A program made the translations under genes and the position numbers. A DNA stretch of 64,000 nucleotides, taken from the NCBI GenBank assembly GCA_963965975.1, contig OZ014423.1:6430401-6494400 (forward strand). Direction: 5' to 3'. A model generated the notes under the pieces. That model was given only the letters and a program-made list of their open reading frames with translations. It was not told the origin of the DNA and ran no database searches. Below are positions 1 through 64,000 of the stretch, in pieces (the stretch's first letter is position 1; each line of letters starts with the position of its first letter). Origin of the DNA: Xestospongia bergquistia. Lineage: Eukaryota > Porifera > Demospongiae > Haplosclerida > Petrosiidae.

Positions 1-33
1 TCATGATATTTGCAGTAATTACTTTAGTAACAG

Positions 34-1836
34 TTTGTCCCATTTTCTGGTGATAACTTGATATTAACTGGAGCTGAGGATCGTGAAGTACGCCTACATG
101 ATTTAATGAGTTTTGAGACAATCCAAATATGGCCATGTTGCAGTGGACGTGTCAAAAGGTTGGCTGTATCACCTCACTCGCCATTTTTATGTTGGAGTGC
201 ATCTGAAGATGGTTGCATTAGGTATGATGTAACAATGATGTCAGCTAATGTATTAGCTCCACCCACAGGCAGTATGATACCAGAGAATCTCATACTTGTG
301 GACCAGAAGGAAGATGTCGTAATGTATTAATAGATTTACGACAGACGTGTGGTTCAGCTCGTGAACAAACACAATGTAAATGTCTTGATATCAATTCAGT
401 ACGTACTGAGCAGATTGCTGTAGGAAGTTTAGATCCTTATATACGACTCTTTGATACTCGACTTATTTCTCTCTCTTATCCTTGTACTGAGGTGTCAACT
501 AGAGCTGATCCAAGTTGTCTAGCTCATTTTGGTCCTGGTCATGTGACCCGTGACACGGGTAGACATCATCGTCACACAATAGCTGCTACATATGTGACAT
601 TTAGTCCATGTGGTCAACAGCTGTTAGCTAGTCTGTCTGGAGAACAAGTCTATTTATATAGTACAGTAACTTTAGAGCCATTATTTCGCTATAATATGGA
701 AGACGATGAACCATCACTAGTTCAATTGCCACCATTTTGTCCTTTATTGTCATCACATGATCAATCATGTGACCATTCACCTCATCAAGCTGGTGTACAA
801 GAATCTGATGTTCCACTGTTAGCTAAACGACTACGAGATTCAGGCAACCAATGCTATCAAAAACAATTCTATACAGAAGCTATTCAACACTACAGTAGTG
901 GATTAACCCATTGTCCACACTGGTATATTTTATATTCTAATAGAGCCACAGCTTTGATTAGTAGAAATTGGTAAGTTGCTATGACAACTGTGATAAATGT
1001 TATTAGATTTATTAGGAGTGGTGATTTATATGAGGCACTACGAGACACTGAACGAGCTTTATCGTTTTGTCCATCACATCAGAAGTCTTTAAGAAGAAGA
1101 ATAAAGTGTTTACGATCTTTACGTTGGTTAAAAGAGGCACAGTCCTTTTTAGATGATTATCAACGCCATTATCCTGAAGATGAAGATTTTATCAGGTCAA
1201 CAGCTACCAATATTGAGAGAGTATCCAATGAACAACAAGGTATGTCATGATATTATAATAACTTCATGTGTATAATATATCACAGGTCGTAATGGTTATC
1301 ACAGTGGCCATCGTCGAGAGTTGTCCCTCTGGGAAACTGAACGTCAAGCAACAGCTTATGATTATCATCAGCGTTATATAGGACATTGTAATACACACAC
1401 AGATATCAAAGAGGCCTCATTTCTTGGAGAGAGAGGGAATTATATTGCAGCTGGTAGCGATGATGGTAACGTCTTCATTTGGGAGAAGGATAGTGCTAAT
1501 TTAGTTCGTGTATTACATGCTGATGACTCTATTGTTAATTGTATTCAATGGCATCCAAGAACATCATTGTTAGCAACCAGTGGGATTGAAAGTACTATAA
1601 GATTATGGGAACCACGCCCACCTGATGATACTGTCCGAGTTGAAAATGATATGGTACGAGCTTGTCAACATAACCAAACCAGAATGAGTATGGACCCATT
1701 TGAGATCATGTTAATGGGAATGGGTCTACGTATGACAGATGACCCGCCCATCCAATTAGATAATCAACATATAATGATACAAACAAGAGAAGAGTATTTT
1801 ATACCACGTAATACTCCTCAATGTCGCCAAAGTTAA
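34..1836 (+). CDS. WDTC1: WDTC1-like WD40/TPR protein, 5' end missing
   Basis: WDTC1 is a substrate receptor for the CUL4-DDB1 ubiquitin ligase, linked to fat metabolism and chromatin. Only the 3' part is here: bases 1-33 are intron and the first visible exon starts at 34. Exons join as 34-221, 284-970, 1016-1239 and 1286-1836; the introns are 62, 45 and 46 nt and keep frame. The order is WD40 blades (GAEDREVRLHD, SASEDGCIR), a TPR block near 820-1200 (GNQCYQKQFYTEAIQHYSSG), then two more WD40 blades (IAAGSDDGNVFIWEK, LLATSGIESTIRLWEPRP). The tail (NQTRMSMDPFEIML, ending CRQS) follows the vertebrate WDTC1 tail closely. WD40-TPR-WD40 order is specific to this family. The stop lies 6 bp from the stop of the gene on the opposite strand. 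Confidence 0.93.
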
Positions 1837-1842
1837 TGTTTA

Positions 1843-2664
1843 TTATCGTAGCCCTAATGACTGGGGTGTTTGTAATGTGATTTGGTATTGTTGACTACCA
1901 GGTAAAACCTGTTTTAATAACTGGTTATATAATTTATTACTGATGTATAGCTCACCTGATGAGGTAATCTGGGTGTCACTGTTGTAGGAGGAGGGAGTCC
2001 CTAAAATAATTGATTCCTAATAAGATCATAATTAAAATGTATTACTTGTTGTGATAGTATGGCCTTCAAGTAACAGTTCTCTCTAATAAATAAATGATTA
2101 TTATAAGATATTATTTAAGTCCTTACTTGTGTAACTGTTCCCTCTTTTTCTCTTTCTGTGCTAACATCAATTCCATCTAATATTACATAATGTACTTGTA
2201 ATATTAGATGTATCATACATGAGTTACATCTAACATTACATGTATTATTGGATGCATAAGGTCTATGTGCTGGGTACCTGTTTCAATGAATGGCTGTATA
2301 GTTTTTGACGATTACTTTCTTGAAAATTAAAAACTTGTCTAACTCGTTTCAATGTCATAACAGGATTAGTAAGACACATTTCAACTGACGGGGGCAACTA
2401 GAACAGGATAATGACATCATTATGACATCACATTACGTAACTAACAGGACGAGTAAGAGGCACTCCAATACATGCATTATTACATATGGGGCATGTATCA
2501 GTTGAGTCTAAAGAGAGATTGGTCAATGATTACATTTAATAGTTCAACTAACTTGTTTTAATACGACATTGAGAACACACAAAATGACCACAGTTTGTGA
2601 GTTCAAAGGAGACAGCAGTATTACCAGGTCGACTGTAACACATATTACAATGAATCCATTCCAT
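1843..2664 (-). CDS. RNF212: RNF212-like (Zip3/ZHP family) RING finger protein
   Basis: Family members are meiotic SUMO/ubiquitin ligases that mark crossover sites on paired chromosomes. Seven small exons: 2664-2553, 2507-2437, 2397-2278, 2155-2127, 2082-2046, 2000-1956, 1908-1843. They sum to 480 nt (159 residues plus stop) with every junction in phase and GT-AG ends. The start ATG at 2664 gives MEWIHCNMCY, matching the family's N-terminal first zinc pair. The RING continues as LTNCGHFVCSQC, then TCPICNNAC. After it come a helical stretch (VFNFQESNRQKLYSHSLK) and a charged coiled coil (KEKKREQLHKENCYLKAI), then a short Pro/Gln-rich tail. It is shorter than vertebrate RNF212, mostly in the tail. 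RNF212B or another Zip3-type paralogue is possible. It shares a 123-bp spacer with NOP58. Confidence 0.82.
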
Positions 2665-2787
2665 TATAACAATATAAATGATTAATCTCAATGTGAGAAT
2701 GAAAGTTATGGTTGCTATGTGATGTCTGGATATTTCCGCATATTACTTTAGTTGACCTGTGACACGTGGTGTCAGTGTGACGTGAAG
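2665..2787. promoter_or_regulatory. Shared spacer between RNF212-like and NOP58 starts
   Basis: Only 123 bp separate the two divergent start codons, so transcription of both genes must start in or around this spacer. I see no TATA box. Confidence 0.5.
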
Positions 2788-4921
2788 ATGTTGGTACTAT
2801 TCGAGACTGCTGCAGGTTATGCTATCTTTAAGGTAAGCAGAACATTTTATATTTATCTTTGATGATCTCTCTAGCTATTGGATGAGAAGAAACTCCAACA
2901 AGTCGATGATTTGTATAAAGAATTTGAGTCACCAGATACAGCAAATAATGTGTACAGTTAAAATAATATATAATATTTGAATTAATAGGTCTCTTTTATT
3001 TTTAGTGTCAAATTAAAGCATTTTCTTAAATTTGATGACATGACTGAAGCTTTGGCAGGTAAGTTGATTTCTCTAATGATCACATGATTGTCACATGATT
3101 AGCGGCAACTGCTGCCATTGAAGGAAAAATGACTAAAGGCTTAAAAAAGTTATTGAAGAAAGTCTTTGTATCTGATATACATGAGCAGTTAGCAGTTGGT
3201 GATGCTAAGTTAGGTGGTACAATTAAAGAGAAACTCAATATTGGTTGTGTTCATGGTGGAGCAGTGAGTGAATTAATGAGAGGAATACGTCAGCAGATGG
3301 ATAACTTGATTACTGGAGTGCCAGAATCTGGTATCAATGTAATGGCTCTAGGTTTATCACACAGGTACTATCAGATCATTTTATGTACTAATAGTATATT
3401 ACTGTAAACAGCTTGTCACGTTATAAACTGAAGTTTAGTCCTGATAAAGTGGACACTATGATCATACAGGCAATTTGTAAGTATTTTATGATCATTATTT
3501 TAATATAATATTCTTTTTAGCTCTTTTAGATGATCTTGATAAAGAACTCAACAATTATAACATGAGATGTAGAGAATGGTACGGATGGCATTTTCCAGAA
3601 CTAGGCAAACTTGTACCTGATAATCTGACTTACGTCAGGACTGTCAAAGCTATTGGTAAGATCATAGTGAATGTGATCTAATGTAACATTTGGGAACAGT
3701 AATACTAAGATCATTTAACAAGGACCTCTATAGTGTTAATTCCGTATAAAGTTTCAAGCAATGTTGTAATATATTTTAGGCATGAAAGAGTCTATCAGTA
3801 ATGCTGACTTGGCTAGTATTGTACCTGAAGACATTGAAGAGGAAATAAGAGAGGTTGCAGAAATTTCAATGGGAACTGAGGTTAGTAATAAATAAGGTTT
3901 GATAATGTCTAATATTTTTCTATATAGATCTCTGTTGAAGATATGGCCAATATTACTCATCTCTGTAATCAAGCAAGTCATAAAATTATTGTGTAGGGGG
4001 AGACCCTGTATTTGTTGTAGGTAATAGAAATATCTGAATATCGGTCTCAACTGTATGACTATTTGAAGAATCGTATGACAGCTATTGCACCAAATTTGAC
4101 ATTAATGGTTGGAGAGTTAGTAGGTGCACGACTCATTGCACATGCTGGTATATAATGTATATAGTAATCAATATAATATTATTGTATATGATTTAGGGTC
4201 ATTGTTAAATTTAGCAAAGCATCCATCATCTACTGTCCAAATATTAGGTGCTGAAAAAGCTCTATTTAGGTAGGTTAAGTTGTGTGGGTGTGGCTTAATA
4301 TACTTTTTAATAGAGCTCTAAAAACCAAACATGATACGCCCAAATATGGTCTTATATACCATGCCTCTCTTGTTGGACAAAGTGCTCCCAAACACAAAGG
4401 GAAAATATCTCGTATGTTAGCAGCCAAGACATCATTGGCAGCTCGTGTTGATGCACTTGGTGAAGATACTGACACAACTATTGGTATTGAGGCTAAAGCC
4501 AAGGTAATGACCAATAATTAGAGGGTGTGGCTTATTTGTTTGCAGGTTGAGGCTCGATTACGTGAGTGTGAACAGACTAAATTAAGAAGGATTAGTGGTA
4601 CTGGTAGAAGTGGTGTTAAATTAGAAAAATATGAATCAGTGAGGTAAGTAATATTAATTTATGATATTTTGATATAAATCAATATAATTATCATAATGTA
4701 GTGTTCCTCAACAATATGATGAAGGATCTGATTTTACATTTGGACAACGTAAACGTTCACTTGAAGAAGAGGAAGAAGAACAAGAAGTAAAGAAGATAAA
4801 AACAGAGAAAGTTAAAAAAAGAAAGCAAGATGATGTACCTAGTGATGATGATATTGAAGAAGAGACAACAACAATAACTCCAGAAAAAAAGAAAAAGAAG
4901 AAGAAAATTAAATCATGTTAA
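2788..4921 (+). CDS. NOP58: NOP58, core protein of box C/D snoRNPs
   Basis: NOP58 pairs with NOP56 and fibrillarin to guide 2'-O-methylation of rRNA in the nucleolus. The first exon (2788-2832) encodes [15 protein letters not shown], almost identical to animal NOP58. Further exons give the NOP5NT domain, the linker (VADAKLG-like [14 protein letters not shown]), the coiled coil ([20 protein letters not shown], 3530-3600) and the Nop RNP-binding domain ([15 protein letters not shown], then [20 protein letters not shown] near 4340-4400). The C-terminus is a Lys/Glu-rich nucleolar tail (4750-4915), as in vertebrates. The stop TAA at 4919-4921 lies inside the last codons of SON on the other strand. 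The intron near 3660-3778 holds a fragment related to the satellite hairpin found at 11.8-13.8 kb. Confidence 0.96.
3697..3760 (+). repeat. Fragment of the palindromic satellite unit in a NOP58 intron
   Basis: The stretch around 3700-3740 reads like the left arm of the 349-bp unit: a 'cagtaatactaa' lead-in, then 'aacaaggacct'. Only this edge is kept; the central palindrome is absent. It shows that the repeat is dispersed and not confined to the array. Confidence 0.6.
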
Positions 4922-6856
4922 TCCTAACGATTTAAGAGCAGCTAATGCTGCCTGTGCTTTTGCTATTTTCTTGTTATTACTGCTACAAGATGGCTGGAAA
5001 ATACCAGGTTGAATTTTGACCTAAATTAATATTATCACAATTAAATTAAAGGGGTGTGACTGACTCTGTAAAGAAATGCTTTCATGTGGGAAGGTCCTGT
5101 TTCACTAACAACTTCATAAGTGGGTGGGTCCCATTGTTTCTTTGAACATAATTCTTGTAATGCAGATACAGGATGTTTCCCTAATAATTAACATTTAATA
5201 AATAAATTATATTGAAGGTTATTTACCTTGTAAACAAGTGGGTGTTGCTTCATTAGACGGTAAAGTTGAACCAGAAGGTAGATTAGGTTTTTCTTGATCA
5301 GTAGACAAACCTAAATGTGAGTGGGCGGGATTCTTTCATGATAATATTTTCATAATATCTACCTTGTCTATCTGTTTTAACATCTACTGGTATTGGTGCA
5401 ATATGGCCTTGTCCAGATTTACCAAGTGGTTGTCCTAATTCCCATCCCATCTTCATTAACATCCTCATTCCAAAACCACTCATTACAGGAGTCAGACTAT
5501 GAAACATTTTCTATAGTGTCATTATAACTTATCATTATTTAACAAGGTAAGTTACCTTCTTAGCCCAAGCTTGAGGTCCTTTAGAATGGGTAGCTTTATC
5601 CATTGGCGTGATTTCAATATATCCAGTATATTTACCAGGTGTGGTTTGTCCTTGACACCAATGTTTTATCTAACAACAATAACAATAATAATTAAACACA
5701 TTTTATGGGGACACCTTCTCATCTAGTTCTTGTAGTTGAAGTTGAGCTTCAATATTAGCGGAGTCAAGTTGAAGGCGTTGACTAGCTAGTGCTCGTTGAA
5801 CAAGGACTTCACTTAATGATATAGACTATAATATAATGTGTATATTATTATGGTAAATCATAGACCACACCCACCTCATTAGGTGTTTCAACAGACTTGT
5901 CCATATGATGTAATCCTGAAGAGACAGGAAACTTTACTTCTAGTGGGCGTGTATCTATTCCAGTTTCCATGACAACTGGAGTAGGCATTTCATCAACAGC
6001 ACCAGCCTCCTGTTCATTAGTTTCCATGACAACCTCATTAGGAGTAACAACATTATTAATTGTAGGGACTGTCTCTTCTTCAGTATCAGCTACTTTAAAG
6101 GGATGATTTACCTGTTAAAATGACATCAGTTAATTAAAAATAATAATAACAGGAGCTTACTTCTACAGCAGCATCTTGTGTTTGTGATAAGTTACGACAA
6201 AAAGCTGTAAATTCTGCAATTGTATCAGCTTTTGTTTTATAAATAGGATATACTGTTGCTATATTGAAAGGTAGAACCTTCTCGGAACTTGAAGTAGATG
6301 AAGATCGTCTTTGATAACGTCGAGTTGGTATATATTCTCGAGAATGGCTACGACGTCTTGTTCTTCTATTGTGGTCTCTACTTCTGGAGCGTCGTGATCT
6401 ATGGCTGTGATATCTATCCTTGGATCTACTACGATGTCTACTTCTTGACCTACTGCTTTTAGAATGTTGGGGTGACCTACTTCTGTGATGTTGGCTTTTA
6501 GAGTGCTGTGATTTTTTGTGATGTTTCCTTTTCTTATTACTTTTTTTAGTTGACTTATCTTTACTTTCACTCTGATCACTTGACCGATATTCATCAGATG
6601 GGTGTGGTTTGTTTGTAGCTGGCTCCACCTTCTCATTATCATTTTCTTCTATTTGTTCACTTGATGTCTGGCCAGTAGCTGCATCAGTACCAGCAGTATT
6701 GTCACCTGAAGGGACATCAACCCTAGCTATGGTAGCTAACAGTTTGTCAAGTGGAGGAGGAGGGGATTCTTCCTTGTTGCTGTGGTAACGGTGCTTATGT
6801 TTATGATGTTTCTTCTTTTTATGATGTCCACGCGACCTCTCTCTTGATGTAGACAT
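4913..6856 (-). CDS. SON: SON-like splicing cofactor (RS domain, G-patch, dsRNA-binding domain)
   Basis: SON is a nuclear-speckle protein that supports splicing of weak introns. The start ATG at 6856 opens a large first coding exon with Lys/His-rich and Arg/Ser-rich stretches (about 6840-6290). Then come VLPFNIATVYPIYKTKA, an acidic linker, and the SON-specific helix block (SLSEVLVQRALASQRLQL, near 5770-5830). The G-patch follows (MLMKMGWELGQPLGKSGQG, near 5400-5480) and ends KTDRQG. Last is a double-stranded RNA-binding domain (KHPVSALQELCSKKQWDPPT, near 5120-5195; [18 protein letters not shown] at the end). This domain order is diagnostic. The N-terminal repeats of vertebrate SON are absent, so it is far shorter. 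A 5' untranslated exon upstream of 6857 is likely, since 'tttag' sits just before the ATG. The stop is at 4913-4915, inside NOP58. Confidence 0.9.
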
Positions 6857-7046
6857 TCCTAAAGAGAATATAAATATTATAAATAGTATAGTAGGTAGTA
6901 CCTTGCTTTCGATTGTAACCGACAATGTACGGACATAGACTACGTGGTCACGTAGTTGACTAGCCACACCCATATTTGTTTCCATAGAAACTACGCAACT
7001 CGTCGCTTCAGGCGTTGCACCTTTTGCAGCTATTGCTGCAGGCATT
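6857..7046. promoter_or_regulatory. Divergent spacer between SON and transglutaminase
   Basis: About 190 bp separate the two proposed start codons. The minus strand shows a possible 5' intron of SON (donor after 'caag' near 6902, acceptor near 6858). An open frame crosses the spacer on the minus strand, but nothing in it looks conserved. It reads as promoter plus leader. Confidence 0.45.
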
Positions 7047-9504
7047 ATGAACAAGACTAGGTAAATACTGCATTTTATAGCTTCAGTCTTTAATTGATTT
7101 TTTAGATCTTCATTATCTACAGTACAAACGTATACATCATCTAGTTCAGTACGTATTACACGTGCAGAACTCTCCAGTAAAGCAACTACAGGACTATTAT
7201 GTCGTGACACACCATTGGTTGTTCGTAGAGGATGTCCTTTAGTTCTTCAATTATCTCTGTCTGTCTCTCTTTCCAGTCATTACACAATAACTGCCTCATT
7301 TTTACCAATACCAGGTCCTCATGAGAGATCAAGTACATTTCGTGCTAATGGTGTTTGTAAAGGTGTCCCAGAAATATGGCTGAGTATTGATTTGCCAAGT
7401 TATTTTCCAGTTGGAAATTATGATGTTCTTGTCACAATGACATTACGAGGTTGTCCAGAAATATTAAGTCACACATTACATAGTGCAGTAGCTGTATTGT
7501 TTAATCCTTGGCATTCTGGTATGTGAAACAATAATTAAGAGTGCTGCCCCTATTTAATTAATAGATGATGAGGTATATATTGACTCTGAAGGAATAAATG
7601 AATACATTATTCCTGAGATAGGTGTTTTTTGGCGTGGGACACAAACCACACCCTCTTTGTTACTATGGAATTATGGTCAGGTATGTTAATTAATGCTAAA
7701 TAATAGGATTTAGATAATGTTCCTCATTTCAGTATCAATGCAATATCCTTGATGTGGCCTTATTGCTGTTAAAAGAACTATCTGCTGAGGAGAGACGAAG
7801 TGCTGTTCATGTTGCTCGAGCTATTTTCTCTCAAATAGCTCCTTCTGACAATACTGGTAGAAGTAATTATATTTAACTAGTATTAATTACAATTGATTAT
7901 AGGGGTTTTATCAGTCTCTTATACTGGTCGTTATGGGGGTGGAGTTCATCCTTGTAAATGGAACAATTCTATTTCAATAATACAAAAATATTATCGTACA
8001 AAGATGCCAGTCAAGTATGATTTGTTAATCTAACTGGTTATACTAGTCTTAATAACAGGTTTGGTCAGTGCTGGATCAGTGCTGGCGTAGGAATTTCATT
8101 GTTAAGAGCTCTAGGAATACCATGTCGTCCAGTTACATGTTATAATGCTGCTGTACAAACAGAACAGTTAGGACGTGTAAATTGTTATTTTACTCCTGAA
8201 GGAGATATTAAAGGAGATCTTGAAAATGACCATATATGGTAGTGTATTATGAGGTATTAGTACAACATCATATACCATTATTAGGGCATATCATATATGG
8301 TGTGAATGTTGGATGAGACGAGATGATTTACCTGTGGGTTATGATGGCTGGCAGGTTGTGGACAGTGTTAGCAGTGGCCCAACCCATTCATTAGGTCCTG
8401 TCCCAGTGAAAGCAATATATGAGGAGAATCCTAGTCGAATTTGGGATAATGATGTTAATTGTTTCTTATCAATGATTCACTCAGAGGTCAGTAGTTCATT
8501 CATCAAATTGTATATTATAATATTATACTGATATATCACTGCATTATAGGTCCGATATCATAGAGTAACACATACATATTCCACAATAACTAACCAACTA
8601 TGTTCTTTAGCTCTCGTCCAATCTGATCAAACAGGAACTAAACTATGTACTAGTTCTAAAAACATGTCTGACTGGCTTGATATCACTGCCAGTTATCGCA
8701 AAGATTGTCCAATGACCACACCTATTCCCAAATCACCCTATCCTTATCCTCCTCCATCACGTGACTGCCATGTGGAAGTCACATGTAGTCATGTGACTCT
8801 TGGCAGCGATTTTAATGTCACAGTGACTATTGCAAACAAAGGACCAATGTTACGTACTATTGATGGTAAAGTGATTGGTATGTCTACACAGTATACTGGA
8901 AAAATATTTAAATCATTTTTATCAATGCAATTTGAAGGTTCAGTAACACCTCAACAAAGTATGTACTGCCCACTCAAATAATTGTAGTTACAATACTCTC
9001 TATTCTCTACAGCTGCTACTGTAAACTTACCTATAAGTAGTCGACAGTATTTGCGCCATTTAAAAGAGCAGAATATATTGAAATTTTTTATAGTTGCAAA
9101 GATTCGCGAAACAAAACAATTATTTTTTATAATACGCTATCATCAGTTACAACAACTCCCTATGTTAATAAAATCTCCTCAAACAGTCAAAGTTGGAGAA
9201 GTAGTTCGAGTAACTCTATCATTTCGTAATTCTCTCTCTTTCTCTCTTTCACACATCTTATTTCTCCTTCAAGTACAGACATTATGTAACCACAAAGAAG
9301 TAGCATACAGGTAAACTATGACATCATTATAACATCATCCTTATTATCATCTCTCTCAGACATGTACTTTTACCAGGACGTGTGGCTCAAGTTGAAATAA
9401 TATTTCCAGCTATTACAGCAGGTCACTATACACTACTAGTCAGCATGTCATGTGACCAATTGACTGACATACATAATTCAACAGAATTAACTGTTACATC
9501 ATAA
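7047..9504 (+). CDS. Transglutaminase (protein-glutamine gamma-glutamyltransferase)
   Basis: It cross-links proteins by joining Gln and Lys side chains, calcium-dependent in animals. The layout is family-typical: an N-terminal beta-sandwich (TPLVVRRGCPLVLQL near 7205-7250), the catalytic core, and C-terminal beta-barrels. The triad is intact: Cys in FGQCWISAGV (codon 8069-8071), His in YHIWCECWM (8292-8294), Asp in GWQVVDSV (8361-8363). The core also has the family hallmarks HPCKWNNS and GIPCRPVT. I place the start at ATG 7047 (MNKT, exon 7047-7060) joined to 7106, which keeps frame into the conserved VVRRG strand; this first exon is less certain. About a dozen small introns. No signal peptide is visible, so it is probably cytosolic. 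Which vertebrate paralogue is closest cannot be decided by eye. The stop is 3 bp from that of the DDHD gene. Confidence 0.9.
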
Positions 9505-9507
9505 TTA

Positions 9508-12500
9508 TTATTGTTCCTTTTGATAAGAGTACAATTGTAATAATAAGTACATTGCTGTATCAGCACTAGTCCAGTAACTGTTATGAGCTGTAATAGCATT
9601 CAAATAACTATTTTCTACTAGGCCCTCACGCAACATAAAATCAAGTCGTTCCTTAAGTCGATCTAGTGTTGTTATAATAAATAGATATCCAATAAAATAT
9701 TGCTTACTTTCAGCAGGCAATTTACTGTCATCATCATATAGCTGTAATAATAGGGGCATTCTCATTACATTATTACAGTATTATTAACTCACCTTATCTG
9801 GCGGAGGTGGCTTGCTGCTTGACTCTAAAAATGATGTACTAGCAACTTTCATAACAGCAGAAAAGAGTGACTGAGTCCATCCACTCTCCTTAGCAGGAGC
9901 TGCTGCCTCAGGCATTTTAGGACCTTCAGCTAAACCTTTAGATTTTTTAGATGGTTTACTAGAAGCACTGTCTATTTTGATAGGCTTTACTTGAGCATAC
10001 ATTGGGTTGATTAGTGGTTCTAGACGATATGCCTATATCATATCATATTGAGTAGTATAATATAATATAGTTCCTTACCACAGGATCTGATGGATGATGT
10101 ATATTGTGAATACGTTTACAAATGCAAGAAGGTAAAAATGAGTCAGCTCCTTGATGATCTTTTTTAATGAGATTACTATGCTCTCTCAATATTATAAATA
10201 TACCCAATGGAGACCCCACAGCAAACAAGTGATCAACATTAAAGTTTAATATTTTAGATTCTTGTGTCACGTTTAATTTGGCTTCTAATTCAGCCACTCT
10301 AATTCGGAGTTGCTGCAACTCATCAAATTCTTTATCTAAAATCTCTTGTTTTGGTGGACAAGGTGTATCTAAACAATATATCATCATCATTATCAATGTG
10401 TTATAACATTATTAACATACCTGTCTGATCTATAATAGGATCGATATCCATTTTACTAGGTTCAATATAATCTGTTAGTAATCCTTTAGTACGACATGTC
10501 TCAATGAGAAGATCATAACACATCACACTACCAAGTGAATGAGCAAATAAAGATACAGTACCACCAGATGAAATAAAACTATCATTTCGTGACATAAAAT
10601 CTTTATGTTTCTTATGAAGTTGCCATCGCAAACCATCTAAAATCTTAGGGAGTCTAAAATATATCTCTTTATTATTATGATTTACCTCTGGTCCATATCG
10701 AGGACTCAAATAAAACATTACATCCAATACAGAGTCATTAATAAGACCACGCAATGCCTTCACACTGTGTGGAGTTATAGAAGAAAGGACACCTAGACCA
10801 NNNNNNNNNNNNNNNNNNNNNNNNNNNNNNNNNNNNNNNNNNNNNNNNNNNNNNNNNNNNNNNNNNNNNNNNNNNNNNNNNNNNNNNNNNNNNNNNNNNN
10901 NNNNNNNNNNNNNNNNNNNNNNNNNNNNNNNNNNNNNNNNNNNNNNNNNNNNNNNNNNNNNNNNNNNNNNNNNNNNNNNNNNNNNNNNNNNNNNNNNNNN
11001 CACCCATAATTTAATGAGATGACACTTGATATATGTACCTTGATCTAACTTCAGCCATGTTCTCCATTCTATAGGAATAAACTCAACTCTGTTCTTCTGC
11101 CATTGTTCTGGAAAATGTTTCATAGCAGTCTGACGACAAGTCTCTCTTAAACTAGGTAAAGATCACAACATGTCTGTCCATTTATTCACCAATCCATCCA
11201 TTTACTCCATCTACCAATCCATTTACCTTATCTATTCATCCATTTACATTATTAACTCACTCATTAGTACTCTTCACAATGTCAGACATGTCTAAATTTT
11301 GTCCTATACCATGTACAACAAACACAAGATGACCAATAGGAGGATAACAATCATCTGTAGTAGCTGGTTCAATATAACCTCGCATTAAACGAGTTGCTCC
11401 ATAAAGTTGACCTCTACCAATTTTCTCTCCAACTTTACTCCACAATTTTGAAGTGAGATCTTTCTTAACTTTCATCACTTCATTTTCTCCAATCCAAATT
11501 GCTTCATATCCATTTAAACTAACTTGATGAAATACCACTAGAAAGACATAGAGAGAGATACTATCAAAATTAATGTAAAATATAAAAGCGAATACCATGT
11601 CAATAATATGTGTCACCATGGCAACAATATATTTTGCCTTAACAACAATTACCTTAATATTAATATTTTTATTCCAATTACTGTATTCAATTAATTTATT
11701 TTATTCAAGAAATAATACTCCTATAATTATATTTTGTTACAAGAGTGTAATTACTTAAATAAACTATAAAAAATGGAATAAAATTACTAGAATAATTAAT
11801 GTCACTTAACAAGGACCTCCTATATACCTAACTTCATAATAAATTTAAAGTGATTTGGTGAGGTGGAACAAATTCTGTAAGGAAACTAAAAAGATGCATT
11901 AATTTCCATGTACATTTACTAGTAGAACAAAGGGCATTATATAAATATTTTAAAATAAATAATACAACATATTAGAGCAGTAATACTAATGTCACTTAAC
12001 AAGGACCTATATACCTAACTTCATAATAAATTTATAGTGATTTGGTGAAGTAGACCAAATTCTCAAATTTTGGCTCGAGACCATGGACTATAGTCCATGG
12101 TCTCGAGCCAAAAATGGTCAAAAATGATAAGTAGTGAAATCACATCAAATTTTTTATGAAGTTAGCTATATAGGTCCTTGTTGAGTAGAGTAATTATTTC
12201 TGCTCAGAAATGTTGTAAAAGTCTGGAAAAAAACCTAAAAAGATGCATTAATTTCCATGTACATTTACTAGTAGAACAAAGGGCATTATATAAATATTTT
12301 AAAATAAATAATACAACATATTAGAGCAGTAATACTAATGTCACTTAACAAGGACCTATATACCTAACTTCATAATAAATTTATAGTGATTTGGTGAAGT
12401 AGACCAAATTCTCAAATTTTGGCTCGAGACCATGGACTATAGTCCATGGTCTCGAGCCAAAAATGGTCAAAAATGATAAGTAGTGAAATCACATCAAATT

Positions 12501-14762
12501 TTTTATGAAGTTAGCTATATAGGTCCTTGTTGAGTAGAGTAATTATTTCTGCTCAGAAATGTTGTAAAAGTCTGGAAAAAAACCTAAAAAGATGCATTAA
12601 TTTCCATGTACATTTACTAGTAGAACAAAGGGCATTATATAAATATTTTAAAATAAATAATACAACATATTAGAGCAGTAATACTAATGTCACTTAACAA
12701 GGACCTATATACCTAACTTCATAATAAATTTATAGTGATTTGGTGACGTAGACCAAATTCTCAAATTTTGGCTCGAGACCATGGACTATAGTCCATGGTC
12801 TCGAGCCAAAAATGGTCAAAAATGATAAGTAGTGAAATCACATCAAATTTTTTATGAAGTTAGCTATATAGGTCCTTGTTGAGTAGAGTAATTATTTCTG
12901 CTCAGAAATGTTGTAAAAGTCTGGAAAAAAACCTAAAAAGATGCATTAATTTCCATGTACATTTACTAGTAGAACAAAGGGCATTATATAAATATTTTAA
13001 AATAAATAATACAACATATTAGAGCAGTAATACTAATGTCACTTAACAAGGACCTATATACCTAACTTCATAATAAATTTATAGTGATTTGGTGACGTAG
13101 ACCAAATTCTCAAATTTTGGCTCGAGACCATGGACTATAGTCCATGGTCTCGAGCCAAAAATGGTCAAAAATGATAAGTAGTGAAATCACATCAAATTTT
13201 TTATGAAGTTAGCTATATAGGTCCTTGTTGAGTAGAGTAATTATTTCTGCTCAGAAATGTTGTAAAAGTCTGGAAAAAAACCTAAAAAGATGCATTAATT
13301 TCCATGTACATTTACTAGTAGAACAAAGGGCATTATATAAATATTTTAAAATAAATAATACAACATATTAGAGCAGTAATACTAATGTCACTTAACAAGG
13401 ACCTATATACCTAACTTCATAATAAATTTATAGTGATTTGGTGACGTAGACCAAATTCTCAAATTTTGGCTCGAGACCATGGACTATAGTCCATGGTCTC
13501 GAGCCAAAAATGGTCAAAAATGATAAGTAGTGAAATCACATCAAATTTTTTATGAAGTTAGCTATATAGGTCCTTGTTGAGTAGAGTAATTATTTCTGCT
13601 CAGAAATGTTGTAAAAGTCTGGAAAAAAACCTAAAAAGATGCATTAATTTCCATGTACATTTACTAGTAGAACAAAGGGCATTATATAAATATTTTAAAA
13701 TAAATAATACAACATATTAGAGCAGTAATACTAATGTCACTTAACAAGGCCTAAAATGATAGGTAGTGAAATCACTTTAAATTTTTTTATGAAACCAGCT
13801 AATAGGTTCTTGTGGAGTAATTTTTTGTGCTCAGAAATGTTGTTAAAGTGTGTGAAACTATTAATATACAGGATAAAGGACTATTGTTGATGGTCTGGAG
13901 CAAAAAGTTGAAATCTCCATGGTAACATTTACCATAGGAAAATCCCCAAAACAACAACATTTAGTATTTATTATAACAATAATTATCCAGTATCAATTAT
14001 AAAGTAAGTGAAAATATGTTACCATAACAACAATTGTCATAGTACCAATTACAAAGCAGAATATACCTATGATCTGAGATTGTGAACTACGCCTCTCAAT
14101 TGATGACAGTTGACTTTGTGCAGCCCAATGAGTTAATTCTACATCAGCTTTAGCCTATATGACTCATTATGACAATTATGATGACATCATTCTTACTTTC
14201 TCACGCCAATCTCTTCGAGTGTGTGCTTCTTCAATAATGGCAGCATCTTCTTCTTTGAGTGGATACCATTTATCAGAACTTGATACTTCAAACCAAGTTC
14301 CTCTCATAACACACCACCCAACAGGCACTATACATATAGAAGTATTAATGATATGAACATTACAACATACTAGTCCAGTATATAGGAAACAAGTAGGAAG
14401 AGCCTTCAACTTGTAAATTTACTACAAACATATTCCCCATAACTTCAACCTCAGTAGAGACTATGTCTGGAGATATACTGTGTTGACTGAGAAGATGAAG
14501 ATGTGCATCTTCAAGTTTTAAAGAATCATAGCCAGAAAATGGTTTCCAAAATTTATTGGGTTCGAAGTAGAACCATCTATATTTACAACAATATAATATT
14601 AAGATACAGCATATAGAATAGGACATACCTAATAAGATGTGGCTGTAAAGGAGGGACACTAATAGGGATTGTTATCTGTTGGTTTAATTTTAAAGGAACA
14701 CTTTGTGCTTTACGTGGAGGAGGTGGACGTTCAGGTCTACACTCTTTTGTACTAGTCGCCAT
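9508..14762 (-). CDS. DDHD1: DDHD-domain phospholipase A1 (intracellular PLA1 family), interrupted by an assembly gap
   Basis: It hydrolyses phosphatidic acid and other phospholipids, acting at ER/Golgi and mitochondrial membranes. The ATG at 14762 gives MATSTKECRP. Next come WFYFEPNKFWKPFSGYDSLK (near 14515-14580) and a WWE-like region (WCVMRGTWFEVSSSDKWYPL, near 14260-14320). The lipase region has LVFVVHGIGQNLD and a serine motif AHSLGS, with the nucleophile codon at 10536-10538; its first Gly is replaced by Ala. The DDHD domain ends with VDHLFAVGSPLGIF, HPSDPVAYRLEPLINP and a final helical segment. Bases 10801-11000 are N, so the part between EWRTWLKLD and GVLSSITPHSVKAL is incomplete. One intron (about 11541-14061) is about fifty times the local norm and carries the satellite array. 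DDHD1 versus DDHD2 is not certain. Confidence 0.88.
10801..11000. other. Assembly gap of 200 N
   Basis: Exactly 200 N inside the DDHD gene. A round number suggests a placeholder length. It removes an exon or part of one between the lipase and DDHD regions, and lies about 800 bp from the tandem array. Confidence 0.97.
11799..13855. repeat. 349-bp tandem satellite with 46-bp perfect palindromes
   Basis: Five complete units, each exactly 349 bp when marked at the sequence 'gatgcattaatttcc', start at 11893, 12242, 12591, 12940 and 13289. A truncated left copy begins near 11799, and a sixth begins at 13638 and decays by about 13855. By eye the full units are near identical. One clear variant is 'ggtgaagtag' in units 1-2 against 'ggtgacgtag' in units 3-5. 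Each unit has a perfect 46-bp palindrome (arms of 23 bp, no spacer) at 12068-12113, 12417-12462, 12766-12811, 13115-13160 and 13464-13509. The palindrome is the core of a longer imperfect hairpin, for example 11998-12182, whose ends read 'aacaaggacctata' and its inverse. A hairpin element of the MITE type turned into a satellite is the likely origin. The array lies wholly in one intron of the DDHD gene. Confidence 0.95.
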
Positions 14763-14795
14763 TACGAACCTGAGTGTAGCAGTGTACGGACAGAA

Positions 14796-14852
14796 TATAC
14801 GGAAACATTCTGAAATTTGTATAAAAATGCAATGCAGGCAAAAGTCCGTATA
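14796..14852. repeat. Short inverted-repeat element (TATACGGA ends), copy 1
   Basis: A 57-bp stretch bounded by TATACGGA and its exact inverse TCCGTATA, with the shared core 'aacattctgaaatttgta'. It sits just upstream of the DDHD start codon. It matches the element at 56436-56499. Confidence 0.6.
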
Positions 14853-14874
14853 CTATAAATAACGTGCACGAGCG

Positions 14875-14929
14875 TAAACGGAAACATTCTATAATTTGTA
14901 TAGAAAACGAAATGCAAAACCCAGTATAC
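14875..14929. repeat. Short inverted-repeat element, degraded copy 2
   Basis: It repeats the left end and core of copy 1 ('cggaaacattct', 'aatttgtata') 79 bp downstream, but its right end is changed to 'cagtatac'. The two copies together look like a local duplication in the spacer between DDHD and DNAJC13. Confidence 0.5.
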
Positions 14930-15038
14930 TATTAATTGGAATTATAATACACAAGCAGTCATTAATAATTCAGCACACATCAGCAAGCAATAACATGTAA
15001 AGGAGAGAGATATACAATCTAAAAATATCTAAAATTTC

Positions 15039-18000
15039 TCAGTCATCTTCATTTCCACCGATATCATCAGGAGGTTCTAGAGGGGGTGGAGCTGACGACG
15101 TTCCAGTACCACTAAGACTTGAACCAGCAGTCAAATACCCTGCAACTCCACCCACTCCACCAGTAAGATATCCAGCAATAGGTGTTTCAGTAATAAACAG
15201 ATCATGTTTTTGATCTTTATAAGCATTCCAAACTTTAGAACCATCTAATAATTCACTTATCTAATAGAAGATCAACTATAAATTAGTTCATTTAAATAAA
15301 ACTTACTTTCTCTCCATTAGCCAAATCTTTTGCCATTAATTTAAGAGACTCAGCAATAACAGCTTTTGTAGCTGAGGGTTTATCAACTTCTGATAACGGA
15401 CTCTCCAACAGTTCTAACAAATACTTGACAAGTCCATCAGATAATGCTTGTAGGACAAGTTCTGGAGAATCTTTTTCCATCATTTTACTAACACTCTCAA
15501 CAGCTTGATGAACACAGTCTGGTCTTCGTTTCATAGCAGCCATTAGAGGCTTCATAACTTCTATCTTTGCCATATTTCGTACACAAAACTACATCAAATA
15601 TAATAGCATATAATACTACATCATTACATACCCCACTGCCAGAGAGAACATTCACTACTTCAACACAAGCTTTAGGTATAGCATCATTGTCAGCATTCAT
15701 ACGTTCAAATATTCTTGGTAGGTGACCAAGTGGAGGAACTTGGTCAGACATTGTAGGTTGAGCAGTAAATAAACAAACAATAGCTTGTGTCACAGTCTCT
15801 AGAGTCTCACCCTATCAATTAATACATAATTACTAGTATATTATTATTTTACTTTACATCAGGATTATGGGACTGAATGAGAACACTGAATTTTTCTAAA
15901 ATAGCAATTAGAAATTCTTTAGGTTTACGTAAAACCTATAAAAAGAATATTTTATAATATCTCATAATACACGGTACATACCCAGTTTGGTTGTGCAATA
16001 AAAAGGCGTAAAAAGACTCCACCCACTTCCACTTCACCTTGAATTTGTGAGTATACTACCGAAAAGTCTTCTGGTAACTATGACAACAAAATAAAGGGGT
16101 GTGTGGTCATCCCAATTGCATACCTTCCAAGATATTTCAGTGTTTTCTTTTTGTTGTTGGAAAAACCTAACAGAGAGGGTGGAGTTAAATTAAATAACCA
16201 CACCCATTTCTTACTCATTAGTCATTTTCTGAACAACTTCTGAAACTTTTTCTCGAGCCTCATCATTCCAAATTAACTCAGGATTTTCTTGTGTATCTGA
16301 TAAAATATATTAAAAATATAATTTTCTCTATTTTTAAATTTTGTCATACTTTCAAACATTGTCACTGCTGCTTCAGGACTGTCTCTCATAGCGTCCATAA
16401 ATATATATGGTAGGAATTTTCCTAACACAATTCTCACTCGTGGGCCGACTAATTTATCAGTAATCATTTTAGCAAATAGTCCAGCTGTTTGCTCACGAAC
16501 AGAAGGATTTTGAGAGTTACAAAATAAATTAAGTAGATAAATTAGTGCTCCTAAATAATCACATAATAATAATTAATAACAAGTAATAATACCTTTTTGA
16601 ATGGACTCTTTTACTATTTGAGTATGTGAAGTAAGTGCTTGTAATACTTCCAATACGAGAGGATTAGCTAATAATAAGAGGTTAATATAAACTATATACA
16701 GTTTATATACTTACATGTAGGTAGCATATGTAATACTAAAAGTAAATACTGAAGAACATTGGAGTCGGCAATATTAGATACACAAGTCTTGTTTCCAGTG
16801 ACACTAGATATCACCTAACAACACAATATAGACATTACTGGTAACGAATCTCTTACTTGTAAAGCACATATTTGTAATTTATTAGCTCCTTGCAATTGAA
16901 GTAGTGAAAATAACAATTTAAAATGTCCAACACATTGAATTTCAACACCAGGATTAGCACGGATCACATTAAAAAGAGCCTCTAATGCCATCTCTACATT
17001 CTTTAATCTATTAGCATGTTGCCCTTGTTTGCTGGTATCAACATCACTAGCAGTAAGAGCCATCAATGATTGAAGATACTAGAAAAATAACATTATAAAC
17101 TAAAAAATATATTATTATAAGATATACCTGAGCGTTAGTCCCAATAAAATCTAACAGTGACGTAGCAAATTCTCTGGGTTCTTCTAAAACAAAAGTTGGT
17201 TGTTCATTATAAACTCTAACATATACTTCTCCAACAACTAATTCATCCTCTAAAACAGAGAACTTAAACTCTTCTCCAAATGACATATCACATTCGCCCT
17301 GTAATATATAATAGGACAATGACACTTTAGAGAACACCTACAGTTCGTATCATGCTTTGTTGTTGAGTTTCCAAATATTCAATGAGTTCAGCTCTTGTTC
17401 TATTATCCCATATAAGGTATGGGTTCTCTGTGTTACTGTTGAGGATCTTTAACAGCTAATAAAGTAGGTGGAGTCAATGTTAACATAATTATTATTTGTA
17501 CTTCATTTGTGGTTTGTCTGAGAACCAGTTTTGATATATATGGAGTTAATAAAGTGGAGAATATGTTTTGAATAGTTCTGTTATAGGGGGTAGGCTCCTT
17601 TCCATTTACTATATAATTAAATATTAATGAAATAGTTGATCAATATCACTAAAAACATACTTTTATATCCTCCAAGACGAGCAACTGCTACCAAACTCAA
17701 TCTTGCTAAATTATTAGCTACTTCCTATAAATAAAATGATTAAAGGCATGTAATAAAAGGGGCTTACCTGTTTATTAGATTCATCACTTGTTTCAACACC
17801 ACTTTCATCCAAAGTGTAATCATAATTGAACAAAAATTGTAAGATATGCCACAAGACACCAGCCTAATTAAATGAGGGGGAGGAATACAAGCTGAGGTGT
17901 GTGGCTTTCTTACCTGTAATAACTGAGTCTGCAGCCATTCATCAACAGCAAAGGAAGATACTGTTTGAGTAGCTACAAGATTCAATCTTGGCAGGTTCTA

Positions 18001-21000
18001 TGATGTAATAAACATAAGCCACACCTCCAGACTCCACCCACTTACTTTATAATACAGTACACGACAAATATCTTTAACAATTGATAATACTTCAACAATA
18101 GCTTCACGACAACCTTCAAATTGGGCAGAGACTTGATAACAGCGACATATATGAGTACATACCTAATAAAATATCATTAAAAGGGGTGTGGTCAAAAGTA
18201 CATGTACCTGTACAGCCATATCATCTTCTTTACTAGAACTTGATAGAACACTAACACAACGAGCAAAGGCAGCTTGAAGGATCTAAATTAGAGGGTGTGG
18301 TCTAACTGAAATATATTATAAAGGACATACTGGTATTCCATTCTCTCTACATAATTCTTCAGAATTTAATGCACTGTTGTTCATTGTATGAAATGCTACT
18401 TCACTTGATGCAGTTAAAATAGGAGCAGACTTAGAGAAAAGATCATCATCATTAGTTTCTCTTTCAATAGTTTTTATTAGCATTGGATAGCCAGCATATT
18501 TATAGGGTTGTAATGCTAGAGGTGGGTGTGGTTAATTCAGTTAAATGATATTCATAGATCTTACTTTGACCACAACGTGTAAAGAGAATGGATTGTGTCT
18601 TGAGTAAGAGGACAATTTTGTCTGGATCTGGTCCTTGAGTCGTTTTAGAGGATTTTGAACATAAAAATTCATAAGCTTTGTTAACAGCTTCAAAAATAGA
18701 CTAAAAAAGGGTGGGGTTAACCACAAACCACACCCATTCAATTAACTTACTCGTCCATCAGGATTTTTATCTGGATGGAACTTTTGAGCTAACTTGAAGT
18801 AAGCTTTACGCACTTTAGCTTCCTCATGTCCACCTACTCCAGTAGCTAGTCCTAATGTCTCATACGCCTGATCAACTGACATCTCTGGTGGTTTTTTCTC
18901 AACTTCCTTCTTCCATTCTGTTAGGACATCTTTAAGAACTTTAACCTACAAACACAATATAGATATCTTATATAAATAATATCATACTGGTTCTAAAATA
19001 GGCCAGTCAGGGAACCTATGAGTATCACAGAGATGTCGTAAATAATAAATACTACAAAACAGTTCATCTTCAAGTTGTGGATATTGTACTATTGGCATAG
19101 CACAATACTGGTATGTAGCACGAGTATTACTGGTTAGACGAGGTGTAAAGTCAGCAATATGTGATGCTATCTTTTCAATCATTAATCGTCTAACAGGACA
19201 ATTAAACCATTATACAAACCACACCCACTCATACCTCATTTCCCCATTCCAAATAGCTTCAGGTGTGTCAAATTCTCCAAGAAATATTGAACTAAACTTC
19301 TCAGGACCATGGTTTTCCAAATAATGCACCATAGCCTCAGGCAACAACTGGCCTAATATACTCCTCAACATTATATCAGATGTTGCTTGCTGTATATAAA
19401 GTAAATACACTCATATATTATCATATATTCTTACCTCATCAGGTCTAAATGACTGCTTTGTATGAGCATACTTTAAGAACTTAGCAATTGGTAATATGTT
19501 GGAACCAGTATACATCATAATGAAAAAGAATACACCAGTCATAAAGAGACGAGGAAGTTGAGGATTGTCCTAGGAGGTGATATGACTATCACATGATCTA
19601 AATATAATGTCATGTGACTTACCTGCATAATGTTGTTTAGTAGAGTGACAACTTTATCAATTAATAAGGGGTCAAAGGTTAATAACAGCTGGACAAGATG
19701 AGGTAGAGTTGATGGTTCAGATAACATACGTTTAGCTCGTGGTAAAGGTCTCATAACAGCACCATCAATATCTCTAAAATATAGAATATTATTACTAATT
19801 TGACTCCGCCTTCTCTCACCTTGTTGGAAAGCTCTCACAAATTCTTATCAACATATTAAGGATTAATTCAGCCACTTGAGATTCATTCATAAGTGGAATA
19901 CCTGTTGCTAACAGGTTCCATTTTAATTGTGCTATCTGATCTAATGGACGCCATCCATCCATCCCTTGAGCCCAGCAACGTGACTTTGCATGTAAAGTTT
20001 GGCCTGTCCATAATTCTTTCATTTCTGAAAATGAATAGGGACCTTCTCTTTCTTTGTCTCTGTTTCCAAAGTACCATTCCTTCTCAGACTCTCCTTGGCT
20101 ATTAGGAGCAGCTTCAAGAACATTAGTCTAAAGTTATAGAGAATAGTACATACTTATATTTACTATAACATACTTGAGTTGGAACATATGCTCTTGAAGT
20201 ATGTAGATGAGCTAGTGATAGTAAATCTACTAAAATTTTCATGCCATTTGCATCAAGTAATAATTTGATGTTCTTTTTGTGGTAGGCAAGTTTGTCAATA
20301 AACATGAGTAGACGATCTCTTTCTTCTTTGTCTTCACACTACAGAATATATTAAATCATTAAATTAATAAATGAAAGGGACTTACTCTTTCCAATTTATG
20401 CACAATAAATGGAGTATCATTAAAAGGCCCAATCTCTTCATGACATTGTCCATATACAATAGCCATTGCTTGAAGGCACATAGCTTTCATAGAAGGTTTA
20501 GGTGATAGTAGAAAACGATGATACAAGTCATTAAAAAACTCCAAACTATTAAAGATAATTTATAAACAATGAATTAACGACTTACGGTTTAACAAATTTA
20601 GTTGACCCTCCTTCATCTAATAACAATCTCAAATAATAATCTCCAATTTTAATCTCTTCAGAAAGGCTCTCGTATCGAACTTCAAACTCCACATAATTCC
20701 AGGAGATATCGGTAGTTCCACTAAGATCTTTATCAATTGTAAAGGAACGGATTTCATTTTCTAATGCCTCTCGTAGCTCTTCTCTTGTCTTATAGTTCCA
20801 GATCAAACTTGATGTAGCATGATCTATCGTAAATCTACCACAAACATAATATGTATTGTTATAATAATATGTACTTGTAATAAAACAAGGTCCAATTTGA
20901 TTCAGACTTAATGTTCTCACGTCGTTTCCGCAGTGTAATTGGTTGACTGGGTGGTTGTGGTTTAGAGCGAAGACGAGCTCTCCAATGTAATAGTGTTGAC

Positions 21001-23942
21001 TCAACAATATTAAGTCTTTTTCTTGATAGTTGAACAGCTTTCAAATTATCTCGTATATGCATACGATCAATATCTTCAGGAGCTTTCTCATCAGATTCCA
21101 AATATTGAACTAAACCCAGTGGCTAATTAAATAGAATTAATGTAAATGGCATCAGTGGGTGTGGCCTACCAGCATACGTAACAATAGTGCATTGGCAGTT
21201 GGATTCTCTGTAATCCATAGTTTTATTAAATGACGACTCAATTGCCTACAGTACACATATAACATATATAGATATAACTAAATATATTATACCTATGAGT
21301 TAACAATCTATTATCAGTACTAGATGTAAATAGTGCCGTGTGCATATGACGAGGTAATGCCCCCTCTGCTAAAGCTAGATCCTGCATTCTCTTAGCTGTC
21401 TCTTCATCTCCTTCCTAAATAAAAATAAAATGGAGTATGCCTATATTTAATGGGCTTGTACCTCAATAATTGCCTTCATAATGAGGCCAGCAGCTTTAAT
21501 AATAGCAAGTGATGGATGCTGAAATAATTTAAATAAGGATCGATTTAAACCTGCTGTAAGTTCAAGAACCATATCAAACATTGCTCCTGATGTGGTCTCA
21601 CTAAATATATAATATTATATTAATATATTAAGATATGAACATTACCTGTATGGAGGACAAATGGCAAATGTAATAAAATCCAATAATGCACTAATTACAA
21701 GAGCTCCTGTACCCAGTTGCTAGGGAACAAATAATAAATCATTATCATCATAATTAGAGGGTCATACCACATTTGTTCGGAGAACATCAATGAGGTTTTC
21801 AACAAAAACTTTACTAGAAAGAAGTGATGACTTATTTAATTGTTCTTGTTTTAGATCAAAGTTATCATGCATTGGTTGCATTAATGCACACAATAGATCC
21901 ACACAGGCATGAGTAATGCCATCATCTTTACGTTTAAGACTACGAATTACTTTTTTACCAACAGCATCTCTAAAACTGGAAAAAATATATATCAAAAATA
22001 AAATGTCAGTAATGATTACTTTTGAAGATCAGTAAAGGATCCATAACCTGCTTTAGAGGCTACTAATCTTCTTAAAGCATGAAACTGACTCTCTAATTGT
22101 TCAGATGATACAGACTCTTGGTTGCCTTCTTTAGATACAAGAGCTGCCAGAGCTTGAGTAATCAATTTCTCTTTGTTCTCAGCAAACAAGCCTTCTTGAC
22201 TAACAGCATGATTTAAACCACTATACCCAATATTTGCATTAAATTGATCTACAGCAGAATTGAACATTGGTCCCGGGGGCGTGGTCGCTAATAATTTCAA
22301 ATAAATACTCTCCACTTCGTCTTCAACAGGAACAAACAATGGACCAAGTCGATAGCCCATATTAGTACGTCTAATTTTAACACATACATCTTTGTTACCA
22401 GTAGCTCTGACACCATCAAGTATAGAACACAATAGAGCATCTCTATTAATATATATACATAATATTGTTACAGTATAATATATACCTGTCTGCTGAAGTA
22501 TAGCGACGTATTATACTAGTATTATACTCTATGGCAAAGTTTTGAGGATTATCATCATATCGTATTAGAGCAAAAACATTCACTAGTGGTTGTAATGTCA
22601 CAATAGCATATGTTGAAGGATCTCTCTCAATAAGACATGTTTCTGATAAGGCTAGAGTACGTTGAACTGGTTCCTTAATTAAATAGTAAATTAATTAATT
22701 AAAAAGAGGTGTGGCTTACTGGATGTCGTAGTGTATGTTTTTGAACTGGAAACTCTGTTAATGATGTTATACAATCATCATCACTGAGTGAATAAAGAGT
22801 ATGACCACACCCACAAATGACCATACCTACCTGTATTTACCAAATCGTCTATTAAGAAAGTCTTGATGTGTAATAGTCTCTTTTCTAATTCCAATATAAT
22901 ATCCAACATTACTTTGAGAAGCAGTTTGTACATCACGTAATAATTCATCTCTCTGATCGACAAGGAACATGTGCTATTAGAGAATAATAATTAGTGGGCG
23001 TTGCCCTATTATTAGGCTTACAAGTCGTTCAAAACCACCATGAGATATAACAATAGCAGCAGGATGATCAGATACCTAGATAAACCAGTTTGTTAAACCA
23101 GTCAAACTAGTTTTGACACTCACTTTACATATGAATTCAATATCTTTATAATCATAGTCACATAGTTTTTGGCCAGCGACATTAACTTGACTTAAGCAAT
23201 GACGTCGAACCTAATAAGAGAAAATAAGTATGCATGACTGACTATGCCTGCCAGTTAACTTACCACTAAAATGACATCAACTCGAGACTCATTCCATTTG
23301 TACTTTAATGCTTTAAATCGCTACAAAATTATAGTTATAGTAAACAAGTTTACATAATAGCATCACATGATCACATGACAATATTACGCAATCATATGAC
23401 TAAGATCATATGATCACATGACCCTACATATACATGATATCATTTACCTTCTCTACTTTGGCCTTGCTAGCATCAGCAAATAAGGGACTCCAACGCTATA
23501 AACAATCATTAAAGTGGGTGTGTCATTGGGTCTGACTTATTGACATACCAATGCCTCTGTAATGAGCCCAGCACGATGTTCACTTGAAAAGGTCATTTGA
23601 TTAGCTTTACGGCCTTTTCTCATATGTATAACAAACTCATTATTAGTTCGTAAACTAGGGGTTATGTCCACAAACTCATTGTAAGGCCACTAAAGGGTGA
23701 GAAGATAAAGTGGATGTGGCATTTATAAGCGTAACAATATAATCTGATGACATACTTGGTTAGTAACTTCTAAAGTACCAGGATTCAGTGTAGTAACAGC
23801 TTTAGTTCCAACACAGAAGACACGCTTATATCTAAGATATATGGAAATTGCAAATAATGCATTACATCACATACTTTCCTCTCCAAGAGTGTTTCGTTGT
23901 GTAATAACGAACAACATCTTCATTACCTTCCAAAGATGCCAT
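15039..23942 (-). CDS. DNAJC13: DNAJC13 / RME-8, endosomal J-domain protein
   Basis: RME-8 recruits Hsc70 to early endosomes and works with the retromer/SNX1 and WASH machinery in cargo recycling. The start at 23942 reads [20 protein letters not shown], close to the animal RME-8 N-terminus (PI3P-binding region). The four IWN repeats that define the family are visible: [15 protein letters not shown] (about 20785-20825), [13 protein letters not shown] (about 19240-19280), [14 protein letters not shown] (about 17385-17430) and [14 protein letters not shown] (about 16240-16285). The J domain lies between repeats 2 and 3, as in the family, with [17 protein letters not shown] (18755-18810) and an intact HPD. 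The tail is Gly/Ser/Pro-rich and ends GGNEDD. It is the largest gene here, with dozens of exons over 8.9 kb, nearly all separated by introns of about 45-90 nt. Overall it is full length. Confidence 0.95.
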
Positions 23943-24065
23943 TACTTGAGCTATATTATAGCTTTAACTGCAGTTTACTTGAGCCCAACCTACTGTGTCA
24001 TATGAGAATCACGTGGCTATGTCATCATAACCATAGTAACCAATACATAAACAAATAGTCCAGCT
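23943..24065. promoter_or_regulatory. Shared spacer between DNAJC13 and TCTE1 starts
   Basis: 123 bp separate the divergent start codons of a general trafficking gene and a cilium gene. No TATA box is seen. Two copies of 'catatgag/tcatatgag'-like sequence and 'ccatagtaacca' occur. Both promoters must be here or inside the first exons. Confidence 0.45.
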
Positions 24066-25912
24066 ATGCCTATAGAAACTCAACGTACACGAACTCACCA
24101 GCTAGAAGACAGTAAAGAAGTAAGAATTGAAAGTATAATAATGATGTTATTAATAGTGGGTGTGGTTTTAGGCTGTCATTTCTGGTCCAGCTAATCCTGC
24201 TGCTGATCCTCGACAGATAAGACGAGTTATTGCAGAAGATCCAGAATGGTAAGTGAAATTGAATGTAATACATTTGTATTTATTGTAATCTAATCATCAC
24301 AGGAATTTAGAGACAGTCCCTCCATTATGTGACTTGTGTGTTAGTCATATTGTGTCACAATTTCCAATTAACCCATTATTGGATGAATTGCCACCTCCAT
24401 ATAGACAAAAAGTCCTTGATAAGTTACCTACATCAATACCATTAGAGTAAGTCATAAAGTTATTAGCCATACCCACTTTATGTAGTTAATTAATAGTGTG
24501 ACAGCTCCTCTTATTAATGAAGAAGATTATTGGGAGAAATGTTGTAATGAAAGGTGGGCGTTGTGCGTTGTAGCTGATCATAATGGACAATGGAAACAAA
24601 TGTATTTTGAACGTCACATTCAAGAATTGATTGAACAATTTGTACCATCATTATCTGATCTGCAGCAGGTATGTATATGATGTCATGATGATGTCATCAT
24701 TATTTCCTAGTTGGAGTCTAGTCTAAAATTAGCAAGTCCCTATGTTCAATGTATAAAATTAAACCAGTTACTACCACCTCCACCCCCTCAAGAGATTAAA
24801 TTATTAGATGAGGAAGAAATTGGTGACAAGTAATTACATGTACATGTACTAATAGTTATCAGCTATTCTATTTAGTTTAAGTGAAGTCGACTCATTAAGA
24901 CCAAGCCACACCCACCTTGATTTGGGAGTGCCCCTAAAACATCTAGAGAGATTACAAGAATTACATCTTTCATATGGGTAAGTATTGACTGTCATGTGAT
25001 GATCATGTGATACATAATAGAGTTAAGAACTGTGGTATGAACTTTGATTGGGGACTATTTGAATTTACTAAAGAAGATTGTCAAAAGTTGGCAACAGCTA
25101 TCAAATCCACTCATCAATTGAAAGTGTTAAGTCTTTATCGTAGTAAATTATCAGATGATAAAGCACGTTTATTGATTTCATATTTATTGGATCATACAAG
25201 TTTATCAGCATTAGGTATATTATATATGTAATATAACATATGATATTATCTATTATAGATCTCTCTCACAATAAATTAAGTGATGGTTCAGCACGTGCTC
25301 TCAGTAAATTATTAAATGGTCATTGTGTATTGCGTGTCTTGGATATTAGTAATAACTGTATTGGAGCGATGGGTGGGGCTTCATTGGGTCATGCACTTAA
25401 GGTGAACAACACTCTGATAGAACTTAATATTAAACTTAACAGGTAACAAGTACATAATTATTAACACCAATCTAGGAATGTTTAATTAGACTAGGAGATG
25501 AAGGAGCTCAACCCATTTTAAAAGCATTGATGAAGAATACTACATTACAATCACTTAACATTGGCAGTAATGACTTTGGGGAACCTACTGCTACAATATT
25601 ATCAGAGGTAATTATTACATAGACATGTACATAACATTTATAACTTTATAGTTATTAGTATCTAATCAAATATTAACTAAACTGAACATAACTTGTAACA
25701 AGTTAGGTGAAGTAAGGACTATATATATTATACAACTATATTGTCATATTATATACTAATAGACTGGAGGTAAGTTATTACAAGAAGGTATTGAGGAGAA
25801 CAAGACATTAATTGAATTGGATTTACGTCTCACTGAAATTAGTGCTGAAAATGAGTACTCTATCAATCAAAAAATACGGACTAATGCTGATAGAGTGGGT
25901 GGGGTCTCCTAA
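24066..25912 (+). CDS. TCTE1: TCTE1 / DRC5, nexin-dynein regulatory complex subunit
   Basis: DRC5 is part of the nexin-dynein regulatory complex that coordinates dyneins in motile cilia and flagella. The first exon (24066-24119, MPIETQRTRTHQLEDSKE) joins in phase at 24172. The N-terminal half carries the family signature: IRRVIAEDPEWNLETVPPLC, NEEDYWEKCCNERWALC and WKQMYFERHIQELIEQFVP. The second half has leucine-rich repeats of the ribonuclease-inhibitor type, with CGMNFDWGLFEFTKEDC, then LDLSHNKLSDGSARALSKLL, LDISNNCIGAMGGASLGHAL, LNIKLNRLGDEGA and LNIGSNDFGEPTATILSELL. The end (KTLIELDLRLTEISAENEYS) matches the conserved C-terminal block of human TCTE1. In a sponge it would serve choanocyte flagella, larval cilia and sperm. 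Confidence 0.93.
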
Positions 25913-26163
25913 ACCATTACATGTATCAAATAGATTGATATCTTGTAATAAAAATAATTTATTTTTAATTAAAGTAAAACACACTCTATGATGTTAAGAA
26001 AATTTTTTGGACCAGCAAGAAATTTTCCATAGTAACTGCATGTATACGACTAACTAACATTGTCATGATAACCATTGCTATAACAAGATTACCATAGTAA
26101 CTATAAGCATACAACATTACCATAGTGACAGCATGAAAGCATCACTGCAATGGTAATGATTAT

Positions 26164-26340
26164 CACTTAACATTACAAGGACCTTTAATTCTAACTTCAT
26201 TAAAAAAAATTAAGTTATTTGATGACTTATCTCAATTCTTGTAAAAACTATAGTCCATGGTTACAATTAAAAAATGGTCCAAGATGATAGATAGGTAATC
26301 CTATCACATTAAATTTTTAATGCTAACTACAGAGTTATAG
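26164..26340. repeat. Diverged solo copy of the palindromic hairpin
   Basis: It starts 'cacttaacattacaaggacc' and is centred on 'actatagtccatgg' at about 26250. It ends in a weakened inverse arm ('ttaatgctaactacagagtt'). The organisation is that of one satellite hairpin, but the perfect palindrome has decayed to about 16 bp at the centre. It supports an older, dispersed phase of the element. Confidence 0.65.
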
Positions 26341-26656
26341 TATACATCAAATATTACTACTAGTCAATACATTTATCAGTACATTGTCTTTAATAAATAA
26401 TATCAATATAACATTTATAGTACCATATATTAAAATAAAGGTTTCTGATTATAGTAGGTTTTATAAGGTGAGTGTTATAATGAACATAGTCATGGACCCT
26501 TGAACAATGTTATGTAATCTAATCATATGTAGTCTTGATTCTTATATACAGCCCTGAATGTATCATCATGAATGACCTTTTTTGGGTGGACTATAAATAG
26601 CTCAACCTTAATATAGAAATATAGTTTAATATATCTGTCAGATGAAGTAATGGAGC

Positions 26657-26758
26657 AGGAAATTCTGACTCTGACTAGTGGAATGTCATCTTGGATGTCA
26701 CACCTGCAGGAAATTCTGACTCTGACTAGTGGTGGAATGTCATCTTGGAGTCACACCT
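26657..26758. repeat. 50-bp direct tandem duplication
   Basis: Two adjacent copies of a unit starting 'caggaaattctgactctgac', at 26657-26706 and 26707-26758. They differ by a three-base insertion and a few small changes. The same block is flanked by a second, looser repeat containing 'gaaatatagtttaatat'. Confidence 0.8.
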
Positions 26759-26819
26759 ATTAAATATTACAGATAAAGTAATGAAGAAATATAGTTTAAT
26801 ATCTATATATCTATGTTAG

Positions 26820-26993
26820 GTAACTGCCTCAGATGAGCAGGGACAAAATGATCTAAAACAGACTGTTGCCTCCTTAATTAAAGAAGAAGAGTCTCGTCAT
26901 AATGGTTCTGAAACCATGTTGTCAGCTTCATCCTTTTTCTATAATTATTCTGATAAAATGGTAGATATTATTGTTAAATACACTGAAACATAA
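26820..26993 (+). other. Orphan exon-like open stretch
   Basis: A 57-codon frame begins directly after 'tgttag' and ends at TAA 26991-26993. It reads VTASDEQGQNDLKQTVASLI, then KEEESRHNGSETML and a hydrophobic-acidic end. No homology recognised. It lies about 220 bp after TATAAATAG. It could be the last exon of a small plus-strand gene, or chance. Confidence 0.25.
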
Positions 26994-27487
26994 CTTCGTT
27001 CAATTTGAATTGTATAAAAATAATGAAATAATACTATTAACAATAACACTCACTTTACTATAATCAAAAACCTTTAATATGTGGTATGATAAATGTTATA
27101 TTGCTATTATTTATTAATAGAACTTATTCATGAAGAAACAGCAAATTCAATTTTCCTCTAAAATGTTCACTACATGATCTTTATATAATACATGATCTAG
27201 TCTACATTAGTTCTGACTATAATATCTCAACAATCATATTTTTTAAACAAAATAATTGTTTCTCTTCTAAAATGTTGTTAAAACATGTAAAAAAAAAGAT
27301 TTATTACTTACAAGTTGTACTAAAAAATTTTAGTAAATATAATATAATCCTAATTATACAACTTGTTAATTGACATATTCTTTATTAATTTAGAAATTGA
27401 AAAAAGTTTTTTCTAAAACAAAGATCAAAATAGTTCAGTGAGTGAAGTTTAAATAATACAATATGACCACACCCACAATATTTTTTT

Positions 27488-29007
27488 CTAAAGTCCATTG
27501 TATGGTTTCTGATGAGAGTCCTGTCCAAGCACTCTAATTAAATCTAATCAACATTTAATAAAAGGAAATCCTCTCGATACAAGTGATACCTTCTTTATCC
27601 TTATCAGAAAATGATCCACGTGGAAAGTTAACATCAAATGTTACATACAAATCTCCTTTACGAAGATTATTTTCATAGTTGGGCATACCTTCCCCTTTCT
27701 TCATTATCATAGCACCAGACCACGTCACTTTATCCCTACTTATTGTCACCTAACAAATGTTATATTAAATGTTGTACTGAGTATATCTATACTTTATGTC
27801 CATCCAAATGAGTTATGTCCATTGAGAATCCAGTAAGTGCATCTCGTAATGATATAGTGACATTGATATATAAATTATCACCCCATCTTTGAAATATATC
27901 ATGTCTGTAAGAAAAAGAGTATTAAAAATCTCTTTAATGACAATTACCTTTTTTGTCTTATCACTAATATCAAGTCACCTGGTTCACCATCAATATGGGG
28001 CTCTCCTACAGACAGTCTATATATCCTTCATACTACTATATTATGTCCTTACCTTCAGCAACAAAAGGATATTGATAACCATCACTCATACCTGGTTCTA
28101 TTTCTACCTCTAAAATCTTTTCTTCATTCTCGTATCTATATTAAAATCACATTATTCTCAGTACAATCATATAATACTTACTTTATATTAGGGCAGTCAT
28201 CACATACTTGCTGTTGTACCATCTAGAAGAGATATGTCAGATAACAACAATGTGATTATAGACATACTTGGAATCGTCCTGGACCTAATGGCATTGTCTT
28301 CATTTCCATACGACAATTACATTTACGAGTCCCTTTAGCTGGTTTAGCTACAGGTTTATAACGAGCCAAATTAATTGTATGACCAATATAGAGATCTTCT
28401 AATGTCACCTAGCATTACAATTATATCCAACATCATTTTTAATGGTATATACCTCAATATCCATTGTAATAGTACCACCACGGGGTATCTCACGTTGACC
28501 GCCATCAGTTTGTCCAAAGTGGAATCCAAATCCTCCGCCAAAAAAGGATCTATAAAATATATTATCATTATAAAATGTTTTATAACTCTCTTACCCAAAG
28601 AAGTCATCACCATGATGTTGTGCTTGATTTTTAAGTCCTTCTTCGCCATGACGATTATAAATATCTCTTTTATCATCGTCACTGAGAACCTAATCACATG
28701 ATAATCATCATGCGGACATACGTTTATCATGTGACATTACTTCATAAGCATCGTTAATATCATGGAATTTTGTCTGCGCATCTGGATCATCAGGATTTTT
28801 ATCAGGATGATATTTCATTGCTAATGTACGATAAGCTTTTTTGATCTGTTTAGAAGAAGCATCTCGACTGACACCTAAAATGTTGTAGAAATCTCGCCTG
28901 TAAAGAAACAAAGGAACCTCAATCATTTAATTGACACAGACTTCTTACCCTGCTTGTGTAGAGATCAATAGAGTAGCCACTAAGAGTAATAATTGAATGA
29001 TATCCAT
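27488..29007 (-). CDS. DNAJB11: DNAJB11 / ERdj3, ER-lumenal Hsp40 cochaperone
   Basis: ERdj3 delivers unfolded clients to BiP in the ER lumen. The ATG at 29007 opens a hydrophobic signal peptide ([20 protein letters not shown]) followed directly by the mature start [15 protein letters not shown]. The J domain has [20 protein letters not shown] with intact HPD. Then come a Gly/Phe segment ([12 protein letters not shown]) and the substrate-binding domain with the ERdj3-specific cysteine pairs ([19 protein letters not shown] and CDDCPNIK). [12 protein letters not shown] and [20 protein letters not shown] follow. The last intron is only 46 nt (27544-27589). Splicing it restores the expected end ([15 protein letters not shown], stop 27488); reading through it gives an unrelated tail. 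There is no KDEL, as usual for ERdj3. Full length. Confidence 0.94.
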
Positions 29008-29222
29008 CACTAAACCTCATGGGTTGAGAAGTGGGTGTGGTCCCCATGGGGGCGTGGCTGCGCCTACTAGGTGTTTACACGATGACGTCTTCTTTATAAC
29101 TATTTCTGGCAGGTCGTTATGTGTCAGCAATTTATGAGCACTACTTAAATTGTTAATTCTCTTGGAAAGGAGTCAATAAACAGTTATCTGTGCAATCTAC
29201 AAATCTACGAGATTCAGGAATT
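29008..29222. promoter_or_regulatory. Divergent spacer between DNAJB11 and NBR1, with CRE-like site
   Basis: 215 bp between two start codons. 'GATGACGTCTTC' near 29082-29095 contains TGACGTC, the core bound by CREB/ATF factors. ATF6- or ATF4-type control would fit an ER chaperone paired with an autophagy receptor, but that is inference. No full ERSE (CCAAT-N9-CCACG) was seen. Confidence 0.45.
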
Positions 29223-32134
29223 ATGGCAGAACATGGCTCAGTTAAAAATATCGTGGTCACTATCACTCGAGATAAAGAAAGTCTAACTCCCATGTTATTA
29301 AACACTTTAACGACTTTCAAAGACTTTAGGAGACAAGTTAGTTATCATTAATGTTAATATTGTATCACTGTTAGTAATTTTTTTTCTTTACTAGGTTGAA
29401 GAAGTCACTCGACAGTCTGGTATAAAACTGCTTTATATTGATGAAGATGGAGATGCTATTAATCTTGATTCCGAAGGTAAAGCTTATAACGTTCACATTA
29501 TATGATTATAAATACTATCAGAATATTATAATAGTAAAAAGATTAATCATAATCATGTGATTGCTCATGTGACTAATTATTAGATGTTATGCTGACTCAT
29601 CTTGTTAATACATAAATTCATTATGTCCTAATAAGGAAGTTACTATTACTTGGCATTTTAGATGAATTTAAAGAAGCAATTAAACTAGCTAATGAAACAA
29701 AGCAACTTCATGTATTAGTTGAAGATCCAAAAGGAAATACCACAGTAAGCTACCTCTCTCTCTAGTTTACTGAATGACAACTATATCATTTCAGGTTAAA
29801 CCATCTCGTTCTCATCATCATCACTACTCACAATTAGCTGCAAGTTTTGGTGATAAACGTAGAAAGGCTGCAGAAGTTGCTGCACGAGCTCTTCTTGGTA
29901 AACCTGCTTGTTCCTCTAATAACAAAGAGCCAGAATGGTTCCAAGAAGCTATGGATAAAGTAATAACTATATCTGTTATACATAAATTAATTGTCCCATT
30001 CTTTAGCACACTCAAGAAGTGATACAAGCTGTTCTTCAAGGACTTGATGGTGCTGTCATTAAGAGTGTGAAAGGATCATCTCAGTGTGGGCCAGTAGTCC
30101 ACGATGCTATTGTTTGTGATGGATGTGAAAGTAATATCATTGGGCCAAGATATAAGTGTGGGTAAGTTCCTTAATTTTCAAGATGTGATAATGAGTTTAT
30201 TGTTCTAGCAATTGTCCTGATTATGATCTATGTGAAAATTGTGAACCATTTTCAGAGTTCATTCACAGAGATGATCATGTCTTTATTAAAATCAAAAAAC
30301 CTGCTCGTTTTGCTGGTGTAAGCAAAAAAGGAAAATGCAAGCCACTTATTAAAAGAAACATCTACCAACCACCACAATTATATGAACAACAGTATGTTTC
30401 CATGGTAACACGTGTAACTTTTAACATTGTTAATAATTTTGTAGGGAGGTGCTCTTGACTGGATACCAGGACTCACATCATATTGATCCTCCTGAGACTA
30501 AACAAGATACACCTCAAGAAGAACTTAAAGTCAAAAAAGGTTTAGTTCGTCGCTCTAAGAAGCAGTTGCGTGAAGATCTCAAAAAAGCTTCTTATGATAT
30601 ACCTCCATCACACCTTGATACCAATGAAGACTTGAGACGTATTAGTAAAAAACAGCTTCGAGAATTGAAAGCATCTAAACAAAAGAAGAAGAAACAAGAT
30701 CAACACTACCTATCTTGTCCACCTCCAGTAGAAGAGGTTATTCCCACAGTACCTTCAAAGGAAGAGATTGAAAGAAAAGGTCATGGAAAGTGAGTTGTAC
30801 TTTCTCCTTTTGGTATAACTTTCTTTGTTCTTTCAGACCATTAGATGCTATGTTCATAGCAGACACTAGTTATCCAGATGGCTCTACTGTTGTATATGGT
30901 CAACCTTTCACAAAGACTTGGATTATTGAAAACTCTGGTACTAAGAAATGGCAGCAAATACAATTGATTCATCAAGAAGGATTTCTACCAACACAGTCTG
31001 AAATTGATGTCCCTGATCTTGCTCCTGGAGAACAGGTAACCATAGCAACTTTGGTGATGTTTTAAATTAGACTGTACTATGTAGGTGGAGTTAGCAGTGA
31101 CCTATCCAGCATTATCAGCAGAAGATGGTATTGAGATCAAAAGTTCATGGAGACTTATTCATAACAAGACCACACCCTTTGGTTGTACACTGTGGCTTTC
31201 TGTTATAGCACAACCTGGTAATGTTATTGCCACACCCATTAATCAAGTATAATTGTATGATTATTTCACAGATCCAGTAGAACAACTTACTAATACCTTT
31301 GAACAGATATCTTTCCCTCTTGATGAAGATGATGACCATAAATCTGAGGACTATACTTTTGTTAACCCACTAAGTCCAGTATTATCATTCAATTCTAATA
31401 TCAGCTTGCTTGAAGAAGGTAGTTAAAATTATTTTTATTAGATTAGCAATTAAATTTTTTCTCCTTTATTAGATTCACTCAGTTCAGATGATGAATTTGT
31501 TGTTGTAATTCCTAATTGTTTTAATTTAGATGTACCTCTAGAGGGATTTTCCCCTCCTAGCGATGACAGCTCCATGCTAGAGGAATCACATCCACAAGAC
31601 GTGGAGACAGCATCTATAGTGGAAGAAGGAGAAACCACACCCATTTCAAGTTATCAAACTCCACCTCGTGTGAACACACCTCCTCCAGTTCACAAGAGTT
31701 CATCTTATATTCCAGAACGCACTACACTCTCAGATGCATGGAAATCTCGTTGTCGTAATCCTGTCACCTATGCACTTGGTTTAATGAATACAGTTACAGA
31801 TATGGTGGAACAACATGTTCATTTCGTAGAGCCACCTGAAGAGACTCCACCCACACAACCTGATGAGGAAAGTTCCATCAAACCTTCACCTGTTGACTTG
31901 TCAAAGATATCTAAGCAAGAGCAAGATATTTCTCGTTTTATAAACAAGAAATGGGAGGAGCCTCAACCATCTACACCAATGGATAGGTTGATTAACATGG
32001 GTTTTGCAAACAGAGCTCTCAATAGTCGTCTACTGAAGAAACATAATAACAATCTACCAGCAGTTCTTGAGGAGTTATGTGAAACAAGTGGAATGGGTTT
32101 TCAAGCACCCCCACCTCCTTGTGAGTTTGTCTAA
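29223..32134 (+). CDS. NBR1: NBR1-like selective autophagy receptor
   Basis: NBR1 links ubiquitylated cargo to the autophagosome. Domains in order: an N-terminal PB1 (ITRDKESLTPMLLNTLTTFK, with the acidic YIDEDGDAINLDSEDEFKEA); a ZZ zinc finger (VCDGCESNIIGPRYKCGNC, PDYDLCENCE, near 30110-30250); a basic linker; the four-Trp/NBR1 domain (FIADTSYPDGSTVVYGQPF, KTWIIENSGTKKW); an LC3-interacting motif; and a C-terminal UBA (MDRLINMGFANRALNSRLLK). The LIR core (SDDEFVVVIPNCF, near 31475-31520) lies where vertebrate NBR1 has its own and is preceded by acidic residues. A single gene with PB1, ZZ, FW and UBA is the ancestral form from which SQSTM1 is thought to derive. Start ATG at 29223, stop at 32132-32134. 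Confidence 0.95.
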
Positions 32135-32328
32135 CTCTATAAACACATCTAAAAACAATGATGCTGTTTTATTCCATTTATTGTCTTGTCTTGTTGTATA
32201 TATAGTATTGTATGCAATATTAAGAACATTTCTATTTGATGTCACACATGTGTAATTTTTTCAAAAAATTGAATTTTCCGTGGAACAAAATTATTTTCCT
32301 ATGTAATTACAAAGTCAGGTTCCTAGTC

Positions 32329-35300
32329 TTAGACACAAGTTTCTGCCTTTAGCCATGTTTTTATGGCATCACGATCTCTTTCTAGCCATTTTGTATTAGT
32401 ACGAATTGCCTCTAAACATTGACGTATAACTCGTTCAGCAGTTGGAACAGGATTAGACTTGAAGAACTCTTCAATATCACGAGCTTTATCTTCACCAATA
32501 AATCCCATTGTTGTAATCTAAAGACAAATAAATTATATACAATATTACACAATGTACTTCAATGACACGAGAGAGGAGAAAACTCCCTTGGAATTTGATT
32601 TTGCACATTTCCCAGTTTGTCTTTAAAAAGTCCCAAGTTAGTTGTCGACCTAAAACACTTTATATAGTATGATATCTTGTACTCTGCATTAACTAGTAAT
32701 ACCTGCTACTAGATGCTGAATGGAGAGGACCCCATGCATCTTGGTTACGAATTTTGTCCTATAAAAAGGTCATATAAAGTTATTATATGTAATGTAATTA
32801 ATTTACTGATAGTCCAAAGTCAAGACAGCGTTTAATAAGAGCTTCTGTTTTACCTTTACCAAGAACACGATAAATACGACTTCGTTCATCACTATCATCA
32901 GTTTCATTATGTAACTAATTATAATTAATATTATAGGGGTAAATTAAAGTTGTCTATTACTTGAAGCAATTGATCAAATGTGGTGTCATCTCCATTTGAC
33001 ATACTTGTTCCATAAACAACACCTTTCAAATCAGAAGGAACAAGAGCAGTTTTATTCACATGGGCAATGAATCTTTGCTGAGCTTCTTCAATTGTCTTTT
33101 TATTGCCATAGTGACAATATTGACCCAAAACAAGACTACGTAACATAGAATCCAAAGGACCTATTAAATACAATAGATAATAATGACAAAACATAGACAC
33201 TTACTGTCTGTATCTCGTGGTTCCCAACCCAAACGTGACACAGCCACTGAGAACAAACTTTCACCATATACTTCAAATTCTGATATAAAGTCTGAATAAC
33301 TTGCTAAACGATGTAGTGTGGAAAGGTTTGTCACTAAATTTTGCCACACAGTAAAATTTGTTTCATGTGAAAATGATTTGAAAAGACGAAGAACTTCAAC
33401 AGTACTTCCAACACCAGCTCGAGCCTATAAATTATATAAAATGAGATTATTAAACATAATAGGTACCAAAGCAAATGCATCATTTTGAAGTCCAAGACGA
33501 TCTTGAGGTGACAGACTAGCATCAGAGAGACCAGGAGTACAACTAATACTGAGAGCTGCCAGTAATGGAGTAAATGCTTCAGAGGAATAGTTGACACGAT
33601 AAAATCCAACTTGACCAGGATTGAGCTAATGTACATTATATGGAGTTGATGTTGTTAGAATGTATTTACTTTAATCCAGTCATCAGGTTTTAATCCTTCC
33701 AAAGTAATGGTAACAGACTGCTTGTCAAGGACAAACTTGTATGCTTCTTTCTGCTGGGATGTTGCTATAGTAACAGGAACCTGCCACAACATATCCTCAA
33801 ACCCTATAATAAATATAATTAATTAAACATTATACATTTATATACCTTGAATATTGCCATCAGCACAAAATTTCTTTTGAGAAATAGTAACAATACGTTT
33901 GTTGCCCTCCTATAAAAACAGATATATGCTTCTTCTAGATGACCATATAAGGCAGAATAGTACAACCATTTGTACATTAATTTACACTAATGAATATTTG
34001 TGGTTTGTCTATCTTATCTTACAGTATCAATCTTACCTGTTTAGTGTCAACAGTTAATACTGGGTATCCCATTTGTTTGGTCCATGATGTCATGACAGTA
34101 GACACTGGTTTACCACTAGCTTCTCCAAGACACGCCCACAAATCATCTATAATATATTAATATTACAATATGAATAGAGACAAGTGTTATAACTTACTTG
34201 TTCTGGTATTTTGGTATTTGAATTTGTTTAAGTAAACATTCATACCTTTACGAAAATCCTATTAATTATTAATTAATTAAAAATCAGATCAAAGACAAGT
34301 TACTTCATCTCCAATCCAGTCATGTAACATACGTATCACAGATGCACCTTTACTATAAGAAATAGCATCAAATATCTCCTCCACTTCAGATGGAGGTCCC
34401 ACTTCAACCTGAAATAGCAAGAATTATGTGATAATCATGTGACATGTACCTCAATTGGATGACTGTTAGAGAGTGCATCCAGGCCTAATCCATGAGAGTA
34501 ATCTTGGCTCAAAAATTGTGTCCATATTTCATATTCAGGATGACAATTGTCAACACATAGATACTCTATCCATGAGGCAAACCCTTCATTAAGCCATAAA
34601 TCAGTCCACCATTCCATAGTGACCTTTACAGGGCGACATATTACAATAGAATATACTAATAACATACCAAGTTTCCAAACCATTGATGAGCCAACTCATG
34701 TCCTAATGTGTGATAAATAGATCACATTTATATTAATATCACATACCAACAACAAGTGCTACAATCTGCTTGGTAGATACTGGTGAATTTTCATCAGCTA
34801 ACAACAACCTCTCACGATATGTAACAAGCCCCCAATTCTCCATAGCTCCTATTAGTACAAAAATCATTTTAAAAATATTAACTAATTAACGTTACCAGCT
34901 GCAAAGTCAGCAATAGCAATGAGATCTATTTTTGGCAAAGGATAAGCAACATTGAAATAATCTTTATAAAATGGTAGAGTTTTGACAGCAATCTAAAAAT
35001 GAAAGTACAATAAAAATCAGCTGGAATCGAATAATTACCTGAAGAGCAAACCGTCCTTGCTCTTTCTTTCCAACAGGTGTATAAACACGAATTAAAACAC
35101 CATTGTTATCTTTCTCTTCTACAAAATCATATTCTCCCACAACAAAAGCAAGCAAATATGTAGACATAATAGGAGTTCTGTTGAACACAACAGATTTCAG
35201 ATCACCAGGTAACTCTGTTGTTTCTTTTACATCCTACATATCAGTAAGTACATATAATATATTATAGTATGTACCATATTAGAGAGAGCAACAAGATGCT

Positions 35301-35912
35301 TGGGTACTACAAGAGTAACATCAAATGTTGCTTTGTGGGATGGTTCATCCCAACAAGGTAACGCACGACGAGCATCAGCAGCCTACTGATAGATAAACAA
35401 GTTAACATCAATACATGTTTACCTCAAATTGTGTGACTGCTCCATATTTCTCAACATCTGGAGTATCTGGGTGTGTATATTTGGAACGATAAAAGCCCTT
35501 CATTTGGTCATTGAGTGTTCCAGTATATTCAATGTGTATTGGACCACTGGATGACGTCACTTCACTTGGAAAGTCAAGAGAAACTGTTTCTTCATCTTTG
35601 TTATAAGTCACCTTACCAGCTAAAAAATGGAGACAACTTATTATATAAAATTATGGAAGTATACAAACTTTGTTCCCCACAAGTTACTTGAGAGATTTCA
35701 ATATCAGCAGAATTTAAGACAACAGTCTTTGTTGGAGTGTTTACCTAAAAATAAGCTAATAATAGTAAAAACAATGTAGCATTAATTACCTGTACAGTGA
35801 TGTCAAGTTTACCAGAAAATGTAAACTTTTGCAGGTCAGGATGCAATTCCACAGCATAGTTTTGAGGTACCACTTGAGTAGGTAATCTGACAAATGGTTT
35901 CTTTTCACTCAT
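32329..35912 (-). CDS. NPEPPS: Puromycin-sensitive aminopeptidase (M1 family)
   Basis: It is a cytosolic zinc aminopeptidase that trims peptides, including proteasome products. The start at 35912 gives MSEKKPFVRLPTQVVPQNYA, close to the vertebrate cytosolic N-terminus, with no signal anchor. Conserved blocks: GFYRSKYTHPDTPDVEKYGA, RRALPCWDEP, RTPIMSTYLLAFVVGEYDFV, the substrate-binding GAMENWGLVTYRE (about 34810-34860), the zinc motif HELAHQWFGNL (about 34680-34710) and the second zinc ligand in LWLNEGFASWIEYLCVD (about 34555-34605). The ERAP-like C-terminal helical domain follows (RDTDSLDSMLRSLVLGQY-type segment, TWLKAETCV end). All catalytic residues I can check are present. Introns are about 50-70 nt. 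The spacer to MCEE is only 89 bp. Confidence 0.95.
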
Positions 35913-36001
35913 TTTTGCTGACTTTACAACATGTGCTACTTAAACAGTGACCAGACCCTTACAACCATTAAAATTTGTAAAGGTGGAGTTTGTTAACCAG
36001 A
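35913..36001. promoter_or_regulatory. 89-bp divergent spacer between NPEPPS and MCEE
   Basis: This is the shortest head-to-head spacer in the window. It leaves almost no room for separate 5' untranslated regions, so transcription start sites probably overlap or lie very near the start codons. Confidence 0.5.
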
Positions 36002-36738
36002 ATGTGGGGGATTGTCAGAAACTTGACCAGATCTATATCATTCCCTTTCAAATGGGCTCACAGGGTAAGTATATAATTATCAATCATATTTGTATAACTA
36101 TATTAATATCCAGATTACTATTACTAATGAAGTGACAAGATCTTGGAATCTAGGTAAATTGAATCATGTTGCGATTGTTGTGCCCAATTTAGAGAAAGCA
36201 ACTCATTTATATCGTAATATTTTGGGAGCCAATGTTAGTGAAGTTGTGGTATGTCGTTATTGATCATATGATATGTCACATGATCTATACACAGCCATTA
36301 CCAGAACATGGTGTCTATACAGTATTTGTTGATCTGGGTAACACCAAAATAGAGGTAATGTGTAGTGGCTCTGCCTACATTATGTACATGTATCTCTAGT
36401 TACTCCACCCACTGGGTAATAATAGTCCTATTGAAGGATTTTTAAAACGGAAACCAGATGGAGGAATGCATCATATTTGTTTGGAGGTAATCAAATACCC
36501 TTTAATTAAAATGATAATTAGAGCAGCTTGGTAATCAAGGTTAACAATATTCACAAGGCAATTAAATCATTAGAAGGCAAAGTGCGACCTCTAAATCCTG
36601 AACCCAAGGTTAGTTCCATTGTCAGGTCGTTGTCATGACAACAGTGATATCATATAGATTGGTGCACATGGTAAACCAGTTGTATTTCTTCATCCCAAAG
36701 ATTGTAATGGTGTATTAATTGAATTAGAACAAGAATAA
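36002..36738 (+). CDS. MCEE: Methylmalonyl-CoA epimerase, mitochondrial
   Basis: It interconverts D- and L-methylmalonyl-CoA in propionate, odd-chain fatty acid and branched amino acid breakdown. The ATG at 36002 gives MWGIVRNLTRSISFPFKWAH, rich in Arg and hydrophobic residues with no acids: a good mitochondrial presequence. This exon joins in phase to ITITNEVTRSWNLGKLNHV. The rest is nearly colinear with human MCEE: NHVAIVVPNLEKATHLYRNI, PLPEHGVYTVFVDLGNTKIE, LLHPLGNNSPIEGFL, GGMHHICLEV, IGAHGKPVVFLHPKDCNGVL and ELEQE at the end. The vicinal-oxygen-chelate metal ligands (His of NHVA, His of MHHIC, Glu of LIELE) are present. The upstream open frame starting with GTG at 35947 ends in the wrong phase and is not used. 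Confidence 0.94.
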
Positions 36739-36877
36739 TTAATTATTGTATTATAATTCTCAAAAGTGAAATTCATACATTATATTGTGTTCAATATTAA
36801 TTTTAATGAAGTGGGTGGAGTTTCTACAAACAGTACACATAAACAATACAAGTGATACTCCTTAAAATTATTAATAG

Positions 36878-39800
36878 TTAGACGAGGGTACCACCTGTAA
36901 CTGTTATAGGAGAACGAGCAATATGATCGCGATATCCTGTGGGATCAATCTGTGTTGCCAAGTGCGATGAGCTTCGTGTCATGTGACTAACTCCAGGGCC
37001 TGGTTGAACTGGTGATGGTGGATAGATGGGGGGGTGTGGTGCACTGACACGCCCACCTCGACTAGAAAATGCAAGGTGATGATTTCTTGGAATACTGTGT
37101 GAGTTTGTACGAGTCATATCGTATTGTTGTCTATAATGAATTGGATCTTGTTCAGCATATGGAGGAGGGGGAGATGAGGGAGAAAGAGGAACATCTCTTA
37201 GTGACATTTTCTCTGTACTAGAGAGGAATGCTTTTTGAATTGGAGAACTTCCAGTTGAATGAACACGATTTCTATATGAAGTTGCACTTGGTGGACGATG
37301 AGTAACAGTAGGAGGGCGATTAGTTGAGCCACGCCCTCTATGTATACCATTATGAGAAACAGTAGGAGGTGATTTGGTTAGACGTAAAGGAGCAGGATTA
37401 TGAAGAGATTCCAAAACTAAAGAGTAGATCAAAGAGAGTTAAAGTGATTATATATGGTTTCTAATTATTACTTGTTTGATAGTAATTACATACCATATAT
37501 GGTATAAGTATATAGCAATACACATTCTTACCAGCTGTGTTTTTAGTATCTGTAGCACTGATTTCACGAAGAATAATTGATGGGACAAATCCTTCAGAGT
37601 TATCAGTTTTATGTTTCACAATCCAATACCAGTCACGATCCTCTTGATTAAATACTAAAACATGTTCTCCACTTCGTACACTAACTTCATTCTCATCAAC
37701 ACCATCAAAATCCTAAAATGTAAACATTTGTCATACTATAAAATGAAAATATATTATTATTACCTTTATACAGATAAACACACCCCATAAACACTTGCGA
37801 AACTTGACCACACCTTTACTTCCTCCTTCTTCATGTTCACTGATTCCATTTTGAGTGAATTCATTTAGAGATATTCCATTAACTTGAGAAGAAGTCATTC
37901 CTTGTGATGATATAACTGAATGTGGAGAACGATGACGAGAGAATTGTCCTGGACTTTGTACCTCTGGCAAATTGACTGGTCGTCTGTTACTTCCCTTTGA
38001 GTGGCCTCTGTATACTTCTGAGTAAGGAGAATTTATACCATTATCTTTATTGTCTATTTCAACAAGACTCTTTACACGAGACTGATTCATTGAAAATCCT
38101 CGTGGACCATTAGTATCTGAGATAAGAGAGTCAACAGGTTGTGAATATGGGGCTAAGTCATCAGGTGTGGGTTTGAGTCCAGGATTAGATCGTTCAAGAC
38201 TAGCATGTCTTGGGGGAATAGGAGGAGGTGTATCTTCATCTGAACATTTTTGAGTCACTTGAGGTGGACTGGGTAGAGGACGATCTCTCATTGAAGGAGT
38301 GGCTCCTCTTCCACTAGCAGAGGACCCTCTTCCTTGTTGTAATGATCCTTCTTCACTAGATGTTTCAGCATTATGTATTGTACTAGCATTATCTTTGACA
38401 TTAGACACATTATCCATTGTACCACTATCATCAGATGAAGACTGCTTGCGATGAAGACTACGCCTAGTTAATTCAATTAATGAAGTGTCAAAAGTAGACA
38501 TACTTGAAGGAAGAGATGGATCAATAGCTGACTGGCTAAGACTATAACTTGTTTCAGTTCGAGGATTCAAGTTGTCTTGGGAATATGCTCTTACAAGAGC
38601 AGGAGAATAGGGATCTGTTAAACTGGCTACTCCACTTGAGGAGGATGGAGAGTGTTTTGGTTCAAGAATCGTTGAAGATCCTTCAGAGCGTTTGTTATCA
38701 GAGTAACCAGTATTTAAAGGAGAGATAATATTTGAGGGAGGAGATGAAATGCGTTGAATACTTAATTTTTCTTGTTCAGTTTCACTTCCAGGAGAATCGT
38801 AACGACGCAACTGTCCAGCTGAATTACTGCTATAAATTGGTACAGTTCCCTTGACATTCTCTGCTATCTGATGAGTTATAGATGGACGACTATTTGATCG
38901 AGTTCTGCGAGAAGATGAGGCCACAGGAGGGGCACAGTTTTTACTAGGTACATATCCTTCTTTCCCACGTTCATTTCTGATATAAAGCCACTCCCCTTCT
39001 CGTTTGACAACTTCTACTTTTTCTCCTCTACGTACTTGAAGTTCTGAGTCTTTGCTTGGGTAGTGATCTTGTAGAACAATTAGTTTCTGCAAAAATTGAT
39101 CACTAATGGGTAATTGAGGAGCACTGACATCTTGTACTCTATCAGTGACAGACCCAGTGCGTCCAGAGGGTGGAGCCCAATTACTAGCAGAATTAGGATA
39201 ATAAGGTGGATAGGGAGAATGATTGTAACCATGACGATCATTAGGATGTGGTCTTCTGTGAGAATCTAATAAATTAACAAAAGGAAAGCCATAAAAATCA
39301 AAGTGACTTTGTAGTGGAGGCCAAAAGAATGACCAGCACAACATGTAAGATTTGATTATATTAGGTCAACAGACAAGATTTGAACAAAGTGGGTTATGTA
39401 AAGTGAACAAAGTGACATGACAGACTAACTCTATTAAGAACCTAGTATGTCAACATGTACAAGAGTGGGAGAACTTTAATACGTAGTGGTATGATACACA
39501 TGTATCCAATGTGTGTGTAGGAGAGATAAAATATACTGAAAGAATTTGTTTAAACAAAATTACATACACAATATTATGTGAATCCATAACATGACAGACA
39601 AAACTTAGCCAGCACAATAACTATTGTCACTTTGTCTATTAACGCTTAAGTTGCTAACTACGAACCTAATGATATCCTTCATATATATACATACATACAT
39701 ACATACATGCATATATGTTACAACACTACAATAATAATATTGGTAGTGTATTATAGCAACAATAAATATACTAACAATATAGTAAGACACTTAAGTACAA

Positions 39801-39914
39801 TAGAATAATGACACAGCAATATCATAACTCTTCATTTCTTATCAGTTTTATAAGTAGTAAATTTAATTGATTATTATTACCTTTATTAAAGCCAAACCAT
39901 CCTTTGAAAGACAT
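36878..39914 (-). CDS. Adaptor protein with two SH3 domains and long disordered linker
   Basis: I do not recognise a specific orthologue. A tiny first exon (39914-39881, MSFKGWFGFNK) joins in phase across an intron of about 615 bp to 39265 (DSHRRPHPNDRHG). After a Pro/Tyr-rich start comes SH3 number 1 (LIVLQDHYPSKDSELQVRRG, then GYVPSKNC; about 38925-39085). Next is a Ser/Pro-rich region of about 350 residues with several PxxP runs (PPPIPPRHAS, RPLPSPPQ). SH3 number 2 follows (DFDGVDENEVSVRSGEHVLV, EGFVPSIIL; about 37560-37715). The tail is also Pro/Ser-rich (SPSSPPPPYAEQDP). It probably scaffolds signalling or cytoskeletal partners, and the linker may bind its own or other SH3 domains. Low-complexity regions make length comparisons unhelpful. 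Confidence 0.75.
39688..39707. repeat. Short ATAC microsatellite
   Basis: About five ATAC units in a run, inside the first intron region of the SH3 adaptor gene, flanked by further AT/TG dinucleotides. Confidence 0.8.
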
Positions 39915-40340
39915 GATTTATCAGAGACAATCTTTAGCTTAAAAACACACACGCTAACTACCCACAGGATATGAAGTAGGTTGGTATTATAGTAGCCCAC
40001 AAAGGAAGCCACATCATAATGACATCATGTTACAGGGTGGAGCTACTAAAAGTGCTATCTTATGTAATCTCTTTAATTAAATGTTAGTAAGTCTAGTACA
40101 GCATATACAAGCCAAACAACATCAAAGTAAGGAATTATAATAGATAAATTGATAAAACAATAAGGAAGGAAGTTATTTTAATTATTATAATTAATTACTA
40201 ATGATTATAGAAAACTATCAAACCATAGGAAATTATTTATAGCATTATGACATCATTACATATTCAGAGAGGAAACACAATAATTCTAACTATAATATTT
40301 ATAAGACTAAGAGTTAAAGGAAATATTGTCTAAGAGGAAA

Positions 40341-40500
40341 GTAGCCGGTATTAGAAGAGGGATCAAGTACTAGTACTAAGAGAGGAAATATTACATATCT
40401 AGTATTGTATTAGCACTGAGAGAGACTATACAATATTTAGTATAATATAAGTATTAAGAAAAGGATCAAGTATTATACTAGCACTAAGAGAGGAAATATC
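40341..40500. repeat. Imperfect direct repeats of about 100 bp
   Basis: The string 'ggatcaagtactagtactaa' at 40360 returns, slightly changed, at 40463 ('ggatcaagtattatactagc'). Both are followed by 'gagaggaaatat'. It looks like an old tandem duplication. Confidence 0.5.
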
Positions 40501-40651
40501 ATGTGTAAAGAGGAAATACAAAGGAAATTGTATTAAATAGGAAGTCTGCTATTATTGATATTGGAAGAAAGGACAATACACAAACAAAACCCAATATCAT
40601 AGAACTACAAGGTACGGACAATTGAGTTTATACATGTAGAATTTTTATACT

Positions 40652-40804
40652 CTAAATTATCTGTCCTCCAATAACTCTCCCAAGAGATAGTGCAATAGAC
40701 CAGAAGAATATAATAACATTGTGGTCACTAATAGCCTGTCTTAATATTAACTGACCTTCTTTGAGTTTGACACTAGATCCCGGACAAAAGAAAAAGGCTG
40801 CCAT
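40652..40804 (-). CDS. Possible 50-residue single-pass membrane protein
   Basis: I do not recognise it. The ATG at 40804 (MAAFFFCPGSSVKLKEGQ) lies 9 nt after a strong splice-acceptor-like 'tttttctctcag'. The frame ends with a hydrophobic segment (NVIIFFWSIALSLGRVIGG) and a stop at 40652. The shape (short polar start, one membrane helix near the C-terminus) resembles small tail-anchored mitochondrial or ER proteins, but no family match is evident. It could be chance in AT-rich DNA, where hydrophobic codons are frequent. Confidence 0.25.
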   Translation of the reverse strand: MAAFFFCPGSSVKLKEGQLILRQAISDHNVIIFFWSIALSLGRVIGGQII

Positions 40805-41928
40805 CTTTAAAGTCTGAGAGAAAAAAAAGAGTTTATCTAATAACATTGGAGTAAGAGACACTATATATAATGTTGATAACTTTGAACTGATCAAAACAAC
40901 AGCTGAAGGTTTATCTAAGAGCATGAGATAATGTACAAAAGACTTCAAAAAAAAATTGTCAATGTACATTCCAATGTACATTAAATTGAACATGACAACA
41001 AGACATGCAGTTACTATGGACACTTGTTGAATATATACATGCATACAATAAAAACATGTTTTGCTAACATCTGCTGGCATGTCAATAATTCTGATGTTAC
41101 ATAAAATGTCCCATTAAGTACATCATTACACTATGACCAGGTGACAGACACCAAATATTATACATACTGACAAGTTAAGTGAGCGTATTAGATCATTCTT
41201 GATCAACCGCATCAATGAATGCAACATTCTGGATACATTATTCATTGACTATTAATCATATTCATGAGTTTAGAACAAAGGTTCTCCTACTCGTTTAATA
41301 AGGAAGTCAACGCAAGTTTGTCTGTCCTGAGATCCCTTGGGACATAACTATGTACATTAAACTGATATAACCACAATAAAGAATGCCGCAATACACACAA
41401 TGACCATATTTGAAGTTTTATTTACTCATAATTACTACAATGACGAGTGGGGAATATTATACAATGCTATAATCAAGTCATGTGATCAGTCACATGACTA
41501 ATACTCAATTAAAGCAGATAATGGAAAAAAACAGTAAAGTTGTATTAAAGTTGTTATCAACATTTCGACTGTTTATGTTTCAAAAATGGAATAGGAAAAG
41601 AAAACATTATATTACGGCTAGTACATTCAATATTATGTACATTAGAAAGTACTTTGATAGCTTATAGCATTTACTGAGTGACGCATTGGGTGGTAGTTAT
41701 AGTAATGTATACATAGTCTATAACAACAGACATTGTTAGACATGAGAACTATATATCTAACACATTCTACAAATGTGCCAAGAGAGTTAGACATAGCCGG
41801 CTTTTCATCAGTGGGACTATAAAACCACTCTGTTTTATCCTACCCACTACAAGGTGGTAACAGTGTCTTTTTTCTCAACTGTTTGTTATATTCAACTGTA
41901 CATTCTATGGAGTAATTGATCATATTTC

Positions 41929-42063
41929 ATGCTCTATAATCACAAAGGAGTAAAGCTGAGTGAGGGGGATGTTGGAGTAGACTTCAAAGACTTTGTGGTT
42001 TACAGAGCACCAAAGGAACAGTCTACAGCTCCATCACTATATTGGGTATTAGGTGCACCTTAG
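41929..42063 (+). other. 44-codon open frame, unknown
   Basis: From ATG 41929 to TAG 42063 the frame gives MLYNHKGVKLSEGDVGVDFK and ends YWVLGAP. It is hydrophilic and mixed in composition, unlike random translation of the surrounding AT-rich DNA. No homologue is recognised and no splice context is clear. Confidence 0.2.
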
Positions 42064-43572
42064 TATTTACACACTTAGCTTACCACAGATCATTATCAAA
42101 TGATATATCTTGAGGCACAGACTTGCAGCCAAATAATGACCACATAACAAAACATATATGAGGATTCATATAAACATACTCTAATATTTCTTTTTAAAGT
42201 TAACAGATAATTAAACATAAACTATACCACTAATCAATTATTACTAATAGACCATAGAAATTATTATGAATAGATAGTGTTATGAGACAAGTAATCATAT
42301 CTTAGAGGTTCTCAGAAAAATGTAAAATCAGCATTTACATATCAGCACTCTAGTACAACTATGATGTAATACTCTTTACTACTGACAGATGAGGAAAATG
42401 TTGTAGTTCCATTTTCATACATATGGACATGATATAATAATGGTTTCCTCTCAATATCATTTGAAGACTAAAACATTTAGTATATACATAACCTTTTCAG
42501 GTACAATAAGTGTGGGCACATGGAGAGAGAAATGTATTCATCATTAATTAGTACAATAGAGTGAAAGCTTTTGTCACATTTACAAGTGTCTCTATTATTC
42601 TCTTGTTGATTCAAATGAAGTTATCAAAATGATATTAGAATTGTTAATATACTAGTCTACATGGAGTTGCAATTCGATCTTAGACATTGGTATGCACTTA
42701 ATTAATCCCAAAGCCACTAGCAGCATAGGAAACCTTGTGACAGCTCTAGCAAGCTATGCAACTATTGAGACAACAACAGCTGAGCAGCACATGGTAGACA
42801 AAAAGATATCATTATAGTTGCTATGTTTATTGTAGTTAACATAACTGTTACAAACAATTACAATTCTGTTATATGAGGTAATCCCACTATTATATGGTAA
42901 TATCATAATCTGTATATTCACTTCACTGTCATAAAGTGTACTGTTAATTGGTACATGTTGCTCCACTCAATACACCACTCCTTACACACCTTTCCTTTTA
43001 GAATATATCATTTTTCTTAGTCACCTTTTGCAGTGCTATATCAACAATTATGAATAAAGTTGAATCATAGCACTAAATCTATTTGAGGTACTGCTGTACA
43101 AAGGAAAGGAGTGTCCCTTGAGAATACAGCCTACATTTAACAGACATAACACAATAGATACTGGGTGGAATCGGGCAGGCCTAGTGCAGACTGTATTAAA
43201 ATTCTACAAGACTACATTATGTCATTAACATTCTATAAACCTATATCACCAATCTTCTCCAGGTATGTTATTAGTATTATAAAGAATTATTAAGATCACA
43301 AACTTAGATACTATGCATCACCATATCACTACTACATAATCTTATTGTGCAAAGTAAAATCAAGCAACTGCAGCAACTCACATTGTACAGGGCGTCCAAG
43401 CAATCTGTAGTCACTGTCTAACTTAAACGGGTAGATTTGTCTTCGTTGAAAGAACCAAGATACTTCTACTGGATTACAATTAGTAAAGATTGAGGTGAGC
43501 TTTTTGCAGCTTTAGTATTATAACAGTACTTAATGCAATAAAAGCGCGTAGGCGTCGGTGGGTGTGACTCCA

Positions 43573-43584
43573 TGCGCATGCGCA
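43573..43584. promoter_or_regulatory. NRF-1-type palindrome upstream of ARP3
   Basis: TGCGCATGCGCA, a perfect match to the NRF-1 consensus YGCGCAYGCGCR, 87 bp before the ARP3 start codon. It stands out strongly from the AT-rich surroundings. NRF-1 sites are common in promoters of animal housekeeping genes. Confidence 0.65.
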
Positions 43585-43670
43585 GTAATTCGACAGTGTC
43601 TCGGGTAGACCTTTGTGGTGTAGGGGGTAATCTTTCGAACTAACTAGAAAGAATCAAAAAAGAAGACGAG

Positions 43671-45513
43671 ATGTCTGCTTTTCGTATGCCTGCAGCAGTT
43701 ATTGATAATGGCACAGGGTAAATAAATTATTGGAGATATGTCTTGATATAAGACTTTTTTGCCATACCTTAGATATACCAAGTTGGGATTTGCTGGTAAT
43801 ACAGAACCACAGTTTATTATTCCATCATGTAAGAGTTTATTTCAGAGTATAATGTGTGTGCTATATAATACGTTAATAATAAGAATGGGTGGAGTTATTA
43901 GTATTGACCATATATGGTAATAATACTTGTTGTCACATGATAATCATGTATTTTGAGTTATTTACTTTAATGTTATTATAAAGTAAATATATGTTGACAT
44001 TGAAAAGTATCAACATTGTTATTTTACAGCTATTGCAATTAAAGAGTCAGCTCATGTTGGTGACAAAGCTACAAAAAGATTAGCTAAAGGTGTTGATGAT
44101 CTTGGTAAGTTAAAGATATAATAAAACATTGCTCCTTAATAATTACCTAATTAGATTTCTATATTGGAGATGAAGCTGATAAGGCAGGTTATGCTACAAT
44201 GTATCCCATACGACATGGTATTGTAGAAGACTGGGATTTGATGGAAAGGTTTTGGGAACAGTGTATTTTCAAATATCTTCGAGCTGAACCTGAGGACCAT
44301 TATTTTCTATTAACTGAGCCACCTCTCAATACACCAGAGAACCGAGAATACACTGCTGAAATCATGTTTGAATCTTTCAATATCCCTGGATTATATATTG
44401 CTGTACAAGTAAGTTATTTGACTAGTTAAATGATATAAATTATCCTCTGCAGGCTGTACTAGCGCTAGCTGCCTCTTGGACTAGTAGACAAGTAGGAGAT
44501 CGTACCTTAACAGGAACTGTCATTGATTCTGGGGATGGAGTAACTCATGTTATTCCTGTGGTAAGTATACATACATTTCTATTATGACATGTCACATGTT
44601 CTCCACAGGCTGAAGGCTATGTTATTGGTAGTTGTATTAAACATATACCAATTGCTGGTCGTGATATCACCTATTTTATTCAACAATTATTAAGAGAAAG
44701 AGAGAGTGGCATACCACCAGAACAATCACTTGAAGTTGCTAAAACTATTAAAGAAAGATTTGGATATATCTGTCCAGATATTGCTAAAGAGTTTAATAAG
44801 TATGATGGACAGCCTGACAAATTTTTCAAAGTATTTGAAGGCATGAACCATATCACTAAAAAAGTAAGTACTCATTTTAAGTTACTTATATTAATTGGTT
44901 ATATTAGCCCTTCAAAGTTGATGTGGGTTATGAGAGGTTCTTGGGACCTGAAATATTCTTCCATCCTGAATTTGCCAATCCTGATTTTACTGTTCCAATA
45001 TCCGAAGTAGTGGATGATGTTATTCAAAATTGTCCTATTGATGTGAGAAGACCACTTTATAAGGTAATATGTTGATGTTGTGTTATCTTAAATTAATAAT
45101 TGTTGCGTGTAGAATGTTGTGTTATCTGGTGGATCAACTATGTTTAAAGATTTTGGACGTCGTTTACAACGTGATCTTAAACGTACTGTTGAGGCTAGAT
45201 TGAAAATCAGTGAAGAATTAAGTGCTGGTAGAATCAAAGTGGGTGTGTTCATTAAATCATGCAGTTTTTATATTACTTCTTTTTAGCCTAAACCAATTGA
45301 AGTCAATGTTATAACTCATCATATGCAACGTTATGCTGTATGGTTTGGGGGCTCTATGCTGGCATCTACAGTAAGATAATGGTATAAAATGTATTTAGTA
45401 TTTTTAACTTCTTGTAGCCTGAATTTTATGAAGTTTGCCACACTAAGAAAGATTATGATGAACATGGTCCAAGCATCTGTCGACATAATCCTGTTTTTGG
45501 AGCAATGTCTTAA
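43671..45513 (+). CDS. ACTR3: Actin-related protein 3 (Arp2/3 complex)
   Basis: ARP3 and ARP2 form the base of a new actin branch when the Arp2/3 complex is activated. The start at 43671 gives [20 protein letters not shown]. Nucleotide-binding loops are conserved: [32 protein letters not shown], and [23 protein letters not shown]3-specific inserts are present ([38 protein letters not shown]). The C-terminus ([12 protein letters not shown]) is typical of animal ARP3. Eight or so introns are in phase; one has the unusual donor GTGGGT at 45239. Full length, about 420 residues. Confidence 0.97.
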
Positions 45514-45705
45514 ACTTTTCTAGCTATTGTTTGCTTAGCACAGTAACGTCTAATAGATTTGTAGATTTTTTAATTATTACCAAGTGTATTTTAATTGTTT
45601 GTTGTATTTTGTCAATATAGTTCAATTATCATTAACTGTTGTCATAGATTTACTATAAAATAATTTCAAAAAAGGAAGACAGCAAGAATCAAGTGAGAAC
45701 TATTA

Positions 45706-47550
45706 TTATCTCTTTTCAATGATTTCCATAGTTTTCTTTAAGTTAGTAATCCTATTGCAACAAGTAACCATAACAACAGTATCTATAGCAACTCACCTAG
45801 TTGTCCTAGAAACAGTTTTCATTCGGCAGCATTCAAGTGCTAACAGGTTTCTTGCAAGTTGACCACAATGATAACCTAGATCTACAGTAGTTCGTGATAA
45901 TGTTTCCAAATGAGCACTGTCCATCTAATAATCCAATAAGACTAGCAATATAATTAGATGATGTCATACCTGTTTATAACAAGACTCTAAAGGAGACCAC
46001 CAATCCTGTGTTAATGAAACATTAAACAAGTCATTATTAGATAATTGAGGGAGGGGCTTCAATGAGTTAGGATCAGGAAAGTCATCTTCTGGTCTTGGCC
46101 ATGTACCCAATCTTGACATGGGAACTTTTAACTTTTGAGATGATGTTGCTAAGAGTAGTGGTTGTTCTTGATATTGTGGAAAAACCAGTCCAGGTTGGAT
46201 AGGAGTGACAGGAGTAGTGGGTGTGGTCAAAGAGGGACCCATTATTGTTGGTACTACATTAATAGGAGTATGAGGATGAATGGGTGTAGTGGGTGTGGCT
46301 TGATAACCCTAAACATAAACATATCATTTGACATTAATGTTACCACATACATTGTACCTGTGAATATTGGTTTTGTAACATCAGTGCCCTTTGCAGAGGA
46401 TGTAAGCCACTCCCATCATTACCAGGGGTGACAGGGGTACCTCCCCACCCTACATAGGTTTGAACTGGTGTACTAGGTCCAGTAGCTACCATATATGGAC
46501 TTGTCTGATGAGATAACAAAGGATTTTCTGGTGTAGTCATTATACGTCGTGATAATTGGTTGCTGCTAATAGCTGTGGGTGTGGTTTGTGATGACGGAGA
46601 TGCAACATTAGATAATCTGCCACTAACAGGAGTTGAAGGTGATGTCACTGCAACTAATCACACAAATATTTTACACTAAATAACATGTATAGATAAATAC
46701 CTGTTATTTGTGCCTTGTTATTTTTATTAGAACTATACAAAGAAATAATAGACAATGATAGACAATGTATTGTTTTCTATAAACACTAACGGTTTTTTAT
46801 CTATTTTTCTTTTTGAGCTGTGATGGTCCAAATGACGATGGCTAGACCCACTCTCATGATGACTCTTACTAGTATGGGTATGTGTCCCAGAGGAATGAGA
46901 TCCAGTTTGAGATCTGGAAGGTGTTTGAGACTCTGATTTCAATCTATAGTTGTATTACAATAACTATTGGGGGTGTGGCAGCTAAACTACTTTTTAATTG
47001 TCCCTTTAAGTGGTCTTTCCCATTGAGATTTATCAAGACGTTTGTTATAGAAATAAATACGTCCAGAAGAGCTCTTATGTTCTGTCCAAATGTCATCATC
47101 ATCCTGATAGTCATATGATTACTTTATAGATACCAGTACTACTTACTTTGTGTTTTCTCTTTTTCTCAAAAGAGGTGTGGTTATGAACATGATTTGAAGC
47201 TATTATATAACTGTGTTCATTATCAGTATTAAGGTCAATGCTATACCTGATTTTTGTGAAGTAAGTTCAGCTCGAGGCTGACTTCGAGAGTTACTTGAGC
47301 CAGTTCTCTCTCCTTTACTTGATTGAACAGTTGGATCTTGTGATGAATTAACACCTGATCGTCTAGTAGCTTTCTGATCATGAGAGGTGTGGTCTAAATT
47401 CATTGTCTACTTGAAATAAATATAGACATTTAAATATATACTACTCCACAGTACTTTATCAGTTCTAGTGTCCCAATATCTGTAGGAAAAAGATATTGTT
47501 AAAGCTCCGGACATGTCATGAGCCTACCTTGAAGAGTCTACTGTACTCAT
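45706..47550 (-). CDS. WAC: WAC-like WW-domain protein with C-terminal coiled coil
   Basis: WAC recruits the RNF20/40 H2B ubiquitin ligase to RNA polymerase II. I use the upstream ATG at 47550: exons 47550-47528 and 47479-47445 join in phase, via a 51-nt intron, to the exon ending at 47393. The downstream ATG at 47403 (MNLDHTSHD) is the alternative. A Ser/Thr-rich start is followed by one WW domain (DDDIWTEHKSSSGRIYFYNK, then SQWEKPLKG; about 47000-47110), a His/Ser-rich stretch (HHESGSSHRHLDHHSS) and a long Pro/Thr-rich low-complexity middle. The C-terminal helix (LGYHCGQLARNLLALECCRM, then ITNLKKTMEIIEKR) resembles the WAC coiled coil. The assignment rests on this order, since the middle is unaligned. 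Another WW adaptor is possible. Confidence 0.7.
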
Positions 47551-47947
47551 TACCAATATACTGTTGCTGCTGGTGATATGCCCAGCTAATACATTAACAA
47601 CAGCTAGCATGAGGGAGGGAGGTCACTCCCTAGCACCTTCATAACCAATTAAACTAACAATGTATCTTTTATATCTCTTGCTGTACTGTATTAAGGTGTT
47701 TTAATGAAGAGTCTACGTAGTAGTGAACCGACAATCTTGTTGAAAAGAGGATCCTGGAGCCTATGAAGAAGAAATATTCACAGCCCATCCAAGATCAGAT
47801 TAACGCCATTTTATAAGCCGGATAATATCCGGAGATATACAAAGATTTAATCGATATTATAATAATAATTATTATAATACATAATTTTTATGCATGAATT
47901 TATAATACGGAATTATTTATATTAGCAGCCAAATTATAATTAATAAG
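47551..47947. other. Spacer between WAC-like and ABCA genes
   Basis: About 400 bp between two minus-strand genes in tandem. It should hold the WAC-like promoter and the ABCA 3' untranslated region. No further gene or repeat recognised. Confidence 0.5.
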
Positions 47948-50900
47948 TTATAACATGGATTCGTTAGGACTAAGGTTTTGTTGATGAAGCAACCTGGGAG
48001 AACGAGTCTTCATTAATGAAGGGGAGGAGTCTGGAGGAATCGAATAAACACTTTGCAATTCCAAACCATTTGCATCAATATCTTCAGTTACTCCAGCATC
48101 TTCACTTTGTTGGTTAACAAAGTACAAAAATACCTACAATAATATATAGTATGACCACCAAATATAATGATTATGATTTACATCATCCAATGTTGTTTGA
48201 CTTAAAGAATAGTCATCGATATCAAGAGAGGCCTTTACTTCTTCCATAGCACTATAGGTTTCATCTAAACTTAAACCAGCTGGTAACTGATAAACCAAAC
48301 TATTATAATGCTCCTCCTAATAAAGTAATAAAAATATCAATAATGGAAGTAATAAAATTATGTATTACTTAAAATAATTTACCTCAAGTTGAGCAGTTGG
48401 AAATTTTTCTTCAATATTAGTCATTAATGCAGTTCTTATTGCCTGACCAAGACGTATTTTTAATTTATATCCTTGTCCATATTTGGATTTAAGTTGTTGA
48501 GGTGTTCCTATACATCGTAATGTACCATTAACCATTATTCCAACTCTTGAACACAAAGCTTCACATTCAGCCATTCTATGTGTAGTTAGTAACACTGACA
48601 AACCAGATTTGATTGATTTCTGAATAATGCCCCATAAAAATTGACGAGCACGAGGATCAACTCCTGATGTGGGCTCATCCTATAACAAATAATATTCAAT
48701 TTATAGATCACATGATCATCATCTTACCAATAATATAACTGGAGGGTTTGCTAGTAAAGCCACAGCTGTAGATAATCTCCTACAATTCCCTCCAGAGTAA
48801 GCACTAACAGGTTTGTTAGCATGAGATGTAAGCTCAAGTGTTACTAAAGCCTCATCAACCACCTCTTTTAATTGACGGGAGGGAATGCCCCTTAATTTAC
48901 CAAATAAGATGAGATGTTCTCGTCCAGATAATGCTCCACTTAAAGCATCAAATTGAGGACAATACCCAATACTTTGGCGAGCTAAACTCATCTTTTTTAA
49001 TACACTACATTTTAACATTGAGTGAACAGATATTAATTAATGGGCGTGGCTTACCTGTGACCGTTCACAATAGCATTACCATTAGAGACACTAGTATCTC
49101 CAGTTATCATTTTAAAAGTACTTGTTTTACCTGCTCCATTCAATCCCAATAAACCAAAACACTACATGGAAATCAATGACATATTTATGACATCATCATT
49201 TTAAACTAGTAGTACCTCAGCTTTTTGAAGCCCTAAACTTAACTGATTCACAGCAACACGTGTTTTACGATGACTCCGCCCACATCTTATGTCACGACTT
49301 TGATATACTTTTGTTAAATTGTCTAACAACAAGGGACAATCATTTAATTCTCCATCTTGAACACGTTTTCTTTCTTGAATGACATCATCATCTTCTAAAG
49401 TAGAATCATTTACAGAAATGTTGAAATTTTTACGAAATCTATAAAACAACAATACAAATGAACTTGACTCAATTGACTCAACTCACCTTGGTCGCCAGTA
49501 TTCTGAAACTTCCTTAACAACTAATACAATCATTCCTATAATCCCATGACAGAACAGAGCTAAGATATAAGGCCAAACATCTGACAATGTATTCTTTATA
49601 GGTTCTAATGTAATAGACTGATAGACTTGTGCAGCAGGACGGTCTAATGTAAAATACATAATACCACGAGCTAATGGATAACTTGGCATTGGAATAGCAC
49701 TAAGCCAGTAACTGAAACCATTCTAATAATAGAGACAATATCAATTACATATAATATTATTATATGACATACATCAACATAATTTAGAGCTTCTACTACA
49801 ACTACTGCATCAATTAACAAGAGGAGGAGACCAGAGAAAAAGTTAAGACAAAATAACATGACATAAGCTGTAGTTGGAGATTCAAAAAGAAATGAGTAGA
49901 CATACATCCATGGAGTAATAGCAAAACCATAGAACAATAGAAGAAGAAATAGAGGACCCAAAGATTCTATACAAGAGAAGTAGATATTTAATAGCATTGT
50001 TTGAACATGTTATTACCTGTTTTTGATAAATTAGTATCTTGTGATGCTATATATAAAATCATCATAGCAATAATGAATAAAATATAACCAATAAAGTCCC
50101 ATGTATAGGAGGCCAACCAATACACTGTCCTATTTAGACCACATACTAACTGAAGATGATATAATTTAGAAGACCGTTCTTCAATTAAATAAAGTACAAA
50201 GCCTCCAGCGACAAATCCAAGTGAGAACATTGCAGCTAATGGATTAACAAGAAAACTAGCAGCTTCCCTAGAGAAAGAAATAATTTAGAGAAATATTTAT
50301 TATAACATACAAAGCTTGTTCAAGTTTCTGTAATATAGTTGTAGGAAAAGGATGAGAATAGGTCTGTATACCTGGACAAGAAACAAGTAACTACAACATT
50401 ACAATATAGTAGATACCATATAAAGTAGATTGATTAGCATCTTCAGGTGGTATAGTAGCTCTTAATATAGCATTATTAAGTGTGTTTAAATATGTGGGCA
50501 TGGCATGATATCCCTTGAAACTATACCACGCTTTAGAACCTTCTTTAACAGCAAAAAATGGCAAAGTATAATTATCGTCACTGTTGTATAATTCATCAAC
50601 TGATGAGCTAACATCATTGCGTTCATGACCAAAGGACACACCTCCATAACGTTTCTACAATAATCATTATTAACGAGTGGAATATGGTTGCTATGGTTAC
50701 CTCTATAAATTCAGTTTTTGTATACAGTAAATAGCTAGTAAATGTCTCATAATCCAATTCAGTGAGATTCTGTAGACGACTTCCAGTCTAATAAATATGA
50801 CATGTCATGATATATGTAATGATATATATGTTACTTACAGCTGTTCCATTAAAACATATTGGATAGGGAGGGGGTGGTGCTCGTTGAGTACAGTTACAGT

Positions 50901-53900
50901 TGTCATGACATGTTAGATCATCATAATCGTTAGGATAGTCAGTACAATTGTCTATTGGCAGTTTCCAATAACAAGATGATGTATTATCAAATGGTGACTC
51001 CAGTAATTTAGCTCCTAATCCACAACGTTGATACAATGTATCAATAAAGTTATGAGAAGCACCAGTAGCATTGTTACCAATGATGACATAATTATAGGGA
51101 CTGACTCCAAAGAACATGGAAGGTTGTAAAAGGAGAGATGGAGGATTGGACACTGCCAATAAAATATGAGCTATTATTAAGCAAAATCCAATGACAAACA
51201 ATGGTAACACATTTTGAACTAAAAATGCTACAGGTTTACGACGAGAATACTGAAATCGTTTGATCATTATAGCAGCATATTGATAGAAAAAGAGCCGAAT
51301 GCCAACAAGACGTTCTTTAACAGTAGGACCTATATATATATTACACATATATTATAAAAATCATAATGATACCTTGTATAAACACTTCATTATCTGAAGA
51401 TGTTGCTTCATTATCTTCAGTATCCATGATAACAGGTAAAACTCCTCCCCCTCCTGATGATGAGCGGACTCTTCGTTGAGGTATGTTACCTTCAATCTGA
51501 CCTATAAATAGCATCATCATAATATGATGTGTCACTTATTATGATCACACTACCTTCATTAGTAGCTTCATCTAATTCTTTACATGTCAAATCTATGAAT
51601 ATCTGTACAAGGAGTTATATAAGCCACACCCCTTAATTATTCCACTCACTTCTTCCATAGCACAAGATGTTAGACCATAATCTTCAATACCTAATGAAGA
51701 GTGTTTTAATTGAGAAAATAATTGCTGTAAAACAGAGGGGCGAGACTGATGAAGAGGTAAAACAAAATGGAGTTCTTGTCCTCTCTTCTCAGTTAATTCA
51801 GCATCAGGTATAAAGGTCTATATATAATGATAGTGACATGATAATGACATCATATATATACCTTAAGAAATGATGTAATCTGATCTACAGAGTGAGACAC
51901 TTCAAAATCTATAAATAATAAAAAATTAACTAAAATTAATAGGGGTCTATTACCTTGACCACTAGAAGGATCTAAAGCAATTGGTGGGCCCTTTTCAATG
52001 ACAACTGTCAGGTAATGACCACGCCCAAATCTTCCTTTGAGGAAGTCAAATGATCCACAGCATAGCAATTTTCCTTGAGATATTATAGCAATGCGATCTC
52101 CAAGGACTTCAGCTTCATCCATATGATGTGTAGATAACATTATCGTACGATCTGTCTTTAACTGACTAAGAAAATCCCAAATTTGTTTTCTAGCAAAAGG
52201 GTCTACCCCAGACGTAGGTTCATCAAGAACAATTGTCTTAGCATTTCCAACAAAAGCTAACAAAATAGAAAGTTTACGTTTCATTCCACCAGAGAGATAT
52301 TTAGCTCGCATTTTTTGATGTTGTTCCATGTCAACTTTAGCCAACCACCTAGATAATATTACTAATTAATAACAAGGGTCTAACCCTGTAATAAATACTA
52401 ATACTGTCACTAACTAATTATTATAGGAACAATTAATGAGATCTTACCCTGGGATTTGTTTCATCATTTCTTTTTTACTAATACCTTTCATTCCTCCAAA
52501 AAATATTAGATGTTCTTCAACTGTTAAACTTTATTAAGTAGTTAATATATCATTATTATAATTACAGGTACTTACTCATGAAATAATACATTATGTTGAG
52601 GACAGATACCCAAACATTCTCGTACATCATCCATTTCTTTGCGAATGTCCTTTCCATAAATATATCCAGTACCAGCTGTAGGCTCATACAGACCAGTAAG
52701 AAGTGACCTAGTACACATGTATCTTATAAAAATATTATAATATACACAATTTATTTACATAGTAGTAGTTTTTCCTGCTCCATTGTGTCCTAAAAATGCC
52801 ATAATTTGTCCTTCATATAAATTGAGGTTTAATTTTCTTAGTGCTTTCACTTTCTTACAACAACCAACTTGATATGTCTGTTATTAAAATAAACCACACC
52901 TACTAATTAAATCACTCCCTACCTTAGACAATCCTGATATCTGTATTCCTTTGATCAGGTGATCAGGTTCATCTTCATAGACAGGTCCATCATCTCCCTC
53001 TTCATCTTGAAATATTAATACTATAATTATACCAAGATAATTTACTAGAGCAAATTACAGGGGCATTTACCTTCTCTCTCTTCATCTTGTCCATTCTCGT
53101 TGGTTTTCAACTGTTTCTTTACAAATCGAACAAGAGGCACAACTGGAAAATACCAAGGTTTAGAAACACCATATTTTCCTGGGAAGACAGCTTCAATATA
53201 CCAAATTAATACAGTATATAAGACAATGTCTACTGCTAACATAATAATAGCATAACCAAAATTGAAATGTTGTTCAGGAATCTATATTATAGATAACAAG
53301 TAATGTATTTAATAGTATTATAGTATAGTTAATTACTGGAGATTGAAAGAAGTTGTTAAAGTGTAATCCTTTCTGTAATAGTTCATATTGTACAATATAA
53401 CTACTACCAAGACCAAATCCTACTGGAGCCAATAAACACTGCAAAATAAGACAATTACAAATTTATTAAAGGGATATACTCACTAGAATAGCAATAATTG
53501 GAACATTTAATTTGTCTATTTTGGTTTGTATGACAATTTGCAAGAAAAACAGTAGAAAATAAACTAGTGCTGCTACACAAGCTCCCATATTAGCATTAGT
53601 AAAGAAAGTACTGCAGAGGAAACTGAGAGAAACATAATATATTGAGACATGTAGTACATACTTACCAGTACAGAATAACTAACACTGAATATAATAAGAG
53701 AAAGATGAAAATTATAAAACCATCTGTGTATTGGAAAAAGCCCCCAAACTATTAGATTTAGTAAGATATATAATATATTATGATATATATAGTACTTTAA
53801 GAGAAAGTGTGATCAACACAACTGATACAAGTAGAGTCAAAAATGATGTAGTGAACCAAGAGAACCACAATTGACCACGCCCTAATCCCATCATACGCAT

Positions 53901-56327
53901 CACTTCTTTAATTCTTGACTCTTTCTCTCTAACAACAGCTCTTACAATCATACCAACTGATAACATCCATCCCAATGACATTATTAAAGGCAACAAATAC
54001 TCTATACCAACTAGTAAACTAGAGAGCATATCAAATAACACAACAAACTATTATATCTCTTACAAATCTTTCTTATAACATGGATATGGCATTTCATGAA
54101 GATAGGCTCCTGGAGTGGCTACTCTATGTCCAACAATTTCTTCTAAAACAGCTCTCTCAACCATATCTTGTATAAAAATAAACCCAGCATCTAAATATCT
54201 TCTCTTCCATGGCTCACGTTCAGGTCCAGGATACCATATCCTAAAGAGAGAGGATGATACATAGGTTGTACCTACAGTTTTATCACTTACTTTGCATTGA
54301 GGCGGTTTGTCTCATGAACATAAGTAGAATTCATTCTAATTGCCATGGTAACATTACGCAATGGCTTTTCATTAACTTTGTCACTAAACACCACAGCTAC
54401 AAATAATAAGTCACATGACAGTCACATGATCATCATGACATACCTCCAAACACAGAAGATATTCCAAGTTCCTTTTGTTTTGCTTGATTTTCTGCTATTT
54501 GTAATAATTCCTCTTCACTGTTTATTGGATAAAAGATGTCCCAATCAACATAACGTATAGACTTTTGAATACTTTCACTAGTAGCACTGATATCCTCTAA
54601 TATGTGCCAAAGATTATTAGGGTTATCCTCATCTAGGAGATCATACATCTGATCTATGGCATCAATATCACTGTTGTCTGAGATATTACTTAGTATATTT
54701 CGTATTCTAACAATAGTAGGATCACTGGCATTAGTATTTTGAAGAAAATATTGAGAGCAATTATCAATCTGTTCCATCCACTCTAAAATAAACTCAATAG
54801 TAGCAAATGTAGTATTGGCACGATACATTATATCACGTGTGGTAGTTGTGTTGGGAGCATAAAGGATTTTAGGAGCAAGTTTGTCAGGCAAAGTGGCTCT
54901 TTCACTTCTCCGTTTATTCTCTATAAACAAGAGAATATAAAACAATGTATATTACAAACAATATTATTACCTTTCTGTGTTGCATCAGGTCCATAGATTA
55001 CATGTGCCATAATGAGGAGAAAAGTTGTCTCATTACCATCATGAATATCACCACAGAGATATTTTTGAATCACTGTTAATTTATCAGAAATATCAGTTTG
55101 ATCATTAAAATCATCTCCACTTGGTAAATAATTAATGACATCTCGAAGCTTGTTCAAATTATTAATAGATTTAACAATATCCTGGCAGTCACTCTAAATA
55201 ATACATTGGGACTTTTAGAGTATCCTGGTTGAATCCATATTACTTACTGATGTAATCTGTTTTTGTAGCTCAGTAGTTAAGTCATTGAACTGTGCATCAC
55301 TTAAATTACATAATGCATGAAATACTTCCTTTTGTCCAACAGGTCCATTAAAAGTGATCACTGGATTTAGTAATGATGGGTCTCTACAAATGAGGAACCT
55401 TAAAGTAGGACCACTAACAACATTCCCCTAATTATTAAAGATAGTTACTATGACAACAAGAGGTTCTTACCAGTCCCAGGAGTTGCAAATATCCAAACTA
55501 AAGCAAATATACAATACAATGACAATAGTATGAGTGTACTTACAGGTTGTGTATGAATAGTAGAATTTATAATAGCATCAGCAACAGAGTTATTAAGATG
55601 AAGAGATGATGTAAGATAGTTATGAAAACTGTCCTCATTTTGTAAAATATCTCCAAAACGTATGTCACCTAATGAACATAGTAATATATGACATAACTTC
55701 CTGTATTTTAAGACACTGTATGCCAATATTGTCTATTACTATAATGTCAGAAGTTGTTAAAGCTTACCATTTAAGTTAGTTTGTTTATGTCCATTACACT
55801 TTATTTGGCCTTGAAAGGTTTTTAGTGTAGTGCAAAAGTCATCACCAAAATGTTCAATAAAGTTATCATCAAGTAGTCCATAGACATGAGATACACTAGA
55901 GAACAATATATTATAATATAATATGATTAGTATTAATACTTGGCATTAGGAAAAATAGGCATGTCAGTAGAATAGTTAGCTGAAGGTTTTGCTGACAAAT
56001 CACACATTATTGTTTGCATAAATGGCAGAAATCCTGCCGAGGGTAGACCCATTGGTCGAAATAACTCTATTGAGAAAAGTTACAATAATAAATGAACTAT
56101 TAGTTAGTAACTTACCATCTTCATAAAGTTTTGGAACATAGATTTGACGTAATACCAATAATGCCATATACAAACTAAAAGGTATTAATATCTCACATAT
56201 GAGAGAAACCTAGCAACAAAAAAAACGCATACATCATTCCCTCCCTTTTATCAATGTTTACCGGTCTCCTGGAGATAAGCAATACATTCTTCCACAGAAG
56301 AAGTTTAGTTTTCTTCAAGAACTTCAT
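47948..56327 (-). CDS. ABCA-family full lipid transporter
   Basis: ABCA proteins move lipids across or out of membranes. The start at 56327 gives [20 protein letters not shown], the typical short cytosolic start of ABCA1-like members. The plan is TM1, a large extracellular domain (about 56250-54050), TM2-6, NBD1, TM7, a second extracellular domain (Cys-rich, about 51300-50400), TM8-12, NBD2 and a tail. NBD1: Walker [15 protein letters not shown] (about 52765-52805), signature [11 protein letters not shown], Walker [14 protein letters not shown], switch His [12 protein letters not shown]2: Walker [18 protein letters not shown] (about 49110-49155), signature [10 protein letters not shown], then [16 protein letters not shown] and [11 protein letters not shown]. 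The signature of NBD2 has Cys where ABCA1 has Lys. The tail contains [13 protein letters not shown], aligned with the VFVNFA region of ABCA1. The exact subgroup cannot be fixed by eye. Confidence 0.93.
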
Positions 56328-56535
56328 AACTGAGGCAACTGTTTTGATTTCTTAGTCACGTCAACAATACCATAACATAATGTGCACTGTGTACTTCCTA
56401 CGAGCTTTGGGTGGGGCTGCAATAACTATGAAAAATATACGGAAACATTCTGAAATTTGTACAGAAATGTTAATGAGAATAGAACACCAACTCCGTATAA
56501 TGCCGTTTATTAAACTAGTAAATTAGGTAGTGATA
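56328..56535. promoter_or_regulatory. Divergent spacer between ABCA and TAF12
   Basis: 208 bp between start codons. About a third of it (56436-56499) is the short TATACGGA inverted-repeat element, so the element lies inside a working two-way promoter. Confidence 0.5.
56436..56499. repeat. Short inverted-repeat element (TATACGGA ends), copy 3
   Basis: 64 bp bounded by TATACGGA and TCCGTATA. The first 27 bases match copy 1 at 14796 almost exactly ('cattctgaaatttgta'), while the inner part differs. Confidence 0.6.
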
Positions 56536-57012
56536 ATGGAGTCTTCTAATAAGACAGTAAGTCCATAATTTAAGATCTTGTTACTAATAATGACTATATA
56601 GACAGTCAGTCGTAAAAGACTGCATGATTTAGTACAGGAAATTGATAGCAACCAAACATTGGATGAAGATGCTGAAGAAGTAAGTCATATGACTATCATG
56701 TGACTCTAATTGATGTATTGTGTAGCTGTTAATGCAGTTAGCAGATGATTTTATTGAGAGTGTCGTCTCAGCATCATGCCGTTTGGCAAAACATCGAAAG
56801 TCTAACACCTTAGAACTAAAGGATTTACAAATCCACTTAGGTATTTTGTAGTCATGACAACATTACTCCACCTCCTTTTGATTACAGAAAGCAGTTGGAA
56901 CATTTGGTTACCAGGTTTTCCAAATGATGGAAGACCTAAGCCTAATTCAAGTGGACCAACCACTGAAGCTCACAAACAACGAATAAATCAAATTAAAAAA
57001 TCAAAGAAGTAA
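56536..57012 (+). CDS. TAF12: TAF12, histone-fold subunit of TFIID/SAGA
   Basis: TAF12 pairs with TAF4 in TFIID and with ADA1 in SAGA through an H2B-like histone fold. The short exon 1 (56536-56556, MESSNKT) joins in phase to [20 protein letters not shown]. The fold continues [39 protein letters not shown], and the tail [32 protein letters not shown]. All of it aligns with the vertebrate histone-fold and C-terminal region. The long Gln/Ser-rich N-terminus of vertebrate TAF12 is absent, leaving a near-minimal protein of about 120 residues. Its stop is 26 bp from that of ANKIB1 on the other strand. Confidence 0.94.
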
Positions 57013-57038
57013 TATATTATCAGTTAACATCAATGACA

Positions 57039-60000
57039 TCATGTGTGTTGTTGTTGTTGTTGTTCAGTCATTAAACGATTAAATACTTCACGAAATTCAG
57101 GGTCCATCCTCATAGCTAAATGAGCAAATAAAACCAGAGGATCTACATCAAGGACAATGTCATCATTTTCATCAGGTGATGATAAAGGGTTAGGTTCTGG
57201 GGGTGGTTCCTCCTTTAGACCAGTCAGCACTATATCTCTCATGACTTCAGTAAATTCCTGACAAATAAAACTAACATCACGTGCTCGTGATGCCATCTCT
57301 GTACGGGGAGTATTCAAATATGGACGATTTACCATTTGTGCTAAGCTCTCAACTACTTCTTCTAATTTACCCTATAATAATGATATTATGTATCCATTCT
57401 TCTGTTATGCATCCATTTTACTTGTAATGTATCATGAGCATCTCTAGCTTCTTTCTTGTCATCCGGTATAAGATACCCAATCCCATAAGATGTTGCTAAG
57501 AGACGACGAGCTTGTAGGAGGACCCTGACCACACCCTCTAGGAAATTCTCTGCTTCTTCAGGATTAATATCTTGTGTTGCTTTCTGTATTGTATTGCCAC
57601 GTTTACTGGCAACTTTTCTTTCAACAACTTTTCTCATTGACATTAGTGATCGGGTCTTAGCTTGTGACATAGCCAGTATTTGACACTCGATCTAAAATAG
57701 ATATTGGAATGGGTATATGGATATTGGAATAGGAATCAGGATCTTACCTGTATACCATGAAGATGATTAACATATCTGTCATGATAGTGAGTAAATTTTT
57801 CCATTTGTCTCTGAACTTCAACTGTAGCATCTTCACGATATTTTTTGGCCTTAAAGCATACAATGTGATAAAAACACACCCACTAATTATTTACCATATT
57901 GTTTCTAACATCTTGAACACGCCCACTAGCTCGTCTTTGTGCAAGATAACGATTACAAGAAAAATATCCACCAGTTCTGTAACTATGTTCACTCCATGGA
58001 TCAAGACACACCCAACAAAAATCATGATAACACTATAATATGTAATGAAATATATCTGCTCTGTGAAATATATAATGTGGCATACCTTTCGACAAGTCAT
58101 GTGATTACAGCCTTCATTTTTTTGTATAGGTGAGCTACAACTTGGACAAGGTTTAGTATTATTAATAATCCACTGAGCATCAGCTTCTGCTTGTGCTGCT
58201 ATTTCTGTCATATCAACTTTACCAACTAATAATATTATAAAAATAAATAACATTGATTTATTTATTTACCTGATGCCATTCTTGAGATTTCGTTAAGCCA
58301 TGTTTCCCAAACCTCACATTCACATGGTTCATGTGCATGTTTAGTACAATTCCAACAAAATCCATGACCATTACCACATTCTACATTAATACCATGACGT
58401 TGACCAAGTTCTGGAACTGATGTACGACCGTCTTTCTTCATAACAGCTTGTTTACAATCAGGATAAGGACACCATTTGAAATCTTTATTGCTATCAACAA
58501 AATGCTACAGAAAAAATACGAATAAAAATAAATACATTAATTATACTTGAATATTTAATTCAGAATATTTTCGGAAGAGCTCTTCTGATACAAGCTTGGC
58601 AATAACGTCCTGCGAATGTGATCAGCGGGTGGAGTCAAATAGTACAGTATCAAAATGTAACTCACAATAGGAACAGGTCTAGAGCAGTCATGTCCTGGAC
58701 AATGAATATCTTTACCACCACCTTCAGCAACACTTACTTCAAGGTACCTGGAAGACATGTACATAGTCATATAAATGTAAAGTGGATGGAGCTTACGAAG
58801 TCCAGCAATCTCGACAAAAGTAGTGTCCACACGGTACATCAACCAGGTCTTCAATAGGGATAGGTTCAAAACATATTTCACAAGACTTAGGACTCAAACT
58901 AATAAACCGTTCAGTTGGTGCTTTATAAAGTATGTCACATGACTATAATACATGGGTGTGGTTATATCTTACTATGTATTTCCGTTAAGTCGAGACCTGC
59001 TTTAGCACAAACTTTAGAATTATCTTCATTCCATGCACTTACTACAAGTTCTCTTGACCAACCTATAAAAATATATAAGGCATTTCCTTAACATTACAAG
59101 TACATGTCCTATTATTATAAACCTTGTATATTTAATAATTTATGTAAAGCAAATTAAAATACTTACTATAAGCAGACAGAATAGCTCTGGCAGCATCTGG
59201 TACAATCTACATACAGAGAGAGGTAAGAGAAATGACCTCTATATCTAATAGTTATTACTTGTAGCATTTCTGATATCTCTTTGACAAGATCATCTTGCAT
59301 TACTTTCAATTGTTCTGGAGTATAAAAAGACTATTGAAAAGAAATAATCTACTGTGATAGAAATCATCAATTACTTTTGTTTTATCACGATGTGATGGTA
59401 GACTTTCAGTTTCACTTTCAGGACTTTTCTAACATGATATTAAAAGGGTCATACTCACTCATGTATAATACAGTATGTCTTACTTTAACATCAGCCATCA
59501 CCATCTGTGATTCTAAGAATTGAGCTATTATCATTTGTTTTGCATCTACTGCAGACTCCATTGGTGTCTTTTTGGCAATGTTAGTCACAAACAGTGGAGC
59601 ACCATATGCTAATAGCAGCTAATATGGAACATGCATTGTATACAATAGACTACAGGCTACTAACTATACCTCTACACAATCTAAAAGACCTGAAGCTGAT
59701 GCTAAATGAAGAGGTGTATTTCGAGACTATAGACAATTGATATAAACATGTTATCACATGTTCTCATAACTTACAGAATCTTGTAAACTCAATGAGCTTG
59801 TCACACATCGAGCTCCACCCATTTTTGCTGGTCGTCTTAATGACTGTTCTACACCATTTTTTTCATCAGGTAATTTTTGTAGTAACATTTCAAGTATTGT
59901 ACAACGTGCTTTGTTTTCTCGTGCTCCTTGACGTTGTGAACAACACAATATATGTAGAGCTGTCTCTTGTAAACCATTTTTAGTCAAAGGATTAGCTCCT

Positions 60001-60221
60001 TTGTCTAAAAATATTTGTACAATGGATCTCATCTCAGCTGATCGGTAATTTCCATGTCTTAACACACAATGAAGAGGAGGATCTTTATGAAGAGCCCCTC
60101 TCATTGAACCATTGATATTAATCTTGCTTTGTAATTCTTCGCTTGTCTGCCATAACTGGAGGGCTTCTCCTAATTCATCTGTCACCAAATGATGAGCTAG
60201 CTTACTCTCTAGAGTTCCCAT
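57039..60221 (-). CDS. ANKIB1: ANKIB1-like RING-between-RING E3 ubiquitin ligase
   Basis: It is an Ariadne-type E3 that receives ubiquitin on its own cysteine. The start at 60221 (MGTLESK) has Gly2 and Ser6, fitting N-myristoylation, as in vertebrate MGNTTTK. Ankyrin repeats follow ([31 protein letters not shown]). RING1 ([27 protein letters not shown]) lies near 58700-58910. The IBR has [20 protein letters not shown] and [24 protein letters not shown]2 has [19 protein letters not shown], the catalytic Cys codon being 58107-58109 by homology with Ariadne, then [10 protein letters not shown]. The Ariadne-like helices follow ([20 protein letters not shown]-type; [20 protein letters not shown]). 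The C-terminus ends in a short poly-Gln run. The long UIM-bearing tail of vertebrate ANKIB1 is missing. Confidence 0.92.
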
Positions 60222-60379
60222 ATTTCTAGAAACGACACACCCAATGAACCCACCCTTTGTTAATTGTCCATGCGGTGCCAATTTTAACCCTTCTGTTCTG
60301 TATAATAATTGCTGAGTATAATAACACAGCATTCATTCTCCCAATAGTCAATAGATTATAATTATAATTGAATATAATA

Positions 60380-60710
60380 GGGATGGAATAACAGTGATGG
60401 AAGTGGTGGAAGTCGCTCTCTCCTCTTGTTTTAAAGTTGTGTTCTAATTGACTGAAAGGTAGGAAGAACTGTAACAACTTCTTCAGACTCATCAGTCATC
60501 ACTGTCATCAGTAGCTACAGCACACAATGCTTCCTGGTATATCTTTGGAATTCATGTAGTTTCTTCCTTTGCTCTTTGCTTCATACACTCAATAACTTTA
60601 TCTGCTTCAGTCTTTGCTTGATTTGGTTGATGGAAATGTTTCTCATTGACTAATTGAACATCTAAATTCAAACAATGGACCAAGCACTAGTAAAAGTGTT
60701 AAACATTTAT
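60380..60710 (-). pseudogene. Degenerate FLYWCH/MULE-type zinc-finger fragment
   Basis: The minus strand here reads CLVHCLNLDVQLVNEKHFHQ, then KVIECMKQRAKEETT, a TGA stop, and IPKIYQEALCAVATDDSDD. A shift of frame then continues EEVVTVLPTFQSIRTQL followed by another stop. A Cys pair, a HxH pair, the 'KxRAKE-TT-IP-IY' block and the 'LPTFxSIRxxL' block follow the order seen in FLYWCH-type fingers of MULE-like transposases and their relatives. At least two stops and one frameshift interrupt it. I take it as a dead fragment of a transposon-derived gene; the family call is by pattern only. Confidence 0.45.
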
Positions 60711-61017
60711 TAGTTAGCCAGTCTTGTGATGATGATGGTAGTAACTCAATGTCATATACAGCAACTGAAGAAGATCATTATTACTTTGTTTATTATTATG
60801 ATGGTTATAATAGTGTAAATGATGAACAGTTTTGTTTCTTTGAGCGTTATGAATATTTTGTTCCTGACATTAATGTTATAGCTAATCAGTGTTCTTCTTG
60901 TAAATTTACTACTGACTTTAGATCACAATACAACAAATTACTAATTGTTATGCCATCTCCATCCAATGTAGACTGGAATACACACACATATACCATATAT
61001 CAGTCTGTAAACTAAAG
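60668..61017 (+). other. Open frame without recognised homology
   Basis: A plus-strand frame runs from a stop near 60650 through SYTATEEDHYYFVYYYDG, VPDINVIANQCSSCKF and IVMPSPSNVDWNTHTYT to the stop at 61015-61017; its first ATG is 60749. It is Tyr/Phe/Asp-rich and antisense to both decayed fragments. It may be an exon, or chance in a decay zone. Confidence 0.2.
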
Positions 61018-62168
61018 TGATTCTCCATCAATGATTCTGATGCCATCCAACGAACTGGCATAAGAGACCCATCAGCTTGAACAGCATATTCACTTCAGAA
61101 CAAATACCGACCAACTTTATAATCTGCAAATATTAGTATTAAAATGATACAAACACACATAAAATTACCTGCTATCTTAATTCCTAAACATTGTGTTACA
61201 ACACAGTTCCTTGCAGCTACATCTCTGTGAAGAAAGTATAGATTGAGCTGTAGATTTTTACAAAGGTCATTTACTGATGGGTATATTGTATGGATTCTAG
61301 GTAAGTTAGTCTCCTCCAGTGTCTGTTGCCATGGCAAGTAATTGTGGCAGTGTTAATCTACAAGATAATAGTAACTCATGACATTACCATATCTTGTTCT
61401 CACTGTGTATTGGTCTTCCTAGTTGTGAGTAAGAAAGTTTTCAAATCTCCATTAACAGATAGTTCTAATACACAATAATATGGCATATTGGAAACAACAC
61501 CAAACAACTGAGCTACACGATTATGTTTTAATTTACTGCAGTAGGTACATTCAAATACAACTGAAACATATATTTTGTACTAACACGAGTGACTCTAGTT
61601 CTTGTCTGTACATGACCAAGTCTTGTGAAGAGCCTTGTTGAAATACCTACATACAAAGTATAGTGATTATATTGTTAGACTATTTTTTACATACTTTAAC
61701 TAATGCTCTAGATTTGACATTAACTTGTAAATATATTTCAGCATCATAAAGTGGACGATATTCACCAATACCCAACTGTTGTAATATTTTAATATTATCA
61801 CAAGGGATTTCTAGGCCTAATTATATGTAAAGTTACATGTTTTCATGGCAAGAGTGAACCTTTCTTGTCAGTTAGGATAACATCATCTTGTAAATTTATT
61901 GCTGTTGCTTCAACTCTTGTGTCTATATCTTCAATAACTCTACTTTGCTGTCATCACAAATACTGTGCAATTGATTAACAGAAGATGTTTGTACACCAAA
62001 TATTCTAATTGCATTCTTAGTGAGAGTCAGTAAAGATATACTGACTTTTTAGACATTTAGTACATTAAATCCAGTGAGTCCTATTATTTTGATAGCTATG
62101 GCTAATGCTATAACCAGGACAAACCAGATATACCAAGGGAGATTGTCATTATTACAACTGCTTTGACC
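60985..62168 (-). pseudogene. Receptor tyrosine kinase remnant (TM, juxtamembrane, partial kinase)
   Basis: The fragment starts at a splice-acceptor-like site (62168) with SSCNNDNLPW and a membrane helix (WYIWFVLVIALAIAIKIIG). Kinase pieces follow in order: NIKILQQLGIGEYRPLYDAE (nucleotide loop), KSRALVKVFQQG (Lys of beta-3), KLKHNRVAQLFGVV, YYCVLELSVNGDLKTFLL, LHRDVAARNCVV (catalytic loop), IADYKVGRYLF (DFG changed to DYK) and LMPVRWMASESLMENHF. A TGA at 61400-61402 and a TGA at 61095-61097 interrupt the frame. An inserted or shifted stretch lies near 61285-61345, just before the HRD. The ectodomain is absent (NDUFS6 lies 160 bp upstream) and the C-lobe stops after 'TDIWY'. Sponges are known to carry many such kinases. 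Pseudogene or gene fragment. Confidence 0.72.
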
Positions 62169-62327
62169 CTATCATGTATACATGTATATTATATAGCTTG
62201 TTGAGTTCAAGGAGTTAAACTTAGGTCATAAGACAACAAATCATCCTGAGCCACACCCTAGCAAAGCAAAAATGGGCGTGGCAATAATACTTTAAGCAAT
62301 TGTAAATAATTTAAAATAAATACATAA

Positions 62328-62872
62328 CTAGTTTTGAAACTGTTCTTTAGGAAATAATTCTTTGTGATCTAGAGCAACAAATCTTTGTCCACAATAACCA
62401 CACGCATTAATTTCGGGTTTATCAAGATTAATGTAGACTTTAGGATGACCTAACATATCATGACCTAAAAGAGATTATATAATAAATTAACAAAAATACA
62501 TTCTATACCTCCATCACACCATGTGTGATTCCCTGATATGACAACAACAGGTTCTTCTGCAATAAGATCAATGGCAAATTGCTCGTTGACCTCAAAAAGA
62601 ATCAACAATTATTAACTCACTTAACAATATTTGACATACTTGTTTCTCCCTATCAATAAATCTAACTTTTCGATAGTCTTTATTTTCCCATTGCTATTAT
62701 TAAATCTTATTGAAATCACAACAATCATTTTCTTATTACTGACCTGTCCTGTATGAGTGACTTTATCGTCATTTAGTGTAACAGAAGACATTGTTAGATT
62801 TCTTCTCAACATAAGAGTTAACCTTAAAATTGCTGGTGAAACCATTCTTATTTTGTGAGCTACAGCTGCCAT
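62328..62872 (-). CDS. NDUFS6: NDUFS6, 13-kDa zinc subunit of mitochondrial complex I
   Basis: It is an accessory subunit of NADH:ubiquinone oxidoreductase that binds zinc and is needed late in assembly. The ATG at 62872 gives MAAVAHKIRMVSPAILRLTL, an Arg-rich presequence continuing LMLRRNLTMSSV. Then come NDDKVTHTGQ, NKDYRKVRFIDREKQ and EQFAIDLIAEEPVVVISGNH. The zinc motif is spread over TWCDGGHDMLGHPKVYINLD and ACGYCGQRF; Cys, His, Cys, Cys are all present. The C-terminus is about ten residues longer than in mammals (DHKEFFPKEQFQN). Four short exons with small introns. Confidence 0.93.
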
Positions 62873-64000
62873 TATTGGCCACACAAACAATGACTCATTT
62901 TTAACCCCTCGGTGTACAGTAATATGAAGCTGGGCTAACTGATGAGCAATGGGAGATATTATAGATTAGGTACATAAGAACTATCAAGGAAGACCATATG
63001 AAAAGAACCAGTTAGATTTGATTATGTTTGCTGTTGATTTTGATGACAAATATTTGGTTTTCTAAGGAGCCATGAAGAGGATTTAAGTTTCATATTTTGT
63101 AGTTAACTTGTTGCCCATGTATATCAAGAACATAATCTCATTGTTGAGAATAGTACAATTGTAAGAAGTTATTAAAGATCAATAACACACAGAGAAATAA
63201 CACAACAACATTACATATAACACAATCTTGCATGTTCTTCATTATCCAGGAGTTAAAACATAAGTCTGACTATAATATTCTACTCTATTAACAACTGTGA
63301 GTTCAATCCTTCTTCAATTCTTGCTACATCAATGTCAGTAGTTCAGTATTATGGTCGAAAATTGTATACGTTCTCATAACTTACAGTATACTGACTTAGT
63401 ATACTACAGGTCATAGTTATAATATACTGAATACGTGCACTACGTCAGTATACTACAAATCACGTGATTGTGCAGAATTTGGCGCAATAACTTTTAAAAG
63501 TAGACATTGCTACAGCAAGAATCGAAGAAGAATTGAAGGTCTGTCATTCTACATTGCAATATTGATGTTTCTAATTCATACATGTTCATGGTGTTGAATA
63601 AATTGTCAGATTTGTATACTAACTTCTGGATAATAAGGAATATGTAAGACTGTAGTATAATTGATTGTGTGTTCTCTCACTCTTTATCACAGGCTTATAA
63701 TGAGTTTATAAAACTCGTTAACCAAATGTGTTTGGCTATAGGAACAACTTGATGTCTAAATATATTTGTAAGAATCCATTCTATTTAATTTTGTTCACAT
63801 TTTTGTCAATGTATATTCTCAGACTACAGTAAGACTACTGATAAGAAGGTTAGTCAATTATCATATTTACTGTTTATGTGGCTGTAAGAATAGGCTCATG
63901 GTTTATTGCAGTATTTTCTTTCATGTCAATGTCTCCTATCACCATAATATGAGGTACACATATAAATTGTGTATTAATTTGTATATTAATTGTAATGTGT
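62873..64000. other. Terminal spacer with probable promoter of an off-window gene
   Basis: No gene recognised. 'aatcacgtgatt' (E-box palindrome CACGTG, near 63460) and 'tttggcgc' (E2F-like, near 63478) form a GC-richer island after a cluster of inverted 'gtatactga'/'tcagtatac' strings (about 63385-63450). Downstream, open stretches around 63500-63540 (ATARIEEELK) and 63692-63752 (AYNEFIKLVNQM) could be small exons, but no start codon is evident. Confidence 0.35.

Follow-up and report, generated by a model that had tools for sequence, protein, structure and literature searches.

How a run of nearly identical tandem units, each with a perfect palindrome at its centre, came to lie inside an intron is the question raised by this sponge locus. 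The window, which is the whole 64-kb stretch of DNA analysed, provides the array itself, and searches of the genome to which it belongs provide its relatives. A literature search found no paper joining satellite DNA, a sponge genome and tandem repeats.

The array, its foldback unit and its host intron

Tandem Repeats Finder, run on the window, places the array at 11886-13753 (plus strand), with a period of 349 bp, 5.4 copies and 99% matches. A script finds a single variable site among the five full units, which is A in units 1-2 and C in units 3-5, and their identity is 99.7-100%; units at other loci, full or near-full, have 65-84% identity to the window unit, and the window units are thus more alike than those found elsewhere. 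The five full units on a 349-bp period described by the sequence-only reading are confirmed by both results; units as different as unrelated repeats would have spoken against that reading, and only one position differs; their near identity fits the recent expansion or conversion that it proposed. The longest stop-to-stop frame in the unit is 52 aa; the array is made of non-coding tandem units and is, by this measure, satellite DNA. At its left edge lies a short unit without hairpin (about 11797-11984, plus strand), in which the left arm is joined straight to the spacer, and at its right edge a truncated hairpin (about 13743-13857, plus strand), in which most of the left arm and the palindrome are missing; the earlier reading is corrected at the edges, where these two degenerate units lie. 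The copy number is that of one assembly, in which a 200-N gap at 10801-11000 lies about 800 bp from the array.

Each of the five units carries one and the same perfect, loop-free 46-mer palindrome, as had been claimed: 12068-12113 in unit 1, 12417-12462 in unit 2, 12766-12811 in unit 3, 13115-13160 in unit 4 and 13464-13509 in unit 5. Beyond these five, the script found no perfect loop-free palindrome of at least 20 bp anywhere in the 64-kb window, and the chance expectation of a 46-bp one in this length (about 64000 x 4^-23) is negligible. The palindrome forms the apex of a larger foldback, which in unit 1 occupies 11963-12217, where two arms of 81 nt, complementary at 80%, enclose a centre of 93 nt, and which recurs every 349 bp; the right arm is also able to pair with the left arm of the next unit across a 94-nt spacer. 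Folding of a 276-nt fragment with the hairpin of unit 2 predicts -119.6 kcal/mol for the plus strand and -119.1 kcal/mol for the minus strand (z about -15). Thus, the strong hairpin first proposed is retained, but its length of about 185 bp was an underestimate, the stem being longer.

The array lies, as the earlier reading supposed, in an intron, a GT-AG interval of 2,529 nt on the minus strand (11538-14066) across whose splice the reading frame is open; short introns nearby had also been noted, and the host gene has another of 52 nt. This gene, on the minus strand, extends approximately over 9787-14770, and its exon readings give matches below the curated Pfam cut-offs to WWE (21.0 bits, cut-off 21.1), WWE_2 (21.1 bits, cut-off 25.3) and DDHD (25.5 bits, cut-off 28.3); with such sub-threshold matches, it may be a WWE/DDHD-like gene, putatively coding for a DDHD-type phospholipase-like protein.

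A dispersed family and the DNA that travels with it

DNA searches covered the genome of the window itself (146 Mb, 21 contigs) and gave at least 192 matches for a 702-bp query, at least 90 for the hairpin and at least 44 for the spacer. In 41 fetched regions at least 54 segments were delimited, corresponding to at least 40 loci at 20 kb spacing; some matches seen in the searches, e.g. C1:4983808 and part of a C12 array, are outside this set. Most delimited copies hold hairpin and spacer together, and 46 of the 54 segments are 0.5-3 units long. The longest array seen, on C12, measures about 7.6 kb, and C12 matches that span about 13-14 kb were examined in part, in an assembly that may lack heterochromatin. 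The unit of the window array thus belongs to a dispersed family and is not private to the host intron; the best label for the array is that of a dispersed short-array satellite whose unit is a foldback, and the family behaves as such DNA by most tests.

The hairpin-less short unit that opens the window array is also found at six places on C9 and at C2:15894740, and its deletion junction recurs in the C9 and C2 copies, suggesting that array pieces probably moved between chromosomes. Neighbouring DNA is shared too, since 1.1-2 kb beyond the array is common to several loci. On C14 this flank consists of the 3' portion of a gene that has its stop at 205327. The protein of this gene has matches to dynein regulatory complex subunit 4, also named DRC4 or GAS8, in Pfam (GAS domain, E 1.5e-31) and in PDB (E 5.2e-63). 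A 1.55-kb flank of the C14 array is matched in 15 of 40 other fetched regions, and DRC4 coding sequence is present at C8, C2:5678, C2:4369 and C1:198. Moreover, a 186-bp exon-intron piece (204587-204772) occurs at C2:4796, C2:4802 and C2:7873 (92-94%); since the copies keep the DRC4 introns, DNA was what got copied.

The order of these pieces is not constant. At C1:198.7-200.5 kb it is flank, array and DRC4 exon, which is permuted with respect to C14 and amounts to slightly more than one turn; the junction between array and DRC4 exon at this place is matched exactly once in the genome, and the 11 further places found at 3 mismatches are, judged by position, unrelated. At C2:4796, C2:4802 and C2:7873 the block known from C14 runs from its array-side end (207356) directly, to within 1-2 bp, into DRC4 at 204587, which is the order expected from a closed circle of C14:204587-207356; these three loci may descend from one insertion. 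At C2:5678622, the copy has exactly at its two borders a direct repeat of 48 bp with 46 identical positions (2 mismatches). From the permuted junctions and this repeat we infer reintegration of circles or concatemers and insertion by break repair, but a tandem duplication at the source could also give the circle-like order seen on C1 and C2. Satellite pieces have carried exons of a host gene to new sites in a circle-like order.

The distribution of the family is biased towards contig ends, with 25 of 40 loci within 600 kb of one versus at most 17% expected. However, a 636-bp part of the C14 flank, which is a common repeat in its own right, is also mostly terminal among its listed places (judged by eye, with the sizes of some contigs only), and the bias is therefore not specific to the satellite. 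The window reaches the contig end, and its final 1 kb shows no telomere repeat.

Palindromes and covariation among the hairpins

A 38-bp core of the window palindrome, searched with up to 3 mismatches allowed, has five occurrences in the genome, each of them in the window array; only the perfect palindrome is private to it. Perfect apex palindromes with different letters occur at C14:89494 (52 bp), C2:4371528 (40 bp) and C14:144298 (24 bp), and at C7:8255708 perfect arms of 17 bp are separated by 3 nt. Overall, perfect centre arms of at least 12 bp are present in 9 of the 74 full hairpins, five being those of the window, and the other 65 have none longer than 6 bp. In a 15-bp core, the window palindrome and those at C14:89494, C2:4371528 and C14:144298 differ at 3 positions, and every difference is paired; as these copies were chosen for being perfect, the comparison shows only that the palindrome has been perfect with more than one sequence. 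The statement that long perfect palindromes tend to be deleted thus holds by half: other copies hold perfect palindromes of their own with different sequences, suggesting that palindromes are regenerated or corrected.

The cause of the pairing was addressed with 40 of the 74 hairpins, leaving aside four window units, 26 of the 28 units of C12 and four segmental duplicates. Over the outer 55 nt, the two arms of a copy are no more similar to each other than to arms of other copies (0.767 within copies versus 0.771 between copies; 4210 of 5000 permutations reach as high a value), whereas in the centre they are (0.530 versus 0.440; none of 5000). The arm's own partner is its best match in 8 of the 40 copies for the centre and in 4 of the 40 for the outer stem. 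Likewise, covariation from pair counts on alignment A1 is 0.055 for the outer stem, versus 0.058 in shuffles (score reached by 388 of 500), and 0.061 for the centre, versus 0.048 in shuffles (3 of 500); the centre, which is hard to align, is unexceptional by doubly changed pairs (249 of 500 shuffles) and by pair types (473 of 500). Neither the shuffles nor the permutations account for relatedness between copies, so that subfamily structure can inflate the centre signal. This pattern, with arms that co-vary at the apex and an outer stem that does not, points to local correction by template switching and not to selection on the whole hairpin: selection on a hairpin RNA should also reach the outer stem, while a short-range switch acts near the apex.

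As to the direction of copying, when the half-palindrome of the window is compared with 39 other copies, right arms match better in 25, left arms in 8, and 6 are ties; the last two figures mean that the direction is not unanimous. The copy at C13:6369539, 73 kb from the window array, matches the half-palindrome with a score of 18 of 21 for its right arm versus 7 for its left, and its mismatches are 14 of 42 (3 gaps) over the left middle and centre and 5 of 48 over the right. These comparisons, made within one genome, support an origin of the window palindrome in which one arm would be a reverse-complement copy of the other, with a related copy keeping the older arm; alternatively, the ancestor may have been palindromic and have lost the match on one side later.

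Competing explanations and significance

Three other explanations of the locus have to be weighed. The units could belong to a MITE or foldback DNA transposon with terminal inverted repeats, whose head-to-tail copies form the palindrome where their termini abut. The long inverted arms fit this proposal, as do four C11 copies (596249, 597634, 1575575 and 1673996) that start and end near the apex and are close to one or two units long, 1575575 and 1673996 having a common left flank. Nevertheless, the 54 segments start and end at many phases of the unit, no fixed termini were found among them, and the copies that end at the apex have no common terminus when read; moreover, alignments tend to halt in the variable centre, which biases phases towards it. 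Exact direct repeats of at least 10 in a segment's own flanks occur in 6 of 52 segments versus 3.2% of mismatched flank pairs, but three of the six come from one C12 array split internally by the script, and their lengths differ; apart from the lone 48-bp case, no general or fixed-length target-site duplication was found, and a transposon of this type is a rather unlikely source. By a hand count, with a range picked afterwards and to which no weight is given, about 15 of 79 deduplicated ends fall at phases 78-110 versus about 8 expected. A fixed-end MITE, prompted by end phases near 80-105, was dropped after the ends were read, this cluster being due partly to one event common to the DRC4-linked copies and to alignments that halt early in the variable centre.

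If, instead, the arrays were internal repeats of a larger non-autonomous element, e.g. a Helitron that captured the 3' end of DRC4, the flank shared by 15 of 40 regions, in some with DRC4 exons and introns, would be accounted for. We consider this unlikely, since neither end of the shared block is constant from locus to locus, some loci have its pieces in permuted order, 25 of the 40 regions have no match to the C14 flank, and one part of the block is a common repeat in its own right; among the loci compared, no shared 5' and 3' ends were found around the array. One copy, in addition, is flanked by the 48-bp duplication, and Helitrons are not known to make any. It is very improbable that the hairpins are functional RNA, as small-RNA precursors or as regulators of editing or splicing of the host gene: the folding predicted on both strands is very stable and the position is intronic, yet the outer stem does not co-vary, which speaks against conservation of a hairpin RNA, Rfam gives nothing at gathering scores for the window or for L006, and 65 of 74 full hairpins lack a perfect centre arm above 6 bp.

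The account that we hold to be probable as a whole is that of a dispersed foldback satellite, a palindrome made by arm copying and a local amplification in the intron. Its source would be a dispersed non-coding satellite with a foldback unit, in which two long, imperfect inverted arms flank a palindromic centre and to which a spacer also belongs. Short array pieces, at times with neighbouring DNA, were copied to new places, probably with circles or tandem DNA as intermediates and by way of break repair, and one piece would have landed in the host intron. Within one founder unit, the reverse complement of the right side of the apex may then have replaced the left side, by short-range template switching or by arm-to-arm conversion in the hairpin, and the perfect 46-bp palindrome would be the result. 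Five near-identical copies of this unit would then have arisen through unequal crossing over or conversion, the array being presumably a near-neutral passenger of the intron.

Similar traits are known from other systems. TCAST-like elements of Tribolium castaneum range from dispersed partial monomers to short tandem arrays in euchromatin, 29 of 68 being in introns (PMC3411249); the window family also consists of dispersed short arrays, but its unit is a foldback and no large heterochromatic source array was seen. In the mollusc satellite phBglII400, 13 of 16 breakpoints are within a 12-bp palindrome (PMC5139131); abrupt array ends and pieces linked with other sequence are found here as well, whereas the ends are spread over the unit. 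The Tetris/TIR-220 satellite of Drosophila virilis is foldback-derived, with units inside the terminal repeats of a transposon (PMC4079207), and shares with the present one the tie to inverted-repeat DNA, but no transposon ends were found here. Finally, template switches have been described that build a perfect stem in a single step, repair stems and homogenise the arms of inverted repeats (PMC8794818, PMC8604942), which would fit the present hairpins; unlike these published cases, in RNA genes and yeast coding genes, the present one concerns the apex of a satellite. To the known dispersed short-array satellites, this family adds replicate hairpins that may separate arm correction from selection.

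A more tentative proposal, to which we give somewhat less than even odds, is that this satellite keeps a natural record of short-range template switching in an animal germ line, the apex of each dispersed hairpin being repeatedly made into a perfect palindrome by its own arm and the outer stem being left to decay freely. Compensatory changes in stems are usually taken as proof of a functional structure. Here, compensatory changes restricted to the apex fit a mutational cause, and the replicate hairpins provide a test set; if the proposal is true, the family would separate mutational correction of the arms from selection on structure.

Window features and a pair of similar genes

Within the window, a 51-bp unit is found in two tandem copies at 26655-26758, with 92% matches. 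An assembly gap of 200 N (10801-11000) lies inside the WWE/DDHD-like host gene, close to the array. In another sequence, L071, two adjacent genes similar to each other were read from ORFs on the minus strand (213-6685); one of them encodes a putative kinase-like C-terminus.

Repeats next to arrays of the family

Ends of arrays elsewhere in the genome are directly adjoined by minisatellites with units resembling GTATACAGTAAAGGTACATTTGT, found at C14:207.0-207.2 kb, C14:355.8 kb, C2:4798.7 kb and C2:4804.4 kb (C1, C2 and C14 are contigs of the same genome). Beside the C14 array there is also a repeat with a higher GC content, some 565-636 bp long (C14:205615-206250, corresponding to 820-1455 of the fetched region L006), with relatives elsewhere; it is present in at least 40 places in the genome, with 87-98% identity across 40 scored places, and the majority of these scored copies, as judged by eye, are close to contig ends.

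Inserted and permuted DRC4-array DNA

An insertion of 1.9 kb at C2:5678574-5680556, composed of an array and a piece of DRC4 (dynein regulatory complex subunit 4, GAS8), has on both sides a direct repeat of 48 bp with two mismatches. A second permuted junction, where an upstream DRC4 exon-intron piece is fused to the array-side minisatellite end, is shared by three C2 loci (4804578-4804764, 4798860-4799046 and 7873130-7873316). At C1:198720-200489, a copy of DRC4 3' DNA together with an array has its parts in permuted order, which suggests a circular or tandem intermediate.
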